From assembly GCA_009993955.1 (NCBI GenBank), contig JAACSL010000002.1:124001-188000 (forward strand): a stretch of DNA of 64,000 nucleotides, in the 5' to 3' direction. Below the pieces are notes generated by a model. The model saw nothing but the letters and a program-made list of their open reading frames with translations, ran no database searches and had not been told where the DNA came from. Every line of letters starts with the position of its first letter. Within the stretch, counting starts at the first letter, position 1. Positions 1-64,000 of this stretch are shown in pieces. The position numbers and the translations under genes were made by a program. This stretch comes from Paraglaciecola sp. (GTDB lineage: Bacteria; Pseudomonadota; Gammaproteobacteria; Enterobacterales; Alteromonadaceae).

Positions 1-653
1 TTGCGGTTATTGGCGAGGCCTTTGGGTCGTAAATAAGGCGCGTCGGTTTCAAGCAGTAATTTGTTAAGCGCCATATATTTCAATGCATCGCGTAAGGCTT
101 CACCTCTATTTTGGTCACATACCCAGCCGGTGATGCCAATGTACAAGTCCAAGTCCAGATAGGCCGCCATTTGCTGACGATTACCGGTAAAACAGTGCAC
201 AACCCCTCCCACTAAAGCAGGACGGTATTTCTCTAGGAGGGAAATTTGCGCCGCAAACGCATCACGCTCGTGCAAAAACACTGGCAAAGCTAATTCAACG
301 GCCAGCGCTAGTTGACGTTCGAAGGCATGCAGCTGCGCGGCTGGGGGCGAAAAATTACGATTGAAATCCAAACCACACTCCCCAATGGCCACTACTTTGT
401 TTGAGTCAGCCAAGGTTTTTAACTCTGCGTAACTGTGATCGTCAAACTCACTTGCATGGTGGGGATGTACGCCAACGGTGGTGAACAGGTATGGCGGGTA
501 CTGCTCTGCCAAGATGACAGCTTCACGGCTTTTACTGACGGATGTACCGGTTAATATCAGCTGATTGACCTTGGCCGCTTGGGCACGCTGCACAATCGCG
601 CTGAAGCGTTCTGCTGAGTCAATGAGATTAACGCCAATATCAACCCAACTCAC
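1..653 (-). CDS. tatD: TatD family metal-dependent deoxyribonuclease (3' end cut by window edge)
   Basis: I translated this by hand from the reverse strand. The GTG start at 653 has an AGGTGA ribosome site just upstream, and 217 codons are visible before the left edge. The product begins VSWVDIGVNLIDSAERF and keeps TatD hallmarks: the GVHPHH metal-binding block, AIGECGLDFNRNF, VVHCFTGN, YIGITGWVCD and LLETDAPYLRP. TatD proteins are TIM-barrel metal-dependent nucleases (3'-5' exonuclease / DNA repair); despite the name they are not part of the translocase. The gene lies 54 bp downstream of tatC in the same direction, the classic tatABCD order. Only about the last 40 codons should be missing. 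Identity is very secure; the start is a reasonable choice. Confidence 0.95.
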   Translation of the reverse strand, partial: MSWVDIGVNLIDSAERFSAIVQRAQAAKVNQLILTGTSVSKSREAVILAEQYPPYLFTTVGVHPHHASEFDDHSYAELKTLADSNKVVAIGECGLDFNRNFSPPAAQLHAFERQLALAVELALPVFLHERDAFAAQISLLEKYRPALVGGVVHCFTGNRQQMAAYLDLDLYIGITGWVCDQNRGEALRDALKYMALNKLLLETDAPYLRPKGLANNR

Positions 654-707
654 TGCTCACCTGGCAACCAAGGCTGATAATCCAAGGAATGAAAAAAGCA
701 ACCAGCT

Positions 708-1451
708 TCACAGGGTATTTTCCTGCTCGCTATCTTGGCGTTTTTTAGTGTAGATCCCACCAACAATCACACCAAATTCAAACAAGATCCACATGGGTAC
801 CGCCAACAGTGTTTGGGAAATAACATCAGGTGGTGTGAGTAACATACCCAACACAAATACCCCAACAATCACGTATGGGCGTTTCGCTCTTAACGAAGCG
901 GGTGTCGTGATACCTGTCCAACACATCAACACAATGGCAACAGGGATCTCAAACGACAAACCAAAAGCGAAAAACATCTTCAACACAAAATCTAAATAGC
1001 TGGTGATGTCGGTGTTATTCACCACACCTTCTGGGGCAACACTGGTAAAAAAGGCAAACACCAAGGGAAAGACCACGTAGTAGGCAAAGGCCATACCGGC
1101 GTAAAATAATAAGGTACTAGACAGTAACAAGGGTGCCACTAAGCGTTTTTCGTTTTTATACAAACCAGGTGCCACAAACCCCCATACTTGGTAGAGCACC
1201 ATGGGAATAGCAATAAAAAAAGATAAAACAATGGTTAGCTTAAAAGGGGCAAAAAATGATGAGGCAACGTCAGTAGCGATCATTTGCGCATTATCCGGTA
1301 GCGCTTCAAGTAAGGGAGTCGCTAGCCAATGGTAAAGGTCCTGAGCAAAGTAGACGAGGCATAAAAACACGATAAAAACGCTTGTTACAGCCTTAAGCAC
1401 ACGACTACGTAGCTCAATCAAGTGGGCAATCAAGCTATTGGGGTCAGCCAT
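708..1451 (-). CDS. tatC: Sec-independent protein translocase subunit TatC
   Basis: 247 residues, normal for TatC. It is the multi-spanning core of the twin-arginine translocase in the inner membrane and binds the twin-arginine signal peptide together with TatB. Visible family features are the N-terminal cytosolic segment [14 protein letters not shown], the first periplasmic region, the [15 protein letters not shown] loop carrying the conserved phenylalanine and glutamate, and six hydrophobic segments ending near IVGGIY. The start is 6 bp downstream of the tatB stop, so translational coupling is likely. It belongs to a tatA-tatB-tatC-tatD operon read on the minus strand. Confidence 0.98.
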
Positions 1452-1457
1452 GAATGA

Positions 1458-1757
1458 TCACTCTTTTGAATACGGTTTTTGGACAGACTCGGCTGCTTTG
1501 CGCAGTTCGTCGACGGTTTCTTGCAGCTTGGGTGACAAATTCTGCATATTTTGTTGTTCAGCCTTTTTCAAATTTTCATGCATCTCATGAATTTTAAATT
1601 GCTGTTCGACTTCCTGACGAAAGCCATTGGCCATGCCTTTGATACTGCGCACGGTTTTTAAGGTCGAACGGATAGCACCCGGCAGCTTTTCTGGCCCGAG
1701 CACAACCAGAGCTACTACGCCAATTAAAACCAGCTCAAAAAAGCCAATATCAAACAT
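1458..1757 (-). CDS. tatB: Sec-independent protein translocase subunit TatB
   Basis: 99 residues. The N-terminus [26 protein letters not shown] is a single membrane helix with the TatB-type glutamate in the membrane segment, followed by the conserved LGPEKLP hinge and an amphipathic helix. The charged tail is shorter than in enteric TatB (about 170 residues). TatB forms the substrate receptor with TatC. Its ATG overlaps the tatA stop by one base (TAATG arrangement), showing tight coupling. It differs from TatA by the PEKLP hinge and the glutamate in the membrane segment. Confidence 0.97.
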   Translation of the reverse strand: MFDIGFFELVLIGVVALVVLGPEKLPGAIRSTLKTVRSIKGMANGFRQEVEQQFKIHEMHENLKKAEQQNMQNLSPKLQETVDELRKAAESVQKPYSKE

Positions 1758-2020
1758 TAGCGGCGCTCGTTATGCTCTGGCGCCGCACTCTTCTTGGCCG
1801 CCGCTGACTGGGCGCTTTTGTCTTCTACTTTATCTTTGTTGACAAAATCAGCATCGCCGTCGGCGTCTTTGCCATCTTTATCTTCATCACTGATGGCTTT
1901 TTTAAAGCCTTTCACGGCTGAGCCCAAATCGCCACCTAAACTGCGTAGCTTCTTGGTGCCAAATAACAACACAATGATGCCTAAAATTATCAGCAATTGC
2001 GGAACACTAATACCAAACAT
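1757..2020 (-). CDS. tatA: Sec-independent protein translocase subunit TatA
   Basis: 87 residues. [21 protein letters not shown] is the transmembrane helix, followed by [21 protein letters not shown], the conserved amphipathic helix with the FGTKKL hinge. The acidic, low-complexity tail ([12 protein letters not shown]) is typical of TatA. TatA oligomers form the pore-like component of the twin-arginine translocase. A GGAG ribosome site lies 5' of the ATG. This is the first gene of the operon, so its promoter should lie in 2021-2165, shared back to back with the divergent gene at 2166. Confidence 0.98.
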
Positions 2021-2165
2021 GAGTTACTCCAAATAGCGGTTTGTGATCATTATACGTAGCTAAATCAAAAGGTCACTGGAATAATTATTGCTAATCATTG
2101 CTAAGGGTTCTGCAATACTGTGATGAGTAGACCTAATTCACACACGACAAAGGAAAGGTACGAGG

Positions 2166-3194
2166 GTGAAATGTAGACGTTTAAGTTTATATGCCGCAAT
2201 TTGGCTAAGCGTGCTAGCCACTAGCGCATCACATGGGCAAACAGTGCCAGGCGCCCAAAACCATGATGCCCCTCAACCAAACACACCAAAAGGTTTATCC
2301 GACGCAGTCACTTCAAAGGTTGAGGAAGCATCAACGCTAGCCAGCGATGAATCACCTTGGTTAGACTCAATGCACCGCAGGGTGAGTGAATCGGTGAATG
2401 ACACAGCCCGTTGGTTTGATCAATTTTTTATGCTCGATGAACAGATAAGCAATGAACAAGCAGTGGGTGAGGCAAGGTTAAAACTGGGCTGGCGCCCGCG
2501 CACTAACGACCTGAATGTATTTGAAAGCCGCTTTAAAGTACGCGTCAGACTTCCGAATTTAAAAAATCGGGTTGACTTGGTTTTGTCTGATTATGACGAC
2601 GAACAACCCGATACGCCGCTGCAGTACAACCAAATAGACCGTCAAGATCAGCAAGATCGCTTCAGTGTAGCTTTACAGTGGCGGCGTCAAGCAGACAGTG
2701 GTTTGTCACATAGAATCGGCATTGGCAGGCGTTTACAGCCTTTTGTAAAAAGTCGTTATCGCAAAAACCTGTCCCTGAGCGAGCACACTGACATCCGGGC
2801 AGAAACGTCGCTTTATTACTACAGTAGCGATGGCTTTGGGGCAGAACTGGCCTTAGCTTATAGTTATGCCATCAAAGAAAACTCGTTACTCCGTTTTAAT
2901 AATAACTTTTATTTTCGTGACAATTCCAATGATTGGTTGTGGCAGCACAGTTGGCAACATCTTTGGCAATACAACGCCAATAATGCGGTGATTAATGGCC
3001 TTTACATCGAAGGACTTAGTCAGCCAAGTTATCATTTAGAAGAGTACTTGATTAGCAGTCGCTGGCGGCAAAGTACCAGCAAAGCTTGGTTATTTTATGA
3101 AATTGAACCGTTTATTACTTGGCGTAAAGATGAAAATTTCAACACCTCTTACGGCATTGCCCTGCGGGTTGAAGGCTATTTTGGAAAAATTTAA
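2166..3194 (+). CDS. Predicted outer-membrane beta-barrel protein, unknown function
   Basis: 342 residues starting at GTG 2166. The start is supported by an AGG-rich ribosome site, and the nearby ATG at 2171 is in another frame and runs straight into a stop. An N-terminal signal peptide (LSLYAAIWLSVLATSASHGQ) precedes a Pro/Asp-rich linker. The rest shows alternating polar and hydrophobic segments rich in Tyr, Trp and Arg (for example SLYYYSSDGFGAELALAYSY), as in outer-membrane barrels. I do not recognise a named family. It is divergent from tatA and convergent with ubiB. A porin-like or surface-lipid role is possible but not shown. Confidence 0.75.
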   Translation: MKCRRLSLYAAIWLSVLATSASHGQTVPGAQNHDAPQPNTPKGLSDAVTSKVEEASTLASDESPWLDSMHRRVSESVNDTARWFDQFFMLDEQISNEQAVGEARLKLGWRPRTNDLNVFESRFKVRVRLPNLKNRVDLVLSDYDDEQPDTPLQYNQIDRQDQQDRFSVALQWRRQADSGLSHRIGIGRRLQPFVKSRYRKNLSLSEHTDIRAETSLYYYSSDGFGAELALAYSYAIKENSLLRFNNNFYFRDNSNDWLWQHSWQHLWQYNANNAVINGLYIEGLSQPSYHLEEYLISSRWRQSTSKAWLFYEIEPFITWRKDENFNTSYGIALRVEGYFGKI

Positions 3195-3214
3195 ACGCCT
3201 TAATACCGCCAAAA

Positions 3215-4840
3215 TCAATCGACTTTAACGTTCCACGCCCGTATCCAACATAGTCCACCACCCGCCAGCAAAAACCCCGCTAGCCATAGGTGACTGTGAT
3301 AAAGCGGCACAATGCTGGCCAATACAATAATGGTTGCGCCGAATATCAGCCACTTGGTACGTTTATGTTGTTGTTTTTGCAGCCATTGCAAACGCTCAAA
3401 CTGCTGGCGCTGCTGTTCTGGCAAGATTTTTATTTGTTTGAGGGTGTCATACACCAGATCGGGTAGTTCTGGCAGCTTTTCCGACCAATATGGCGCATTG
3501 GCTTTGATCTTGGCATACATGGCCTTAAGGCCAATTTGTTCCTTCATCCAATTTTCCAAGAAGGGCTTCGCCGTCTTCCACAGATCTAATTCTGGGTAGA
3601 GTTGCCGACCTAAACCTTCGATGTACAACAAGGTTTTTTGTAAAAGCACTAGCTGCGGCTGGATCACCATGTTAAACCGTCTGGCAGTATTAAACAGTTG
3701 CAGCAAGACATTACTAAATTCGATTTCGGCAAGGGGTTTTTGGAAAATGGGCTCACACACACGGCGAATGGATGCTTCGAAATCATCAATATTGGTGTCT
3801 GACGGCACCCAGCCAGAATCCACATGTAATTGCGCTACCTTGCGATAATTGCGATTGAAAAACGCAATAAAGTTTTCCGCTAAATAGCGTTTGTCTTCAC
3901 TGTTTAAGGTGCCAACTATGCCAAAATCGATGGTGATGTACTGGGGATCTGCCGGATTAAGTGTCGAGACAAAGATATTCCCAGGGTGCATATCAGCGTG
4001 AAAGAAACTGTCGCGGAAAACTTGGGTGAAAAAAACTTCTACCCCTCGTTCTGCCAGCTTTTGCATATTTGTATTGAGGGCTTTGAGTTTGGCCACATCG
4101 GAAATTGGGGTGCCATAGATGCGCTCCATGACCATAACATTACGATGACTGTATTCACTGTAAATGGTGGGCACATACAAGGCCGGCGAGCCTTCGAAAT
4201 TTCGTTTAAATTGCATGCCATTGGCAGCTTCGTGGCTCAGGTCAAGCTCATCAATAATGGTTTTTTCATATTCTTCTACCACTTCTACCGGGCGTAATCG
4301 CTTGCCGTCGGGCAATAATTTCTGCAAGGCCATGGCTACCGTGCGCATTAACTCAATATCTGACTCGATGGTACGTTTGATCGCCGGGCGGATAACTTTG
4401 ATGATAACTTCTTTGCCATGCAGTTTTGCGGTATGAACTTGTGCGATGGAAGCAGAAGCCAATGGCGTTGGATTGAAATCACTGAATAACTCGTTAATGT
4501 CAGCAAGATTAAACGCTTGCAAAATGATGTTCAGTGCAACCTGACTATCAAAAGGCGCCACTTTGTCCTGCAAAATGGCTAGCTCGTCTGCAATATCTTG
4601 GGGTAATAAATCTTCTCGTGTCGAAAGCATTTGGCCAAATTTAATAAACACTGGCCCAAGGGTTTGCAAGGCTAATCGAATGCGTGCCCCTTGGCTTTTG
4701 TCTTGGTGTTGGTTGCGTAACCAAAAAAAACTATAGCGCCCCAGCTTGGCATACCACGGCAACCATTTGGCGGGAATAAGTTCATCAAGGCCATGCTGTA
4801 GCAAGACTTTATTGATGTAGTAGAGACGCAGAATACGCAT
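3215..4840 (-). CDS. ubiB: Ubiquinone biosynthesis regulatory protein kinase UbiB
   Basis: 541 residues, the usual UbiB length. The ABC1/ADCK/UbiB atypical kinase fold is shown by the KxGQ motif ([12 protein letters not shown]), the alanine-rich loop [11 protein letters not shown], the EVIIKVIRP lysine region, the HADMHPGNI catalytic block and YITIDFG. Two hydrophobic helices lie at the C-terminus (after residue about 495), which anchor the protein in the inner membrane. UbiB supports the Ubi complex, perhaps by ATP-dependent lipid extraction. It starts 1 bp after ubiJ, in the operon ubiE-ubiJ-ubiB. Confidence 0.97.
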
Positions 4841-4841
4841 A

Positions 4842-5489
4842 TTAATGTCCTACCTTTGCGGCCATTTCTAGGCGCAGTAGTCTGGCACTCAGACGCTCAC
4901 TGGCACTGCGTAATTGATCGACCTCATCACTAAAATGCGCCAGTTCTGTCGCGCCAACGGCTAAACCATCGGCACGAAGCAGTTGTGCACTCAATTTGCT
5001 GCGCCCCGCTTCAATCTGGGTTTTTGCCTCATGCAACGCGCTGCGCGCCCCCACAAAGGTCTGATGGGCCAGCGCATCCCCCACGTATTGACTCAATTCC
5101 TCTTCCCAATCAATGTGCAATTCTTGAAATAAACTGCTGACACTTTGTGCCACATACATGTCACCCACCAGAATCAATTTTTGCTCTTGAATAAGCTGGG
5201 TCAACTTGCTGCTGTCGCGTAACTGCTGCAAGGTTTCGATATTGAGTTCCAGCATGCAACTGGCCTTAACGAGGTCATCAGGCTGTTCGACTATCGACAG
5301 ATCAATGCGCTGAGAAAATTGCAACAAGATTGGCCATGGCAGTTCGCGCAACCTAACTTGCAAACTCTTGCCTTGCAGCTTTTTTAAACGCGCCTGACTG
5401 TCAGGATCGAGGCCAATGACATGATTGAGCAAACGCTCAACGTTGGCGCTGAGAAATTGAGCCATGGGCATCTTAGAATTTATAGCCAC
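4842..5489 (-). CDS. ubiJ: Ubiquinone biosynthesis accessory factor UbiJ (SCP2 domain)
   Basis: Up to 215 residues. The N-terminal half (about residues 15-120) has the SCP2 sterol-carrier-like pattern with [21 protein letters not shown]; the C-terminal half is helical, with a coiled-coil-like end ([21 protein letters not shown]). UbiJ binds the lipid quinone intermediates inside the soluble Ubi metabolon and partners with UbiK. The upstream ATG at 5489 overlaps the ubiE end by 17 bp; an in-frame ATG at 5471, just past the ubiE stop, would give MPMAQFLS and 209 residues, so the start is uncertain. Position between ubiE and ubiB confirms identity. Confidence 0.92.
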
Positions 5490-6261
5490 GATGCAGGGCT
5501 ACAATACCGCCCGTTAAATTTTGATAGGTCGTTTGTTCGAAACCGGCATGTTCCATCATCGCTTTTAATTCTTCTTGGGGCGGATGCATACGGATGGATT
5601 CAGCGAGGTACTGATAACTGTCAGCATCGTTGGCCACCAGCTGACCAATTTTGGGCAGCAAATGGAAGGAGTACAAATCGTACGTTTTGCTCAATAGTTC
5701 GTTGCTGGGTTTGGAAAACTCTAATACCAACAAACGCCCACCGGGTTTTAACACCCTGAACATGGACGCCAAGGCTTTGTCTTTATCGGTAACGTTGCGT
5801 AAGCCAAATGCAATGGTAATCACATCAAAGGTATTGTCTGGAAACGGTAATTCTTCGGCATTGGCTTGCACATAATCGACATTGCTTACAATCCCCAAGT
5901 CGCGCAGTTTATCACGCCCCACTTTGAGCATAGCCTCGTTAATGTCGGCCAAAATCACTTTGCCGCTCTCACCGACAATGCGCGAAAAGCGAGCGCTTAA
6001 ATCACCCGTACCACCTGCCAAGTCAAGCACCTTATGCCCTGAACGCACGCCACTGCAGTCGATGGTGTAACGTTTCCACAAACGGTGAATACCAAGGGAC
6101 ATTAAGTCATTCATGATGTCATATTTGGCGGCAACCGACTGGAAAACCTCTTTTACCAAGGCCACTTTTTGCTGAGTCTCTACCTGTTTGAATCCAAAGT
6201 GGGTGGTAGTCGGCGTATTTTCGCTGTGTGGCTGTTCTGTTTGTGGAGCGTGGTCACTCAT
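5473..6261 (-). CDS. ubiE: Ubiquinone/menaquinone C-methyltransferase UbiE
   Basis: 262 residues from ATG 6261, chosen because AAGGAAA lies just upstream; the frame is open further to 6309 but without support. It is a class I SAM-dependent methyltransferase with motif [16 protein letters not shown], the UbiE signature [26 protein letters not shown] and the second signature [17 protein letters not shown]. UbiE adds the C-methyl group to the benzoquinol ring in ubiquinone (and demethylmenaquinol) synthesis. It is the first gene of ubiE-ubiJ-ubiB and overlaps the earlier ubiJ start. Confidence 0.98.
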
Positions 6262-6398
6262 CGGTTTTCCTTGCACAGTGTTGGCCAATCGCTGGCCAAC
6301 ACCCATCACGATTACTCTAATAGGCGTAGTCTACTCAATTCTGAGCAGGCTCAACAGCTAAGAATGTGATTTGTTTTAGCTGTTTGCTCGACAAAAAC

Positions 6399-6779
6399 CT
6401 ATGCCAGGCGGTGCAATGCGCAGAGTTTATTGCCAGCAGGATCGCGCAAATAAGCCAGATAGAGTTTGCCATTTACGCCAGTTCGTACACCTGGGGGATC
6501 TTCACACGGTGTGCCACCGCTGGCTAAACCAGCTGCATACCAGGCATCAGCAAGTTCAGGGGTTTTGGCACTGAAACCAATCGTACTGCCGTTACCATGG
6601 CAAGCTGGCTCACCATTAATTGGCTTACTCAAGGCTAAAACGCCGCTATCTGTAAAATAAAAACAGCGACCTTTTTCATCCATTTTTCCCGGTTTAAAAC
6701 CCAGCGCCCCCAAGGTGGCATCGTAAAATGCTTTGGACTGCTGGACATCATTGGCACCTAACATAATGTGACTGAACAT
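6399..6779 (-). CDS. VOC family protein (glyoxalase/bleomycin-resistance fold)
   Basis: 126 residues, a single VOC unit made of two beta-alpha-beta-beta-beta modules: MFSHIMLGANDVQQSKAFYDATLGALGF at the start and YLAYLRDPAGNKLCALHR at the end, the usual second metal-ligand region. The family includes glyoxalases, dioxygenases and metal-resistance proteins, so the substrate cannot be named. The AAGGAA ribosome site precedes the ATG. It stands alone between ubiE and the repeat-flanked insertion, and would have been the neighbour downstream of the glycosylase gene before the insertion. Confidence 0.9.
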   Translation of the reverse strand: MFSHIMLGANDVQQSKAFYDATLGALGFKPGKMDEKGRCFYFTDSGVLALSKPINGEPACHGNGSTIGFSAKTPELADAWYAAGLASGGTPCEDPPGVRTGVNGKLYLAYLRDPAGNKLCALHRLA

Positions 6780-6897
6780 CGTTTTTCCTTAGTTAACAAA
6801 AACATACACAGTAAATCAGGACTGGCTGGCATAACCCAATCATGATTTTTTTTGGATCACCATAAGCGGTAAGGATAATCTACCCCTCAAGCTCATC

Positions 6898-6968
6898 GCT
6901 TAAACGAAATTATCACCCACGCTATTGGCTAGCGTAATACTTAGCGCCTGTAAGGAAAGACCACTCTG
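6898..6968 (-). repeat. 71-bp direct repeat, distal copy (duplicate of glycosylase 3' end)
   Basis: This stretch matches 8181-8251 at 70 of 71 positions, in the same orientation, 1283 bp apart. It equals the last 22 codons, stop codon and 2 further bases of the DNA-3-methyladenine glycosylase gene at 8183-8872, but here has no gene body upstream. The only difference (position 6936 versus 8219) changes ATC to ATT, a silent isoleucine change if read as the gene. It is best read as the displaced original 3' end of that gene after an insertion. Confidence 0.95.
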
Positions 6969-7047
6969 CGTAGTCTTTGAGATAACTTGTTTACGTTTTT
7001 TAACGAATAGGTCAACGGTCTATCGATGATAATTGTCTCGGTTATTG

Positions 7048-7752
7048 TTAGTTTGAAATCACCAATGCTTTCTCAGAACCGATAACCCCTAGAATAAGGC
7101 CATGGTATCTGCCTTGGTCGGTATAGATATGCAACATCCCGCCGTTAACAAATTTTCCCAAACTTTCATTGCTACTTAACTTATCAAGCGCCAAATTGAC
7201 ATGCTCGAAGTCTTCCGACGAAACAAGCACTGCGCACAATGACTCTGCGCAGACCGCAGCAGAATTGTCTAAGCCGCTCGTATTTTGCAAGTAACTATTT
7301 ACTGTCTGGTCAATGCTGTATTCAGTCTCAAAACTAATATGGTTTTTGTTATCTGATAGCCGTAATGTTTCTAAAAAATCTGTGACTTGTGCATATGACA
7401 TATTTTCAATTTTTTCACTTTGTAAAATATGCCTGTGTCCGTCCGTTTGCAAAACTTCGCCTTCTTGAAGTCGCTTCTCACCTGTCGGAGGAGACAAGGA
7501 TTCGATATCGCTCAAATTTTGCTGATTCTGATCTTTTAGACCAGCGAACGTTTCCGCAGGTTGTGTGATTTCCTTCTCGATTCCACTTCTCTGGCTCTCA
7601 CTATTTTGCTGGTGATCAAATTCACGCCCGTGATTCTGCTCGGTTGTTTTTGTGAAGACTGATTCACCTTCGTCTATTAAAAAATAGTTTGTACCAGAAA
7701 TAACAAAGATTATTAAAAACAGCGTAAAGAGTATCCGTAAAGATTTTCTCAT
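7048..7752 (-). CDS. Single-span membrane or exported protein of unknown function (cassette cargo)
   Basis: 234 residues. It begins with a positively charged start and a hydrophobic segment (LRILFTLFLIIFVISGTNYF), giving an N-terminal anchor or uncleaved signal. A long polar Gln/Glu/Ser-rich linker (about residues 30-110) leads to a compact C-terminal domain (about 115-234) with a CAESLC cysteine pair that could form a disulfide outside the cytoplasm. A GAGGTG ribosome site lies upstream of the ATG. I do not recognise the family. It lies within the repeat-flanked segment, downstream of the small Cys-rich gene and probably co-transcribed with it. Confidence 0.7.
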   Translation of the reverse strand: MRKSLRILFTLFLIIFVISGTNYFLIDEGESVFTKTTEQNHGREFDHQQNSESQRSGIEKEITQPAETFAGLKDQNQQNLSDIESLSPPTGEKRLQEGEVLQTDGHRHILQSEKIENMSYAQVTDFLETLRLSDNKNHISFETEYSIDQTVNSYLQNTSGLDNSAAVCAESLCAVLVSSEDFEHVNLALDKLSSNESLGKFVNGGMLHIYTDQGRYHGLILGVIGSEKALVISN

Positions 7753-7814
7753 TTCTGCACCTCAAAGTAATTTTCAAATAAAAGGGCACAAGTGCCCTTG
7801 AATGCTTTGGTCAT

Positions 7815-8036
7815 CTATGGATCTTTAGGGGCTACTGGAGCTTGGCGTTTCCAAACATGTCCACCACAACAATCTGAAACGTTTCCATCTTCATCCACTA
7901 CACAAGTATTGTCACACTTGAACGTACCTTTAGGTGTAGTAACCGTACTTTCTGCAAATGTAAGCATGCTAGTTGCTACAAGCATCCCACCCAACAGAAA
8001 AGAAGCCGAACTACATATAATCGTTTTTCTATTCAT
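7815..8036 (-). CDS. Small secreted cysteine-containing protein, unknown function (cassette cargo)
   Basis: 73 residues from ATG 8036; a longer frame to 8093 is open, but the signal peptide and the GGT ribosome site fit the inner ATG. Residues 1-28 (MNRKTIICSSASFLLGGMLVATSMLTFA) form a clear signal peptide. The mature part of about 45 residues holds CDNTC and DCCGG, four cysteines that could form two disulfides or bind a metal, and ends in a basic, proline-rich tail. No family recognised. It is the first gene of the inserted segment; its promoter would lie in 8037-8180. Confidence 0.65.
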   Translation of the reverse strand: MNRKTIICSSASFLLGGMLVATSMLTFAESTVTTPKGTFKCDNTCVVDEDGNVSDCCGGHVWKRQAPVAPKDP

Positions 8037-8180
8037 ATAATGATTACCTTTATTTTGGGTTATCAGATTTGCTAAGAATAAGTCCCTCAGCAAAGCAAAG
8101 CAAAGGTAAATAATAGACTCGAATAGATCAAGAAATAAGGTAAATTATTTTAACAATTTCAACCCTATTTTTTCTACCTA

Positions 8181-8251
8181 GCTTAAACGAAATTATCACC
8201 CACGCTATTGGCTAGCGTGATACTTAGCGCCTGTAAGGAAAGACCACTCTG
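8181..8251 (-). repeat. 71-bp direct repeat, gene-proximal copy (functional glycosylase 3' end)
   Basis: Partner of 6898-6968. It holds the codons for the final 22 residues and stop of the glycosylase gene plus two bases after the stop. Inside it, 8201-8219 is an inverted repeat CACGCTA-TTGGC-TAGCGTG (7-bp arms, 5-bp spacer), reminiscent of a tyrosine-recombinase core site. The other copy has lost one base pair of symmetry at 6936. Identity ends sharply at both edges (8180 and 8252). Confidence 0.95.
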
Positions 8252-8872
8252 TTGTTGCCATGTATTAAAGCACTGCTGAATGGCTTGCAGACTGCGTTTA
8301 GACTGCGCAGAGCCACTGATGATGTTGTGCTGGCGGAAATAGCCCTCAACATCTTGACTCAGTAAAAAGGTATCTTTGCCCATTGCTCGCAGCATATATG
8401 GGCCGGTGTTGCCCCCCAAACGTGCGCCATGTTTTTTTAAATAGGCCCACAAACCAATGATGTCTGCGCTTGGCCAGTTGGCCACAAGCCTAGCAAAACT
8501 GCCGTGCTCGCGACGCACTGCAGCAATCATCATGGCATTTTCTCGAATGGTTTTTACCTTGCTGTAATTGCGAATAATACTCGGGTCTTGTGCTTTGCTT
8601 TCAAGCATTTCATCTGGGATCAACAGCAACTTATCGATGTCAAACCCCCAGAATACACGTTCAAAGTCTGGCCATTTGTTGCGCACTACACGCCAAACAA
8701 AACCAGACTGAAAGACTTTTTTGCTCATTTCAGCCAAAAAGCGATCATCACTCAAGGCCGCCACTTGCTGATTACTCAGGGGTTGACTGACAATCTTTGC
8801 TAAGGCGACAGGCCCACCTTTGCGCTCACAAGCCCGTTGATAAATCCCTTGGTATGTCTCTAGCGCTGACAT
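8183..8872 (-). CDS. DNA-3-methyladenine glycosylase I family protein
   Basis: 229 residues. The central part resembles Tag-type glycosylases: DDRFLAEMSKKVFQSGFVWRVVRNKWPDFERVFWGFD and the following IIRNYSKVKTIRENA block match the helix-hairpin-helix region that excises 3-methyladenine. The N-terminal zinc Cys/His of enteric Tag is not evident, so this is the diverged COG2818 branch; substrate range is uncertain. Its ATG directly abuts the prlC stop (TAAATG), so it is probably translated by coupling. The last 22 codons lie in the 71-bp repeat, meaning the present C-terminus was supplied or copied during the insertion event. Confidence 0.85.
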   Translation of the reverse strand: MSALETYQGIYQRACERKGGPVALAKIVSQPLSNQQVAALSDDRFLAEMSKKVFQSGFVWRVVRNKWPDFERVFWGFDIDKLLLIPDEMLESKAQDPSIIRNYSKVKTIRENAMMIAAVRREHGSFARLVANWPSADIIGLWAYLKKHGARLGGNTGPYMLRAMGKDTFLLSQDVEGYFRQHNIISGSAQSKRSLQAIQQCFNTWQQQSGLSLQALSITLANSVGDNFV

Positions 8873-10933
8873 TTATGCAGCAATGCCGGAATGACGTAAT
8901 AAAGCATCAACCTCAGGTTCACGCCCCCGAAAGGCCACAAACAATTCCATGGGTTCTTTACTGCCTCCCATTTCTAAGATGTTATGCAGGAAATCTCGAC
9001 CCGTGTCGGCATTAAAAATCCCTTCTTCCTCGAAACGACTGAAGGCATCAGAAGAGAGCACTTCAGCCCATTTATAGCTGTAATAACCGGCGGCATAACC
9101 ACCAGCAAAAATGTGCCCAAAACTATTTTGAAAGCGATTAAAGGCAGGAGGTATCAACACTGCCACTTCTTTACGCACTTTATCGAGCGCCGCTTGCACA
9201 CTGCTAGTTTGTGCGTCGACAAAATCTTGGTGCAAGCTAAAGTCAAAGATACTGAATTCCAATTGCCTGAGCATTTGCATGGCCGATTGAAAATTACGGG
9301 CGGCCAACATGTTATCTAACAAAACTTGCGGCAAGGGCTCACCGCTCTGATAGTGGCCTGAGATGAAATTTAAGGCTTCAGGTTGCCAGCACCAGTTTTC
9401 TAAAAACTGGCTGGGTAATTCTACCGCATCCCACGCCACACCAGCTATTCCGGATACACCACTGACGTCGATTTTGGTCAACATATGGTGAATACCATGA
9501 CCAAATTCATGGAACAAGGTCACCACTTCATCGTGGGTGAACAACGCGGGTTTGTCGCCTACTGGGCCATTAAAATTACAGGTTAAATACGCCACAGGAT
9601 GTTGTAATTGTCCATCGGCTTTGATGCGGCGAGTTTGACACACATCCATCCATGCCCCGCCACGTTTGTGGGCTCGGGCATACAGGTCGAGGTAAAAGCT
9701 GCCACGCAGATCGCCGTTGTGGTCGAAGATGTCATAAAAACTAACGTCGCTATGCCACACATCAACGCTTTTACGCTCCACCACAGTTAAACCATACAAA
9801 CGTTTGACGACTTCAAACAAACCGTTTAACACCCTAGGTTTAGGAAAATAAGGGCGTAATTGTTCGTCGGAAATTTTATAGGTCTGTTCTTTGAGTTTCT
9901 CACTGTAGTAGGCAAGATCCCATGATTGCAGAGCGTCTAAAGCAAAGTGTTCGCTGGCGAAGGCTTGCAGTTGAGCCACATCTTGTTGGGCTTGGGGTTT
10001 TGAACGCTTGGCTAAATCATCTAAAAAGCCCATTACCTGATCGACAGAATTGGCCATCTTGCTGGCCAATGAATATTCAGCATAGTTGGCAAAACCCAAC
10101 AAACGTGCCTCTTCTTGACGCAGACTCAAGGTTTCATTGATGATGTCAGTGTTGTCCCATTGGCCGGCACAAGGCCCTTGATCTGAGGCTCGGGTGACGT
10201 AAGCACGATACATTTCTTCACGCAGATCGCGGTTGTCAGCATAAGTCATCACCGGTAAATAACTGGGAATATCTAGGGTAAACAACCAGCCGCTTAGCTC
10301 TTTACTTTTAGCCAGTTGTGCCGCTGCTTCGAGGGCAGATTCTGGTAAGCTTGCCAACATAACCTCATCGGTAATGTGTTTTTGCCAGCCCAAAGTGGCA
10401 TCCATGAGGTTGTTGCTAAACGTTGAACTGAGATCAGACAAACGACTTTGGATCTCGGCGTAACGCGCCTTTTTGTCGGCATCGAGGGCCACACCGGATA
10501 AACGAAAGTCACGGATGGCATGTTCGATCACTTTTTGCTGCGCGACACTTAATTTGGCAAAGTCCGCCGACTGTTGCAGCTGACAATAGGCTTGGTATAA
10601 ATCGCTATTCTGCCCAACCCATGTGGCGTAATCAGATAACGCGGGCAAACACGCATCGTGAGCCTCACGTAGTGCATCATTGCTGACCACCGAATTCATG
10701 TGTGACACAGGCGACCAAATGCGACTCAACTCATCATCACATTCTTCGAGCGGCGCGACTAAGTTGTCCCAAGTAAACGTCGTTTGCTTAAGCAAGGCAT
10801 TGATTTGGTTTTTACAACGTTCAATGGCCGCCATCACTGCCGGTTGAATATGCTCTGGTTGGATCACTGAAAAAACGGGTAAAGAAGATAAATTTTGCAA
10901 TGGATTGCTGCTTATTGGGGTCATGTTGGGCAT
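8873..10933 (-). CDS. prlC: Oligopeptidase A, M3 family zinc metallopeptidase
   Basis: 686 residues, matching the roughly 680 of OpdA/PrlC. The M3 zinc site HEFGHGIHHML is present, with the downstream glutamate ligand in DAVELPSQFLENW; FNRFQNSFGHIFAGGYAAGYYSYKWAEVLSSDAF near the C-terminus is a family signature. The cytosolic enzyme degrades signal peptides and short peptides. Start MPNMTP at 10933, or the second ATG three codons later, are both possible. It is upstream of the glycosylase gene with no gap. The divergent gor gene begins about 170 bp away. Confidence 0.97.
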   Translation of the reverse strand: MPNMTPISSNPLQNLSSLPVFSVIQPEHIQPAVMAAIERCKNQINALLKQTTFTWDNLVAPLEECDDELSRIWSPVSHMNSVVSNDALREAHDACLPALSDYATWVGQNSDLYQAYCQLQQSADFAKLSVAQQKVIEHAIRDFRLSGVALDADKKARYAEIQSRLSDLSSTFSNNLMDATLGWQKHITDEVMLASLPESALEAAAQLAKSKELSGWLFTLDIPSYLPVMTYADNRDLREEMYRAYVTRASDQGPCAGQWDNTDIINETLSLRQEEARLLGFANYAEYSLASKMANSVDQVMGFLDDLAKRSKPQAQQDVAQLQAFASEHFALDALQSWDLAYYSEKLKEQTYKISDEQLRPYFPKPRVLNGLFEVVKRLYGLTVVERKSVDVWHSDVSFYDIFDHNGDLRGSFYLDLYARAHKRGGAWMDVCQTRRIKADGQLQHPVAYLTCNFNGPVGDKPALFTHDEVVTLFHEFGHGIHHMLTKIDVSGVSGIAGVAWDAVELPSQFLENWCWQPEALNFISGHYQSGEPLPQVLLDNMLAARNFQSAMQMLRQLEFSIFDFSLHQDFVDAQTSSVQAALDKVRKEVAVLIPPAFNRFQNSFGHIFAGGYAAGYYSYKWAEVLSSDAFSRFEEEGIFNADTGRDFLHNILEMGGSKEPMELFVAFRGREPEVDALLRHSGIAA

Positions 10934-11104
10934 CTTATCGTGTCACTGTGCTGTCATTGTTGGGTTGTTTATCAAGATTCTCAAGAGTAGCCGGTGAAAT
11001 CAGTTGATAATGTGAAGCGATTAGGCTGATTGAGTAAAGGCGCTGTTCATTTTACGGTATTGCCTTTATCTTGGTTTAAATTTTTGAGAGGTGATGAAAA
11101 AACC

Positions 11105-12463
11105 ATGAGTGAGTTAACAACAGACTTTGATTACATCTGTATTGGTGGGGGCAGCGGTGGTATTGCCTCAGCAAATCGCGCGGCAAAATATGGACAACGT
11201 GTAGCCTTGATTGAGGCCAAAGCCATTGGCGGTACATGTGTGAATGTGGGTTGTGTACCCAAAAAGGCCATGTGGTACGGCGCCCAAGTCGCAGAGGCCA
11301 TCAATCATTATGCGGCGGATTACGGCTTCGATGTCACCGTCAATCAATTTAACTGGAAAACCTTGGTGGCCAGTCGCGAAGCCTACATACAGCGCATTCA
11401 CGGCTCCTATGACCGCGTCTTAGGCAACAATAAAATTACCGTAATTAAGGGCTTCGCTACCTTCGTGGATAAAAACACGGTGGCAGTAAACGGCCAGCAT
11501 TACACGGCCAAACACATACTTATTGCCACTGGTGGACGTCCCAATATCGACCAAGTGCCTGGCGCCGAATATGGCATTAGTTCAGACGGTTTTTTTGAAT
11601 TAACTGAACAACCTAAACGAGTTGTGGTAGCTGGGGCAGGTTACATTGCTGTAGAGCTGGCTGGTGTCATGCATAGTCTTGGCAGTGAAACGCATCTGGT
11701 GGTGCGCAAAAATTCGCCACTGCGAAATTTCGACAGCATGATTTCTGAGACCTTAGTGGAGATCATGCAAAAAGACGGGCCACGGTTACACAACCATCAA
11801 GTTATTCGTGAAATTATCAAAAATACGGATGGCAGTCTGACTGTAGTGCTGAGTAACGGTGAACGCATCGAGACTGATTGTTTTATTTGGGCGATTGGCC
11901 GCAGCCCTGCCAATGATAAATTGGGCTTAGACAAGGTTGGGGTTGCGCTGGATGAAAACGGCTACATTAAAGTTGATAAATTCCAAAACACCACTGTGCC
12001 GGGTATTTATGCAGTGGGTGACAATATTGGCAAGGTAGAACTGACACCAGTGGCGGTAAAAGCAGGCCGTTTGCTATCTGAGCGTTTATTTAACAATAAA
12101 CCTGAGGCACACATGGACTACAACCTCATCCCCACTGTGGTATTTAGTCACCCTCCGATTGGTACCATTGGTTTAACTGAACTGGAAGCCATTGAGCAAT
12201 ACGGCGAAGACAATATTGAAGTCTTTAATTCTAGTTTTGCCGCCATGTACACGGCATTGACCTCACATCGGCAAATCACCAAGATGAAGCTGGTGTGCGC
12301 GGGCAAAGACAAAAAAGTCGTCGGTTTACACGGCATCGGATTTGCGATGGATGAAATCATTCAAGGTTTTGGGGTGGCCATGAAAATGGGTGCAACAAAA
12401 GCAGATTTTGACGCTTGTGTCGCCATCCACCCAACCAGCGCTGAAGAATTTGTCACCATGTAA
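11105..12463 (+). CDS. gor: Glutathione-disulfide reductase
   Basis: 452 residues from ATG 11105, preceded by AGAGGTGATG; upstream codons to 11030 are open but lack support. FAD-binding [16 protein letters not shown], the redox-active disulfide [13 protein letters not shown], the NADPH-binding [12 protein letters not shown], the second FAD motif GIYAVGDN and the C-terminal HPTSAEE with the catalytic histidine are all present. It reduces GSSG to glutathione with NADPH in the cytoplasm as a homodimer. It is transcribed alone, divergent from prlC. Confidence 0.97.
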
Positions 12464-12789
12464 TACCACGGTTTACATGCCTCCCCTTTTGGCAAACCCC
12501 GCTTGGCCAGCGCCAGTGGGGTGTGCTGATTCCGTCCCCGGACAAAAGTTACGTTTTGCTGTTTTAAGTGAACCCGCAATTTTCTTAGACCACACAAGGT
12601 CTGTTTAGGCCTAAACTTATATTCGCCTAAATTCGAGCTGATTAACCCCTTGTGCTAAGTCACTAGCGCCACCTAAGGTGTATAACGTAAAGGGGCTTAA
12701 TTTGTTGACTTTAGTGGATTTTCAGCAACGCTGTTAAGACAAAAGTACAGGTAAGCAGATTAGTTCGCTACTCACAACGAGACCCCCGT
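12464..12789. other. Intergenic region, gor to chemoreceptor (326 bp)
   Basis: No open frame here has family-like features. I see no strong hairpin with a T-run after gor. The second half (12600-12780) should carry the promoter of the chemoreceptor gene; I could not identify clear -35/-10 or flagellar sigma boxes. Confidence 0.5.
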
Positions 12790-14391
12790 ATGCAAAATTT
12801 TCTCAATTCAATCAGCAGCAAAATACTGGCCGGCTATGTTGCCATTTTAATCATTACCCTAGCAGCAGCCTTACCGCTTATTTCAAACACCACTCAGATC
12901 AAAGTTGGTGTCGCGGGATTTATTAACGATAGCATTCCGAATCTTACTGCCCTGCAACATATCACAGACCAAATTCGCCAACTTGAATTGGCCGGATACT
13001 CGTTATATGGACTCACCAGTAATGTGACGCAATTCGAGCAAAAATATGCTGACCTTCGCCAAAAAATTAACAAAAATAAACTAGCCTTGGCTGAGCAAAG
13101 CCGTGAATTTGATGCCCAGCTTCCGGTGTTGTTTGAGTTACTGGAAAACTTACGTCTTTCCATGCAGCAACAAAATGTCGATTGGGACACCGCACGGCAA
13201 CAGTTAACTGAATTAACTGATCATGCCACTTTACTCAATCAACAATTGGCTAACATCACCGAATTGATGTCCAGTGAGGCACAACAAAGCTCTGAAGGGA
13301 TCCTCAACGATCTCGATTACACCATGACCATGTTAGTGGTGATGCTCATCATTATCACCAGCGTGGTTTTCCTCGCTTTTGTCTTCGCCAGAAAGTGGGT
13401 GGCAGCCCCCATTGAACAGTTGGCCAGTAAAATTGCCCTTATGTCGAATAACCGAGACCTCACGTTGCGTTTGAGTGAGAGTAGCAGTGACGAAGTAGGC
13501 AAAACCGCTAAAAGCCTGAACACCTTGGTCAGCTTAATCAACACAGGCATGTTAGACGTGGTTAATGCGGTACTCGATATTGACCAAGCCACACAATCAT
13601 TAGCCAATACCTCTGAAGACTCTGAACTTACCGTGCAACAGTTACGCAAGCAAATCCTGCAACTGGTTGAGGTCATCGACCGGCTGCATGCTCAAATTCA
13701 ATACGGTGTGGAGCAGGCTGAAGCGTCTGCTCTGGTGGCTAAACAAGGTGCTGATGAAGTAAAAAATGGTGCCAATGAAGTAGATAAAACAGCCAATAGC
13801 ATCGGCGCACTCGCCTCCAATATTGAAACAACTGCGCTTAAATTAGGTTCGCTAAAAACAGCAGGTAGCAAAATTTCTGGCGTCGTGGGCACCATTGCGC
13901 AAATTGCTGACCAAACCAATCTTTTAGCCCTCAATGCTGCGATAGAAGCCGCTCGTGCAGGAGAAAGTGGTCGTGGTTTTGCCGTGGTCGCCGATGAGGT
14001 TCGAACGTTGGCCACACGCACACATCAATCAACCGTTGAAATCAATCAAATGTTAGACGCGATTGTTACCCTGATTACTGAGTCAGTAGACACCATGGAA
14101 ACAAATCAACGCGAAGCAAGCGCGTCAGTTTCACAAGCACAGCACACCGTCACCAGTCTTGCTGCGCTGCGCCAATCCATAGTCGATATTAGCCGTCAGG
14201 CCGAACAAGTGGCTAAATTAAATAGCGAAGCAGGCAACGAGGTATCAAGTGTTCAGGGCGCCGTGCAACACTTTGAGGCTTTGGGTGACAAAGTTAAAAA
14301 TGGCAGTGATCACACGCGCCAAGCAACAACAAGTTTGACTAAATTAGCCGCGAACTTGAGTAAGATGCTCGCTCACTACAAGCTACAGTAA
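12790..14391 (+). CDS. Methyl-accepting chemotaxis protein
   Basis: 533 residues. A first transmembrane helix (about 12-32), a four-helix-bundle-like periplasmic domain (about 33-185, Gln/Leu-rich), a second membrane helix ([22 protein letters not shown], about 178-200) and a HAMP domain ([16 protein letters not shown] onward) lead to a long cytoplasmic coiled coil. The signalling tip [20 protein letters not shown] and [12 protein letters not shown] bind CheA/CheW. No C-terminal CheR/CheB tethering pentapeptide is seen. The ligand cannot be told. It is monocistronic. Confidence 0.95.
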
Positions 14392-14554
14392 ATCCCTAGG
14401 ATGAGGCAAACAGGCAACACTTTTGGCGACTGACTAATTTTGCCACCAAGCCATCAGTAAATGGTTGTTCCACCTAGAATTGTGGTTATAATCTGATCCA
14501 CTAACAAGTTGGTGGCGTTTAACTGTCACGAAGTCGTGGAGAGAGTCTTTGAAA

Positions 14555-14944
14555 ATGAAAAGTGTTTTATGGTTGGCAATGGGTGTGTTTTTGGCATTTT
14601 CCTCAAAGTCTCAGGAAGCCAGTAAAGACGATATTCAAGCGCGGATTCAACCACTAGGTAAAGTGCATGTTAGCGGTGCGAAGGCTGAGACTGCAGCGGC
14701 AGGTCCGCGCTCAGGTTTGCAAGTTTATGCTAAAGCTTGTGTTGCTTGCCACAGCGTTGGCGTATTGGGTGCACCAAAATTCCAAGACGCGGCCGATTGG
14801 GCGCCACGCATGGCACAAGGTTTAGACGTAATGTTAGGCCATGCCATCAAAGGTTATAATGCCATGCCCCCCAAAGGCACCTGTGGTGACTGCAGCGATG
14901 ACGAAATTAAAGCGGCCATTGAGCACATGATTGAAGGCTTATAA
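14555..14944 (+). CDS. Cytochrome c5 (small periplasmic c-type cytochrome)
   Basis: 129 residues from ATG 14555; a TTG two codons earlier at 14549 is closer to the GGAGAG ribosome site and may be the real start. An N-terminal signal peptide (SVLWLAMGVFLAFSS) precedes a haem c site CVACHSVG and the axial methionine region YNAMPPKG. A CGDC pair near the end is the extra disulfide characteristic of cytochrome c5. The protein likely shuttles electrons in the periplasm to terminal oxidases or peroxidases. It is followed by a strong terminator, so it is a single-gene unit. Confidence 0.93.
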   Translation: MKSVLWLAMGVFLAFSSKSQEASKDDIQARIQPLGKVHVSGAKAETAAAGPRSGLQVYAKACVACHSVGVLGAPKFQDAADWAPRMAQGLDVMLGHAIKGYNAMPPKGTCGDCSDDEIKAAIEHMIEGL

Positions 14945-14967
14945 ACTTTTCTATCGTCGAAAAGTTT
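14943..14967. repeat. Inverted repeat directly after cytochrome c5 stop
   Basis: AAACTTTTC and GAAAAGTTT arms of 9 bp surround a 7-base loop and overlap the stop codon. Being AT-rich without a strong T-run, it may act as an mRNA 3' stabiliser just ahead of the main terminator. Confidence 0.5.
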
Positions 14968-14975
14968 AGGCAAAT

Positions 14976-15000
14976 AAAGGCCACCTTTGGGTGGCCTTTT
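14976..15000 (+). terminator. Rho-independent terminator after cytochrome c5
   Basis: The stem AAAGGCCACC / GGTGGCCTTT with a TTTG loop ends in a T-run, about 30 bp after the stop at 14944. Confidence 0.93.
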
Positions 15001-15074
15001 AGATCCTAATAGTTTATTTTATCCGCCTAGCATTTTGTCTTGTTTTAGAACCCTCATGTCGAAAATTAATCAGT

Positions 15075-17714
15075 ATGACATCTGATCATAGTGCGCAAGA
15101 GTTGTCCTTAGAAGAACTAAGGGAGTTGGTACCACAACTCCAACAACTCACTGATAGATACAAGCGATCTGAAGCAATTCAGAAGTCGCTATTCGACATT
15201 TCTGAACTGGCCAGTTCTATTAACGAATTATCCCGTTTATATCCGGCAATTCATGAAATTATTGCGGGCTTCATGCCGACAAAAAACTTTTTTGTAGCGT
15301 TTTATACTGAAGAATCTACCAATATCGAATTCGCCTATTTTGTGGATGAATTTGATGAACAGATCATCAATCAAATTTCTGCCGAAGATCTCAAAGGCAG
15401 TATCACCGGTTACATTTTGCGTACCGGCAATCATCTTTTTTTGACCCAAGAAAATTATCGCCAACAGGTCGCCAATCTAAACATCAAAGATTTTGGCGCG
15501 CATTCGGTTGATTGGATTGGTGTGCCGCTTAAACGCGGCACCCAGGTTATCGGTGCCATGGTGGTACAGAGTTATGACGACTCCATTCGCTACACACAAG
15601 CGGATTTAGAAGTCCTGCTGTTTGTCTCGCAACACATCGTCAATTGCTTAGACCGGGTTAAAAGTCGTGAACTGACTGAAAAAACCATTCGCGAACGTAC
15701 CAAGCAGTTGCGTCAGATAAACGATGAGTTGCAGGAAGAAATATCTGAACGTCAGAAAGTCGAATCACTGCAACAAGCCTCGTTTGAAATCTCTGAACTC
15801 TCGGCGTCCATCGATGGCGACATGAACGATTTTTATGCCGCAATTCATGACATTCTCAGACGTCTTATTGGCGCGCCAAATTGTTATGTTGCCCTATTAG
15901 ATAGCAGTAGCAATTCATTGAGCTTTCCCTATTACAAAGATGAGTTATCCGCTCATGTTGAACCTCGCTCTTTACGTTTGGGTTTGACTGAATACGTTAT
16001 TCGCCAAGGTCGTGCTGAACTCATTGATACATCACGGGTAAAAGAGTTAACCGAGCAAGACGAGTTAGATAAAAAAATCGCACCGAGCATGTTAAAAACC
16101 GATACCTCTTGGTTAGGTGCTCCGCTTTTTATTGACGGGGTGATATCGGGTGTTATTGCCGTGCAAAGTTATGGTGCCGAGCAAAAATACGCGCAGAAAG
16201 ATTTGGAATTTTTGCGTTTTGTTTCCCATCATATTGCAGTCGCTTTGGGGCGTAAGCGCTCCTCAGAGGCCATTCAGCTGTATAACCAACAGCTTGCCGA
16301 AAAAGTAAAAGAACGCACCAATGAGCTCAATCAAGCGAACTTATTTTTGCAAAAACAAATTGAAGAACGCAAACAGATCCAACTAAAGCTCGAACATGAT
16401 GCTCATCATGACGGACTGACTGGTTTAGCCAATCGGGTCTTGTTTAATCATCGCTTAGAGTTGGCCTTAGCCAGCAAAGCACGTTATGCCACTAACCACT
16501 TTGCCGTGGTATTTATTGACCTAGATCGCTTCAAACAAATCAATGACTCCCTTGGGCACCATGCCGGTGATATGTTTTTAAAAGAAGTGGCCAAACGTAT
16601 TAGTGCCTGCATTCGTGGTCATGACTTATTGGCTCGCCTTGGTGGTGACGAGTTTGTGGTGCTGTTTGATAACTTTGAAGCGCCTAGCGATATCGAAGAA
16701 ATTTCTTCGCGTATCATCAGCGCTATCGCTGCGCCCTTTGTCATAGAAAACAAAGAAATGTATTCCGGTGCCAGTATTGGCATTGCCTACATTGAAAACG
16801 GTTATCAAACCGCTGAGGAGATTTTACGTGACGCCGATGCAGCAATGTATCAAGCTAAAACCTTAGGCCGTGGCCGCTATATCATTTTCGACAAAACGAT
16901 GCGGGAAAAACTGCTGGAAGAATTGGAAATCGAAAGCGAATTCAGACAAATGCTCAAAGCAGCGTCGTTTGAATGTTATGCCCAGTCGGCGTTCAATTTG
17001 GTGGATAAAGCACAACTTTATACTGAATGTTACATCCGCTGGGAGCATTCGACCCTCGGTAAAATCAAGCGCGAGCAATACTGGCAAATCGCCGAACAAA
17101 GTGGTCTGACAGTTGAAATGGACAACTTTATGTTAGACAAGGCGTGCCAGATCTTGAAAGAGTGGCAAAGCGCCAGAGACGGCCGCCAAACACAGCGCCT
17201 AGCCATCAACCTGTCTATTCATCACTTAACACAAAGTAATTTAGCACAGCAACTTATTGAACGGATTAAAGATGCTGATGTTGATCCAAAAATGTTAGTC
17301 ATTGAATTTGATGAGAATGACTTAAACCGTCGTTCACAGTTTATGTTGCCGGCGATAAAAATCCTCAAACGAGCGGGTATCGGTTTGGTGTTGGATAATT
17401 TTGGTAGTGGCTTAGCATCGTTAAGTTATCTGTATGCCTATCCTTTTGATTTCGTCAAAGTCGACCATCGTTTCATGAAGACCATCCCGCGCTCAGAGCG
17501 GAACTTAAAACTAATTCAGTCAGTATTGTCTATCTCCAAGCATCTCAAGTTTAAACTGATTGCTGAAGGTATCGAGTCTGACGAACAACTACAGGCGCTA
17601 TTGAGTGCAGGCTGTGAATATGGGCAGGGTAAGTTTTTACAAAAAGCAGCAATACTGGAATTAGCGGCAAACAGTTTCAGCCTTAACCCCAACGAAATAG
17701 CTAACGCCAGCTAA
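15075..17714 (+). CDS. GAF-GAF-GGDEF-EAL signalling protein (diguanylate cyclase with degenerate EAL)
   Basis: 879 residues, no membrane segment seen. Two GAF-like sensor domains (about 35-190 and 235-395), each followed by a coiled-coil linker of the form IRERTKQLRQINDELQEE, precede a GGDEF domain (about 435-605) with an intact LGGDEF active site and the RGHD inhibitory I-site five residues upstream. The C-terminal EAL domain (about 615-865) is altered: the EAL triad reads ECY and DDFG reads DNFG, losing a metal-binding aspartate. Likely outcome: active cyclase with feedback control and a non-catalytic EAL domain. It is monocistronic. Confidence 0.92.
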   Translation: MTSDHSAQELSLEELRELVPQLQQLTDRYKRSEAIQKSLFDISELASSINELSRLYPAIHEIIAGFMPTKNFFVAFYTEESTNIEFAYFVDEFDEQIINQISAEDLKGSITGYILRTGNHLFLTQENYRQQVANLNIKDFGAHSVDWIGVPLKRGTQVIGAMVVQSYDDSIRYTQADLEVLLFVSQHIVNCLDRVKSRELTEKTIRERTKQLRQINDELQEEISERQKVESLQQASFEISELSASIDGDMNDFYAAIHDILRRLIGAPNCYVALLDSSSNSLSFPYYKDELSAHVEPRSLRLGLTEYVIRQGRAELIDTSRVKELTEQDELDKKIAPSMLKTDTSWLGAPLFIDGVISGVIAVQSYGAEQKYAQKDLEFLRFVSHHIAVALGRKRSSEAIQLYNQQLAEKVKERTNELNQANLFLQKQIEERKQIQLKLEHDAHHDGLTGLANRVLFNHRLELALASKARYATNHFAVVFIDLDRFKQINDSLGHHAGDMFLKEVAKRISACIRGHDLLARLGGDEFVVLFDNFEAPSDIEEISSRIISAIAAPFVIENKEMYSGASIGIAYIENGYQTAEEILRDADAAMYQAKTLGRGRYIIFDKTMREKLLEELEIESEFRQMLKAASFECYAQSAFNLVDKAQLYTECYIRWEHSTLGKIKREQYWQIAEQSGLTVEMDNFMLDKACQILKEWQSARDGRQTQRLAINLSIHHLTQSNLAQQLIERIKDADVDPKMLVIEFDENDLNRRSQFMLPAIKILKRAGIGLVLDNFGSGLASLSYLYAYPFDFVKVDHRFMKTIPRSERNLKLIQSVLSISKHLKFKLIAEGIESDEQLQALLSAGCEYGQGKFLQKAAILELAANSFSLNPNEIANAS

Positions 17715-17723
17715 ATGATGTGT

Positions 17724-17751
17724 GGGCGTCACACGATGGGCGTCACACGAT
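17724..17751. repeat. 14-bp tandem repeat, two full copies
   Basis: GGGCGTCACACGAT occurs twice in a row and a third partial copy (GGGCG) follows. It lies in the convergent gap between the GGDEF gene and rep. No function is apparent. Confidence 0.9.
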
Positions 17752-17844
17752 GGGCGCAAGACAAAAATTATCACCAGCCCCCGCCAAAAATTCTCCTTAC
17801 AAACAGATTGAATATCTTCTTGCGATAAACTTGAGGCGTGTCTG

Positions 17845-19860
17845 TTATTTTTTACCAAGCATTGAGCGCAGATTTGCGATGCCGATCTCATTTTTTTGCT
17901 GACGGACTTCTGGGGAATCTTTTTTCTTGGTCGTCTCCCAGAGAATATCATCCTGCGGCAGCTCGTATAAAAAACGACTTGGTTCCGGATTGATCACCTC
18001 GCCATATTGACGGCGCTCCTTCACCAGGGTGAAAAACAGCTGGCGCTGGGCACGGGTAATACCCACGTAAGCAAGGCGACGTTCTTCGTCAATATTGTCT
18101 TCATCAATGCTACTTTGATGAGGCAGCAGCCCTTCCTCCATGCCCACCATAAATACATAAGGAAACTCCAAACCTTTTGATGCATGCAAGGTCATGAGTT
18201 GCACTTGATCGGATTCATCTTGGTCTTCGCCCCGTTCAAGCATGTCGCGCAAAATTAAGCGATTTACCACTTCTTGCAAAGTCATGGGGGCATCTAATTC
18301 ACTGCCTTCCAACATATCGCTTATCCAGCCAAACAGGGTACTAATGTTGGTCATGGCCATTTCTGCAGCCTTGGGGCTCGTGCTGGTTTCATACAACCAC
18401 TCTTCATAGCCCATGGCTTTGATCATTTCACGGATGGTGGCAATACCATCGCCGCGCACCGCGCGATCGGACAGTTCCACCATCCATCGCCCAAAGTGCT
18501 CTATCGAGGTTAGCGCTTTGCCACTGCAATGTTCTGCTAGCTGGGGTGAAAATATTGCGGCAAACATCGAGCAACCAAGCTGATTGGCAAGGTTGCCCAG
18601 TTTTTCCAAACTGACTCGACCAATGCCTCGAGTGGGCGTATTGATCACACGCAGCAATGCATTGTCGTCATCCTGATTAACCAAGATCCGCAGGTAAGCC
18701 ATGATGTCTTTTACTTCAGTTCGTCCAAAAAATGACATACCGCCGCTGATTTTGTATGGAATGCGATTGCTCATTAAGACTTTTTCAAATATCCGCGATT
18801 GGAAGTTACCGCGGTATAAAATGGCATAGTCTTTAAACTGAGTCCCTTGCATAAACTTATGTGCTAATAACTCGGCCACCACACGTTCTGCTTCATGTTC
18901 CTCATTTTTCGCCACAATAACCTGTAAATGTTCGCCATAACCTAATTCACTGAACAACTTTTTTTCAAACACATGAGGGTTATTCTGGATCAAGATGTTG
19001 GCGCAATGCAGGATGCGCCCAGATGAACGGTAATTCTGTTCGAGTTTGACTACTTTCAACTTGGGAAAATCTTGTTGCAGTAACACTAAATTTTGCGGGC
19101 GCGCCCCACGCCACGAGTAAATGGATTGATCATCATCGCCGACCACGGTGAAACGTGCTCGTTCACCCACCAATAAACGCACCAGTTCATACTGGCTGGT
19201 ATTGGTATCTTGATACTCATCCACCAACAAGTAACGAATTTTACTTTGCCATTTTTGCCGCACCTGCTCGTTAGATTTCAGCAGTAAGGTGGGTAACATA
19301 ATAAGATCATCAAAATCTAAAGCATTATAGGCACGCAAATTATTGTGGTAACGCGCATAAAATTCTGCAAATTCGCCATCCGCGCTGGACAAAGACGCGG
19401 CATGTAAATGACTGGGCAAGATTAATTCGTTTTTCCATGCGGAAATTCGGTTTTGCAGCGCAGCTAATTGCTCTTTGTCGCCGTCTAGTTCATGACTGGT
19501 CAAATCTTTTAACAAAGCTAAGCTGTCTTTGTCATCAAACAAGGAAAAACCTGCTTTCAACCCTAAACGACTCACCTCAGCCTTGATGATATTTAAACCC
19601 AAGGTATGAAAAGTAGAGACCTTGAGTCCACGTGCTTCTTTTTTACCCAAGGTTTGCGCAACCCTCTCCTTCATCTCCCGCGCCGCCTTATTGGTAAAGG
19701 TCACCGCGGCAATATAACGTGCGGGCATATCGCACTCGCGCACCAAGTAGGCAATTTTATTAGTGATCACCCGCGTCTTACCGCTTCCCGCACCTGCTAA
19801 CACTAAGCAAGGCCCAGATATGTAGTTAACGGCTTGATTCTGACCGGGGTTAAGTTTCAT
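17845..19860 (-). CDS. rep: ATP-dependent DNA helicase Rep
   Basis: 671 residues from ATG 19860, matching the E. coli Rep start ([11 protein letters not shown] versus MRLNPGQ) and its 673 residues; the open frame upstream to 19941 is ignored. Superfamily 1A motifs are clear: Walker [10 protein letters not shown], motif [10 protein letters not shown], motif [17 protein letters not shown], motif IV QNYRSS, motif [14 protein letters not shown] and motif [13 protein letters not shown]. Rep moves 3'-5' on single-stranded DNA, works with the replisome and removes proteins ahead of forks. It lies back to back with ubiK. Confidence 0.97.
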
Positions 19861-20013
19861 GCATGTCTCAGTGGGGTTAAACGCAGCAGGGGATTGTAAG
19901 AAATAATCCACCACTTGACCAATAACAATCTGGCTGTGCAATGGTTTAAGTGGTTTATATTATGACTTTCGTTACAATACGGCCGATAGCAAGCTGTGAC
20001 CAAAGGACAATCC

Positions 20014-20274
20014 ATGTTAAATCCGAAAAAACTTGAAGAACTGGCCAAACAAATTTCCGACGCTCTACCTCAAGGGGTAAAAACCATGGCGGAAGGCGCC
20101 GAATCCAAAGTGAAGCAAATATTGCAAGCTCAGCTCAGTCGTCTGGATTTTGTCAGCCGGGAAGAATTTGATGTACAAACTCAGGTACTGATCCGCACTC
20201 GCGAAAAGCTCGCGGCACTTGAAGCTCGCATTGCTGCCTTGGAAGTGCCTAAACCTGCAATAGATAATGAGTAA
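20014..20274 (+). CDS. ubiK: Ubiquinone biosynthesis accessory factor UbiK
   Basis: 86 residues from ATG 20014 with AAAGGACA upstream. It belongs to the BMFP family (formerly YqiC): an amphipathic N-terminal helix ([13 protein letters not shown]), then a C-terminal coiled coil ([28 protein letters not shown]) that trimerises. UbiK binds UbiJ and helps the Ubi metabolon work. Its last 26 bp overlap the end of the convergent ubiA gene, another ubiquinone gene. Length and pattern fit the family well. Confidence 0.93.
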
Positions 20275-21136
20275 TAATGCCCACTGCCATGCTTAATCCC
20301 ACCCAATGGTTGTGCAAAAAGGCCTGAAAACATTGATCCCTGAGTCGATCTTTGATCAAGTATTGCTGATATAAAAAAAGCTGAAAACAAAGGGCTAAGG
20401 CCAACCAAACGGGCCAACTCAGGTTTGCCAAGTACGTGACTCTCGCCAGTAACACTAAGGTCATCATCTGTAATATGAAGATGATGGCTTTATCAAACTG
20501 GGCAAACAGGATCGCGGTGGATTTCACCCCAATTTTCAGATCATCATCTCGATCCACCATGGCATATTCCGTGTCATAGGCCACCGTCCAACATAAATTG
20601 GCGGCGTATAGATACCACACTACTTCACTCAACTGCTGATTAATGGCCATAAATGCCATGGGTATCGACCAGCCGAACGCAGCACCAAGTACAACTTGCG
20701 GAAGATGGGTATAACGTTTCATAAAGGGATAGCTGACGGTTAAGGCCAAGCCGCCAAACGCCAGCAAAACCGTTTGCCAGTTAAGGGTTAATACCAAAAG
20801 TAACGCACACAGCGCCAAACCCAAAAAACACCCTAGAGCCTGCTTGGTACTCAACTCTTTGCTGGCTAGTGGGCGCTGCATGGTGCGTTTTACCGCCCCA
20901 TCGATATTGCGATCGGCAATATCGTTGATAACACAACCCGCTGCCCGCATCACAATTGTGCCAGCTATAAATACCAGCAAAATCAACAGTGGCGGCGTTC
21001 CTTGCGCTGCAATCCATAAAGCCCAAACACAGGGCCACAGTAACAAATAAATGCCAATCGGTTTATCCATGCGCATCAAACGCCAATATGGATTCAGACG
21101 GATTGAGTTAGGCAAAAAATTCAAACAACAATACAC
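20249..21136 (-). CDS. ubiA: 4-hydroxybenzoate polyprenyltransferase UbiA
   Basis: 295 residues from GTG 21136, the only plausible start near the ubiC stop (in-frame TTG codons follow a few residues later). It is an intramembrane prenyltransferase with several helices and both Asp-rich motifs: [10 protein letters not shown] followed by VKRTMQRPL, and [13 protein letters not shown]. It attaches the polyprenyl tail to 4-hydroxybenzoate in the inner membrane. It follows ubiC with 3 bp between, so the two early ubiquinone steps are one operon. Its 3' end overlaps ubiK. Confidence 0.97.
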
Positions 21137-21139
21137 CCA

Positions 21140-21739
21140 TTAACGAAGATTTTTATAGGCTGGGGACTGCGGCAAAAATACCTCGGCCACTGACATAGTC
21201 AAGCTGTTTACGGTAAACAAAGAGCGTCTACCCCACAAGGCAAGGCCATCAACAGACAAAGCCTTACTGCTTGCATCAACCTTAGTTAACCAACTTTGCG
21301 CTGGGTTCATACAAGTTATTTGGAAAGGGTAGCGCTTAAAACGCGGATCATTAAATAACATTTTCCCCAGTGGCTGGGAACCAAGCCCGGCTAATTCATT
21401 GTCACACAGTGATTGAGGAAGTAGCGAGCGTGCAAACACCCAAGGCTGATTGTCACCATACAAAATCACCTCTCTTACTTGCCAAGCTTGGGCTTGATTG
21501 GCGACCTTTGTTGCCTGCAAGAAATGATTTTCCTCAAGACTCGGCGTAACCGGCCGTTGACATAATACGTGAACACGGAATTCTCGACATTGTGATTGCA
21601 AACGCTCGGTTAATGAGCCAGTGTCCAATAGCCAATTTTTCAAGTACGGATCGCCGATGGTGAGTGCAGCTGGATCAGACCAAGATGTCTCGATACCAAT
21701 AGGCAGAACGCTGTGTGTAGAACGGGAAACTAGGCTCAA
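21140..21739 (-). CDS. ubiC: Chorismate pyruvate-lyase UbiC
   Basis: 199 residues from a TTG start at 21739, with a weak ribosome site, so the N-terminus is less certain. It splits chorismate into 4-hydroxybenzoate and pyruvate, the first committed step of ubiquinone synthesis. Matching features are WLLDTGSLTERLQ near residue 35-47, WQVREVILYGDNQPWVFARSLLP and the C-terminal WGRRSLF and VAEVFLP blocks. It is the first gene of ubiC-ubiA. Confidence 0.93.
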   Translation of the reverse strand: MSLVSRSTHSVLPIGIETSWSDPAALTIGDPYLKNWLLDTGSLTERLQSQCREFRVHVLCQRPVTPSLEENHFLQATKVANQAQAWQVREVILYGDNQPWVFARSLLPQSLCDNELAGLGSQPLGKMLFNDPRFKRYPFQITCMNPAQSWLTKVDASSKALSVDGLALWGRRSLFTVNSLTMSVAEVFLPQSPAYKNLR

Positions 21740-21866
21740 AATTCGGTCTTATCAATAAATTCCGCAGCATGATAGCAATTGATGCAATGAGACTAAATTG
21801 TTTTATGTAAACCCAGTAAACTTGGTAAACTATGAAGTCTGTAAAAAAGGAGGACAAACTAAACTC

Positions 21867-22283
21867 ATGATTAAAAAATCGGCTCAGCTTTGGTGCATGA
21901 TAAGCCTAATGGTATTGACCTCTTTGCCACTTAACGGCCAGGAAATACAGCGTAAAAACTATGCATACTTCAGCATAGAGCCTGACATTGTCACCAATTA
22001 CTTGGGTGCCAACGCGAGAAAACTGGGGTATGTGCGGGTAACGGTTGAGCTGATGTTAGAGGATGCCGATTACTTAGAGGCAGCCGAACATCATGCCCCC
22101 CTGTTAACCGCTGCTACCATTGATATTTTTGGCCGACAGCCGGAAGAGAAAGTAAAATCATTGACTGGGCGCGAAGATATTCGTCGTGCATGTTTGGAGC
22201 GTTTGCGGGAATTGATGAAACGCGAAACCGGTAATGAAATGATTAAGGACGTGATTTTTACTAAATATTTGTACCAAAGTTAA
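21867..22283 (+). CDS. FliL-like protein
   Basis: 138 residues from ATG 21867; AAGGAGG lies 13 bp upstream, rather far. A signal-peptide-like N-terminus (LWCMISLMVLTSLPLNG) is followed by a FliL-type domain: NYAYFSIEPDIVTNYLG, LGYVRVTVELML, HHAPLLTAATIDIFGRQ, and the end IKDVIFTKYLYQS. FliL proteins associate with the flagellar stator, but this copy lies away from flagellar genes and has a signal peptide in place of the usual anchor; it may be the stand-alone paralogue common in Alteromonadales. It is convergent with glpG. Confidence 0.85.
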   Translation: MIKKSAQLWCMISLMVLTSLPLNGQEIQRKNYAYFSIEPDIVTNYLGANARKLGYVRVTVELMLEDADYLEAAEHHAPLLTAATIDIFGRQPEEKVKSLTGREDIRRACLERLRELMKRETGNEMIKDVIFTKYLYQS

Positions 22284-22324
22284 GGGATGTAAACCCCCTA
22301 GCATAGGAGTGCGTTAACGCGGTA

Positions 22325-23131
22325 TTAGCGGCGACTCAATTTGGGGATCTGCACCAGCAATAAAGCAAATAAACAGCCGGCTATGAGCCCAGCTGTATGA
22401 GCTACATTAGCCATGGGGATCCACAACACATCAGCGTAACCAATCACCAACCAAAGTAGCAGAAATATGATGAGGGGTTGCGGCAAACTGATACCCCAAC
22501 TGGGACGCAACCACCCCAACCACCATACACAGCCAACCAAGGCATAGACCACCCCTGACAAACCGCCAAAATTAGGCCCTTCAAGTATTAATTGCGCCAC
22601 ATTCGAAAAAATCGCACTACTTAAAAACAACAACACTAAACTCATCAAACCAAAGTTTTGTTCAAGCTGTTGCCCCAACATCCACCACCACAACAAATTA
22701 AATATGATATGCAGACTACTGAAATGAATAAGTGCCGGCCCAATCAAGCGCCACCACTGTTGATCGGCCACTAACTGCGGCCACGGGAGAATGCGCAAAC
22801 TTGCATAAACACTAGTAAAGCCGCTTATCTCCAATGCATAAATCACCAAGCAGCTAAGCAGAATCAAGGCAGTAAAGGGTGTTTGTTTTAACTGTGCGCG
22901 TATAGCGGCAAACGAAAACCAGTTAATATTTGCCATAGAGACTGACTCACCTGCTTGCCACACCGCATCTTGATATTTTTCTTGATGAGGATTGGCAATA
23001 AATTCTTGAGCAATGTGTTGTGCTTCAGGAAGTTGTAATGCGTCGCTGATTACTACGCCGTGCGCCTGCTGTTGATCAAGTCGCACGTAATGTGCGGCAA
23101 TATGCTGGGTGATAAGGTAGTTCACCAGCAT
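22325..23131 (-). CDS. glpG: Rhomboid intramembrane serine protease GlpG
   Basis: 268 residues from the first ATG (23131). It is an integral membrane protease with catalytic serine in GGLSGVVYAL, catalytic histidine in VAHTAGL and the LIHFSSLHIIFNLLWWW loop. The N-terminal cytoplasmic domain is like E. coli GlpG, but recognisable homology (TFLVAFRQERAAR) continues upstream of this ATG in the same frame for about 17 codons, with no ATG, GTG or TTG before the stop at 23186-23188. An ATC at 23180-23182, 7 bp past an AGGG, could be the start. See findings. It follows glpE as in E. coli. Confidence 0.93.
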   Translation of the reverse strand: MLVNYLITQHIAAHYVRLDQQQAHGVVISDALQLPEAQHIAQEFIANPHQEKYQDAVWQAGESVSMANINWFSFAAIRAQLKQTPFTALILLSCLVIYALEISGFTSVYASLRILPWPQLVADQQWWRLIGPALIHFSSLHIIFNLLWWWMLGQQLEQNFGLMSLVLLFLSSAIFSNVAQLILEGPNFGGLSGVVYALVGCVWWLGWLRPSWGISLPQPLIIFLLLWLVIGYADVLWIPMANVAHTAGLIAGCLFALLLVQIPKLSRR

Positions 23132-23202
23132 ACGGGCTGCACGTTCTTGGCGAAATGCGACGAGAAAAGTTGAATCGGTGATGTGTCAGCCCTGCCTACA
23201 CA

Positions 23203-23523
23203 CTATGCTGAATGGGCAATGGGCTGGGCTAAACGCCAAGCTTCAAAACCACCATCCAGGCTATAGACTTCATGGAAACCTTGATGAATAAGAAACTGAG
23301 CAGCTTGTTGGCTGCTATTGCCGTGATAACAGCAAACAATTACCGGGGTTTCGAAATCCGTTTCGGCCATAAAGCTATGTAAGCTGCCATTGGTTAAATG
23401 CATGGATTGCGGAATGTGACCCAATTCAAACGAGCGCTCATCACGAATATCAACGACTTTAGTCTGACCATCCGCCAATTTTTCTTTTGCCTCCAGCACC
23501 GATATGTGGGCAAATTGCTCCAT
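23203..23523 (-). CDS. glpE: Thiosulfate sulfurtransferase GlpE (single-domain rhodanese)
   Basis: 106 residues from the second ATG (23523); the first at 23526 is equally possible. It is a single rhodanese domain with [21 protein letters not shown], the active-site loop [12 protein letters not shown] (catalytic Cys in YHGNSS context) and [10 protein letters not shown]. It moves sulfane sulfur from thiosulfate to cyanide or thioredoxin in the cytoplasm. It precedes glpG, the conserved glpEG order. Confidence 0.96.
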
Positions 23524-23552
23524 CATGACTTATTCACCTCGTTTATTGTCAA

Positions 23553-24578
23553 TTACAGCCAGTCGAGAATAACCTTGCCTGACTGCCCAGATCCCATCGT
23601 TTCAAAGCCCTGCAAAAATTGATCGACTGGGAAATGATGGGTAATAATTGGATTCAGGTTCAAACCACCTTGGATCAAGCTCGACATCTTATACCAAGTT
23701 TCAAACATTTCGCGACCGTATATACCTTTAATAGTTAATCCTTTAAAGATCACCTGGTTCCAGTCTATGGCTACATCGCCGGGGGGAATGCCCAACATTG
23801 CTATTTTGCCACCGTTATTCATGTGCGCCAACATATCGCGCAGGGCGGCTGGCACCCCAGACATTTCTAGACCCACGTCAAATCCCTCAGTCATACCAAG
23901 ATCGCGCATCACATTTTTGAGACTGGTTTGGGCAACATTGATGGCACGGGTTGCACCCATTTTCTTCGCTAAATCAAGGCGATAATCATTTACATCGGTG
24001 ATCACAACGTTACGCGCACCCACGTGTTTAGCCACGGCGGCGGCCATAATACCAATGGGCCCAGCACCTGTGATCAATACGTCTTCGCCGACTAAATCAA
24101 AAGACAACGCGGTATGCACGGCATTGCCAAAAGGGTCAAAAATTGCGGCAAAGTCACTGCTAATGTTGTGTGGAATTTTAAAGGCGTTAAAAGCAGGAAT
24201 CGCTAAATACTCGGCAAAGGCGCCTTGACGATTTACCCCAACACCGGTGGTATTGCGACACAAATGACGACGGCCAGCGCGGCAATTGCGGCAGTGGCCA
24301 CAAGTAATGTGCCCTTCTCCGGATACCCGATCTCCTATTTTAAAACCACGCACTTCTTGCCCCATATCCACAACTTCACCCACGTATTCGTGGCCAACAA
24401 CCATGGGCACTGGGATGGTTTTTTGTGACCACTCATCCCATTGATAGATGTGCATATCAGTGCCACAAATAGCGGTTTTGTGAATTTTTATCAACACATC
24501 ATTGTGGCCTACTTCTGGCATCGGACTGTCCGTCATCCACATGCCTTTTTCTTTATGTAATTTGGCTAAGGACTTCAT
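23553..24578 (-). CDS. tdh: L-threonine 3-dehydrogenase
   Basis: 341 residues, identical in length to E. coli Tdh. It is a zinc-dependent medium-chain dehydrogenase: [15 protein letters not shown] with the catalytic-zinc Cys, GHEYVGEVV, the structural zinc cluster [15 protein letters not shown] and the NAD site [20 protein letters not shown]. It oxidises threonine to 2-amino-3-ketobutyrate, which Kbl then cleaves. Its ATG overlaps the kbl stop by 4 bp (ATGA), so the two are co-translated. Confidence 0.98.
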
Positions 24579-25771
24579 GCAATCACTCCTAATTCTTTAC
24601 CAACGGCGATAAAGGCATCCACCGCCTCATCGACTTGCTCTAGGCTATGTGCGGCAGACATTTGAGTGCGGATCCGCGCTTGCCCCTTAGGTACCACAGG
24701 GAATGAAAATCCCACCACATAAATGCCACGTTGCAACAACATATCTGCCATGGTGGTGGCTAATTTAGCATCACCTAACATCACAGGAATAATGGCGTGA
24801 TCTTTACCGGCCAGGGTAAACCCAGCGTTTGTCATACGACGCCGAAAATGGGCACTGTTGCGCACCACCGCCGCACGCAATGCCTCACCATTACCCATCA
24901 TATCGAATACTTTTAATGAGGCCGAAACAATGGGCGGTGCCACAGAATTAGAGAATAAGTAAGGTCTCGACCGTTGACGTAACCAACTTATGACCGATTT
25001 TTTACCAGATGTATAACCACCTGAGGCGCCACCTAACGCTTTACCCAGTGTGCCAGTGAGTAAGTCCACTCGCCCCATTACCCCACAGTATTCATGACTG
25101 CCACGTCCGCTCTCACCCACAAAACCCGTAGCGTGACAATCGTCTACCATCACAAGGGCGTGATATTTGTCGGCTAAGTCACAGATGGCAGCCAAGTTAG
25201 CAATCACACCGTCCATTGAGAATACACCATCGGTAGCAATCAATTTTGTGCGTGCACCATCCGCGTCGGCTTGCTGTAACTGCGCTTCCAGTTCTTGCAT
25301 ATTATTATTGGCATAGCGATAACGTTTGGCTTTTGACAGTCTCACCCCATCGATAATACTGGCATGGTTTAAGGCATCCGAAATAATGGCATCTTCAGCG
25401 TCTAAAATGGTTTCAAACAATCCGCCGTTGGCGTCAAAACATGAGGGATACAAAATGGTATCTTCCATACCTAAAAAGCCGGATATTTTGCTCTCCAATG
25501 CCTTGTGGATATCTTGTGTACCGCAAATGAAACGAACTGATGCCATGCCAAAACCATGGCTGTCTAAGCCTTGTTTAGCGGCCGCAATTAAATCTGGATG
25601 ATTGGCTAAACCAAGATAGTTGTTGGCACAGAAGTTCAAAACCTGACGATCATTGGCTACTGTGATTTGGGCTTTTTGGCTTGAGGAAATGAGTCGCTCG
25701 TGTTTATACAGGCCTTGCGTCTGCGCTTCATCAAGCTGCTGCTCAATGCGTTTAAAAAAATCGTCTTTCAT
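24575..25771 (-). CDS. kbl: Glycine C-acetyltransferase (2-amino-3-ketobutyrate CoA ligase)
   Basis: 398 residues from ATG 25771 (an ATG immediately before is also possible). It is a class II PLP aminoacyltransferase with [10 protein letters not shown], the [10 protein letters not shown] region and the PLP lysine in [13 protein letters not shown]. It converts 2-amino-3-ketobutyrate and CoA to glycine and acetyl-CoA, completing threonine breakdown with Tdh. It is the first gene of kbl-tdh; the promoter should lie in 25775-26020, divergent from waaA. Confidence 0.98.
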
Positions 25772-26025
25772 CATTTATCCAAAGTAAACTAGGGCGGCGC
25801 GTAGCTGATTATTCTACTGGAATAGTGGACTATTTTGCGAACCTGTCGGTCAGAATTATTTATTTAAAGTCATGCAGGTGTGTAAAGAATTTTACAGGCA
25901 AAGGTTGCAGCGTTTATGACTAAGTGACAAGCCTTAGCGAGCATTCCTCGGCTCAGCATAGTTAGCCACAACCACCACAGTTCTGTTAGAGTATCGTCTT
26001 GATTTAGTTCAACAATTATTAATGC

Positions 26026-27324
26026 ATGCGCAAACCTTACCGCCCATCCCTGCCTGAGCAATTCAGCCTGTTTGCCTACACGCTTGTGTGGCTGTTGTTA
26101 TTGCCATTTTTGGCTGTGTGGTGGCTTTATTCTCGCTATAAACACGGTGTTAACTATGCAGCAGAGCATTTAACTCGCTTCGCGGTATTGGCTCAGGTGG
26201 CACAAAAAAATGGGTTTTTATTGCACTGCGCCTCCGTGGGTGAAGTGGTAACTATGCAGCCAGTGGTGCAGCAATTACTCAAAGCGTATCCCGATGTTGC
26301 CATTACTATCAGCACCAACACCCTAACTGGCAGAGAACGCGTGAGGCAGTTATATGCTGATCACGTTTGCCACATGTATTTACCCTACGATCTACCGTGG
26401 TTTATGGCGAAATTATTGCGCAAACTGCAACCTCGTATGGTGCTCATCACGGAAATGGAGTTGTGGCCTAACTTAGTGCATGTGGCATGGCGCCAAGCCA
26501 TACCGGTCTACGTGGTCAATGCCAGAATGAGCGATAAATCACTGCGCACTTATCAGCGCTTGGCATATCTGACTAAACCACTGCTGCACAAACTCAGCGG
26601 TATTGGCGCTCAGGGCCAACGTGACCTAGAGAATTATCAGCACCTAGGCGCATTAAGCGAGACCTTAAGGCTCACGCATAATTTAAAATTTAATATAAAT
26701 ATCGATCCGCAGCTACCAGATCAAATTAGCAAGCTTGGCCAACAGCTTAATATTGGTAGTCGCTTGGTCATGGTAGCAGGCAGTACCCACGAACCTGAGG
26801 AGAGTTGGATCCTTGAATGTTTTCGCTTGTTAAGCAAAGATTTTCAAGATCTACTGTTAATCATCGTGCCCCGTCACCCTCAACGTTTTGCTGAGGTAGC
26901 CACGCTCTTAGCCGAGCAGAATATGCGGTTTGTCACACTGAGTAGCCAGCAAGCCTGCCAAGACACCACGCAAGTCATACTTGGGGATAAAATGGGCATG
27001 TTGCAGGTGTTATATGGTTTGGCAAATGTAGCGTTTATTGGTGGCAGTATCGCAGCACGAGGCGGGCATAATGCTCTGGAGTCTGCAGTCATGGGTGTAC
27101 CCGCGGTGATGGGGCCCTCTACCTATAACAATCCGCAGATTTGCCAAACCCTTGAACAAGCCGGTGCACTGGTTATTGTTAATAATCAACAGCAGATGCA
27201 ACATACCTTGCAAGCTTGGTTACACGATACTGCGGCGAGGGAATCGGCAGGAGAAGCAGGACGCGCAGTGATCAATAATAATCGCGTGGCCTTAGCTAAT
27301 ACCTTGGCCTTTCTCAAACTCTAG
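26026..27324 (+). CDS. waaA: 3-deoxy-D-manno-octulosonic acid (Kdo) transferase
   Basis: 432 residues. An N-terminal hydrophobic anchor (LFAYTLVWLLLLPFLAVWWLY) precedes the glycosyltransferase domain with HCASVGEVVTMQP, EMELWPNL, VNARMSDKS, VAGSTHEPEE and the C-terminal IGGSIAARGGHNALES nucleotide-sugar site. It adds Kdo to lipid A at the inner membrane. Another ATG four bases earlier is out of frame. Together with kdkA at 28542 it suggests a mono-Kdo, phosphorylated core as in Vibrio and Haemophilus. Confidence 0.97.
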   Translation: MRKPYRPSLPEQFSLFAYTLVWLLLLPFLAVWWLYSRYKHGVNYAAEHLTRFAVLAQVAQKNGFLLHCASVGEVVTMQPVVQQLLKAYPDVAITISTNTLTGRERVRQLYADHVCHMYLPYDLPWFMAKLLRKLQPRMVLITEMELWPNLVHVAWRQAIPVYVVNARMSDKSLRTYQRLAYLTKPLLHKLSGIGAQGQRDLENYQHLGALSETLRLTHNLKFNINIDPQLPDQISKLGQQLNIGSRLVMVAGSTHEPEESWILECFRLLSKDFQDLLLIIVPRHPQRFAEVATLLAEQNMRFVTLSSQQACQDTTQVILGDKMGMLQVLYGLANVAFIGGSIAARGGHNALESAVMGVPAVMGPSTYNNPQICQTLEQAGALVIVNNQQQMQHTLQAWLHDTAARESAGEAGRAVINNNRVALANTLAFLKL

Positions 27325-27353
27325 GTTTTTATGTCAACCCTCGGTCTACCCTG

Positions 27354-28430
27354 CTACTGCAAGCTGCGAAAGTAATCGATCAAGCGCTGCGCTTCATGAT
27401 GCACACTGTAATGCTGCTCAACACTTTCTCTACCCGCTTTACCCATAGCCTGTAGTTTAGTTTGATCACTGAGTAGGAGATCTAACTTTTCATTTACCGC
27501 TTGTTGATCGTTAATGGGTACGATGTAACCATCGATGCCGGGGCGCACTATTTCTTCCCATGCCCCCGCCTGGGTTGCCAAAACCGCCGCACCACCGCTC
27601 ATGGCTTCCAACACCGTCAAACCAAAACCCTCGTTGTCGCTCAGCGCTGTCACTAACGATAAGCTACTGAAAATTTTAGGTATTTGTGCAAAGGGTAACT
27701 CGTCGGTAAAGGTAATGCGCTGGGTTAACCCGGCGTCAGCAATTTCTTTTTGTAAGCCAGCGACAAAATCTTTGTTGCTCGACGAAATCGCTCCAACTAC
27801 CACCGCATTCACCTGTGAGTATTTGTGCAAGGTAGCAATACAGCCACGCACAAATAAATGCACACCTTTTTGCTTGCGCACCCGACCCAAGATACCAATG
27901 CCAATCTCGCCACCGTATCCCAGAGCTTGCCAGGCTTGCCGTTTGTCAGGAGCAGGGCGGTACTCGTCACTTTGCACACCATGGGGATTCACCATGTCTG
28001 GCGGTTCAGCCAAATAACCCGCCGAACGATTACTCACGGCAACTACACCGTCCATACGTCTGGTTAACCAGAGGGTCAATCCCGAGCGATGACGTTGAGC
28101 GGCGGAACTGAACACCAGTTTTATTTTTGCCCCAAATACATATTTCAATACTACGCCTTGGATCATCTCATCCACCCGCCGTGCATGAAAAATTCGCCAT
28201 TTACCATTGCTAAGCGGCGTTCGACAGAGCTTCACAGTTTGCCAAAAACTGATTACCAGTGAAGGATCAGGGACAAAATGTTTGCCCATAATCCGCAGGT
28301 TAATTATCTTGCGTTGTTCCGACATCACCTGCAGCATTGTCGAGGTCACACCCGAAAAATTGCTGTTCGAGTTGCCGATTATTAGTTCTATTTCATCTTG
28401 AGAAGATGATTTGTGCTGCTGTGTGACCAT
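27354..28430 (-). CDS. Glycosyltransferase family 4 (lipopolysaccharide core type)
   Basis: 358 residues. GT-B fold: N-terminal IIGNSNSNFSGVTSTMLQVM, the central GILGRVRKQKGVHLFV start of the donor domain and the SDNEGFGLTVLEAMSGGAAVLAT stretch with the EX7E motif that binds the nucleotide sugar. It probably adds a sugar to the lipopolysaccharide core, given its place between waaA and kdkA, but donor and acceptor are unknown. It reads opposite to both neighbours and has its own promoter region at 28431-28541. Confidence 0.93.
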   Translation of the reverse strand: MVTQQHKSSSQDEIELIIGNSNSNFSGVTSTMLQVMSEQRKIINLRIMGKHFVPDPSLVISFWQTVKLCRTPLSNGKWRIFHARRVDEMIQGVVLKYVFGAKIKLVFSSAAQRHRSGLTLWLTRRMDGVVAVSNRSAGYLAEPPDMVNPHGVQSDEYRPAPDKRQAWQALGYGGEIGIGILGRVRKQKGVHLFVRGCIATLHKYSQVNAVVVGAISSSNKDFVAGLQKEIADAGLTQRITFTDELPFAQIPKIFSSLSLVTALSDNEGFGLTVLEAMSGGAAVLATQAGAWEEIVRPGIDGYIVPINDQQAVNEKLDLLLSDQTKLQAMGKAGRESVEQHYSVHHEAQRLIDYFRSLQ

Positions 28431-28541
28431 TCACTTGCCTATTGATAACAAAAGAATTCATTGGGTTAATCAAACAGGAATTCGGTATTGTTGTGACATT
28501 GCATTACAATGGGGAATCGTTCCTGTGTACAGCATAATAGC

Positions 28542-29261
28542 ATGCCTGATTTAGTCCAAAAAACGACAAAAAACAATATCTTACTTTTTGATCAAAGCCT
28601 ATTGCCAGAAATGACTGATGAGATGTTTAAGCATGACTATTGGTACGACCAACATAAAGTCATCGGTCAGGCTATGGGTCGCGGTACCACCTTATTTTTT
28701 ACACACAACGGTCAGCAGTTTGTATTACGCCACTATCGTCGCGGTGGCCTGATTGCTAAACTTATTCAAGACCGCTACTTCTATACCGGTTTGGCCAACA
28801 GTCGAGCATGGCGGGAGTTTCATTTATTGAATCAGGCTAACACCCTAGGACTACCCGTGCCTCGCGCGGCAGCGATGTGGGTGCAGAGGCAAGGCTTGTT
28901 TTACCGTGCGGACATTATTTTAACGAAGATCCCTCACGCCATCGATGTGTTTACCTTGCTGAAACAACAAACATTGTCAGCACCTCTGTGGCGTGCCATC
29001 GGGGCGGCAATCCGACAATTGCATGATGCTCAGATTTACCATCATGATTTAAATATTCACAATTTGATGGTGGATGACAAGCATAAGGTGTGGTTAATTG
29101 ATTTTGATAAATGCGCCCAGAAGACGGGAAACACTTGGAAGGCTGCCAATATGCAGCGCTTGTTACGTTCGTTAAACAAAGAAAAAAATAAACAAAGCGT
29201 GTTTCACTTTAGAGCAGAAAATTGGCAGCAATGCAGTGAGGGTTATCAGGGCAAGGTATGA
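28542..29261 (+). CDS. kdkA: 3-deoxy-D-manno-octulosonic acid kinase
   Basis: 239 residues from ATG 28542; the frame is open to 28509. It is a small RIO/Kdo-kinase-like fold: GRGTTLFF glycine loop, VLRHYRRGGLIAKLIQDRYFYTG, SRAWREFHLL, catalytic HHDLNIHNLMVD and metal-binding VWLIDFDKC. KdkA phosphorylates the 4-OH of Kdo in lipopolysaccharide of species with one Kdo residue. It is followed closely by coaD. Confidence 0.94.
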   Translation: MPDLVQKTTKNNILLFDQSLLPEMTDEMFKHDYWYDQHKVIGQAMGRGTTLFFTHNGQQFVLRHYRRGGLIAKLIQDRYFYTGLANSRAWREFHLLNQANTLGLPVPRAAAMWVQRQGLFYRADIILTKIPHAIDVFTLLKQQTLSAPLWRAIGAAIRQLHDAQIYHHDLNIHNLMVDDKHKVWLIDFDKCAQKTGNTWKAANMQRLLRSLNKEKNKQSVFHFRAENWQQCSEGYQGKV

Positions 29262-29834
<573 letters not shown>

Positions 29835-29840
29835 ATCAAA

Positions 29841-30653
29841 CTACGTTTGGCAGTGACCACAAAAAAACGTATTGCGCTGACCAATGGTCAGCGACTCAAT
29901 AGATGATCCACAAGCCACACATGGCTGCGCCGCCCGACCATAGACGCGAAGCGCTTGGGCAAAATACCCCGGTTTACCGTCCGCTTGAGCAAAATCTTTG
30001 AGGGTAGTGCCTCCTTGGTCGATAGCGGCTTGCAGTATCTGTTTTATGCTAGTGCCCAGACTTAAGTAGGCTTTTAGACTGACTTTGCCCGCAGCCTTGC
30101 GGGGATCAATACCCGCCAGAAATAATGATTCACTGGCGTAAATATTGCCAACACCCACCACTATTTTGTTATCCATGATAAAAGATTTCACTGCCACCAA
30201 CTTGTTGCGTGACAGTTGATAAAGACGCCGTCCATCAAAGTCTGTTGTTAATGGCTCTGGACCAAGGGTAGTCAGTACACTCAGTGCTGGTAAACCTTGT
30301 CCCTGCCATAAACAAGCGCCGAAACGACGGGCATCATTGAAGCGCAGACACACGCCATTTTCTAATACGATGTCAATGTGGTCATGTTTTTTCACTGGTG
30401 TGTCGGCATTGACGATATGCAGTCGCCCAGACATGCCAAGGTGCAATACTATGCTACCCAATGTCGTATCAATCAGCAGGTATTTAGCGCGGCGTCTTAC
30501 TTGTTCAATGACCAAACCTTCAGCCAGATGAATGTCGTGAGGCACAGGCCAGCGCAACTGAGGTTGACGCACGATAATTTTGCTAATGCGTTGGTGTAGC
30601 AGGTGGGGCGTTATGCCTAGTCGACTGACCTCAACCTCTGGTAACTCAGGCAT
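29841..30653 (-). CDS. mutM: Formamidopyrimidine-DNA glycosylase (MutM/Fpg)
   Basis: 270 residues when started at ATG 30653, which places the catalytic proline at position 2 (MPELPEVEVSR). Family features are the PELPEVE N-terminus, LHLGMSGRLHI, the helix-two-turn-helix IYASESLFLAGIDP and the C-terminal zinc finger CVACGSSIES ... FFCGHC. It removes 8-oxoguanine and ring-opened purines. The start overlaps the end of the upstream hypothetical gene by 8 bp, so the two probably form one transcript. Confidence 0.98.
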   Translation of the reverse strand: MPELPEVEVSRLGITPHLLHQRISKIIVRQPQLRWPVPHDIHLAEGLVIEQVRRRAKYLLIDTTLGSIVLHLGMSGRLHIVNADTPVKKHDHIDIVLENGVCLRFNDARRFGACLWQGQGLPALSVLTTLGPEPLTTDFDGRRLYQLSRNKLVAVKSFIMDNKIVVGVGNIYASESLFLAGIDPRKAAGKVSLKAYLSLGTSIKQILQAAIDQGGTTLKDFAQADGKPGYFAQALRVYGRAAQPCVACGSSIESLTIGQRNTFFCGHCQT

Positions 30654-31122
30654 GTGGAGGCTCCGCCAGACGTAAGTCATCAAATGTGCTGCCCTGCAAC
30701 TGAAAAACTTGCTGTTGATACAAAACCAAGGTTACATCGCCTACTTTGAATAATTCATATTTGTGTGTTTGCCCTTGACCCAGCAAGGAAATAATCACCA
30801 CCTGTGAAACGCTGGCGTCTGACAAGGCCAAATTTTCTGTTGAGGCTTGTGTAGTAGCAGTTTGCCACTGAGTAACTAACTTTTCGATTTGCTCGATGTC
30901 AGCACTGCAGCCTACACAGCGCCAACTCTTTGCAATGCGCTCAACTTGATAAGAGCCAAAATCGACTGTGCTGATCTGGGCGTCGCTTGGCAATAGGTGG
31001 TTATCAACTATGTTGTCGCTGCCACCATTTAAAAAATTGGAGGTGCGATTAAACAACAAAATGAGCACCAGCATGCTGATAATGAGTACATTATTCCAAG
31101 CACGTTGTGTAAGTTTTAGCAT
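30646..31122 (-). CDS. Conserved hypothetical single-span membrane protein upstream of mutM
   Basis: 158 residues from ATG 31122 (a GTG two codons earlier is possible). One N-terminal hydrophobic helix (VLIISMLVLILLFN) anchors a soluble domain with a CVGCSADIEQIE cysteine pair and beta-rich ends (THKYELFKVGDVTLVLYQQQVFQLQ). I do not recognise a named family. The 8-bp overlap with mutM suggests co-expression, perhaps only positional. Confidence 0.8.
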   Translation of the reverse strand: MLKLTQRAWNNVLIISMLVLILLFNRTSNFLNGGSDNIVDNHLLPSDAQISTVDFGSYQVERIAKSWRCVGCSADIEQIEKLVTQWQTATTQASTENLALSDASVSQVVIISLLGQGQTHKYELFKVGDVTLVLYQQQVFQLQGSTFDDLRLAEPPHA

Positions 31123-31194
31123 GAGCACAAAAAATCAAGTGGCGAGACTGGCAGTATCGCATAAGCCTAGGTGGGTTGACTATGTTTGCAATAC

Positions 31195-31220
31195 GCAAAA
31201 AACCCGGCAAATGCCGGGTT
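31195..31220 (-). terminator. Rho-independent terminator after rpmG
   Basis: The minus strand reads AACCCGGCA-TT-TGCCGGGTT and then a run of T (as A-run at 31195-31200 on the plus strand), about 25 bp after the rpmG stop. Confidence 0.93.
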
Positions 31221-31245
31221 CTTCAGGAGACAAAACCAGTAAAAA

Positions 31246-31401
31246 TTACTTAATCTTGGCTTCTTTAAACAACACGTGCTGACGAATTTTAGGATCAAAC
31301 TTTTTGATCTCCATTTTGCCAGGCATATTACGTTTGTTTTTATCGGTAGTGTAGTAGTAACCAGTACCAGCAGTAGACACTAATTTAATTTTATCACGCA
31401 T
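31246..31401 (-). CDS. rpmG: 50S ribosomal protein L33
   Basis: A 51-residue gene translated by hand: [19 protein letters not shown] followed by [18 protein letters not shown] and ending KEAKIK. It has no CxxC pairs, so it is the zinc-free form of L33. It lies 11 bp downstream of rpmB and is followed by a strong terminator, giving the usual rpmB-rpmG operon of Gammaproteobacteria. Confidence 0.98.
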
Positions 31402-31412
31402 GATCTGGTTCC

Positions 31413-31649
31413 TTAAATTTTAACGCCGTTGGTACGCAAATCAGCTAGTACTGAGTCGATACCTTTTTTATCAATAATACGCATACCTTTAGTAGATAAG
31501 CGTAACTTAACGAAACGGTTTTCACTTTCAACCCAAAAACGGTGGGTTTGCAAGTTGGGCAAAAAGCGGCGACGAGTCGCGTTTTTAGCGTGCGAGCGGT
31601 TGTTACCTACCGCTGGCCCTTTGCCAGTAACTAAACATACTCTGGACAT
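31413..31649 (-). CDS. rpmB: 50S ribosomal protein L28
   Basis: 78 residues from ATG 31649: [20 protein letters not shown], then the conserved [17 protein letters not shown] and the basic end. The open frame reaches 31772, but family length and the start MSR fix the ATG. It is the first gene of rpmB-rpmG; the promoter should lie in 31650-31800, which is AT-rich. Confidence 0.98.
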
Positions 31650-31905
31650 CGTATTGTCTCCAAACAATCTAAAAAATTTTAGCCTCTGACAAGAAACACT
31701 AAGCAACGTGCCAGTTAACGCTATTACAAGAGGGCGCATTTTATACAGCAAAGGCCTATTCTGTTCAAGCAAAATGTACAGTAAATCTGCAGATTTACGC
31801 TTTCACCGCTTTTTAACCTTCAACTCAAGGTGACTTTTGCGTTATTTTAGCCTGAATCCGTCTAACTGCGAACAGTTCCTCCAACTCACGTTTACTCTAC
31901 GTCAC

Positions 31906-32901
31906 TTACACCGAACGGCTTTGCATGAAATATTTATAGCTAAACCTCAACCACTGCAAAATATGCCAATGCTGCCAATAAACAGCAGATAGTTTTTTTT
32001 TGCTCCAATTTATTTGCTGATGAAACAAGGTGTAGAACTTCAACTGCTCTTTGTGACTCAGCAGTTTATGCCTACGTCCATCACGCATGTTGCCTACCAG
32101 AAGCTCAAAGGCAAATTCACTGAAAAATAATCTCGATTTATCACTCAGTTCAGGGAGGTGATGTTGCCAAAGTGTCAGCACACCCTCCAAGGCGCAAGCG
32201 GTATCTTCTAAACGCTGGCGTGTGTAGGTAGCCAAAATACTGTTGGGTCGTTTGCGATAAGCGACCCAGCACGATGGTTGATAAAAGTAACTTTCTGCCC
32301 GTAAACCCAGTCTCGGGGTTACCACAATATCTTCCATCAATCGCCCCACAGGGAAACTCAGTGTATCAGCCCATAAACTACGCTTTGAAATTTTTGACCA
32401 AATATGCAGTTTCTTGCGACGGAAAAGGCCCTGAAAAAACAGTTCTTTATCAGTGAACAAACGAGCCGTTGGCCCACGAAATGACACTTTCTTGCGAGTT
32501 TTCTGCGGGTAGATGACTTGGTAGTCACATAAGACAATATCGGGGGAGTGCAGACTTACAATATTGTGCAAATGCGCAATAGCTCCTTCCATTAAGTAAT
32601 CATCTGAGTCGAGAAACCACACATAGCGTCCTTGAGCCGCGTGTAAGAGAGTATTGCGAGCAGCACTTAAACCGGCGTTTTTGCCATGTTTTAACACGGT
32701 GACAGGAAACCAAGCTTGATTTGCGATGGACTCCAAGATCAACAGAGAATCATCGGTGGAACAATCGTCTACCACAATAATTTCTACACCTACCTTAGCC
32801 TGAGTCAGCACAGAGTTAAGGCACTGCCGTAAATACGCTTCCACGTTATAAACTGGAATTAAAATGCTGAGCCAGATTGGACTTTTCAGTGTCATTTCCA
32901 T
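31906..32901 (-). CDS. Glycosyltransferase family 2
   Basis: 331 residues from ATG 32901 (AAGGTAA upstream); the frame is open to 32937. It is a GT-A fold enzyme: LSILIPVYNVEAYLRQCLNSVL, IIVVDDCSTDDS, GLSAARNTLLHAAQGRYVWFLDSDDYL with the DxD metal/sugar site. It likely adds a sugar to a surface glycan; substrate unknown. It is separated from the next glycosyltransferase (33129) by a terminator, so each has its own transcript. Confidence 0.93.
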   Translation of the reverse strand: MEMTLKSPIWLSILIPVYNVEAYLRQCLNSVLTQAKVGVEIIVVDDCSTDDSLLILESIANQAWFPVTVLKHGKNAGLSAARNTLLHAAQGRYVWFLDSDDYLMEGAIAHLHNIVSLHSPDIVLCDYQVIYPQKTRKKVSFRGPTARLFTDKELFFQGLFRRKKLHIWSKISKRSLWADTLSFPVGRLMEDIVVTPRLGLRAESYFYQPSCWVAYRKRPNSILATYTRQRLEDTACALEGVLTLWQHHLPELSDKSRLFFSEFAFELLVGNMRDGRRHKLLSHKEQLKFYTLFHQQINWSKKKLSAVYWQHWHILQWLRFSYKYFMQSRSV

Positions 32902-33092
32902 TATGCAATTACCTTGAGCAATTGTTGATTTGAACAACTAAAACACGATAAACAGCTTGATGATTAAGCTGAAAAATTGACCATTACTGGCCAAATTCAT
33001 TGATGCAGTTTGAGATAGGTCGAGGCGTGAATCTGTAAACATTCGCGCTGAATTTGTTACAAATTGCTTGGGTTGACGGGGTGTAGGTACCC

Positions 33093-33112
33093 AAAAAAAC
33101 CTCGAGACGAGG
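33093..33112 (-). terminator. Rho-independent terminator after the GT4 gene at 33129
   Basis: On the minus strand CCTCG-TCT-CGAGG is followed by seven T. The stem is short (5 bp) but GC-rich and lies just after the stop at 33129. Confidence 0.8.
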
Positions 33113-33128
33113 CCTGATAGTCGATGGC

Positions 33129-34232
33129 TTATCTGGGAGAGTTTGTATTTTCTACTAGGCCTCTGAACAGTGACATATAAGCACCTGCCATGTTCTCAAT
33201 GGAAAATTCTGTCAATGCTTTGTTTTGACCTCGATGAGCAAGATTTTCAGTCACCCTTGGGTTATCTAATAAATACATAATTGCATCAGCAAGGGCCTGC
33301 GGTGACTGTGGCTCAACTAAGTAACCATCCACCTTGTGCTCAATCATTTCTTGTACACCCACGACTCGACTGCCGATGACCGCGCAACCCGCAGCCATAG
33401 CTTCAATCAGAGCAAGAGGCATACCTTCGTAATGAGTGCTTAATACAAACAGTTGAGTTTCCGCTAAGAGCGTGGGTAAATTTTGGCAATGCCCCAAAAA
33501 TTCAATCTGCTCCTGCAGCTGCAAACTATCGACCAGGGCTTGAGCTTTGGCCAAATGACGTTTATTGCCCAAACCAGCAAAACGCAGTTTTACCAGCCTA
33601 CCTTGTGTTTTCAGAAGATTAACGGCATGAATCAAGGTGCTTTGATCTTTTTGCCGAGCAAAACGTGCCGCCATGAGAAGTTCCGGCTTGCGTTGATTAA
33701 AATCAGTGCCCGACGCTGACTGGAATACGTGTGTGTTGATGCCATTGTTGATGGCCATGGTTTTTTCCGGTGCAAAACCAAGTTTTAACAGACTTTGTTT
33801 CACGCCCTCAGAGCAACCAACAATGGCATCCGTAAACTGACTCAACCACTTTGCTTGTTTGAGCCTGAATCGGGTGTAGCGCTCGCGAGAGTTATGCTCC
33901 ACGTGTATCATGTGCGGTACCTTGGCTAGTAATCCAGCATACCGCCCCCACAAATGCTCGCTAAACCCATGCACCACTAAAATGTCGGGTTTTTGGCGTC
34001 GACACACCCGATATAATTGAAAAACCGTGAGTAAATGAAAAGCACCTGACACCACCTCAGTCTGAATACCTTGCGCACGGATCTGCGCTATTTTGCTTGC
34101 ACTGGTTGAGCTTTTTTTACGCAGCACTAGGGTAGATTGGATATCTTCACTTTGATTGGTGGCCAGAATAATTGACTTGGCAACATTGGTAGACCCTGAA
34201 AAGCCGCCTGAGACAAAGTGAATGACACGCAT
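33129..34232 (-). CDS. Glycosyltransferase family 4
   Basis: 367 residues from ATG 34232 with AAGGAA upstream; earlier codons to 34313 are not supported. N-terminal MRVIHFVSGGFSGSTNVAKS and a donor domain with LLMAARFARQKDQSTLIHAV, IEFLGHCQNL and THYEGMPLALIEAMAAGCAVIGS (EX7E-like) mark a GT-B enzyme. It probably acts in O-antigen, core or exopolysaccharide synthesis. Substrate unknown. Monocistronic, with a terminator behind. Confidence 0.93.
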   Translation of the reverse strand: MRVIHFVSGGFSGSTNVAKSIILATNQSEDIQSTLVLRKKSSTSASKIAQIRAQGIQTEVVSGAFHLLTVFQLYRVCRRQKPDILVVHGFSEHLWGRYAGLLAKVPHMIHVEHNSRERYTRFRLKQAKWLSQFTDAIVGCSEGVKQSLLKLGFAPEKTMAINNGINTHVFQSASGTDFNQRKPELLMAARFARQKDQSTLIHAVNLLKTQGRLVKLRFAGLGNKRHLAKAQALVDSLQLQEQIEFLGHCQNLPTLLAETQLFVLSTHYEGMPLALIEAMAAGCAVIGSRVVGVQEMIEHKVDGYLVEPQSPQALADAIMYLLDNPRVTENLAHRGQNKALTEFSIENMAGAYMSLFRGLVENTNSPR

Positions 34233-34387
34233 TGAAATTCCTTGCTTAACATACTGGACAACGATGAGACACACCACAAAGGTGTTGGTCTTCAATTTGA
34301 ACGATAGCAACATAGTAACATTTTTTACCAGTCACCATGCATTGGCTTGGTAAACAAGATATAAAATATCTATGCCAAAAACGCAGT

Positions 34388-35062
34388 CTACAACAAGCCA
34401 CGCTGAGCAAAAGATACCGCGTCACCATCGCCGATCACAAAATGATCAAGGACTTTGATATCCACTAATCCCATGGCATTTTGAATACGTTGTGTAATGT
34501 GCTGATCGGCCTGACTTGGTTCTGCCACACCTGAGGGATGATTGTGGGCGAGGATCACCGCAGCCGCATTGTCATCTAGCGCCTGTTTAACTAAAACACG
34601 AGGATACACGCTAGCACTATCAATGGTGCCATAAAACATCGCTCTGTATTTGATTAAGCGGTGCTGACTGTCTAAACACAACATGGCAAAGACTTCTTGA
34701 GGTTGATCACGCAAAGCAGCCAATAAATATTGTTTGGTGGCTTCAACTGAAGTCAGCGCGTCAACCTTGTCTAATTTTTCTGCTAAGTAACGTTTTGACA
34801 TTTCGACACAAGCTTGCAATTGCACAAACTTGGCTTGGCCTAAGCCTTTCACTTGGCAAAAGTTAAACTCGGATGCACCAAGTAACCCTCGTAAACTGCC
34901 AAAATTACCCAGCAAATCCCGGGCTAAATCCACTGCATTAGTGCCTTTTATGCCAGTGCGCAAAAAAATGGCTAATAGCTCGGCATCGGACAGGCTATGG
35001 GCGCCAATTTTGAGTAATTTTTCTCGGGGTCTTTCGTCACTTGGCCATTGTGAAATCTTCAT
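34388..35062 (-). CDS. radC: RadC/DUF2466 family JAB-domain protein
   Basis: 224 residues. A helix-hairpin-helix part ([16 protein letters not shown] and [12 protein letters not shown]) precedes a JAB/MPN metalloprotease-like domain with the zinc motif [15 protein letters not shown] (HxHP(x)nD). The family's role is unsettled; the original repair-gene claim for E. coli radC was withdrawn. It is divergent from coaBC, the common radC-dfp arrangement. Confidence 0.96.
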
Positions 35063-35199
35063 GCATCCTTGCCTTTGATAGTTTGTGGGACTTTTCTATT
35101 CGACATCAGTGATGAGTTGAACAAAATAAGCCTAGCAAAAGGCGGGTGATCCAGCCAATAATGTGATTAAATTTGCTTTTGTTTACCTTGCATTGATTC

Positions 35200-36399
35200 A
35201 TGTCCATCGCGAATAACAATATTTTATTAGGTATTACTGGCGGCATTGCGGCTTATAAAACGCCTGATTTGGTGCGCAAATTGAAAGCGCAAGGTGCTAA
35301 TGTCAGAGTGGTAACAACGTCATCAGCGGCTGAATTTGTCAGCCCTCTCGCCCTGCAAGCTGTGTCTGGTAATCCGGTCTCTTCAGACTTACTCGACAAA
35401 GATGCAGAAGCCGCCATGGGCCACATTGAATTAGCAAAATGGGCCGATATCTTATTGATTGCCCCCACTACCGCTAACTTCATGGCAAAATTAGCCTTAG
35501 GTTTAGCTGATGATTTACTGTCAACGCTTTGTTTAGCCACCACTGCCCCCATTTTCATTGCGCCTGCCATGAATCAACAAATGTGGCGAGCTGCCGCGAC
35601 TCAGCATAATTTACATACCTTACTCAGCCGCCAAATCACGGTGCTCGGTCCGGCTGCGGGTGAACAAGCATGCGGAGACGTTGGGCTAGGACGAATGCTC
35701 GAACCTCAAGAGATAGTCGAGCTATTACATAATAAGTGCGAGTCGCCCCGTCCACTTTTACATGGCAAAAAAGTGGTATTAACCGCGGGACCGACCCGTG
35801 AAGAGATCGATCCGGTTCGCTATATCACCAATCACAGTTCAGGCAAAATGGGTTACGCTTTAGCCGCTGCTGCCCAACAATTAGGGGCAAAAGTATGCTT
35901 GGTGAGTGGCCCAACTCAGCTCACTGCACCGCAGGGAGTAGAGCTGATTAATGTGCAAAGCGCAGATCAGATGCATCAAGCTGTCATGGCCAATATGGCG
36001 CACTGCGACATTTTTGTGGCTTGTGCGGCCGTTGCTGACTATCGCCCCATCAATAAAACTCCACAAAAGATCAAGAAAAAGGAAAATGAGTTAACACTTA
36101 CTTTTGTTAAGAACCCTGATATTCTTAGTGATGTCGCCCATTTACCTCATCCGCCGTTTACTGTAGGGTTCGCCGCAGAAACGCAAAATGTGCGCGATTA
36201 TGCTTTGGCCAAGTTACACGCCAAAAAGTTAAATATGATTGCTGCCAACGATGTATCAGATAGCAAAATTGGCTTTAACAGTGAGCAAAATGCCCTAAAT
36301 GTATTTTGGTCAGAGGGTGAAAAAGTGTTACCCGTGACGGATAAACATACACTTGCTCGGCAACTTATGACCTTGGTAGCAGAGCAACTAACTGAATAA
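35200..36399 (+). CDS. coaBC: Bifunctional phosphopantothenoylcysteine decarboxylase / phosphopantothenate-cysteine ligase
   Basis: 399 residues. The N-terminal CoaC domain (about 1-185) has the flavin-binding GGIAAYKTPDL, the active-site PTTANFMAKLALGLADDLLS and PAMNQQMW; the C-terminal CoaB domain (about 190-399) has TAGPTREEIDPVRYITNHSSGKMG and KKKENELTLTFVKNPDIL. It catalyses two successive steps of coenzyme A synthesis. The next gene, slmA, is 27 bp downstream in the same direction. Confidence 0.98.
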   Translation: MSIANNNILLGITGGIAAYKTPDLVRKLKAQGANVRVVTTSSAAEFVSPLALQAVSGNPVSSDLLDKDAEAAMGHIELAKWADILLIAPTTANFMAKLALGLADDLLSTLCLATTAPIFIAPAMNQQMWRAAATQHNLHTLLSRQITVLGPAAGEQACGDVGLGRMLEPQEIVELLHNKCESPRPLLHGKKVVLTAGPTREEIDPVRYITNHSSGKMGYALAAAAQQLGAKVCLVSGPTQLTAPQGVELINVQSADQMHQAVMANMAHCDIFVACAAVADYRPINKTPQKIKKKENELTLTFVKNPDILSDVAHLPHPPFTVGFAAETQNVRDYALAKLHAKKLNMIAANDVSDSKIGFNSEQNALNVFWSEGEKVLPVTDKHTLARQLMTLVAEQLTE

Positions 36400-36426
36400 T
36401 TTTATTTATAGCATTAGGATCCAGTA

Positions 36427-37017
36427 ATGCCCGCAACAAAACGCCCCAATCGCCGCGCTCAAATTCTTCAAGCGTTGGCCAGTATGTTACAAACGAGCCC
36501 AGGCCAGCGTATAACCACGGCAAAGCTTGCTGCCCATGTTGGTGTGTCAGAAGCTGCCCTATATCGTCATTTCCCAAGCAAAGCGAGAATGTTCGAGGGC
36601 TTAATTGAGTTCATAGAGGAAACGCTGTTTTCGAGGATCAATAAGATCCTTAACGAAGAGAAAGATACCGCAACGCGGGTGCAACTTATTTTGCATCTTA
36701 TTTTAGGTTTTGCTGAAAAAAACCCTGGTATCACCCGTATTTTAAATGGCGATGCACTGATGGGAGAGCAAGATCGCTTACGTGAACGCATCACTCAACT
36801 ATTCGAACGTTTAGAAACGCAAATGAAACAGGTATTACGTGAGCGTAAACTCCGCGAAGGCAAAAGCCTACCCGCTGACGAAGGGCTGATTGCCAACATG
36901 TTGGTGTGTTATGCAGATGGGCGGATCAATCAATTTATTCGCAGTGAGTTTACTCGACGCCCTACCGAAGGTTTTGCTGAACAGTGGCAGTTTATTAATA
37001 AACAATTTTTTAACTGA
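36427..37017 (+). CDS. slmA: Nucleoid occlusion factor SlmA
   Basis: 196 residues, the family length. It is a TetR-fold DNA-binding protein with [34 protein letters not shown] and the SlmA-type tail [22 protein letters not shown]. SlmA binds sites over the nucleoid and blocks FtsZ ring formation there. The coaBC-slmA order is conserved and a bidirectional terminator follows. Confidence 0.96.
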
Positions 37018-37029
37018 AGCATCTGAATC

Positions 37030-37058
37030 AAAAAGCGGACCTATTGGTCCGCTTTTTT
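37030..37058. terminator. Bidirectional Rho-independent terminator between slmA and the M28 gene
   Basis: AAAAAGCGGACC-TATT-GGTCCGCTTTTTT: a 12-bp stem with T-runs on both strands, placed between convergent genes. Confidence 0.95.
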
Positions 37059-37084
37059 AATAGCCTGAAACACTGGTGTTTTAC

Positions 37085-38719
37085 TTATTTAGAAAACGTA
37101 TCGCCAAAAAAGTCGCCTTTATTCCAGCTTGAACGCTCAGCCTGGTTAGCCAAGGTTAAACCTATTTGGAAGTTCACTTCGGCAAACTTAGTCGCTGCTT
37201 TCCAGTTGAACACCTGATTAAAGTCATCCCCAGGTTTGTGATAATTTGTGCTAATAAACGTATTAAACACTTTACTGCCATCTACCTCTGGATCGGCTGA
37301 CTGTAAACCGGGGACTAAAAATACCGCAGGCACACCTTGCTTAACAAAACTGTAGTGATCTGAACGAGTAAACAAGGCTTGTTCTGGCCACGGATCGGGA
37401 CTTAAGCTCAAGCCAATATTGTCTGCAGCTTTAGCAACGGAGGCTTTGAGATCACTGTGCTCTGCACCAAAGGCGATAACATCGGCAAATTCATAGGTCA
37501 ATATGGGCATGTCCAGATTGACATTTGCCACCATAGCGTCTTGAGGTACGGTAGGATTTTGTGCGAAATAATCAGATCCCAATAAACCTTTTTCTTCACC
37601 CGTAACCGCCACAAACAAAATTGAACGCTTGGGTTTTTGTGCCATTTGACTGAACAAACGCGCCGTTTCCAGCAATACTGACGTGCCACTTGCATTGTCC
37701 ATGGCACCATTATTGATCTTATCTTTTGCTACCGTCTTGGCAAAGCCGATATGGTCGGCATGAGCTGAATAAACAACATATTGTTTTTTAAGCTCTGGAT
37801 CAGAGCCTTCTAGAATAGCCACAACATTTGGACTGGATATTTGTTGATGTTCACTTCTTGATTCCAAATGCACACGGTAGGGCAACTCAAAACCTTTTGG
37901 TGAAGCATCTTCTTCCAACATCGCATAAATTTGTTCGAGGTTTTGTGGTGCATCGGCAAACACAATCTCGGCCGCTTCCTTGCTCAAGTAGGCGCCACCC
38001 AATAATTGCGGAAAAACATTAGCAGGTTGCCCAGCATTATCTAACCAACGCACACTGGGTGTGTGCAAGAAATTAAGTAAATTTTGATATGGGCGCACCT
38101 TTTCTGCTGTAGGTGTGCTGACTGTGATAAAACCTATTGCACCATGCTCAGTCGCATGTTTCTGTTTTTCATAGTTTGAACCGAAATGTGCGCCTTCTTC
38201 ACTTGGGAAAGACCGAGGTTTGCCGGACAATACAACCACGACCTTGCCTTCAACATCTAGCCCTTGATAGTCGTCATGATTTAGCTCAGGGGCAACGATA
38301 CCGTAGCCTGCAAAAACCATCTTGCCATCCAGCACCGCTTGTTCCGTCACAGGATTGGCACCCGATAAAAATTGCTTCGGATAACTTAATTCCACCTCAC
38401 CTTTCTCGTTGCTTAAGGTCATTTTAATTGAACTTTGATCAACATTGGCTTGGATAAAATTGATACGTTGCATAAACGTGCCATCGTCACCGGCGGGCTT
38501 AAGACCATATTTCTCAAATTCCGCAGCAATATATAAAGCGGCTATTTCATGTCCGCGTGCACCGGTATCTCGCCCTTCTAGTAGGTCGTCTGAGAGAAAT
38601 CTTAAGTGGGATTTAATGCGATTTGCGTCAGCACTAACGACTTCAGTGGGTTTGTCCCCTTGGCAAGCAGTCAGCATAAATCCAACTGTAAGACTTGCCA
38701 TGTATACGAGCTTTTTCAT
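37085..38719 (-). CDS. M28 family zinc peptidase, predicted lipoprotein
   Basis: 544 residues from ATG 38719. The N-terminus (VYMASLTVGFMLTAC) is a lipoprotein signal with lipobox LTAC. A PA-like insert (about 110-250) sits ahead of the M28 metallopeptidase core with YSAHADHIG (HxD), AMDNASGTSVLLE, VTGEEKGLLGSDYF and a late zinc histidine RSDHYSFVKQG. It is probably an aminopeptidase exposed in the periplasm or on the outer membrane, aiding peptide scavenging. It is convergent with slmA and divergent from a TetR gene. Confidence 0.94.
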   Translation of the reverse strand: MKKLVYMASLTVGFMLTACQGDKPTEVVSADANRIKSHLRFLSDDLLEGRDTGARGHEIAALYIAAEFEKYGLKPAGDDGTFMQRINFIQANVDQSSIKMTLSNEKGEVELSYPKQFLSGANPVTEQAVLDGKMVFAGYGIVAPELNHDDYQGLDVEGKVVVVLSGKPRSFPSEEGAHFGSNYEKQKHATEHGAIGFITVSTPTAEKVRPYQNLLNFLHTPSVRWLDNAGQPANVFPQLLGGAYLSKEAAEIVFADAPQNLEQIYAMLEEDASPKGFELPYRVHLESRSEHQQISSPNVVAILEGSDPELKKQYVVYSAHADHIGFAKTVAKDKINNGAMDNASGTSVLLETARLFSQMAQKPKRSILFVAVTGEEKGLLGSDYFAQNPTVPQDAMVANVNLDMPILTYEFADVIAFGAEHSDLKASVAKAADNIGLSLSPDPWPEQALFTRSDHYSFVKQGVPAVFLVPGLQSADPEVDGSKVFNTFISTNYHKPGDDFNQVFNWKAATKFAEVNFQIGLTLANQAERSSWNKGDFFGDTFSK

Positions 38720-38872
38720 GTACATCCTCTTCGTATGTTTTTTTGTGGCCTTACATTAAGCGACTTGCTGTTTGAAAGCCAGTGTAACGCATTAATTCTA
38801 AGTAGCTTGACAGAATAATTTTGTTCGCTAACCTTCAAAGAACATATATTCTAGAAAAGTTGTTGTGAAACA

Positions 38873-39451
38873 ATGCCTCGCAAAGCCCAGTACAATATTA
38901 ATGCTATCTTAGATCAGGCCATCGATGTGTTTCTCGAACATGGTTATCACGGCACAATCATGGATGAAATTATTGCCCGTACTGAGTTTAATCGCCGAGG
39001 TTTTTATTTAGAATTTGGCAGTAAACAGCATTTTTTATACGTTGTACTTGAGCACTATCACCAGCAATATTTGAAAAAAATCGTTGGTCATTTAGAGCAA
39101 AATCATGGTCTACCGTCTATTCAGGACTTTTTCAAAGCGTATGTCATGCATGTTAAAGGCAAGGGTTGTTTGCTTATCAATTGCATTACAGAGCTAGGCT
39201 TTGATGATGCAAAAATTCGTGAGATCGGTCGCCATTATTTAGATAGGTTACAAATTGACTTTATTGGTTGCCTAGAAAAAGCTCAGAACCTTCAGCAACT
39301 GCACCCAAATACCAATATCGAGTCTACCGCTTTGCAACTGACCAGCTATGTGCAAGGGTTTGCTGTCAATGCCGTGCTCGCAGGTGACACAGATGAGTTG
39401 CAACTGGCTACTCAGGCACTACTTGGCCCATTAGCAAGCCGAACACCGTAG
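38873..39451 (+). CDS. TetR family transcriptional regulator
   Basis: 192 residues. The N-terminal TetR HTH is ILDQAIDVFLEHGYHGTIMDEIIARTEFNRRGFYLEFGSKQHFLYVVLEHY. The C-terminal domain binds an unknown ligand. It is divergent from the M28 lipoprotein gene, with a shared AT-rich 150-bp intergenic region, so regulating that gene or itself is possible but untested. Confidence 0.93.
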   Translation: MPRKAQYNINAILDQAIDVFLEHGYHGTIMDEIIARTEFNRRGFYLEFGSKQHFLYVVLEHYHQQYLKKIVGHLEQNHGLPSIQDFFKAYVMHVKGKGCLLINCITELGFDDAKIREIGRHYLDRLQIDFIGCLEKAQNLQQLHPNTNIESTALQLTSYVQGFAVNAVLAGDTDELQLATQALLGPLASRTP

Positions 39452-39620
39452 TTAATTCATCTGGTTCATTTGTTAGATGAGGGCTTACACACTGTAATAA
39501 AGTTGTTATGTCAGGCTTGCTTTTGCGTAAGGTAACGCCATTTAGAGACTACAAAGAGACGGGCTAGCTATGCACGTTTTAAATAACTTAACCCAGATAT
39601 TTTGCCAAGAGCCTTCAACT

Positions 39621-39953
39621 ATGTCAGAGAAAAAGCCCCTATTCCGCGTGCAGTTTGTGAGTAATGGTGAACGATACGACTTATTCGTTCGCGAGGTATG
39701 TCAAGGGAACATGTTTGGCTTTGTGGAGATTGGTGATTTTGTCTGGGATAGCCATACTAGTGTGGTGCTTGACCCCAGCCATGAAAAACTGAAGGCTGAG
39801 TTTGCCGATGTAACCCATACTTATATTCCCATGCACAGCGTTCTGCGTATTGATGAAGTCAAAAAACAAGGTAGCTCAAAGATCACTCAGTTGTCTGATA
39901 AAATCATGGCCTTCCCAACCCCTATTTATACACCAAAGGGTACGAATAAATAG
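39621..39953 (+). CDS. DUF1820 family protein
   Basis: 110 residues from the ATG of MSEKKPLFRVQF; the frame is open upstream to 39570. Hallmarks of DUF1820 are RYDLFVREVCQGNMFGFVEIGDFVWD, VVLDPSHEKLKAEFADV and YIPMHSVLRIDEV. It is a small cytoplasmic protein of unknown role found across Gammaproteobacteria. It stands alone, upstream of the next hypothetical by 66 bp. Confidence 0.9.
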   Translation: MSEKKPLFRVQFVSNGERYDLFVREVCQGNMFGFVEIGDFVWDSHTSVVLDPSHEKLKAEFADVTHTYIPMHSVLRIDEVKKQGSSKITQLSDKIMAFPTPIYTPKGTNK

Positions 39954-40019
39954 CCTTAGTACACAATGACCTTCCTGATTGGATTGTCTTAACCACATAT
40001 CTAGCGAATTGGAGATCCC

Positions 40020-40523
40020 ATGCTTGTTTTTGGCATCATTGGTATTTTAGTACTGGTTCTAATTTTTTTAGTTTTAAGGCTACAAAATGCCAACCGTGAG
40101 GTGCAAAAATTAAAATTCAGTTTACGCAGCCTGCAAAATCAAACGCGCTATACCTTAGGTGCATTACTCACTATGAGTAAGCAATTGCAATATAATTACA
40201 AATTGAAATTAGATGGATTGCGCCATCATGGTTTATTACATGGTGACGATTTGTTAGCCGCACAATTTCTTATAGATAATTTTGTTGTGGTGGTGACTCA
40301 GTGTTGTGAGCGCAATGCCAGCGTTGAAGAAGCACTTAAAAAGGCGTTAGAAGGCAGCCCATTTAGCATGGCAAGAATTCAACAGTTTGTCGCCTCACAA
40401 GCAGTGGAAGTAAGAGTACCATGGAGCAAAAACAACTTAGAAGGTTTTATGAGCGCCTGTAATAACATGGTCAGTGGAAAACTTAAAACGCAGAGCAGCG
40501 CTGAGGAACAAACAAGTAGTTAA
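40020..40523 (+). CDS. Conserved hypothetical membrane-anchored protein
   Basis: 167 residues. One N-terminal membrane helix (FGIIGILVLVLIFLVLRLQ) runs into a coiled coil (NREVQKLKFSLRSLQNQ), then a helical cytoplasmic domain of about 110 residues. I do not recognise a named family. Its stop codon shares bases with the convergent EVE-domain gene (TTAA). Confidence 0.8.
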   Translation: MLVFGIIGILVLVLIFLVLRLQNANREVQKLKFSLRSLQNQTRYTLGALLTMSKQLQYNYKLKLDGLRHHGLLHGDDLLAAQFLIDNFVVVVTQCCERNASVEEALKKALEGSPFSMARIQQFVASQAVEVRVPWSKNNLEGFMSACNNMVSGKLKTQSSAEEQTSS

Positions 40524-40984
40524 GTTTTGGCTGCTTGTAACAAATGCAAGAATTCTTCAGGTAAAACAGGCATGATGGACAGCCTGTGCCCCTTCTTCAA
40601 TAAGCGAAGCTCAGTCAACTGTGGCATACTTTTTATTGTCGATAACAACAATACCTTGTTGAATTTTTGTTTTAGTTTGACATCAACCATATACCAGCGA
40701 GGCGCTTGAACTTCAGATTTAGGATCAAAATACGTTGACTCCGGATCAAATTGGCTGTGGTCTGGATAAGCAGTTCGGACAATTTCAGCTAAACCCGCAA
40801 TTCCTGCCTCTTTGCAACTCGAGTGATAAATAAATACTTGATCACCCAGTTGTACTTGATCTCGCAAAAAATTCCGCGCCTGATAATTGCGTATGCCATC
40901 CCAATGTTCGGTTTGATGCGGCCTTGCAGCAAGATCATCGATACCAAAGGCATCAGGTTCGGTTTTAAATAACCAATATTGCAT
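40520..40984 (-). CDS. EVE domain-containing protein
   Basis: 154 residues: MQYWLFKTEPDAFGIDDLA, HWDGIRNYQARNFLRDQVQLGDQVFIYHSS and the following VRTAYPDHSQFDP and PRWYMVDVKL blocks define the EVE/thymocyte-nuclear-protein fold. EVE proteins resemble PUA-like modules that recognise modified bases; bacterial copies may read modified DNA or RNA. Here it is a single domain with no nuclease partner nearby, so no defence link is claimed. Its end overlaps the upstream convergent gene by 4 bp. Confidence 0.92.
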   Translation of the reverse strand: MQYWLFKTEPDAFGIDDLAARPHQTEHWDGIRNYQARNFLRDQVQLGDQVFIYHSSCKEAGIAGLAEIVRTAYPDHSQFDPESTYFDPKSEVQAPRWYMVDVKLKQKFNKVLLLSTIKSMPQLTELRLLKKGHRLSIMPVLPEEFLHLLQAAKT

Positions 40985-41023
40985 ACATAGCTCCGTTATA
41001 AATGGTAATCCTTGGCGATATTA

Positions 41024-43123
41024 TCAATCATAAAATGGGGAACGCACTTCCGTTAAACTTCTCAACTCAACAGGACGTAAGAGCTTTTGACCGCCATCAC
41101 GGCCAATGGGTATCCAGGGAAATTTTCCACGCCCAGTAGCCGGCTCCACCACAAACAAATCAAAGGGAATCGAAAGATAAAAACCTTTAGTAAAACTTCC
41201 CTCACCGTATTCGTCTGCAGAAACATTGGTCAAAGCAGCATAGGCTCCGACGATCACGCCGCTGTCGAAACGTTTAGCAAAGTCAATGTTCACGCCTTTA
41301 TCTTTAGCCAAAAATTGCCCTATGTTTACGGTAAATTGAGTATCAGGCATGAAGCTAGGGCGCCAATAGATATTGGCATGCCCAGTTAGCACTTTATAAT
41401 CAAAAAAGTCCCAATCATTCTCATAGGACCGTTGCTGAACATAATTAAGATCCAGTCCAAAAAATATATTGCTGTCGACCGGGCGATACATAACCTCACC
41501 ACCCACACCGCCGAACATCGTTTCTAAATAACCAGCATAGGCTTGAGCATAGGTATTTTTGCCAAGCCGATCAAACCAATGCACAAATGCTGACTCCATG
41601 GTAACACGACTGCGAGAAACGTATTCTTTGACCAGTGTTCTTACGCGTGGAAGAGGGGTATCTAAATTATCCACAGTAAAGTTGAATTTATTAAAATTCT
41701 CGATCACGTTTGCCTTGATGCTAGCGCGCATCGATACATTGCTGTTATAGGTATATCCCCCAGTGAAAAATAAACCACCTTGGTATAGATAGAAATCTTC
41801 TGGGCTTCCAAAAGACTGAATCCAGAAACTCTCCACACCATAAAAAAGCCCAGATGTTTTATTAGGATGATATTCATCAAGGGTTTGTTGTGAAGTATCA
41901 TCGCGCACATAGGAAGCGGTAATATCATGTTCGAGTGTTTCCAAACGCGCTGCCCGCTTAAAACTATCGGCATCGATAACCGTTTCCAGCATGGGATTGG
42001 TGCCGACATTTTCAACAATTTTATAACGCTTGATAGTATCGGGTAACTCGGACGCAATGATTCTGCCAACTCTTTGGATTGCCTCATCATTGTCACGGTA
42101 ATTGAGCTGAGTACCGTAAAATGTCATCTCGTCTGTTTGAATATCAACGTCAGTTAATACAAAACCAGCATCGTATTGCAGGGAACGATATAAACGAGCA
42201 CGGTCGACAGACTCTATATTTTCTGGGACAGTATTATTAAACAAAGCGCGCGGAGGGTCGTCTATTTTGACTTGTTTAGCCGTGTTTAGGTTCATTTTGT
42301 AACTCACCCCAAAGCCAAACGTATTGCCACGTTGATAATTCAAGCTAAAATCAAAATCACGCCATTTGTACACTGCACCTATGTTCCAATGGCTATCCTG
42401 TGGTAAGTCACCTGCGCGGTCTCTAACATAAGTTTTCCCCTCATATTCAAGTTTTAACAACAGGCCTTCAAGGGGCGTCTGATACTCGATGCCACCAAAT
42501 AAGGAAGTATTACCATGGAAAAACTTACCAAATTCGATTTTCCCACCATTTCCCGAAAACCCGCGCTCTCTATCGCAGAATGATTCTTTTAACTGACAAA
42601 ATGGATTGGTGAAATCATCTCCGGTGCCCAGATACCCCCAACCTAAACCCACATGAAAATCAAGGGGTCCCCATGCTTTACTAGCAGCCATAAATTCACT
42701 GGCAAAAAGCCCTGTACCACCAATATCTCTAAACCCTACGGAAAATTCTGGTAAATAAAAGTCTTCTTCGAGCAATCGAAACTTGACGTCAATGCCTTTA
42801 TCTTTGAGTGTTTGATCGCCACTAAATCCTGGGTCAGCGCTGTAAAGACGAGTCCGTACATCGGTATAACGAACGGTGGATTCCATCCAAGGAAAAAGCT
42901 GCAAAGTGGCTGACCAAAAGCGGTATTCTTCGTTGTCGGTGTAACTGATAGCTAAATCACCTTCCATGCCCATTCTTGCGGTTGGGGTTTGCCATAAACC
43001 GATGCCACCTTGCACTGCTTGCGTAGGGTATACTTCACCCGCCTTGACGGTAGCGATGAAAACAAACAAAACTACTAAGGTAATACTTCGACAAAGTGAA
43101 ACTATTGCAGGACGAGAGCTCAT
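41024..43123 (-). CDS. YjbH/GfcD family outer-membrane lipoprotein-like exopolysaccharide protein
   Basis: 699 residues. A signal peptide (ITLVVLFVFIATVKA) without an evident lipobox precedes a long beta-rich protein: GGIGLWQTPTARMGMEGDLAISYT at the start is the YjbH signature, followed by repeated barrel-like strands and EYGEGSFTKGFYLSIPFD at the end. YjbH/GfcD proteins are outer-membrane channels for capsule or exopolysaccharide export. It overlaps gfcC by 4 bp and is the last gene of the gfcABCD-like cluster. Confidence 0.93.
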   Translation of the reverse strand: MSSRPAIVSLCRSITLVVLFVFIATVKAGEVYPTQAVQGGIGLWQTPTARMGMEGDLAISYTDNEEYRFWSATLQLFPWMESTVRYTDVRTRLYSADPGFSGDQTLKDKGIDVKFRLLEEDFYLPEFSVGFRDIGGTGLFASEFMAASKAWGPLDFHVGLGWGYLGTGDDFTNPFCQLKESFCDRERGFSGNGGKIEFGKFFHGNTSLFGGIEYQTPLEGLLLKLEYEGKTYVRDRAGDLPQDSHWNIGAVYKWRDFDFSLNYQRGNTFGFGVSYKMNLNTAKQVKIDDPPRALFNNTVPENIESVDRARLYRSLQYDAGFVLTDVDIQTDEMTFYGTQLNYRDNDEAIQRVGRIIASELPDTIKRYKIVENVGTNPMLETVIDADSFKRAARLETLEHDITASYVRDDTSQQTLDEYHPNKTSGLFYGVESFWIQSFGSPEDFYLYQGGLFFTGGYTYNSNVSMRASIKANVIENFNKFNFTVDNLDTPLPRVRTLVKEYVSRSRVTMESAFVHWFDRLGKNTYAQAYAGYLETMFGGVGGEVMYRPVDSNIFFGLDLNYVQQRSYENDWDFFDYKVLTGHANIYWRPSFMPDTQFTVNIGQFLAKDKGVNIDFAKRFDSGVIVGAYAALTNVSADEYGEGSFTKGFYLSIPFDLFVVEPATGRGKFPWIPIGRDGGQKLLRPVELRSLTEVRSPFYD

Positions 43124-43842
43124 TGGATCACCCTATTTTTAGCCAGTCTCGCAATGGCGTAATTCAACTTTCGGTTGGTGTCAGAGAATTGTGACTCAAA
43201 AAATGGCAGATAGATTTGACTGCCCGGCATCACGTCACCACAATTTTTATTCCAGTAGGCGATGCCAGAAGTGGTAATCGTCGAATCTGCTTGAATGAGA
43301 TAAATCAAATCTTTGTTCTCAAGCTCACTGTATGTTTTGTGTAACTGTCTCGCCAAACACATTTTATGTTGTTGGCTCAGCGTTGTTGGGTTCGCCGTCA
43401 AACCAAATACTTCTATAGTTGTTGGCCTTTCTTTTAGAAGCAACAGATAGTGGCCATCTTCAAAACGAGGATTAAAGTTTGGGTCCAAACGGGCCAAATC
43501 AAAGTCTATTGTCTGCTCAACTCGGTCAGCTAGCTGCCATGCTTGAACTTGCTGCTTAAGGTGTTGAACGCTATTGGCCAAAGCCACATCAGACTCTTGT
43601 TCGATTATCACAAGCGATGTGAGCACTTCTCGGCGTTGTTGCTCCGCGTTTACACCATCGAGCCTAAACAATGCTGAACTTGGCCAATACCAATGCCTTT
43701 TTTGTGCAACCGGCGTCAACACATCGGTCAAACGAGGATTACCTAGAAATACAAACTTTTCACTATTGATGACAACAGTGACCTCTGCGTCGACAACTCG
43801 TGGCGCAAGGATGAAAAATAAAAGCAGCAAAAAATACTTCAA
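43120..43842 (-). CDS. GfcC/YjbG family periplasmic protein (capsule biosynthesis)
   Basis: 240 residues. The signal peptide (FLLLLFFILAPRVVDA) is followed by the GfcC pattern: NPRLTDVLTPVAQKRHWYWPSSALFRLD and a C-terminal GDVMPGSQIYLPFFESQFSD. GfcC-type proteins are soluble and accompany the export porin YjbH. Its last codons overlap the yjbH start. It belongs to the four-gene cluster. Confidence 0.92.
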   Translation of the reverse strand: MKYFLLLLFFILAPRVVDAEVTVVINSEKFVFLGNPRLTDVLTPVAQKRHWYWPSSALFRLDGVNAEQQRREVLTSLVIIEQESDVALANSVQHLKQQVQAWQLADRVEQTIDFDLARLDPNFNPRFEDGHYLLLLKERPTTIEVFGLTANPTTLSQQHKMCLARQLHKTYSELENKDLIYLIQADSTITTSGIAYWNKNCGDVMPGSQIYLPFFESQFSDTNRKLNYAIARLAKNRVIQ

Positions 43843-43871
43843 AATCGATCCCTTTTAAAAACTCATAGATG

Positions 43872-44531
43872 TCATAGTCGCAGTGCTCGACTGAGATATA
43901 CGATCTCAAAAACACTGCCGGACGGATGTATTTTCTGCTCACTTTTCACAAGTAAGCCAGAGGATTGTTCAAACCAATAAAAATTTATCCACCCTTTGTC
44001 AGCACTTAATTGTATTTCCTCTTCTATTAGTACGGTGCTGATAGTCTTATTTTGAATAATTAAATTCTCGGCATATTTAATACGAAAAGAAGATGTTAAC
44101 GACACTCCGTAATACTGCGAGCTGTAATCCAATTCTCGTGACCAATTTGCATCATTTTGAATAAAGATGTTGCGCATTAATGGGTCTGGCTGTGCGGATT
44201 TTGTAAAGTCTAAATTTTGAATTAGTCCCATGGTCCTGTTGATGCGACCATATTTTTCTCGTAACGCCACACCATCTCTTGAAACCCAAGTATATTGGCC
44301 ATCTTCAAGGTAAGCCAAAGCGAGGATAATTGGCGTAAAGTCATCTCTTTTCACATAAATCAGGTCTGAGGGAGACGCTAATATTTGCTCAGTGCTGACG
44401 CTAATGTCTGGAGGGGAATTGAAAGCCAATTGTATGCTGCGCCAATAAGTTAAGTGTGTTGCAGAGCAAGACACCAAAAAAGGCAAGGCTATCAATACAA
44501 AGCTCAACTTAATGATGGAATATGTTTTCAA
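43872..44531 (-). CDS. GfcB/YjbF family lipoprotein
   Basis: 219 residues. A lipoprotein signal IALPFLVSCSA places the acylated cysteine at about 22. The rest fits the YjbF/GfcB family: DLIYVKRDDFTPIILALAYLEDGQYTWVSRDGVALREKYGRI. It is an outer-membrane lipoprotein partner of YjbG and YjbH. A terminator-like hairpin lies between it and the upstream small gene. Confidence 0.92.
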   Translation of the reverse strand: MKTYSIIKLSFVLIALPFLVSCSATHLTYWRSIQLAFNSPPDISVSTEQILASPSDLIYVKRDDFTPIILALAYLEDGQYTWVSRDGVALREKYGRINRTMGLIQNLDFTKSAQPDPLMRNIFIQNDANWSRELDYSSQYYGVSLTSSFRIKYAENLIIQNKTISTVLIEEEIQLSADKGWINFYWFEQSSGLLVKSEQKIHPSGSVFEIVYLSRALRL

Positions 44532-44571
44532 GGGTTTCTATACCAAAAGTAGAACATGAGTAGCGACCAAT

Positions 44572-44593
44572 AAAAAAGCCGCCATTTGGCGGC
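44572..44593 (-). terminator. Terminator-like hairpin inside the gfc/yjb cluster
   Basis: On the minus strand GCCGCCA-AA-TGGCGGC is followed by a T-run (44577 to 44572). It lies 23 bp past the stop of the small first gene and 41 bp before the start of gfcB, so it may lower expression of the later genes relative to the first. Confidence 0.85.
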
Positions 44594-44615
44594 CTATTCT
44601 AAAGATATACTCAAT

Positions 44616-44993
44616 TTATTGAAGAGTCGGTAAGTAGGTATAACTAACAGGTACTTCAATGGTAGTTGTCAGCGTACCACTTGTTGTCACTGTAACGGTT
44701 GTAGTAGTACCGATACAAATACCATCAACTAACTCGTCATCACCCATACAGGTAGGAACCGGATCAACAGGTGGGTTTGGTATAAAGATTGGTTTGAAGG
44801 TTTTAGCACCGCCAGCGTTGGAAGCAACGCCAACTAAAATACCAGCAATCATCGTACCGGCAATAATTTTGTCTTCGCTCATTTCACCAAACGCATTGTT
44901 TGACGCATTTGCACCGCCAGCTGACTCTTGTGCACAAATACCACCAGACGCAATAAGCGCTGAGCATATCAATGCTGAAGCAAATTTTTTCAT
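44616..44993 (-). CDS. Small exported protein in GfcA/YjbE position
   Basis: 125 residues. The signal peptide (FASALICSALIASGGICA) is followed by a Gly/Ala region with an AGTMIAGILVGVASNAGG hydrophobic stretch, a CMGDDELVDGIC cysteine pair and a Thr/Val-rich end (TTTTVTVTTSGTLTTTIEV). It occupies the place of yjbE/gfcA, the small Ser/Thr-rich first gene of such operons. A structural or scaffolding role for exopolysaccharide is a guess. Confidence 0.78.
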   Translation of the reverse strand: MKKFASALICSALIASGGICAQESAGGANASNNAFGEMSEDKIIAGTMIAGILVGVASNAGGAKTFKPIFIPNPPVDPVPTCMGDDELVDGICIGTTTTVTVTTSGTLTTTIEVPVSYTYLPTLQ

Positions 44994-45347
44994 GTTAATC
45001 CCTCAAAAATATAATCTAGCAGCATATTAAAACAACCAATCTGCGATCACAATGCTTATTTAATCGCTGCTTCACAATCCACAAGTAAACGGCAATTCTC
45101 GGTATTTGTCGCTAAGTACGGTTTATCACAACAAAACCTACGCAGATTGTTAAAGGGTTCAAGGTATCCATACAAATGTCGATTTTTTGCCTAGGCTTAT
45201 CAAATGCCTATTAGGCATTTGATAAGTCGATAAAGTTAATAAAAGTCAGACAAAAAGCGTGACTTTAGATCCGTTTGTAAGCGAATATGAAATAATCCAA
45301 ATACGCTTACATATTCTTGAGCTATTGCTTATAGGACTGCATTTATT
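44994..45347. other. Divergent promoter region between gfcA-like gene and malic enzyme (354 bp)
   Basis: No gene here. It must hold the promoters of both genes and contains a 31-bp near-perfect palindrome (45196-45226). I could not assign promoter boxes with certainty. Confidence 0.6.
45196..45226. repeat. 31-bp near-perfect palindrome
   Basis: Arms of 15 bp (CTTATCAAATGCCTA and its reverse complement) flank a single central T. There is no T-run after it, so it is an unlikely terminator; a protein-binding site or cruciform between divergent promoters is more plausible. Confidence 0.9.
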
Positions 45348-46592
45348 ATGTCAGATTTTCGTCAACAGGCCCTCGACTACCACGCGAAACCCACACCCGG
45401 TAAAATTTCCATAACCTTAAGTAAACCAGCTGAAACCGTAACAGACCTCGCTTTAGCCTATAGCCCAGGAGTAGCAGAGCCTGTCAGAGAAATCGCGGCC
45501 AATCCAGATGCCGTTTACGATTATACCGCTAAAGGTAATTTAGTAGCGGTTATTTCCAATGGCACCGCTATTCTGGGTTTAGGCAATTTAGGCCCGCTTG
45601 CTTCAAAACCAGTGATGGAAGGCAAAGCCCTATTATTCAAACGTTTTGCTGGTATTGACTCCATAGATATAGAAGTCAAACACACTAGCACTGAAGACTT
45701 TATCAATACCGTTGCTAACATTGCCGACACGTTTGGCGGGATCAACTTAGAGGACATTAAAGCTCCCGAATGTTTTATCATCGAGAAAGAGCTAAAAAAA
45801 CGCTGTGCCATTCCGGTGTTTCATGACGATCAACACGGTACTGCCATAGTAACGGCTGCGGGGATGTTAAACGCCTTAGAGATTCAAGGGAAAAACATTC
45901 ATGATGTCACTATCGTATGCATGGGGGCAGGCGCAGCAGCAATTGCCTGTATGGAGCTGTTGGTAAAATGTGGTGCCAAACGTGAACGTATCTATATGTT
46001 GGACAGACAAGGGGTCATTCATACTCAGCGTGCTGACTTAAGTGAATATAAGGTATTGTTTGCCAATAACACCGACAAACGTAGCTTAGAAGATGCGCTT
46101 GAAGGCGCTGATGTGTTTGTTGGCGTATCAGGACCAGATGTACTTCCACCACAAGCGCTAACGCTGATGGCTGCAAATCCGATTGTATTTGCTTGTTCAA
46201 ATCCAGATCCCGAGATCAAACCTGAATTGGCTCATCAAGTGCGTCAGGATCTAATCATGGCCACGGGGCGTTCTGATTATCCCAATCAAGTGAACAACGT
46301 ATTATGTTTCCCGTTTATCTTCCGCGGCGCGCTTGATGTCAGAGCCTCACAGATTAATGATGAGATGAAAATCGCTGCCGTCGATGCTATCCGCAATATT
46401 GCCAAGCTACCGGTACCAGAGGCCGTACTTAAAGCGAGTAACGTAACATCATTGGAATTTGGCAAAGACTATATTATCCCCAAGCCCATGGACCCAAGGC
46501 TATTACAACACGTTGCTTACGCGGTAGCCAAAGCTGCTATCACCTCTGGTGTGGCGGGGATAAAACACTTACCTGATCATTACCAGCTCTAG
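45348..46592 (+). CDS. Malic enzyme (short, MaeB-like NAD(P)-dependent)
   Basis: 414 residues. The malic domain has DLALAYSPGVAEPVREIA, TAKGNLVAVISNGTAILGLGN and LEDIKAPECFIIEKEL (metal site); the NAD(P) domain has VCMGAGAAAIACMELLVKCGA and FACSNPDPEI. It lacks the C-terminal phosphotransacetylase-like domain of MaeB (about 760 residues), so it is the short two-domain form. It decarboxylates malate to pyruvate; NAD versus NADP is not decided from sequence. It starts a single-gene unit. Confidence 0.95.
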   Translation: MSDFRQQALDYHAKPTPGKISITLSKPAETVTDLALAYSPGVAEPVREIAANPDAVYDYTAKGNLVAVISNGTAILGLGNLGPLASKPVMEGKALLFKRFAGIDSIDIEVKHTSTEDFINTVANIADTFGGINLEDIKAPECFIIEKELKKRCAIPVFHDDQHGTAIVTAAGMLNALEIQGKNIHDVTIVCMGAGAAAIACMELLVKCGAKRERIYMLDRQGVIHTQRADLSEYKVLFANNTDKRSLEDALEGADVFVGVSGPDVLPPQALTLMAANPIVFACSNPDPEIKPELAHQVRQDLIMATGRSDYPNQVNNVLCFPFIFRGALDVRASQINDEMKIAAVDAIRNIAKLPVPEAVLKASNVTSLEFGKDYIIPKPMDPRLLQHVAYAVAKAAITSGVAGIKHLPDHYQL

Positions 46593-46605
46593 CAGTAACT
46601 GATTG

Positions 46606-46635
46606 AACGGTAGTCAAAACTTAACGACTACCGTT
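46606..46635. repeat. Inverted repeat between convergent genes (possible bidirectional terminator)
   Basis: AACGGTAGTC and GACTACCGTT form a 10-bp stem around a 10-base loop, between malic enzyme and the DUF1439 gene. No strong T-run follows, so terminator strength is uncertain. Confidence 0.7.
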
Positions 46636-46650
46636 TGCAAGCTTAATTGA

Positions 46651-47157
46651 TTACAAGGTGATCAACAGACCCTGTTCAGTAATGACTAAGTCTTTTGGCT
46701 GTAAGCCCGGGAATAGTTGATTGAGTTGTTGTAGGTCCACTAAAAATATCATTGGCATTTGTTGGCCAACCGCTTGTTTTACCATCTCGATGGCTTGCTC
46801 AGACTGAGCAATGCTATTGTCCAGAATGTTAAAACTGAGCAATCGAGGTTTGATTATTTCTATTTGTTGCAGATTTTTATTGTAATTAACGCCCCCTTCT
46901 ACCGAGGCAATCGCCCGCAACGTTTGCCCATCTTTGACAGCAGTAATCAAAGTTTTCAGCATCACGCTTTGCGTTTTGCCCATAAAAGCCGTATTTGGGT
47001 TGGAAAACGTGATAACAAAATCTTGGTATTGTTGGCGTACTGGAAACCCTGCCTGCAACATACTATTAAACTGAGTTTCACTCAGGGTGATATTAAATGC
47101 CTGAAGCCTCGTACAGAAAAACGCTAGCAATATAACTAAACCCAAATTTCGCAACAC
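46651..47157 (-). CDS. DUF1439 family lipid-binding-like protein
   Basis: 168 residues. An N-terminal signal peptide (LGLVILLAFFCTRLQA) has no clear lipobox, unlike enteric YceB lipoproteins of this family. The mature part, ITLSETQFNSMLQAGFPV, ends in LFPGLQPKDLVITEQGLLITL, as in DUF1439 (SRPBCC-like tubular lipid-binding fold). Function unknown. Confidence 0.85.
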   Translation of the reverse strand: MLRNLGLVILLAFFCTRLQAFNITLSETQFNSMLQAGFPVRQQYQDFVITFSNPNTAFMGKTQSVMLKTLITAVKDGQTLRAIASVEGGVNYNKNLQQIEIIKPRLLSFNILDNSIAQSEQAIEMVKQAVGQQMPMIFLVDLQQLNQLFPGLQPKDLVITEQGLLITL

Positions 47158-47248
47158 ACCACGCTCCTATTGTTTTCGATGGTTTAGCTTACAGGAAAGT
47201 CGCCATGAGCTTTCAATTATTTGCAGCACTCCTCGAGATATACTTTCC

Positions 47249-48493
47249 TCAATTCATTGACCTTGCGACCGAGATGGGATGATTTAAAACGCGAAGTGTG
47301 TATTCAAGGTATTGTTTAAATTCTTCTAGGTTTTGCAATGCCTGCTGCTCCTGCACCCAACGCGCAACAAAATAGTATTCTGTTGTTTTATCCGCAGAAA
47401 TTATCACTAACTCATTGTCAGCATCTTGCGCATTGGTGCGCCAATCTTCATGCCGGAAAAACAATGCCATGCCTAATTCATCATCGGCTAAACTTTGTTT
47501 GCCATAGGTCGCCATATAATTCCACTCACTGGTATTCTCAACATTGTGTAATTGCTGCACCTTGTGCCTCACGATTCCCAAGGCCATTTCGCCGAGTGAT
47601 TTTTCTGCACTTAGCGCAACATGGCTCAGACTACTTCCTGCTGTGGTCGTAAAGGTGCGTTTGATATCCATGTTCGTTGCGCCATCTGACCATCCCGATT
47701 GTGTCAGTGCCGCACTCGACTGCAGTGGCCCGTTATTCAAAACAATAGATTGCTGAGTATATTTTTGTTGCTTCACTAATGTGTTGTCCCGCCAGAAACC
47801 AATGCCACCTAAACCCAAAGAATTGCCCACTTTTAGAATGTCCATGCCCCAATCGGCTAAAGTATGGTAGTCAGTACCGTCCAAACCCACTCGTTGCAAC
47901 ACCATGGCGGGCTTGCGTTTTCCAAAAATATCCACCAAGGCCCTTTCATCAAAATACATGCGATAGGCAACATTGGCTGACTCCCAGCCAAAACCCTCAT
48001 ATTTAAATAATTTGTCGCCGATTTTGTGCGTGGACGGTAAATCCATTGCTGTCACGGCTTGATACAGCCCACCTTGAAAGATCCCCTCTGCATTTTGCTG
48101 AGCAGCAATGCGCACGCCCATCTCAGCTTGGGTTTGTGCAGCAAATACAGGGGCTAAGCGACCATTTAACAGTGAGATAATCACTATTTTTTTGCTGCTT
48201 CTGGCGGCGTAATCGACTACCACCAAAATAGCGTCTACCTCACCGTCGTGATCACGATCAACCAACTGATTTGGCACAACAGATTGCTCAATCATGGTCA
48301 CAAAGCCATTTTTCAACGCAGTTTTTTCCACTAAATCCAAGGGAATATACGTTGCTTGTTGACTGCGCGATTCATTCAAGGTGTTAGTTAATGTGAAAGA
48401 CTGGCGAAATTCTTGAGGTTTCGCACTAGCCGAGAACACCCAAGTAAGCATAACAAGGGCGGTGATGGGTAAAGTCATGCGCAATGGTGACAT
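47249..48493 (-). CDS. DUF4861 family exported protein
   Basis: 414 residues from ATG 48493, chosen for AAAGGATC upstream and a signal peptide (LPITALVMLTWVFSASA); the open frame reaches 48856 but would include the neighbour's region. The mature protein has DIFGKRKPAMVLQRVGLDGTDYHTLADWGMDILKVGNSLGLGG and a beta-rich C-terminus. DUF4861 proteins occur in polysaccharide-utilisation loci; a carbohydrate-binding or lyase-helper role is inferred. It is divergent from an alginate-lyase-like gene, with a shared operator candidate between them. Confidence 0.85.
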   Translation of the reverse strand: MSPLRMTLPITALVMLTWVFSASAKPQEFRQSFTLTNTLNESRSQQATYIPLDLVEKTALKNGFVTMIEQSVVPNQLVDRDHDGEVDAILVVVDYAARSSKKIVIISLLNGRLAPVFAAQTQAEMGVRIAAQQNAEGIFQGGLYQAVTAMDLPSTHKIGDKLFKYEGFGWESANVAYRMYFDERALVDIFGKRKPAMVLQRVGLDGTDYHTLADWGMDILKVGNSLGLGGIGFWRDNTLVKQQKYTQQSIVLNNGPLQSSAALTQSGWSDGATNMDIKRTFTTTAGSSLSHVALSAEKSLGEMALGIVRHKVQQLHNVENTSEWNYMATYGKQSLADDELGMALFFRHEDWRTNAQDADNELVIISADKTTEYYFVARWVQEQQALQNLEEFKQYLEYTLRVLNHPISVARSMN

Positions 48494-48551
48494 CGCTGAT
48501 CCTTTAGATAAAAGCGTAGACATGCAGTAGGGCAAACTATAACCTAAGAAA

Positions 48552-48566
48552 ATTGGTAATACCACC
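48552..48566. promoter_or_regulatory. Candidate GntR operator in DUF4861 / lyase divergent promoter
   Basis: ATTGGTAATACCACC matches 13 of 15 positions of the perfect palindrome ATTGGTAATACCAAT at 50696-50710 upstream of the GntR gene. The core resembles uronate-type FadR-family operators. Confidence 0.6.
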
Positions 48567-48644
48567 TTGCCGATTTTCATTTTACTGAGGTGACAGGTTG
48601 AAAGGTATGCTTTGCAAATGTTGTGCTCTAACAGGAGGAACTCG

Positions 48645-49907
48645 ATGCGTAATGTATTAACACCGGCACAAACGTGGCTGATGGTTATCAGTCTATTTTG
48701 GACACTAAACGCCTTTTCCTTGGCCCCACCTGAAATGCTTGTGCGCCTTTCACGCGAATCGATGCAGCTTAACAAAGATAAAGCGTTGCAGGGTGATGCG
48801 TCAGCACGCAAAGCAATTGAATTATTAGACCAAGCCGCAGCGAAATTACTTAACATTCAGCCACTTAGTGTGGTTTACCAAGGCACACTTGCCGATAGTG
48901 GTGACCCTCATGATTATTTCAGCCTTGGCCCTTATTGGTGGCCAGATCCCAGCAAAAAAGACGGTAAACCATGGGTGAGAAGAGATGGTGAAGTCAATCC
49001 ACTTAGCCGCGCAGCAGACCAAGACAAGGCGGCTTTTGTTCGATTTAATGAAGCCGTACAAACGCTATCACATGCCTATTTTTTTACCGATAAACAACCC
49101 TATGCACATAAAGCCGCACAATTAATACGAACCTGGTTTTTAGACGAGCAAAGCCTCATGCATCCGCATTTACAGTATGCACAGAGCATTCCGGGGCTTA
49201 ATAGTGGTCGAGGCATTGGCATTATCGATATGCGCTCCATGTACCGAGTTATCGACAGTATTCAATTATTGAAGGCGACAGACGTTTTTTCAGCGAAGGA
49301 ACAACATTCACTTAAACATTGGTTTGCCGAGTACCTCACGTGGCTAACCATCAGTCCTTTGGGCATTGAAGAAAGTAACACGGTAAACAACCATGCGAGT
49401 TTTTACATTTTGCAAGCAGCAAGCATCGCCTTATATTGTGGCCAGCAAGAACTGGCTAACCAGCTGCTTGCCAAGGGTTTACAACTCATCACACAACAAG
49501 TGGATGATAACGGAAGACAAGCTCATGAATTAGCCCGCACCAAACCCTTTCACTATAGTGCTTTCAACCTGCAAGCCTTGGTTGGTATAGCGGCATTGGC
49601 TTCGAAAGTAGGCAACGATGTCTGGTTGCAAGCACCTGAGGCTGAACCCAAATTAATTCTGGCTGCCGAGTATTTATTAAGGGGAGTATTGGCTGGCAAG
49701 ACTTGGCAGGGTAAGCAAGAGCCCCAAATCAGAAACGAACTATTGATTCCTGTATTACCTGAACTCATTACCGCTTATCAAATTGATTTGAGTCTGTATC
49801 AGACAATATGGACACAACACCCAAATCAAGCAAGCCAATGTGCCTTGCTCTTTGCTACTAACATGCCAGCTGTTTTACCCAACAACTATGAGCTCTGCCC
49901 TTACTAA
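48645..49907 (+). CDS. Alginate lyase family polysaccharide lyase
   Basis: 420 residues from ATG 48645 with AGGAGG upstream; the frame is open to 48612. A signal peptide (TWLMVISLFWTLNAFS) marks export. The alpha/alpha toroid alginate-lyase fold (PF05426) is suggested by DSGDPHDYFSLGPYWWPDPSKKDGKPW, NPHLQYAQSIPGLNSGRGIGIIDMRS and NNHASFYILQAAS, the region that holds catalytic Asn/His/Tyr residues. The blocks resemble the PL38/PL5 group; substrate could be alginate or another uronate polymer. It is divergent from DUF4861. Confidence 0.85.
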   Translation: MRNVLTPAQTWLMVISLFWTLNAFSLAPPEMLVRLSRESMQLNKDKALQGDASARKAIELLDQAAAKLLNIQPLSVVYQGTLADSGDPHDYFSLGPYWWPDPSKKDGKPWVRRDGEVNPLSRAADQDKAAFVRFNEAVQTLSHAYFFTDKQPYAHKAAQLIRTWFLDEQSLMHPHLQYAQSIPGLNSGRGIGIIDMRSMYRVIDSIQLLKATDVFSAKEQHSLKHWFAEYLTWLTISPLGIEESNTVNNHASFYILQAASIALYCGQQELANQLLAKGLQLITQQVDDNGRQAHELARTKPFHYSAFNLQALVGIAALASKVGNDVWLQAPEAEPKLILAAEYLLRGVLAGKTWQGKQEPQIRNELLIPVLPELITAYQIDLSLYQTIWTQHPNQASQCALLFATNMPAVLPNNYELCPY

Positions 49908-49942
49908 CAGGCTGGGGCTTTCGATTAGCAGAGTTTGAGCTT

Positions 49943-50638
49943 TTAAGCTTCTGGACCAAAGTGTGCAGCCGCAGCTGATGTGGCATTATCAATATGATGT
50001 TTCATGGCAATACGAGCGCGTTCCGGATTGCGTTTCTCTAATGCCTCTAATATCCGTTTGTGATCGTTTAACGAAGGGTGGATACCCTCTTTGCGGATAC
50101 TCTCCAAAAATGAAGTACTTAATACCGACTGATTACGCAATTCCCATAACCAATTCACCACCAAGTAGATGGCGCTGTTTTGTGATGCTTCGGCGATGAT
50201 GCTGTGAAACTTCCAATCCGCTTTTTCAGTCGCGTCTTCCTGTTTTTCTTCTTCTTCCATCTCCCGCAACGCCGTGCGCAATTGTGCTAACTGTGTTTCC
50301 GTTATTCGCTCCGCTGCCAACGCACAAGCTTCTGCTTCAATGATGTAGCGGATTTCAAGAATTTCAAAAGGCCCAACACCACGGTCGATGGTATATAAGG
50401 TTGGTTTTTTACCCGTTACATAAATGCCTGAGCCCGTTCGAATCTCAATGATCCCTGAAATCTCAAGGGCGATCATGGCTTCACGAATAGTCGGTCGACT
50501 CACCCCTAATTGACTGGCCAGATCTCGCTCCGCGGGAAAGCGCTCCCCTGGTTTTATTTTACCATCGCGGATCAGTTTAGATAATTGTTGCGCTACCTTG
50601 ATATACAAACGGTCTGTTTTAATAACCTGTAACTCCAA
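49943..50638 (-). CDS. GntR family (FadR subfamily) transcriptional regulator
   Basis: 231 residues from a TTG at 50638 preceded by GGGAG seven bases away; another TTG at 50677 is possible. A winged-helix GntR domain (KLIRDGKIKPGERFPAERDLASQLGVSRPTIREAMIALEISG) is followed by an all-helical FCD ligand-binding domain with metal-type histidines (FHSIIAEAS, HKRILEALEKRN). FadR-type regulators near sugar-acid genes usually sense uronates or their products. A perfect palindrome just upstream and its near copy at 48552 suggest autoregulation and control of the lyase pair. Confidence 0.93.
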   Translation of the reverse strand: MELQVIKTDRLYIKVAQQLSKLIRDGKIKPGERFPAERDLASQLGVSRPTIREAMIALEISGIIEIRTGSGIYVTGKKPTLYTIDRGVGPFEILEIRYIIEAEACALAAERITETQLAQLRTALREMEEEEKQEDATEKADWKFHSIIAEASQNSAIYLVVNWLWELRNQSVLSTSFLESIRKEGIHPSLNDHKRILEALEKRNPERARIAMKHHIDNATSAAAAHFGPEA

Positions 50639-50695
50639 CCTAAGACTCCCGTGTTGCGTATTTACCCTGGCTGTCAAAGCTTGTTAGCCCTGTCA

Positions 50696-50710
50696 ATTGG
50701 TAATACCAAT
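50696..50710. promoter_or_regulatory. Candidate GntR autoregulatory operator
   Basis: ATTGGTAATACCAAT is a perfect 15-bp palindrome (7-bp arms around a central A), 58 bp upstream of the chosen GntR start and sharing the 14-mer AATTGGTAATACCA exactly with 48551-48564. Confidence 0.7.
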
Positions 50711-51050
50711 ATAGTTTTAGGTAACTATAGTAAATGTCCCGTGTCGATTGTGCCACTACTATATAACTGGATTAAATTGCATATCACTGGCCTTTTTTCA
50801 TCGCCAAGCAGTTTACTGAGTAAGTTTAGCGATCGAAGCTGAAAGCCATCCAGCTCAAATACTATTTATAATATTTATTCCTGACTTTTCCGTGCCGAGT
50901 GTAAGTTGACAAAAAGTTAAACTTACGCTTATTGCCGAGTTTTGCATCGGCTAATTACGCTTAAAACAAGCAATAAAATGGCGATTGGTGGAACATATGT
51001 TATACCTTTTGCTGTTAATAAAAAGTTGCAATTTTGTGTTGATTCCAGTA

Positions 51051-51070
51051 TTTATATGATAAATAGTATT
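51051..51070. promoter_or_regulatory. Candidate operator or -10-like element upstream of TonB receptor
   Basis: TTTATATGATAAATAGTATT differs at 3 of 20 positions from 57941-57960 upstream of the alpha-galactosidase gene. A related block in reverse lies at 61004-61023 upstream of the second GntR gene. Confidence 0.45.
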
Positions 51071-51128
51071 AGATAGTCAGCTTAGACTATTCAGTGATGC
51101 TACAACAACAATCCGGGGGGATTACATT

Positions 51129-53909
51129 TTGGACATAACTCATAAATTATCTTTTAACAAAAAATCCGTATTAAGCTTGGCTATTGCCAGTGTATTAGCC
51201 GGCGGTCAGGTGTATGCACAAGAAGCGCCAGCTGCAACAGGTGATGACAATTTCGAAGTCATCGAAGTTCGTGGTTTGATTAGCAGTTTAAAACGCGCTT
51301 TTTCCGATAAAAAAGAAGCATTAATCGTTTCTGACGGTATTGCTGCAGAAGATTTAGGTAAATTTCCAGATCAGAACGTTGCGGAATCATTACAACGTAT
51401 TACTGGTGTAGCCATCGATCGCAGTGGTGGTGAAGGTCAACTTATTTCAGTGCGTGGTTTTGGTCCACAATTTAACCTCGTGACGGTAAATGGCCGTCAA
51501 ATGGCTTCTGAGCGAGCGGGTCGCGAATTCAGCTTCGATACCTTAGCGTCTGAACTCATTGCTGGAGCAGATATCTACAAAACCTCCAACGCGTCTAATC
51601 AAGAGGGTGGCATTGGTTCTTATATTAATTTAAAAACTGCCAAGCCTTTTGATCTTGATGGTTTTAAAGCGGTAGGTAGTTTAAAAGGTACTTACGACAG
51701 CTTATCAGAAGACACCACACCCGCTTTTTCTGGCTTGGTCAGCAATACCTTTGATGATGGTAAATTGGGTGTATTAGCATCGCTGTCGGTACAAAAACGT
51801 AATGCACAAATCAACCAAGCCGATACACGTGGTTTCTACCGCGTTAATCGTATCGCAACCAATGATTTTGATGCCGCAGCGGGTACGGGCAAAGAAGCGT
51901 TTAATGTCTATGTGCCGCGTAACCTCGACTTAACATCTAACGTTGAAGACCGTACACGTACCAGTGGCACGCTGGTTGTGCAATATGCACCGTCTGATGA
52001 TTTGTCGCTGACCTTCGATGGTTTGTACTCGAAATTTGAAGTCGATTCACAAGTAAGCAATTACGCCAACTGGTTCACACCCGGCAACTTCCGTGATTTT
52101 GAAGTCGACCAAGCAACGGAAACGGTGGTGTATTGGTCACACAATGCCTTCAACGATCCAATGGGTGGTGGTTCAGGTGCAACCGACTTTGTTCAACAAG
52201 GCTTAGATCGCAATGTTGAAATTAAAGCCTTTGGTTTTAACGCTGATTGGGATTTAAGTGAAAAGCTTAACTTAAACTTTGATTTATCAACCTCTAAAGC
52301 AGAAGACTTAAGTGGTGACCAAAGCCGAGTTTTCACGGTAATGGGTTACGCCAATGGTTACACCTATGATTTCACTCAAGGTGGCGCCCTTCCTTCTTTC
52401 TCTTCAGACGGTATCTCAGGTCCATTTACTCAAGCAGATTCTAGTAAGTTACGTGCCCACTACGTAGAACGTGGCGGTGATGAACGTGAAGACGAAATCA
52501 CAGAAATGCGTGCTGATTTCAAATATATGCCAGACAGTGACACCTTCACCATGTTGCGTTTTGGTTTGTATACCCAAGATCGTACCAAGTCTGCCAAAGT
52601 GTTCCAATCACCTAGCTTACCCAACTGTTTCTATTGTGGTTATGGTGCCGACGTACCAGATGATCTAGCCTATTTGGTGTCACCAAATGGTTGGTTTGAT
52701 GGTATTCCGTCTTCGTTTTTTGGGTATAACGTTGATGCCTATTTAGCTTACTTAGAATCCGATGCCGCCATTACAGAACAAAGTGCTAACCGGGGTGAAA
52801 ATGCCGCAACTAACATTGCTGCCTTTGCCGCTTTAAATGGTTACACCCCTGTTGAACTCGGTACGAGTTTTGAAATCAGCGAAGAAATTTTAGCTGCCTA
52901 TGCTGACTTTGTCTTCCAAGGTGATTTAGGCGATGTACCCTGGACAGTGAATGTTGGCTTCCGCTACAGCCAAACCGACAGCACTGCCTCAGGCAATCAA
53001 GCGACCTTGTTAGATATTCAACAGAACCCACTTGATGGCACAATTTTGGATCAAATTTATCAAGTAGATAGCAATGGCCAACGTGTGTCTGTGCCTATTT
53101 CACTGAAAAATTCATACAGCAATTTATTGCCTAGTGTGAACGCGAAGTTTGAAATTGAAGACAACATGTTATTACGTTTCGGGTATTCAGAAACCCTGAC
53201 TCGTCCGACTCTGGAAAGCATGCGCCCGGTCACCAACATCGGTACCACACGCCCAGACTTACTGTTGGCAAGTGGTGGTAACCCTTACTTAACTCCGTTC
53301 TTGTCTACCAACTGGGATGTGTCTTACGAATGGTACTATGCTGACGCCAGTGCTGTGTCGATCGGTATTTTCAGCAAAGAAGTAGACGGCTTCATCACCC
53401 AAACGCCAGCGCCTGAGCAAATATCGCTAGCCAGTGGCAGTTATGAGTTTCAAATTACTCGCCCACGTAATGGCGAAACGGCGAAAGTTGACGGTTTAGA
53501 AATGGCCTGGACGCATACTTGGGAAAATGGTTTTGGCTTCCAAGTTAACGCCACCGTGGTAAACAGTGATGGCGATGATAACTTTGCATTAGAAGGCTTA
53601 GGTGATTCACAAAACGTTGTTGGTTTCTATGAAAAAGATGGTTTCCAAGCACGTATAGCCTTTAACAATCGCGAGTCATTCTTACAAACACTGCGCAATG
53701 GTGATACCGGCGAACCTGAGTATGTCGATACTTATGGTCAGTGGGACTTGAGCGCCAGTTATGATATCAGCGAGGAGCTAACGGTTATTTTTGAAGGGAT
53801 TAACGTCACCGACGAATACACCAACAAACACGGAAGGTTAGTGAGTCACTTCACTGAGCAAGTACGCTCAGGAGCACGATTTGCCATTGGTGTTCGAGGC
53901 TCATTCTAG
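51129..53909 (+). CDS. TonB-dependent outer-membrane receptor
   Basis: 926 residues from a TTG at 51129. A signal peptide (VLSLAIASVLAGGQVYA) precedes a TonB box (EVIEVRG), a plug domain (SDGIAAEDLGKFPDQNVAESLQRITGV and VRGFGPQFNLVTVNGRQ) and a 22-strand barrel ending with the typical C-terminal phenylalanine (GVRGSF). This SusC-like TonB receptor group in Alteromonadales imports oligosaccharides. It is followed by a terminator, then a flavin halogenase, SapC and a sugar symporter, so alpha-galactosides or uronic oligosaccharides are the likely cargo. Confidence 0.95.
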   Translation: MDITHKLSFNKKSVLSLAIASVLAGGQVYAQEAPAATGDDNFEVIEVRGLISSLKRAFSDKKEALIVSDGIAAEDLGKFPDQNVAESLQRITGVAIDRSGGEGQLISVRGFGPQFNLVTVNGRQMASERAGREFSFDTLASELIAGADIYKTSNASNQEGGIGSYINLKTAKPFDLDGFKAVGSLKGTYDSLSEDTTPAFSGLVSNTFDDGKLGVLASLSVQKRNAQINQADTRGFYRVNRIATNDFDAAAGTGKEAFNVYVPRNLDLTSNVEDRTRTSGTLVVQYAPSDDLSLTFDGLYSKFEVDSQVSNYANWFTPGNFRDFEVDQATETVVYWSHNAFNDPMGGGSGATDFVQQGLDRNVEIKAFGFNADWDLSEKLNLNFDLSTSKAEDLSGDQSRVFTVMGYANGYTYDFTQGGALPSFSSDGISGPFTQADSSKLRAHYVERGGDEREDEITEMRADFKYMPDSDTFTMLRFGLYTQDRTKSAKVFQSPSLPNCFYCGYGADVPDDLAYLVSPNGWFDGIPSSFFGYNVDAYLAYLESDAAITEQSANRGENAATNIAAFAALNGYTPVELGTSFEISEEILAAYADFVFQGDLGDVPWTVNVGFRYSQTDSTASGNQATLLDIQQNPLDGTILDQIYQVDSNGQRVSVPISLKNSYSNLLPSVNAKFEIEDNMLLRFGYSETLTRPTLESMRPVTNIGTTRPDLLLASGGNPYLTPFLSTNWDVSYEWYYADASAVSIGIFSKEVDGFITQTPAPEQISLASGSYEFQITRPRNGETAKVDGLEMAWTHTWENGFGFQVNATVVNSDGDDNFALEGLGDSQNVVGFYEKDGFQARIAFNNRESFLQTLRNGDTGEPEYVDTYGQWDLSASYDISEELTVIFEGINVTDEYTNKHGRLVSHFTEQVRSGARFAIGVRGSF

Positions 53910-53930
53910 TAAGCTAAACAAGCAAAGTTA

Positions 53931-53955
53931 AAAAAGGGGAGTATTCCCCTTTTTT
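53931..53955 (+). terminator. Rho-independent terminator after TonB receptor
   Basis: AAAAAGGGGA-GTAT-TCCCCTTTTTT, 22 bp after the stop. Read-through would link the receptor with the next three genes. Confidence 0.93.
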
Positions 53956-53989
53956 GCTTACTGCCATAAAGTAAATGTAGGGACAAAAC

Positions 53990-55531
53990 TTGTCAGTTGT
54001 AATCAAGCGAATTGTCGTACTAGGCGGTGGTACCGCAGGTTGGATCACAGCGGGTTTGTTGGCAAAGAAACACGCTGGGCGATCGCCTAATGAAGGTATC
54101 CAAATAAGCCTAATCGAATCTGCCGATATCGGCATCATTGGCGTGGGTGAGGGCACGTGGCCCACCATGCGTCAGACATTAGCTAAATTAGGCATTTCTG
54201 AAACGCAATTTATACGTCAATGTGGCGCAACCTTTAAACAAGCCAGTAAGTTTGTCAATTGGATCAAAGCCAATAATGATGTGTATTACCATCCCTTTAC
54301 TGAACCGCAAGGTCATAACAAAGTTGAACTAGCACCCTATTGGCAAGCATTGATGCCACCAGGTAGCAGCTTTGCAGAAGCAGTTACCTTTCAACACTAT
54401 TTATGTGAACAAGGTCTCGCTCCCAAAACCATCGCCAATAAAGAATACGAAGTTGTTGCCAACTATGGTTATCACCTCGATGCCAATAAATTTATAGGCC
54501 TTCTGCGTGATCATTGCGTCGAGCAGCTGGGTGTAGAGCACATTGTTGATACGGTTGCCAAAGTCAATCGTCGAGCCAATGGCGATATCGCCTCATTGCA
54601 AACTGTCGCTCACGGCGAACAGGTCGCTGAACTTTTTGTCGATTGTTCAGGACTACGTAGCCTGTTATTAGGGGAAACCCTGAATGTGCCTTTTATGCCC
54701 TGCACAAACGTATTTTTGGCCGATACGGCCCTCGCCACGCAAGTTCCCTATGACAACCCACAGGCACCTGTCGCGAGTCAAACCATTGCTACTGCGCAGC
54801 CTGCTGGTTGGATTTGGGATATAGGCTTGCAAACACGTCGTGGCGTGGGTTACGTATACAGCAGTGCCCACAGTTCAGAACAGACAGCGCGGGACACCCT
54901 TGCTCAGTATGTGGGCAGCGCACAAGGTTCTGAGGCCAGGAAAATCACTTTCACCCCAGGGCATCGCCAACTTTTTTGGCAAAACAACTGTGTGGCAGTG
55001 GGTCTTTCTGCTGGATTTCTCGAACCACTAGAAGCTTCAGCGCTGATGTTGATTGAAACCTCAGCAAATTATATTGCCGACCAATTACCGGCGGTCACCG
55101 ATTTACTGCCCCTTGTGGCGCAACGTTTTAATCATATGATGCTGAAAAAATGGCGAGGTGTGATTGATTTTCTGAAATTGCATTATGTGCTAAGTGAGCG
55201 CACTGAACCTTTTTGGCAGCAACATCGACAGGCAGAAACGGTACCTGATAGTTTGCAGGCCTTGTTAAAACTGTGGGCGTATCGCTCGCCAAATGAATAT
55301 GATTTTACCGATGCTGTCGAGGCATTTAGTGCTGCCAGTTATCAATATATCCTCTACGGCGCGGGCTTTCACACTGACTTCTCGCACATGCCGCATTTGT
55401 ATCAGCAGGGTGTATTGGCGCAGAAGCACTTACAACTGAATCAAAAACGACTAGACCAACTAAAATTTACCTTACCGAAACATCGGGATTTGCTCAATAA
55501 GCTAAATTCCATAAGTTTTTCAACAATTTAA
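53990..55531 (+). CDS. Tryptophan 7-halogenase-like flavoprotein
   Basis: 513 residues from a TTG at 53990 with AGGGA upstream. FAD-binding VVLGGGTAGWITAGLLAKKH, GVGEGTWPTMRQTL, CGATFKQASKFVNW with the lysine equivalent to the halogenase catalytic one and VGLSAGFLEPLEAS with the glutamate are kept; the usual WxWxIP reads WIWDIG, so the proline is missing. Halogenase homologues of this type sit beside TonB receptors and SapC in many sugar loci, and true halogenation there is unproven. It is part of a halogenase-SapC-symporter run. Confidence 0.9.
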   Translation: MSVVIKRIVVLGGGTAGWITAGLLAKKHAGRSPNEGIQISLIESADIGIIGVGEGTWPTMRQTLAKLGISETQFIRQCGATFKQASKFVNWIKANNDVYYHPFTEPQGHNKVELAPYWQALMPPGSSFAEAVTFQHYLCEQGLAPKTIANKEYEVVANYGYHLDANKFIGLLRDHCVEQLGVEHIVDTVAKVNRRANGDIASLQTVAHGEQVAELFVDCSGLRSLLLGETLNVPFMPCTNVFLADTALATQVPYDNPQAPVASQTIATAQPAGWIWDIGLQTRRGVGYVYSSAHSSEQTARDTLAQYVGSAQGSEARKITFTPGHRQLFWQNNCVAVGLSAGFLEPLEASALMLIETSANYIADQLPAVTDLLPLVAQRFNHMMLKKWRGVIDFLKLHYVLSERTEPFWQQHRQAETVPDSLQALLKLWAYRSPNEYDFTDAVEAFSAASYQYILYGAGFHTDFSHMPHLYQQGVLAQKHLQLNQKRLDQLKFTLPKHRDLLNKLNSISFSTI

Positions 55532-55553
55532 TATCAGCGAACGAGAATTATAC

Positions 55554-56306
55554 ATGGCTCAGTATGTCCCACTCGACCCACAACAACATAAAGCGACACG
55601 TGTTAAATCACACAGTGGCTTTGCTTTTGCCCAACACCAAAATCATTGTGCCTTAAATGTGCATGAATTTGGCGCGGCCGCCAGTAGCTTTCCAGTGATG
55701 TACATGAAAGACCCACAGCAAGGGCAATTTCGGGCTGTCGCTTTGTTCGGACTCGTTGCTGGCACTAATTTGTATTGTGCTGGTGATGATTGGTTGGGTG
55801 TCTACGTGCCAGATACTTTTGGCAGACGTCCTTTTGATTTAGGCCCTGATCCCGAACAGGAAAAAACCCTCACACTGTATATTGATCAACAAAGTGACTA
55901 TTTAAGTGAGACAGAGGGTGAAGCCCTGTTTGCAGACAATGAGCCCACGCAGTTTTTACAACGTGTGCAGCAAAAAATGGCAGAGTATTATCAGCAAGAA
56001 AAACTCAGCCATGAGTTTTTAAAACTGTTGCTCGACAACAAGTTACTCAAAGAAATGGCCTTGCTGATTGACTTTGCAGACGGCAAAAAAAATCGGGTAG
56101 TGGGTTTATATACCATCGACGAAGACGCACTACGCAGCTTAGATAGTGAAACGGTGTTAGCCCTCAACCAGCGTAATTTTTTAATGCCCATGCACGCCAT
56201 GCTCAATTCGTTGATCCAGATCAATCGGCTGATCAAGTTACACAATCAAACTGCCCAGCCCAAGATTCTGGCGGTTAATATGCGCAGTGAGCAAGGGGAA
56301 GTTTAA
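55554..56306 (+). CDS. SapC family protein
   Basis: 250 residues, soluble, no signal peptide. Family features: VPLDPQQHKATRVK at the start, FPVMYMKDPQQGQFRAVALFGL, LYCAGDDWLGVYVPDTFGRRPF and VVGLYTIDEDALRSL. SapC proteins are regularly encoded beside TonB receptors and flavin halogenase-like genes; their role is unclear. It is 22 bp after the halogenase and directly joined to the symporter gene. Confidence 0.92.
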   Translation: MAQYVPLDPQQHKATRVKSHSGFAFAQHQNHCALNVHEFGAAASSFPVMYMKDPQQGQFRAVALFGLVAGTNLYCAGDDWLGVYVPDTFGRRPFDLGPDPEQEKTLTLYIDQQSDYLSETEGEALFADNEPTQFLQRVQQKMAEYYQQEKLSHEFLKLLLDNKLLKEMALLIDFADGKKNRVVGLYTIDEDALRSLDSETVLALNQRNFLMPMHAMLNSLIQINRLIKLHNQTAQPKILAVNMRSEQGEV

Positions 56307-57758
56307 ATGTCAGAGAATACTATTCAATTTGTCGTTTTTGCCCTGGTCACCGCGGCTATTGGTCTGTTTACCTACCTCAAATGTAAGGGCCAAAACCGTC
56401 ACCTGCAAAGTGCCACCAAAGAATACTTTTTGGCTGGCGGCGGCCTGACATGGATTTTTGTCGCCGGCTCCATCACCCTCACCAACCTAAGTACTGATCA
56501 GCTAGTTGGCATGAATGGCAACCAGATGGCCTTGTTAGTGTGGTGGGAGCTGGCCGCCGTGGTAGGCTTAATCTTGTTGGCCAAGGTCTTTCTTCCGGTT
56601 TACTACCGTTACAACTGTACAACGACCACCGAGCTCTTAGAAAAACGTTACAACAACAAACACATTCGTGCGGTGATTGGTTCGTTATTTTTCCTGGGTA
56701 ACGCCCTGATATACATGCCAGCGGTCATTTACTCTGGCGCTTTGTTTATGCAAACCATGTTTAAGGTCGACATTCCCTTGATGTACATCGCCACCGCTTT
56801 TGCCATTTTGGGGGCGTTGTATGCCTTTTTTGGGGGCTTACGTGCGGTGGCAGTATCGGACACCTATAACGGCATACTGGTATTAAGTATGGCGATTCTC
56901 GTGGTGTTTTTGGCCCTCAATGCCATTGATTACGATTTTAGTGATATCCCAGCAGAGCGTTTAACCTTAATCGGTGATGCCGATTCGCCCATTCCATGGA
57001 CCACGCTATTTACCGGCATGTTATTTATTCAAATGTATTACTGGGGCACTAATCAAACCATTACCCAGCGCGCCATGGCTGCGCCAACAGTCAAAGAAGC
57101 TCAAAAAGGGGTATTGGCCGCTGCGGGCATTCGTTTGTTAATTGTGCCTGCCATTGTGGTATTGCCTGGCATTATTTCGTTTAAATTGTATGGTGATATT
57201 GGCGATGCTGCCTATGGTCGCATCGTGGGTGATGTTATGCCATTGTGGCTGACTGGAGTATTCGCCGCAGCGATGGCAGCAGCGGTATTGTCGACCTACA
57301 ACAGCTTACTCAACTCTGCGACTGCGTTGTATGTGTGTGATATTCATGAAGCCTACATCAATAAAGATCCCAATGTGGTGAAGCTAAGTGGTTACGTCAC
57401 CTTGTTGCTCACCAGCTTAACCTTGGTACTTGTGCCTATTTATCAGCAAGCCGAGAGTATCATCAACTTGTTACAACAACTGAATGGTTTGTTGAGCATG
57501 CCGATCTTTTCCATCTTTGTTGTGGGTTTGCTGTTCAAAAACGTAGATGCGCGGGCAGGTATAGCCGCCGTTATCCTAGGCGTTGTGATGTATGGATTAT
57601 TAACCTTTGAAGGATCGCCCTTGCATTCTAGCTGGCATTATATCCACCTGATGCCCATTACACTGTTCACGTGTGTGAGCTTTGCCCTGATTGTTAACCG
57701 TGTGGTCTTTGGTCAAACGGCGCAATGGGCTGGGCGCAGTGTGCCACTGAAATCCTAG
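56307..57758 (+). CDS. Sodium/solute symporter (SSS family), probable sugar transporter
   Basis: 483 residues with about 13 membrane helices. Signature parts are AGGGLTWIFVAGSITLTNLSTDQLVGMNGN, YYRYNCTTTTELLEKRYNN and MAAAVLSTYNSLLNSATALYVCDIHE, as in vSGLT-type galactose/glucose symporters. It would carry the sugar released in the periplasm across the inner membrane with sodium. It starts on the base after the SapC stop. Confidence 0.94.
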   Translation: MSENTIQFVVFALVTAAIGLFTYLKCKGQNRHLQSATKEYFLAGGGLTWIFVAGSITLTNLSTDQLVGMNGNQMALLVWWELAAVVGLILLAKVFLPVYYRYNCTTTTELLEKRYNNKHIRAVIGSLFFLGNALIYMPAVIYSGALFMQTMFKVDIPLMYIATAFAILGALYAFFGGLRAVAVSDTYNGILVLSMAILVVFLALNAIDYDFSDIPAERLTLIGDADSPIPWTTLFTGMLFIQMYYWGTNQTITQRAMAAPTVKEAQKGVLAAAGIRLLIVPAIVVLPGIISFKLYGDIGDAAYGRIVGDVMPLWLTGVFAAAMAAAVLSTYNSLLNSATALYVCDIHEAYINKDPNVVKLSGYVTLLLTSLTLVLVPIYQQAESIINLLQQLNGLLSMPIFSIFVVGLLFKNVDARAGIAAVILGVVMYGLLTFEGSPLHSSWHYIHLMPITLFTCVSFALIVNRVVFGQTAQWAGRSVPLKS

Positions 57759-58084
57759 GTCGGAGCACACATACCACGCTTACCAGATAAACAAACCATC
57801 GCCAATCACCGTAGCACGTGCTTGGCTGGTTTATGCCCATGCCGTTAATTATTGAAAGGCATGGGCATCGCTTACCAACTGCTGTATCAAACCCGCTTCT
57901 CTGGTGTTTAATTAACGTGTGCCTTGCTATCCACGAGGTATTTGTATGATATATACTATTATTATTTGAGTAAGCTACACTTCGCATCAACCAAAGATGG
58001 TTTGCAAGCGAAGCGACTGGATGGATACAAACTGATCCAGCTCAAAAGTGCTACTCACCGTTTTTGCCATTGAGGAACCTGTTT
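57759..58084. promoter_or_regulatory. Intergenic region upstream of alpha-galactosidase (326 bp)
   Basis: No gene and no clear terminator after the symporter. It holds the TATGATATAT element at 57941-57960, about 125 bp upstream of the alpha-galactosidase start. Confidence 0.5.
57941..57960. promoter_or_regulatory. Candidate operator or -10-like element upstream of alpha-galactosidase
   Basis: TTTGTATGATATATACTATT contains the near-palindrome GTAT-GATAT-ATAC and matches 17 of 20 positions of 51051-51070. Confidence 0.45.
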
Positions 58085-60220
58085 ATGTCAGCCATACCCG
58101 CCTTCGTTCGTTTGGATAGCACGCTACTTACCATGCTGTTCTCTTGCCAACAACGAAGCCCATCCTTGTTATATTTTGGCCCACGTTTAGAGGCACAAAC
58201 TGAGCATGACATGCTCGTTTTATTGGCCACAAGACAAGAGGTCAAATGTGCCATGGTGGTAGAAGCCCCGATTTCGCTATCCCCCTTGTTAGGAGAGGGT
58301 TTCACAGGTGCTCCCGGTTTGGAATTAGTCAATGCAGAGATTGCCTGGTCGTTTGGGCCGCAACTCATCGAAGTGCGGCAACATCACGCTAACCAAGTCG
58401 AATTTGTCAGTGTTGATGCACTGCGAGGAATTGAAGTCACCCACAGTATTGATCTTGATGCTACCACCCATGTTTGCCGCGCAAGCACAACCTTACGCAA
58501 TCTCAATTCTCAGGCCTTACAGGTGCAATATTGTGCGGCCCCCACCTTTCAGTTGCCCGATAATCTAACTAAGTTGGTTAGTTTTGAAGGCCGTTGGTCA
58601 AATGAGTTTCAGCGTCAAAGCATGGCGTGGCAACTGGGTAGTTTTGTTCGGGAGAATCGTAAGGGCAAAACGTCACATGATACCTTTCCCGGGTTATTAA
58701 GCCACACGCCACAGTGTGATGAGCAACAAGGTGAATGTTACGGCTTTCATTTAGGTTGGAGCGGTAATCATCGTTTGCGTGCAGAATTGCTTGCCGATGG
58801 CCGCCGCTATGTGCAATTTGGCGAATTATTACTGCCGGGTGAACTTACCCTGCAACAAGGTCAATCTTATCAAAGCCCAAGTTTGTATGCCTCATACTCC
58901 AATGAGGGTTTTAGTGCCTTATCACGCCATTTTCATCGTTATGTGCGCCAACAATTGCTCAGTCCAGCACAGCAGCAAAAAACTCGTCCCGTGCACTACA
59001 ACACTTGGGAAGGGATCTACTTTGACCACAAGGTTGAAACCTTAAAAGAACTAGCAGACAAAGTAGCGGAGCTCGGTGTTGAGCGTTTTGTCTTAGATGA
59101 TGGTTGGTTTAAAGGTCGGCGTGGAGACAAAGCCGGTTTGGGTGACTGGACAGTGGATAGTCTTGTTTATCCCCAAGGACTTACACCACTCATCGAACAT
59201 GTAAATCAGCTTGGTATGGAATTTGGTATATGGTTTGAACCCGAAATGGTCAATCCAGACAGCGACTTATTCCGCGCCCACCCTGATTGGGTGTTAAGTT
59301 CGGCAAACAATGAGCAATTGCGCTTTCGCAACCAATTGGTTTTAGATTTAACCCGAGACGAAGTGGTCGAATATTTGTTTAACGCCATCGATGCCATTTT
59401 GGTGGCTTATCCCACCATTGCTTATATTAAGTGGGACATGAATCGCGATATCAACCACGCGGGGAATTTTGCCGGTAAACCTGCTGTCCATCAGCAAACC
59501 CTTGCCTTGTACAAGTTGATCGATAGGATTAAAGCTAAACACCCAGGGCTGGAAATAGAGAGCTGTTCCTCAGGGGGGGCACGTGTCGATTATGGGGTAT
59601 TGGCACACACTGACCGGGTTTGGACTTCTGACTCTAACGATGCGTTAGATCGCTTGATGATTCAGCGCGGTTGCTCGTATTTTTTCCCCTCAAGTGTCAT
59701 GGGTGCGCATGTTGGTCCACGAGATTGCCACATCACTGGACGACGTGTCAGCATTGAGATGCGTGCGGCGGTGGCGATGTTTGGTCACATGGGTATTGAA
59801 ATGGATCCAAGAGAGCTCAGCGAACACGAGTTTCAGACCTTGCAAACGGCAATTGCCCTGCACAAACAGCATCGTGAGTTTATACATAACGCTGATCTGT
59901 ATCGCTTAGCCGATGATGAATACGCCATTAACTTTGGTTTAGTCAATGCAGACAAATCCTTTGCCCTGTTTGCCTACAACAGCGTGCGTGAAACGAATCG
60001 CACTACCCCCAACAAATTGCGTTTTGCTGGCTTAGATCCTCAGGCAACATACCAACTTAATTTAGTGTGGCCCACGCAACTTAAAGAATACTCAAGCTCC
60101 GTGCTCACTGCGGTAGAAGGTCAGTTATTCACTGGCCAAGCGCTGCAGCAATTTGGTTTACAGTTGCCCATAACCAACCCACAAACCTCGTTGGTGTTTG
60201 CATTAAACAAACAGCGTTGA
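58085..60220 (+). CDS. Alpha-galactosidase, glycoside hydrolase family 36
   Basis: 711 residues from ATG 58085, with GAGGAAC upstream; the TTG at 58064 is less likely. A beta-sandwich N-terminal domain (about 1-330) precedes the TIM barrel: LDDGWFKGRRGDKAGLGDW, FGIWFEPEMVNPDSDL, IKWDMNRDIN with the nucleophile Asp, ESCSSGGARVDYG and WTSDSNDALDRL with the acid/base Asp. No signal peptide, so it acts in the cytoplasm on imported alpha-galactosides such as melibiose or raffinose-type sugars. It is upstream of a convergent GntR gene. Confidence 0.96.
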   Translation: MSAIPAFVRLDSTLLTMLFSCQQRSPSLLYFGPRLEAQTEHDMLVLLATRQEVKCAMVVEAPISLSPLLGEGFTGAPGLELVNAEIAWSFGPQLIEVRQHHANQVEFVSVDALRGIEVTHSIDLDATTHVCRASTTLRNLNSQALQVQYCAAPTFQLPDNLTKLVSFEGRWSNEFQRQSMAWQLGSFVRENRKGKTSHDTFPGLLSHTPQCDEQQGECYGFHLGWSGNHRLRAELLADGRRYVQFGELLLPGELTLQQGQSYQSPSLYASYSNEGFSALSRHFHRYVRQQLLSPAQQQKTRPVHYNTWEGIYFDHKVETLKELADKVAELGVERFVLDDGWFKGRRGDKAGLGDWTVDSLVYPQGLTPLIEHVNQLGMEFGIWFEPEMVNPDSDLFRAHPDWVLSSANNEQLRFRNQLVLDLTRDEVVEYLFNAIDAILVAYPTIAYIKWDMNRDINHAGNFAGKPAVHQQTLALYKLIDRIKAKHPGLEIESCSSGGARVDYGVLAHTDRVWTSDSNDALDRLMIQRGCSYFFPSSVMGAHVGPRDCHITGRRVSIEMRAAVAMFGHMGIEMDPRELSEHEFQTLQTAIALHKQHREFIHNADLYRLADDEYAINFGLVNADKSFALFAYNSVRETNRTTPNKLRFAGLDPQATYQLNLVWPTQLKEYSSSVLTAVEGQLFTGQALQQFGLQLPITNPQTSLVFALNKQR

Positions 60221-60229
60221 GGTTGAAGT

Positions 60230-60271
60230 AAACAAGCAGCGCTGTCTTTTCTCAGCGTTGCTGCCTTGTTT
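60230..60271. terminator. Imperfect hairpin between convergent alpha-galactosidase and GntR genes
   Basis: AAACAAG-CAGC on the left pairs with GCTG-C-CTTGTTT on the right, with an interrupted inner stem. It may serve both genes; T-runs are weak. Confidence 0.4.
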
Positions 60272-60274
60272 AGA

Positions 60275-60976
60275 TCAGGTTAATTTCGATTCGATTAACT
60301 GCAGGGCTTCTTCAAGAATGGTTTCAACCGCTTGTTTAGCCAACACGGGATTGCGGGATTTGATGGTGTTGAGGATCACCGCATGTTTGTTCACATCTGC
60401 CCCTGGTACACCTTTGATGCGATTGGTGTAGCGGATACTGACACGTAATGCGGTGCTGATAAACTCTGTGAGCTGAACAAAAAAACGGTTGTTACTGGCC
60501 AACAAAATTCCGGTATGAAACGCAATATCAGCCTCTAGGGGATCATCCAAACCTTTGTCGGCATCGTCCATGCGATTCAGCGCCGTTTGAATGACTTCCA
60601 GCTGTTGGTAGTTGGCACTCACGGCCGCCAAAGCTGCCGCCTGTGGCTCAAGCGCCACCCTCACTTGGGTAAATTCTTTTAATAGAGCAAGAGAAGGTTT
60701 ACTGCTTAATATCCAGCGTAAAACTTCGGTATCAAACATGTTCCAATTGCTTTCGGGCAGCACCCGTATGCCTTGTTTTGGCCGCGACGAAATGAGGCCT
60801 TTGGCTGATAACATTTTCACCGCTTCACGGGTTGCACTGCGACTTACCTCATATTTGAGGCACAAATCGGCTTCAGAGGGTAAGCCGCTGCCAACCGGAT
60901 AGACACCTTGCACAATGGCTAAGCCAAGATCGTGGGTGAGTTGTTGCGTTAAATTATGACGTGGTTGGCTTTTCAT
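60275..60976 (-). CDS. GntR family (FadR subfamily) regulator, DgoR-like
   Basis: 233 residues. The winged helix (DLGLAIVQGVYPVGSGLPSEADLCLKYEVSRSATREAVKMLSAKGLI) is followed by an FCD domain with EADIAFHTGILLASNNRFF and HAVILNTIKSRNP. The MFDTEVLRWILSSKPSLALLKEFTQVR linker resembles galactonate-operon repressors (DgoR). It is divergent from an SDR and a 2-keto-3-deoxygalactonokinase gene, so control of those genes is likely. A TATGATATAT block lies 28 bp upstream of its start. Confidence 0.92.
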   Translation of the reverse strand: MKSQPRHNLTQQLTHDLGLAIVQGVYPVGSGLPSEADLCLKYEVSRSATREAVKMLSAKGLISSRPKQGIRVLPESNWNMFDTEVLRWILSSKPSLALLKEFTQVRVALEPQAAALAAVSANYQQLEVIQTALNRMDDADKGLDDPLEADIAFHTGILLASNNRFFVQLTEFISTALRVSIRYTNRIKGVPGADVNKHAVILNTIKSRNPVLAKQAVETILEEALQLIESKLT

Positions 60977-61003
60977 CTACTCGGCTTCCGCGTAAGCTTA
61001 TTT

Positions 61004-61023
61004 AAAAGATATATCATATTAAT
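61004..61023. promoter_or_regulatory. Candidate operator or -10-like element upstream of the second GntR gene
   Basis: In reverse it reads ATTAATATGATATATCTTTT, sharing TATGATATAT with 57941-57960 and TATGATA with 51051-51070. The half palindrome ATTGGTA follows at 61029-61035. Confidence 0.45.
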
Positions 61024-61138
61024 ATACATATTGGTATGCTTGAGCGCTTTCCTTGGATCAAAAACTGACAATTTTACATTGTGCTTTGCGCCAATTTGGC
61101 TGTAATAGCGATACGCAGCATCAGCCTTGAAAGGAGTT

Positions 61139-61903
61139 ATGTCGTTGGTTAATACCACTCAATATGCATGTTTAGCAGAAAAAGTTGTTTTCATTACTGG
61201 CGGCGCTTCCGGTATTGGCGCGGCTATGGTCAAAGCCTTTTGTGCGCAACACGCAAAAGTTGCCTTCATCGATATAGACGCGAGTGCAGCGCAAATTTTA
61301 TTAGCCGAATTACCCCATGCCAAACTGTGGTTTAGGCAAGTTGATGTCACGGACCCACCAGCCCTCAAACAAGCCATACTGGATGCGTATGCAGCGTTCG
61401 GCGAGCTGCATGTATTAGTCAACAATGTCGCTAATGATCGTCGTCAAGCCAGTGAAGATGTGACTGTGAATGACTGGGATCAATGTCTGCAGATCAACCT
61501 TAATCCTGCATTTTTTGCCTCACAAACCGCCATGAGCTTAATGCAAACACAGGGCAGTGGCAGCATTATCAATTTCAGCTCTATTAATGCCCTCATGGGT
61601 CAACCCCATATGGCAGGTTATGTCACCGCCAAAGCGGGTATTTTGGGTATGACTAAAGCCTTAGCTCGCGATTATGGGCAATTTGGTATCCGCGTAAACG
61701 CCATTTTACCAGGCTGGGTTGCGACCGAGCGCCAGCTGGCCAGTTGGTTTAATGAGGACGAACAACGCAAATGGATGGATGCCATGGCGCTGAAAAACCT
61801 CATCCGCCCGGAAGATGTGGCTAATCTGGCGTTATTTTTAGCTTCTTCGAATAGCAGTATGATCACTGGACAGGGCATTAAAATCGATGGTGGTAGGCTG
61901 TAA
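61139..61903 (+). CDS. SDR family oxidoreductase, probable galactose/aldose 1-dehydrogenase
   Basis: 254 residues from ATG 61139, though AAGGAG sits only 2 bp before it; a TTG at 61145 has better spacing and a TTG at 61127 also opens the frame. Classical SDR features: VVFITGGASGIGAAMVKAF, LVNNVANDRRQ, the catalytic FSSINALMGQPHMAGYVTAKAG (Ser, Tyr, Lys) and the C-terminal [14 protein letters not shown]. The NNVAND signature is typical of SDR D-galactose or L-arabinose 1-dehydrogenases. It would oxidise galactose to galactonolactone. It overlaps or abuts the kinase gene. Confidence 0.9.
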   Translation: MSLVNTTQYACLAEKVVFITGGASGIGAAMVKAFCAQHAKVAFIDIDASAAQILLAELPHAKLWFRQVDVTDPPALKQAILDAYAAFGELHVLVNNVANDRRQASEDVTVNDWDQCLQINLNPAFFASQTAMSLMQTQGSGSIINFSSINALMGQPHMAGYVTAKAGILGMTKALARDYGQFGIRVNAILPGWVATERQLASWFNEDEQRKWMDAMALKNLIRPEDVANLALFLASSNSSMITGQGIKIDGGRL

Positions 61904-62873
61904 TCCCTTGAACGATAAATATTTTATTGCAGTAGATTGGGGCACCACTCATCTACGGGCTTACCTCTGCCAATCCACAGCCCATGGTTTGCTGCTCATC
62001 GATCAGCGTGTTGGCCCCGGGGTGGTAAAGGTCGCCTGTGGTTTTGAACAAAGTTTATTTGCCTGCATCGCACCTTGGCGCGCCAAATACGGTGTATTGC
62101 CCGTGTATCTCACCGGGCAGATAACCTCAAGCATAGGCTGGCAAGAGACGCCTTACCTCGCTTGCCCCCTCAGCTTAAAACAGATCATAGACGCGTCAGT
62201 TAGCCTCACTGTTCAAGATCATCCACTGACTTTTTTGGCAGGAACACAATGTTCGCTGCAGAATAATCTGCAAGATGTTATGCGTGGTGAAGAGTTACAG
62301 ATTGCAGGCTTTTTGCAGCAACACCAGCAGTACCAACAGGGTAGAGTATTAATCTGTTTACCCGGCACCCACACTAAGTGGGTACTATTGGAAAACGGTG
62401 AAATTCAATGTTTTAAAACCGCCATGACGGGGGAATTATTCGATTTGCTCTGTCATCAAAGTGTATTGATCCAAGCAGCCAACTGCGACGGTGAATTTGA
62501 TTGGTCTGCATTTGAACAAGGCTGTCAACTGACCCTTGACAGCGACAGCGGAAATTTTGTGCACGGTGTGTTTAGTGTTCGAACCATGCAACTTTCTGGA
62601 GCCTTGAATTCCCTGCAGGCTAGAGCCTATCTATCGGGTGTTTTAGTCGGGAGTGATGTGCGAGCCGCTCGTTATGCCAAAGAGTGGCAGCTTAATAACA
62701 CGACACAAGTGGTCGTTGTAGGAACCGAACAGTTGCGTCGCTGTTTTACGCTTGCTTTATCACGCATCGGCGTGACATGCCAAGATTACCCTATCCAAGA
62801 GGCCACTTTGAGTGGTTTTAATTACTTGTCGCAATTACTGCAACAAGCAGTAAACGCCACGCATCCAGCCTAA
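61887..62873 (+). CDS. dgoK: 2-dehydro-3-deoxygalactonokinase
   Basis: 328 residues from ATG 61887, overlapping the SDR by 17 bp; a TTG at 61908 just past the SDR stop is an alternative. [16 protein letters not shown] is the phosphate-binding start of Dgo[41 protein letters not shown] and [25 protein letters not shown] follow the family order. It phosphorylates 2-keto-3-deoxygalactonate in the De Ley-Doudoroff route. The expected partner aldolase (dgoA) and dehydratase (dgoD) are absent here. Its stop overlaps that of convergent glpK. Confidence 0.93.
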
Positions 62874-64000
62874 AGTCTGACTTGTGCAACGGCATGCTGC
62901 CATTTTGCGTACAAGGCGTTACGCTCTGCAGCAGGCATGCTTGGTTCAAAGCGCTGATCACAATGCCACATGCTGGCGAGTTCATCCAAGGATTGATACA
63001 CCCCCGCTTGCAGCCCTGCTAAATAAGCCACACCTAAGGCGGTGGTTTCAGTGATTTGTGGTCGTTCGACCACAGCACCGAGTATGTTTGCCAAAAAAGT
63101 GAGCACCCAATTATTTTTCACCATGCCCCCATCAACCCGCAAGACGGTGGGTCGAATACCGTCACGCTCCATGGCTTTTTGCAGATCTTTGGTTTGATAA
63201 CCCACCGACTGCAGAGCGGCTGCGACAATAGTGTTGATGCCTGAGTCTCGGGTTAAACCAAGGATGGCACCTCGCGCATTTGGATCCCAATAAGGCGCAC
63301 CCAAACCCGTAAAGGAGGGGACTAAAAACACACCATGATCAAGGGGCACATCCTGTACCAAGGTTTCACTTTCCGCGGCATCTTTGATTAACTTGAGCCC
63401 CTCAACTAACCATTTCATGGTAGCGCCGGCCATGAAAATGCTACCTTCAATGGCGTAGCTTGTCTTACCGTTCAGGCGATAGGCCACCGTCGACAATAAG
63501 CGATTTTCAGACTTTAACACCTTATTCCCGGTATTCAGCATCAAAAAGCACCCCGTGCCATAGGTACTTTTTGCCATGCCAGGCTGAAAACAGGCATGCC
63601 CGACCAACGCGGCTTGTTGGTCGCCAGCGATACCGCATACGCGTATGGGCGAGCCATAAATGTGGGCGCTGGTTTGACCAAACTCAGCCGCACAGTCGAG
63701 CACGGTGGGCAGCATTGCCGCAGGGATATTAAACAAGGCGAGCAAGTCTTCATCCCAACGTTGCTGATGGATATTAAACAATAAGGTACGCGACGCATTG
63801 GTGGCATCCGTGCGATGCACCCGACCCTCGGTTAGTCGCCATAATAAATACGTGTCTACAGTACCAAAGGCTAACTCACCGGCTTCGGCGCGTTGTTGGG
63901 CACCACTTACGTGATCTAAAATCCAACGAATTTTGGTGGCGGAGAAATAGGGGTCGAGTAATAAACCGGTTTTTTGTTGAATCATCTCCACCGTCTGATC
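62870..64000 (-). CDS. glpK: Glycerol kinase (5' part cut by window edge)
   Basis: About 376 C-terminal residues are visible; the N-terminal 115 or so lie beyond the right edge. FGGY-family features: [72 protein letters not shown] and [17 protein letters not shown]. It phosphorylates glycerol to glycerol 3-phosphate and in many bacteria is regulated by fructose 1,6-bisphosphate. It is convergent with dgoK and probably belongs to a separate glycerol operon. Confidence 0.97.

Follow-up and report, generated by a model that had tools for sequence, protein, structure and literature searches.

A two-gene insertion behind tag in Paraglaciecola and related cassettes at gene 3' ends in Alteromonadales

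Introduction

Bacterial genomes commonly show small differences in gene content, many of which lack an explanation. Phages and islands integrate at the ends of genes through an attachment site that carries the 3' end of the target, and tycheposons and PICMIs, which are integrative elements or satellites located at gene 3' ends, restore the end of their target and leave a direct repeat. Minimal mobile elements of Neisseria are alternative gene cassettes between two conserved genes and come without an integrase. The locus described here lies in a stretch of 64,000 nucleotides of Paraglaciecola sp. (contig JAACSL010000002.1, positions 124,001 to 188,000; hereafter the window), and resembles tycheposons and PICMIs in that the 3' end of the target is restored and a direct repeat is left; however, no recombinase or att core was found here, the unit measures only 1.2 kb and several unrelated targets are used. 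Unlike the minimal mobile elements of Neisseria, it has duplicated gene ends, which are not known to be part of their definition.

In Vibrio cholerae, homology-facilitated illegitimate recombination has been proposed for T6SS immunity-gene arrays built by effector displacement (PMC5361080, which also mentions orphan rhs/cdiA 3' modules). The likeness consists of an incoming module that is anchored in a conserved stretch, a resident 3' end that is shifted behind the new cargo, and repeated events that lead to arrays. In contrast to V. cholerae, the anchor is here the conserved 3' end of a housekeeping-type gene (tag, a PqiA-like gene or a flavodoxin gene) that continues to serve its own function, and the cargo is neither effector nor immunity partner to the anchor gene. 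By analogy, the recombination picture proposed for the Vibrio immunity arrays would be extended here to ordinary genes. Furthermore, PMC1643837 and PMC3031569 (credit: Nobusato et al. 2000) describe restriction-modification genes inserted with long target duplication, in which, as here, the cargo lies within a long direct repeat of the target that varies in length. Our cases differ from these in that restriction genes are lacking, the copies are located at gene 3' ends and the flavodoxin locus suggests a donor-borne end. According to a survey of small variable segments (PMC2884548), 10-18% of these are flanked by direct repeats, mostly shorter than 30 bp. Among the matches listed in the literature search, cassettes at the 3' ends of housekeeping genes in Alteromonadales were not found in titles or abstract openings.

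The inserted unit behind tag

On the minus strand of the window, the gene order is prlC-like, tag, orfB, orfA, glyoxalase-like and ubiE-like, where the names prlC and ubiE are our assumption. The tag gene (8183-8872, minus strand) encodes a protein of 229 amino acids that belongs to the DNA-3-methyladenine glycosylase family (PF03352, E 1.6e-14), and its closest named records come from an uncultured Alteromonadaceae bacterium and from Paraglaciecola. The repeat search detected a direct repeat of 71 nt at 6898-6968 and 8181-8251, with 70 of the 71 bases identical and a spacing of 1283 bp. Self-BLAST of the window returned this pair as the sole direct repeat passing the filter (30-400 bp, at least 68% identity, within 8 kb, E<=1e-5), and its E value of 1.5e-21 rules out a chance origin. 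The gene-proximal copy (8181-8251, minus strand) comprises 69 bases that form the last 22 codons and the stop of tag, followed by 2 bases past the stop, while the distal copy (6898-6968, minus strand) is a stray, non-coding duplicate of this end, and the single mismatch between them is, by reading, synonymous in the tag frame. The preliminary description had given the repeats at the same coordinates and assigned the two copies in the same way, and both statements agree with the repeat search and with the ORF at 8183-8872.

Between the copies lies the AT-rich inserted unit of 1212 bp (6969-8180), the GC content of which is 38.5%, whereas the window has 45.3% and tag 47.5%. Its longest ORF is orfA, which stays under all family cut-offs (Pfam, NCBIfam), and no recombinase was found in the unit. 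The earlier picture of an inserted two-gene cassette at the 3' end of a protein gene that remains whole, with no recombinase of its own, thus holds. Beyond the distal copy follow a glyoxalase-family gene (6399-6779, minus strand, assigned by family match), which in G017 also sits between tag and ubiE, and a gene that we take to be the ubiE homologue (5473-6309, minus strand).

An integron-like hairpin in the 71-mer was considered and judged unlikely; the 71-mer forms a 7-bp stem, yet folds no better than shuffles, and the single-strand folds of the 71-mer and of the 51-mer of G081 (see below) are unremarkable (z -1.17 to -0.26). The window sits in a contig of 223,828 bases within a 4.16-Mb draft genome of 82 contigs, and in about 283 kb more of this genome no gene-end copies beyond the window pair were found. 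On the same contig, a presumed HipA/HipB-like gene pair lies between 209-bp repeats (83%) beside a tRNA-like stretch (L204:13079-15357).

The cargo genes

Both cargo genes are on the same strand as tag. The product of orfA (7048-7752, minus strand) has 234 amino acids and is predicted to be exported, with a hydrophobic N-terminus and a region with a C-x4-C / GG motif, and orfB (7815-8036, minus strand) encodes 73 amino acids from its ATG, a Cys-rich product with a signal-peptide-like start that is predicted to be secreted. Neither product reached the cut-off of any Pfam or NCBIfam family or matched a PADLOC or PHROG family at E<=0.1, and the structure predicted for orfA from one sequence (mean pLDDT 47.9) was unusable. 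Our guess, based on the exported and Cys-rich products, is that the cargo most likely serves as an accessory module of the surface or of secreted peptides.

With the window genome counted throughout, orfA was detected in 14 of 395 family genomes by single-protein search, in 30 of 395 by profile, and, in a sample of 394 genomes from the order, by profile in 21; judged by this distribution, it is a scattered family. The smaller gene orfB occurs in 4 of 295 family genomes, the window genome included; G032 and G149 have it next to an orfA homologue, as does G672 by reading. In G672 (L173), the orfB-orfA-like pair adjoins a presumably transposase-like ORF and a dispersed repeat of 118 bp that has 10 matches in this genome. 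A phage or plasmid origin was pursued with the tag end, tag and orfA and gave no confirmed match: orfA matches nothing in viral contigs, phages or plasmids, the C-terminus of tag matches nothing in viral contigs or phages, and neither a 30-mer of the tag end nor tag itself has a confirmed match in viral contigs.

The tag locus in relatives

The genus sample comprises 22 genomes, of which 20, including the window genome, have a strong tag match, and the loci of 19 relatives were compared. The distance from the tag stop to the aligned ubiE start is 96-191 bases in 9 of the 19 and 0.8-7.5 kb, with intervening genes, in 8, and in the remaining 2 ubiE lies outside the stretch examined. A hand count over 80 wider tag loci, which are named records and overlap with the 19 congeners, placed ubiE within 436 bases in 34 and 0.8-9.5 kb away in 13, whereas it was not seen downstream within the stretch examined in 33. 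Since the single-protein search found orfA in none of the 20 other congeners listed and the tag-ubiE gap is shorter than 200 bp in 9 of 19, the unit of the window is, by comparison at the level of congeners, an insertion behind tag.

Repeats around the tag end, direct or inverted, were found in 5 of the 80 loci, and two of these are direct copies with the gene whole. In P. marina D3211 (L060), positions -94 to +91 of tag are copied 2.0 kb downstream (188 bp, 91.5%), and the duplication brackets other cargo, namely DUF4304-like, DUF695 and UPF0158 genes. Among the 25 codons before a frameshift in these copies, 4 differ in amino acid, which has the look of decay after duplication. Glaciecola UBA1851 (L085) carries an old copy of the tag end (128 bp, 70%) 135 bp downstream. 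The other three repeats are inverted and lie at or just behind the tag end; in P. arctica A3R16 (L054), the tag end runs straight into an inverted copy of itself (43 bp, 93%), and this hairpin may act as a terminator. Where the tag-ubiE gap is wide (8 congeners), a tag-end copy is present in P. marina only.

The preliminary description had suggested that relatives be searched for empty sites and for other cargo at the same 3' end, and this comparison bore it out in part: tag itself offered short tag-ubiE gaps and, in P. marina, other cargo at a duplicated tag end, and the gene used in G081 offered empty sites in two congeners. The arrangement that would have contradicted the proposal, both genes and both repeats in all relatives, was not what the relatives displayed.

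The same cargo family behind other genes

The cargo family was also found beside a different gene. In G081, which belongs to another genus, an orfA homologue (23% identity) that reaches no family cut-off lies in a unit with 1303-bp spacing, flanked on both sides by 51 bp from the 3' end of a PqiA-family gene (96%, 49 of 51), ending at the stop. In two congeners of G081, namely G142 and G114, the PqiA-like gene is immediately followed by the counterpart of the sequence that lies beyond the distal copy in G081, and these two are empty sites for the G081 insertion. The exact 71-mer of the window, which the preliminary description had suggested to search for next to different genes, was not found beside any other gene in 196 family genomes.

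In total, 43 loci of the orfA family (14, 15 new and 14 new) were tested for a repeat spanning the gene, and a score of at least 33 was reached in 6 (the window, G081, G093, G214, G025 and G672) and in none of the other 37. The flank repeat of G672 (118 bp, score 90) is the dispersed repeat with 10 genome matches and was dropped; a match in L233 is a contig-end artefact, L244 is under the threshold, and the orfB-only loci L165 and L166 are outside the 43. In the control set, 7 of 515 ORFs of similar size reached 33, three of which are themselves cargo of gene-end copies. Flank repeats are thus enriched around the orfA family (5 of 43 vs 7 of 515, Fisher p 0.001, or 0.006 without the window), where the control set is rough, as it consists of same-locus ORFs, unscreened for dispersed repeats, with flanks of 1500 bp, compared with 1000 bp for the first 14 orfA-family loci. 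The 5 include two weak cases, G093, whose flank repeat (53 bp, 81%) has no tie to a gene end, and G214, in which the match falls in the inner part of the gene. In G025, the only genome of its genus in the sample, a duplicated terminator-like hairpin between convergent genes surrounds the orfA-family gene.

G093 also carries (L169:12290-15107) two downstream copies of the 3' end of a gene taken to be sucD, with one MerR-like and two lipoprotein-like genes between the copies, and the outer copy includes a terminator-like hairpin; this locus looks like a gene-end cassette array. Across 1.91 Mb, 11 direct-repeat pairs were found, 4 of which are copies of gene 3' ends around cargo, while the other 7 (L080, two in L095, three in L109, and the flank pair of G093) are not, and some of them touch gene 5' ends. 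In addition, the 11-mer CAAGCTCATCG abuts a repeat copy both at 6888-6898 of the window, where it lies outside the unit and has its last base in common with the copy, and in G081 (L157:10586-10596), where it lies inside the unit. It occurs 6 times in the 2.2 Mb examined, and the coincidence could be due to chance.

A flavodoxin gene end in a third genus

The most telling of the loci is a flavodoxin gene end in a third genus, where the gene is present in 31 of 31 genomes. In 19 of them, 0-38 bases separate its stop from a convergent gene, presumed to be cysZ-like and measured at its aligned end; in 11 the distance is 0.7-8.4 kb, and in the remaining genome the cysZ-like gene was not seen. Copies of the flavodoxin 3' end were found at 3 of the 11 loci with intervening genes (G214, G374 and G303) and at none of the other 8. 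Those of G214 and G374 bracket an orfA-like cassette, and that of G303 brackets a 7-kb cargo. This cargo is Rhs-like, extends from 0 to 7.2 kb behind flavodoxin (L280), and owes its label to reading, with no HMM match. The cassette gene of G374 is, by reading, plainly like that of G214, yet it is absent from the 30 profile matches. In the 393 kb around flavodoxin, three of the 4 direct-repeat pairs are flavodoxin copies.

The copy of G374 spans positions -281 to -21 of flavodoxin (93.1%), and that of G303 positions -166 to -5 (81.5%). Most of the differing codons are synonymous, 10 of 15 in G374 (over 86 codons) and 13 of 17 in G303 (over 46 codons, with five codons at the alignment edge, all of which change the amino acid, omitted), and the copy of G214 is too decayed to count. 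For the greater part of their divergence, both flavodoxin ends of G374 and of G303 seem to have evolved as parts of a gene, and one of them therefore probably arrived with the cargo. Furthermore, the last codons and the terminator-like sequence beside the cassette are common to G374 and G214 and were not seen in the other 29 genomes. The two gene ends of G374 are more similar to one another (93%) than to any other end (at most 84%), thus the donor would have to be very close. Behind the copies, a gene that we take to be polyphosphate-kinase-like is 95.3% identical between G374 and G303, compared with 82.1% for the neighbouring gene, which suggests that it was probably exchanged too.

Discussion

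Since similar blocks follow other ordinary genes in some relatives, gene-end cassettes are a real and recurrent route by which genes are added, and this route probably consists of recombination through the end of the host gene itself rather than the work of a dedicated enzyme. For the window, the account that we favour, and for which we see about as much reason for belief as for doubt, is that homology-anchored recombination at the tag 3' end placed a horizontally acquired orfB-orfA cassette. The recipient would have taken up DNA from a close relative carrying the tag 3' end followed by orfB-orfA, and the incoming tag end would have paired with the resident one as an anchor. The other end of the incoming DNA would then have been joined illegitimately, as in homology-facilitated illegitimate recombination, or a circular DNA may have entered by a single, Campbell-type crossover, and the resident 3' end would have been pushed to the far side of the cargo. 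Under this account, tag would survive intact, as its 3' end is either provided or matched by the incoming DNA, and donor-recipient homology would stop near the stop codon, which is where the copies end.

An end that lies in a homologous gene can be seen in the window, P. marina, G081, G374 and G303, each of which has gene-end copies. A donor-type end next to the gene may be reflected in the mostly synonymous differences and the cassette-linked tail at flavodoxin, whereas the window copies differ at one base only. The copies extend from -69 to +2 and from -94 to +91 at tag and from -281 to -21 and from -166 to -5 at flavodoxin, and cover 51 bp to the stop at the PqiA-like gene; these variable edges, together with the fact that no recombinase was found in the unit or noticed in the other inserted segments read, speak for recombination that uses the gene end as an anchor and less for a fixed attachment site. 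On the other side, a donor carrying tag-orfB-orfA was not found, and with a one-base difference nothing in the window separates a donor end from a fresh duplication. The decay-like differences in P. marina, the close ends of G374 and the fact that most insertions have no gene-end copy also count against recombination at gene ends; copies at one in 8 wide tag gaps and at 3 of 11 flavodoxin loci mean that these loci change by other means as well.

The preliminary description had preferred a minimal cassette moved in trans by site-specific integration. In this reading, a tyrosine or serine recombinase would insert minimal cassettes, its satellites, through an attachment site that carries the 3' end of the target gene. 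We consider this rather unlikely. The gene-restoring 3' ends, the empty sites, the fact that the tag and flavodoxin ends were used more than once and the enrichment of flank repeats around the orfA family (5 of 43 vs 7 of 515) speak for it, and recurrence at two genes and enrichment for a single cargo family are indeed also expected of a site-specific system, which weighs against plain recombination. The measured flavodoxin copies, moreover, all overlap at -166 to -21 and leave room for a core, and in the window as well as in G081 the 11-mer is adjacent to a repeat copy. However, its position outside one unit and inside the other speaks against this reading, the four targets (tag, PqiA-like, flavodoxin and sucD) are unrelated, and the boundaries and lengths of the copies differ even at a single target. 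No recombinase was noticed in the units read (family scans covered the window, the G081 cargo and the P. marina cargo), and neither orfA, searched against viral, phage and plasmid sequences, nor the tag C-terminus, searched against viral and phage sequences, gave a match; a recombinase acting in trans is thus not supported. A broader version, which we consider doubtful, would make housekeeping 3' ends integron-like docking platforms of Alteromonadales, at which a recombinase acting in trans adds recombinase-free cassettes, each with a fresh gene end, and pushes older cassettes and their ends outward into arrays, with orfB-orfA as a dedicated selfish passenger.

Alternatively, both copies could be the recipient's own, produced when a transposition-like or end-joining event made a staggered break of about 50-200 bp at the gene end and inserted the cargo. 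The near-identical copies with abrupt edges in the window (70 of 71) and in G081 (49 of 51) fit such a direct target duplication equally well, and the empty sites of G081 and the duplicated terminator-like hairpin around the orfA-family gene of G025 are in line with it. It also has a precedent in the restriction-modification genes of Helicobacter (PMC1643837, PMC3031569). The flavodoxin locus argues against it, as the copies of G303 and G374 differ mostly at synonymous positions and the gene-proximal tail is common to two cassettes, which indicates that one end probably came with the cargo. We know of no enzyme for insertion with long target duplication at gene ends, and regard this alternative as decidedly improbable. 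An assembly artefact or an unrelated local duplication is scarcely credible: the genome is a draft of 82 contigs, but the contig has 223,828 bases, the cargo is distinct, and parallel cases exist in other assemblies, one of them with empty sites. Recombination anchored in the gene end accommodates the flavodoxin copies, which resemble the gene ends of a donor and a recipient, as well as or better than a site-specific recombinase acting in trans.

To conclude, one cargo family has been found behind unrelated genes, accompanied by duplicated gene ends, empty sites and stacked insertions at two loci, and the gene-end footprint can be searched for in any genome collection. If plain recombination is the true mechanism, foreign genes would enter genomes through the ends of genes, and the host gene would stay intact.
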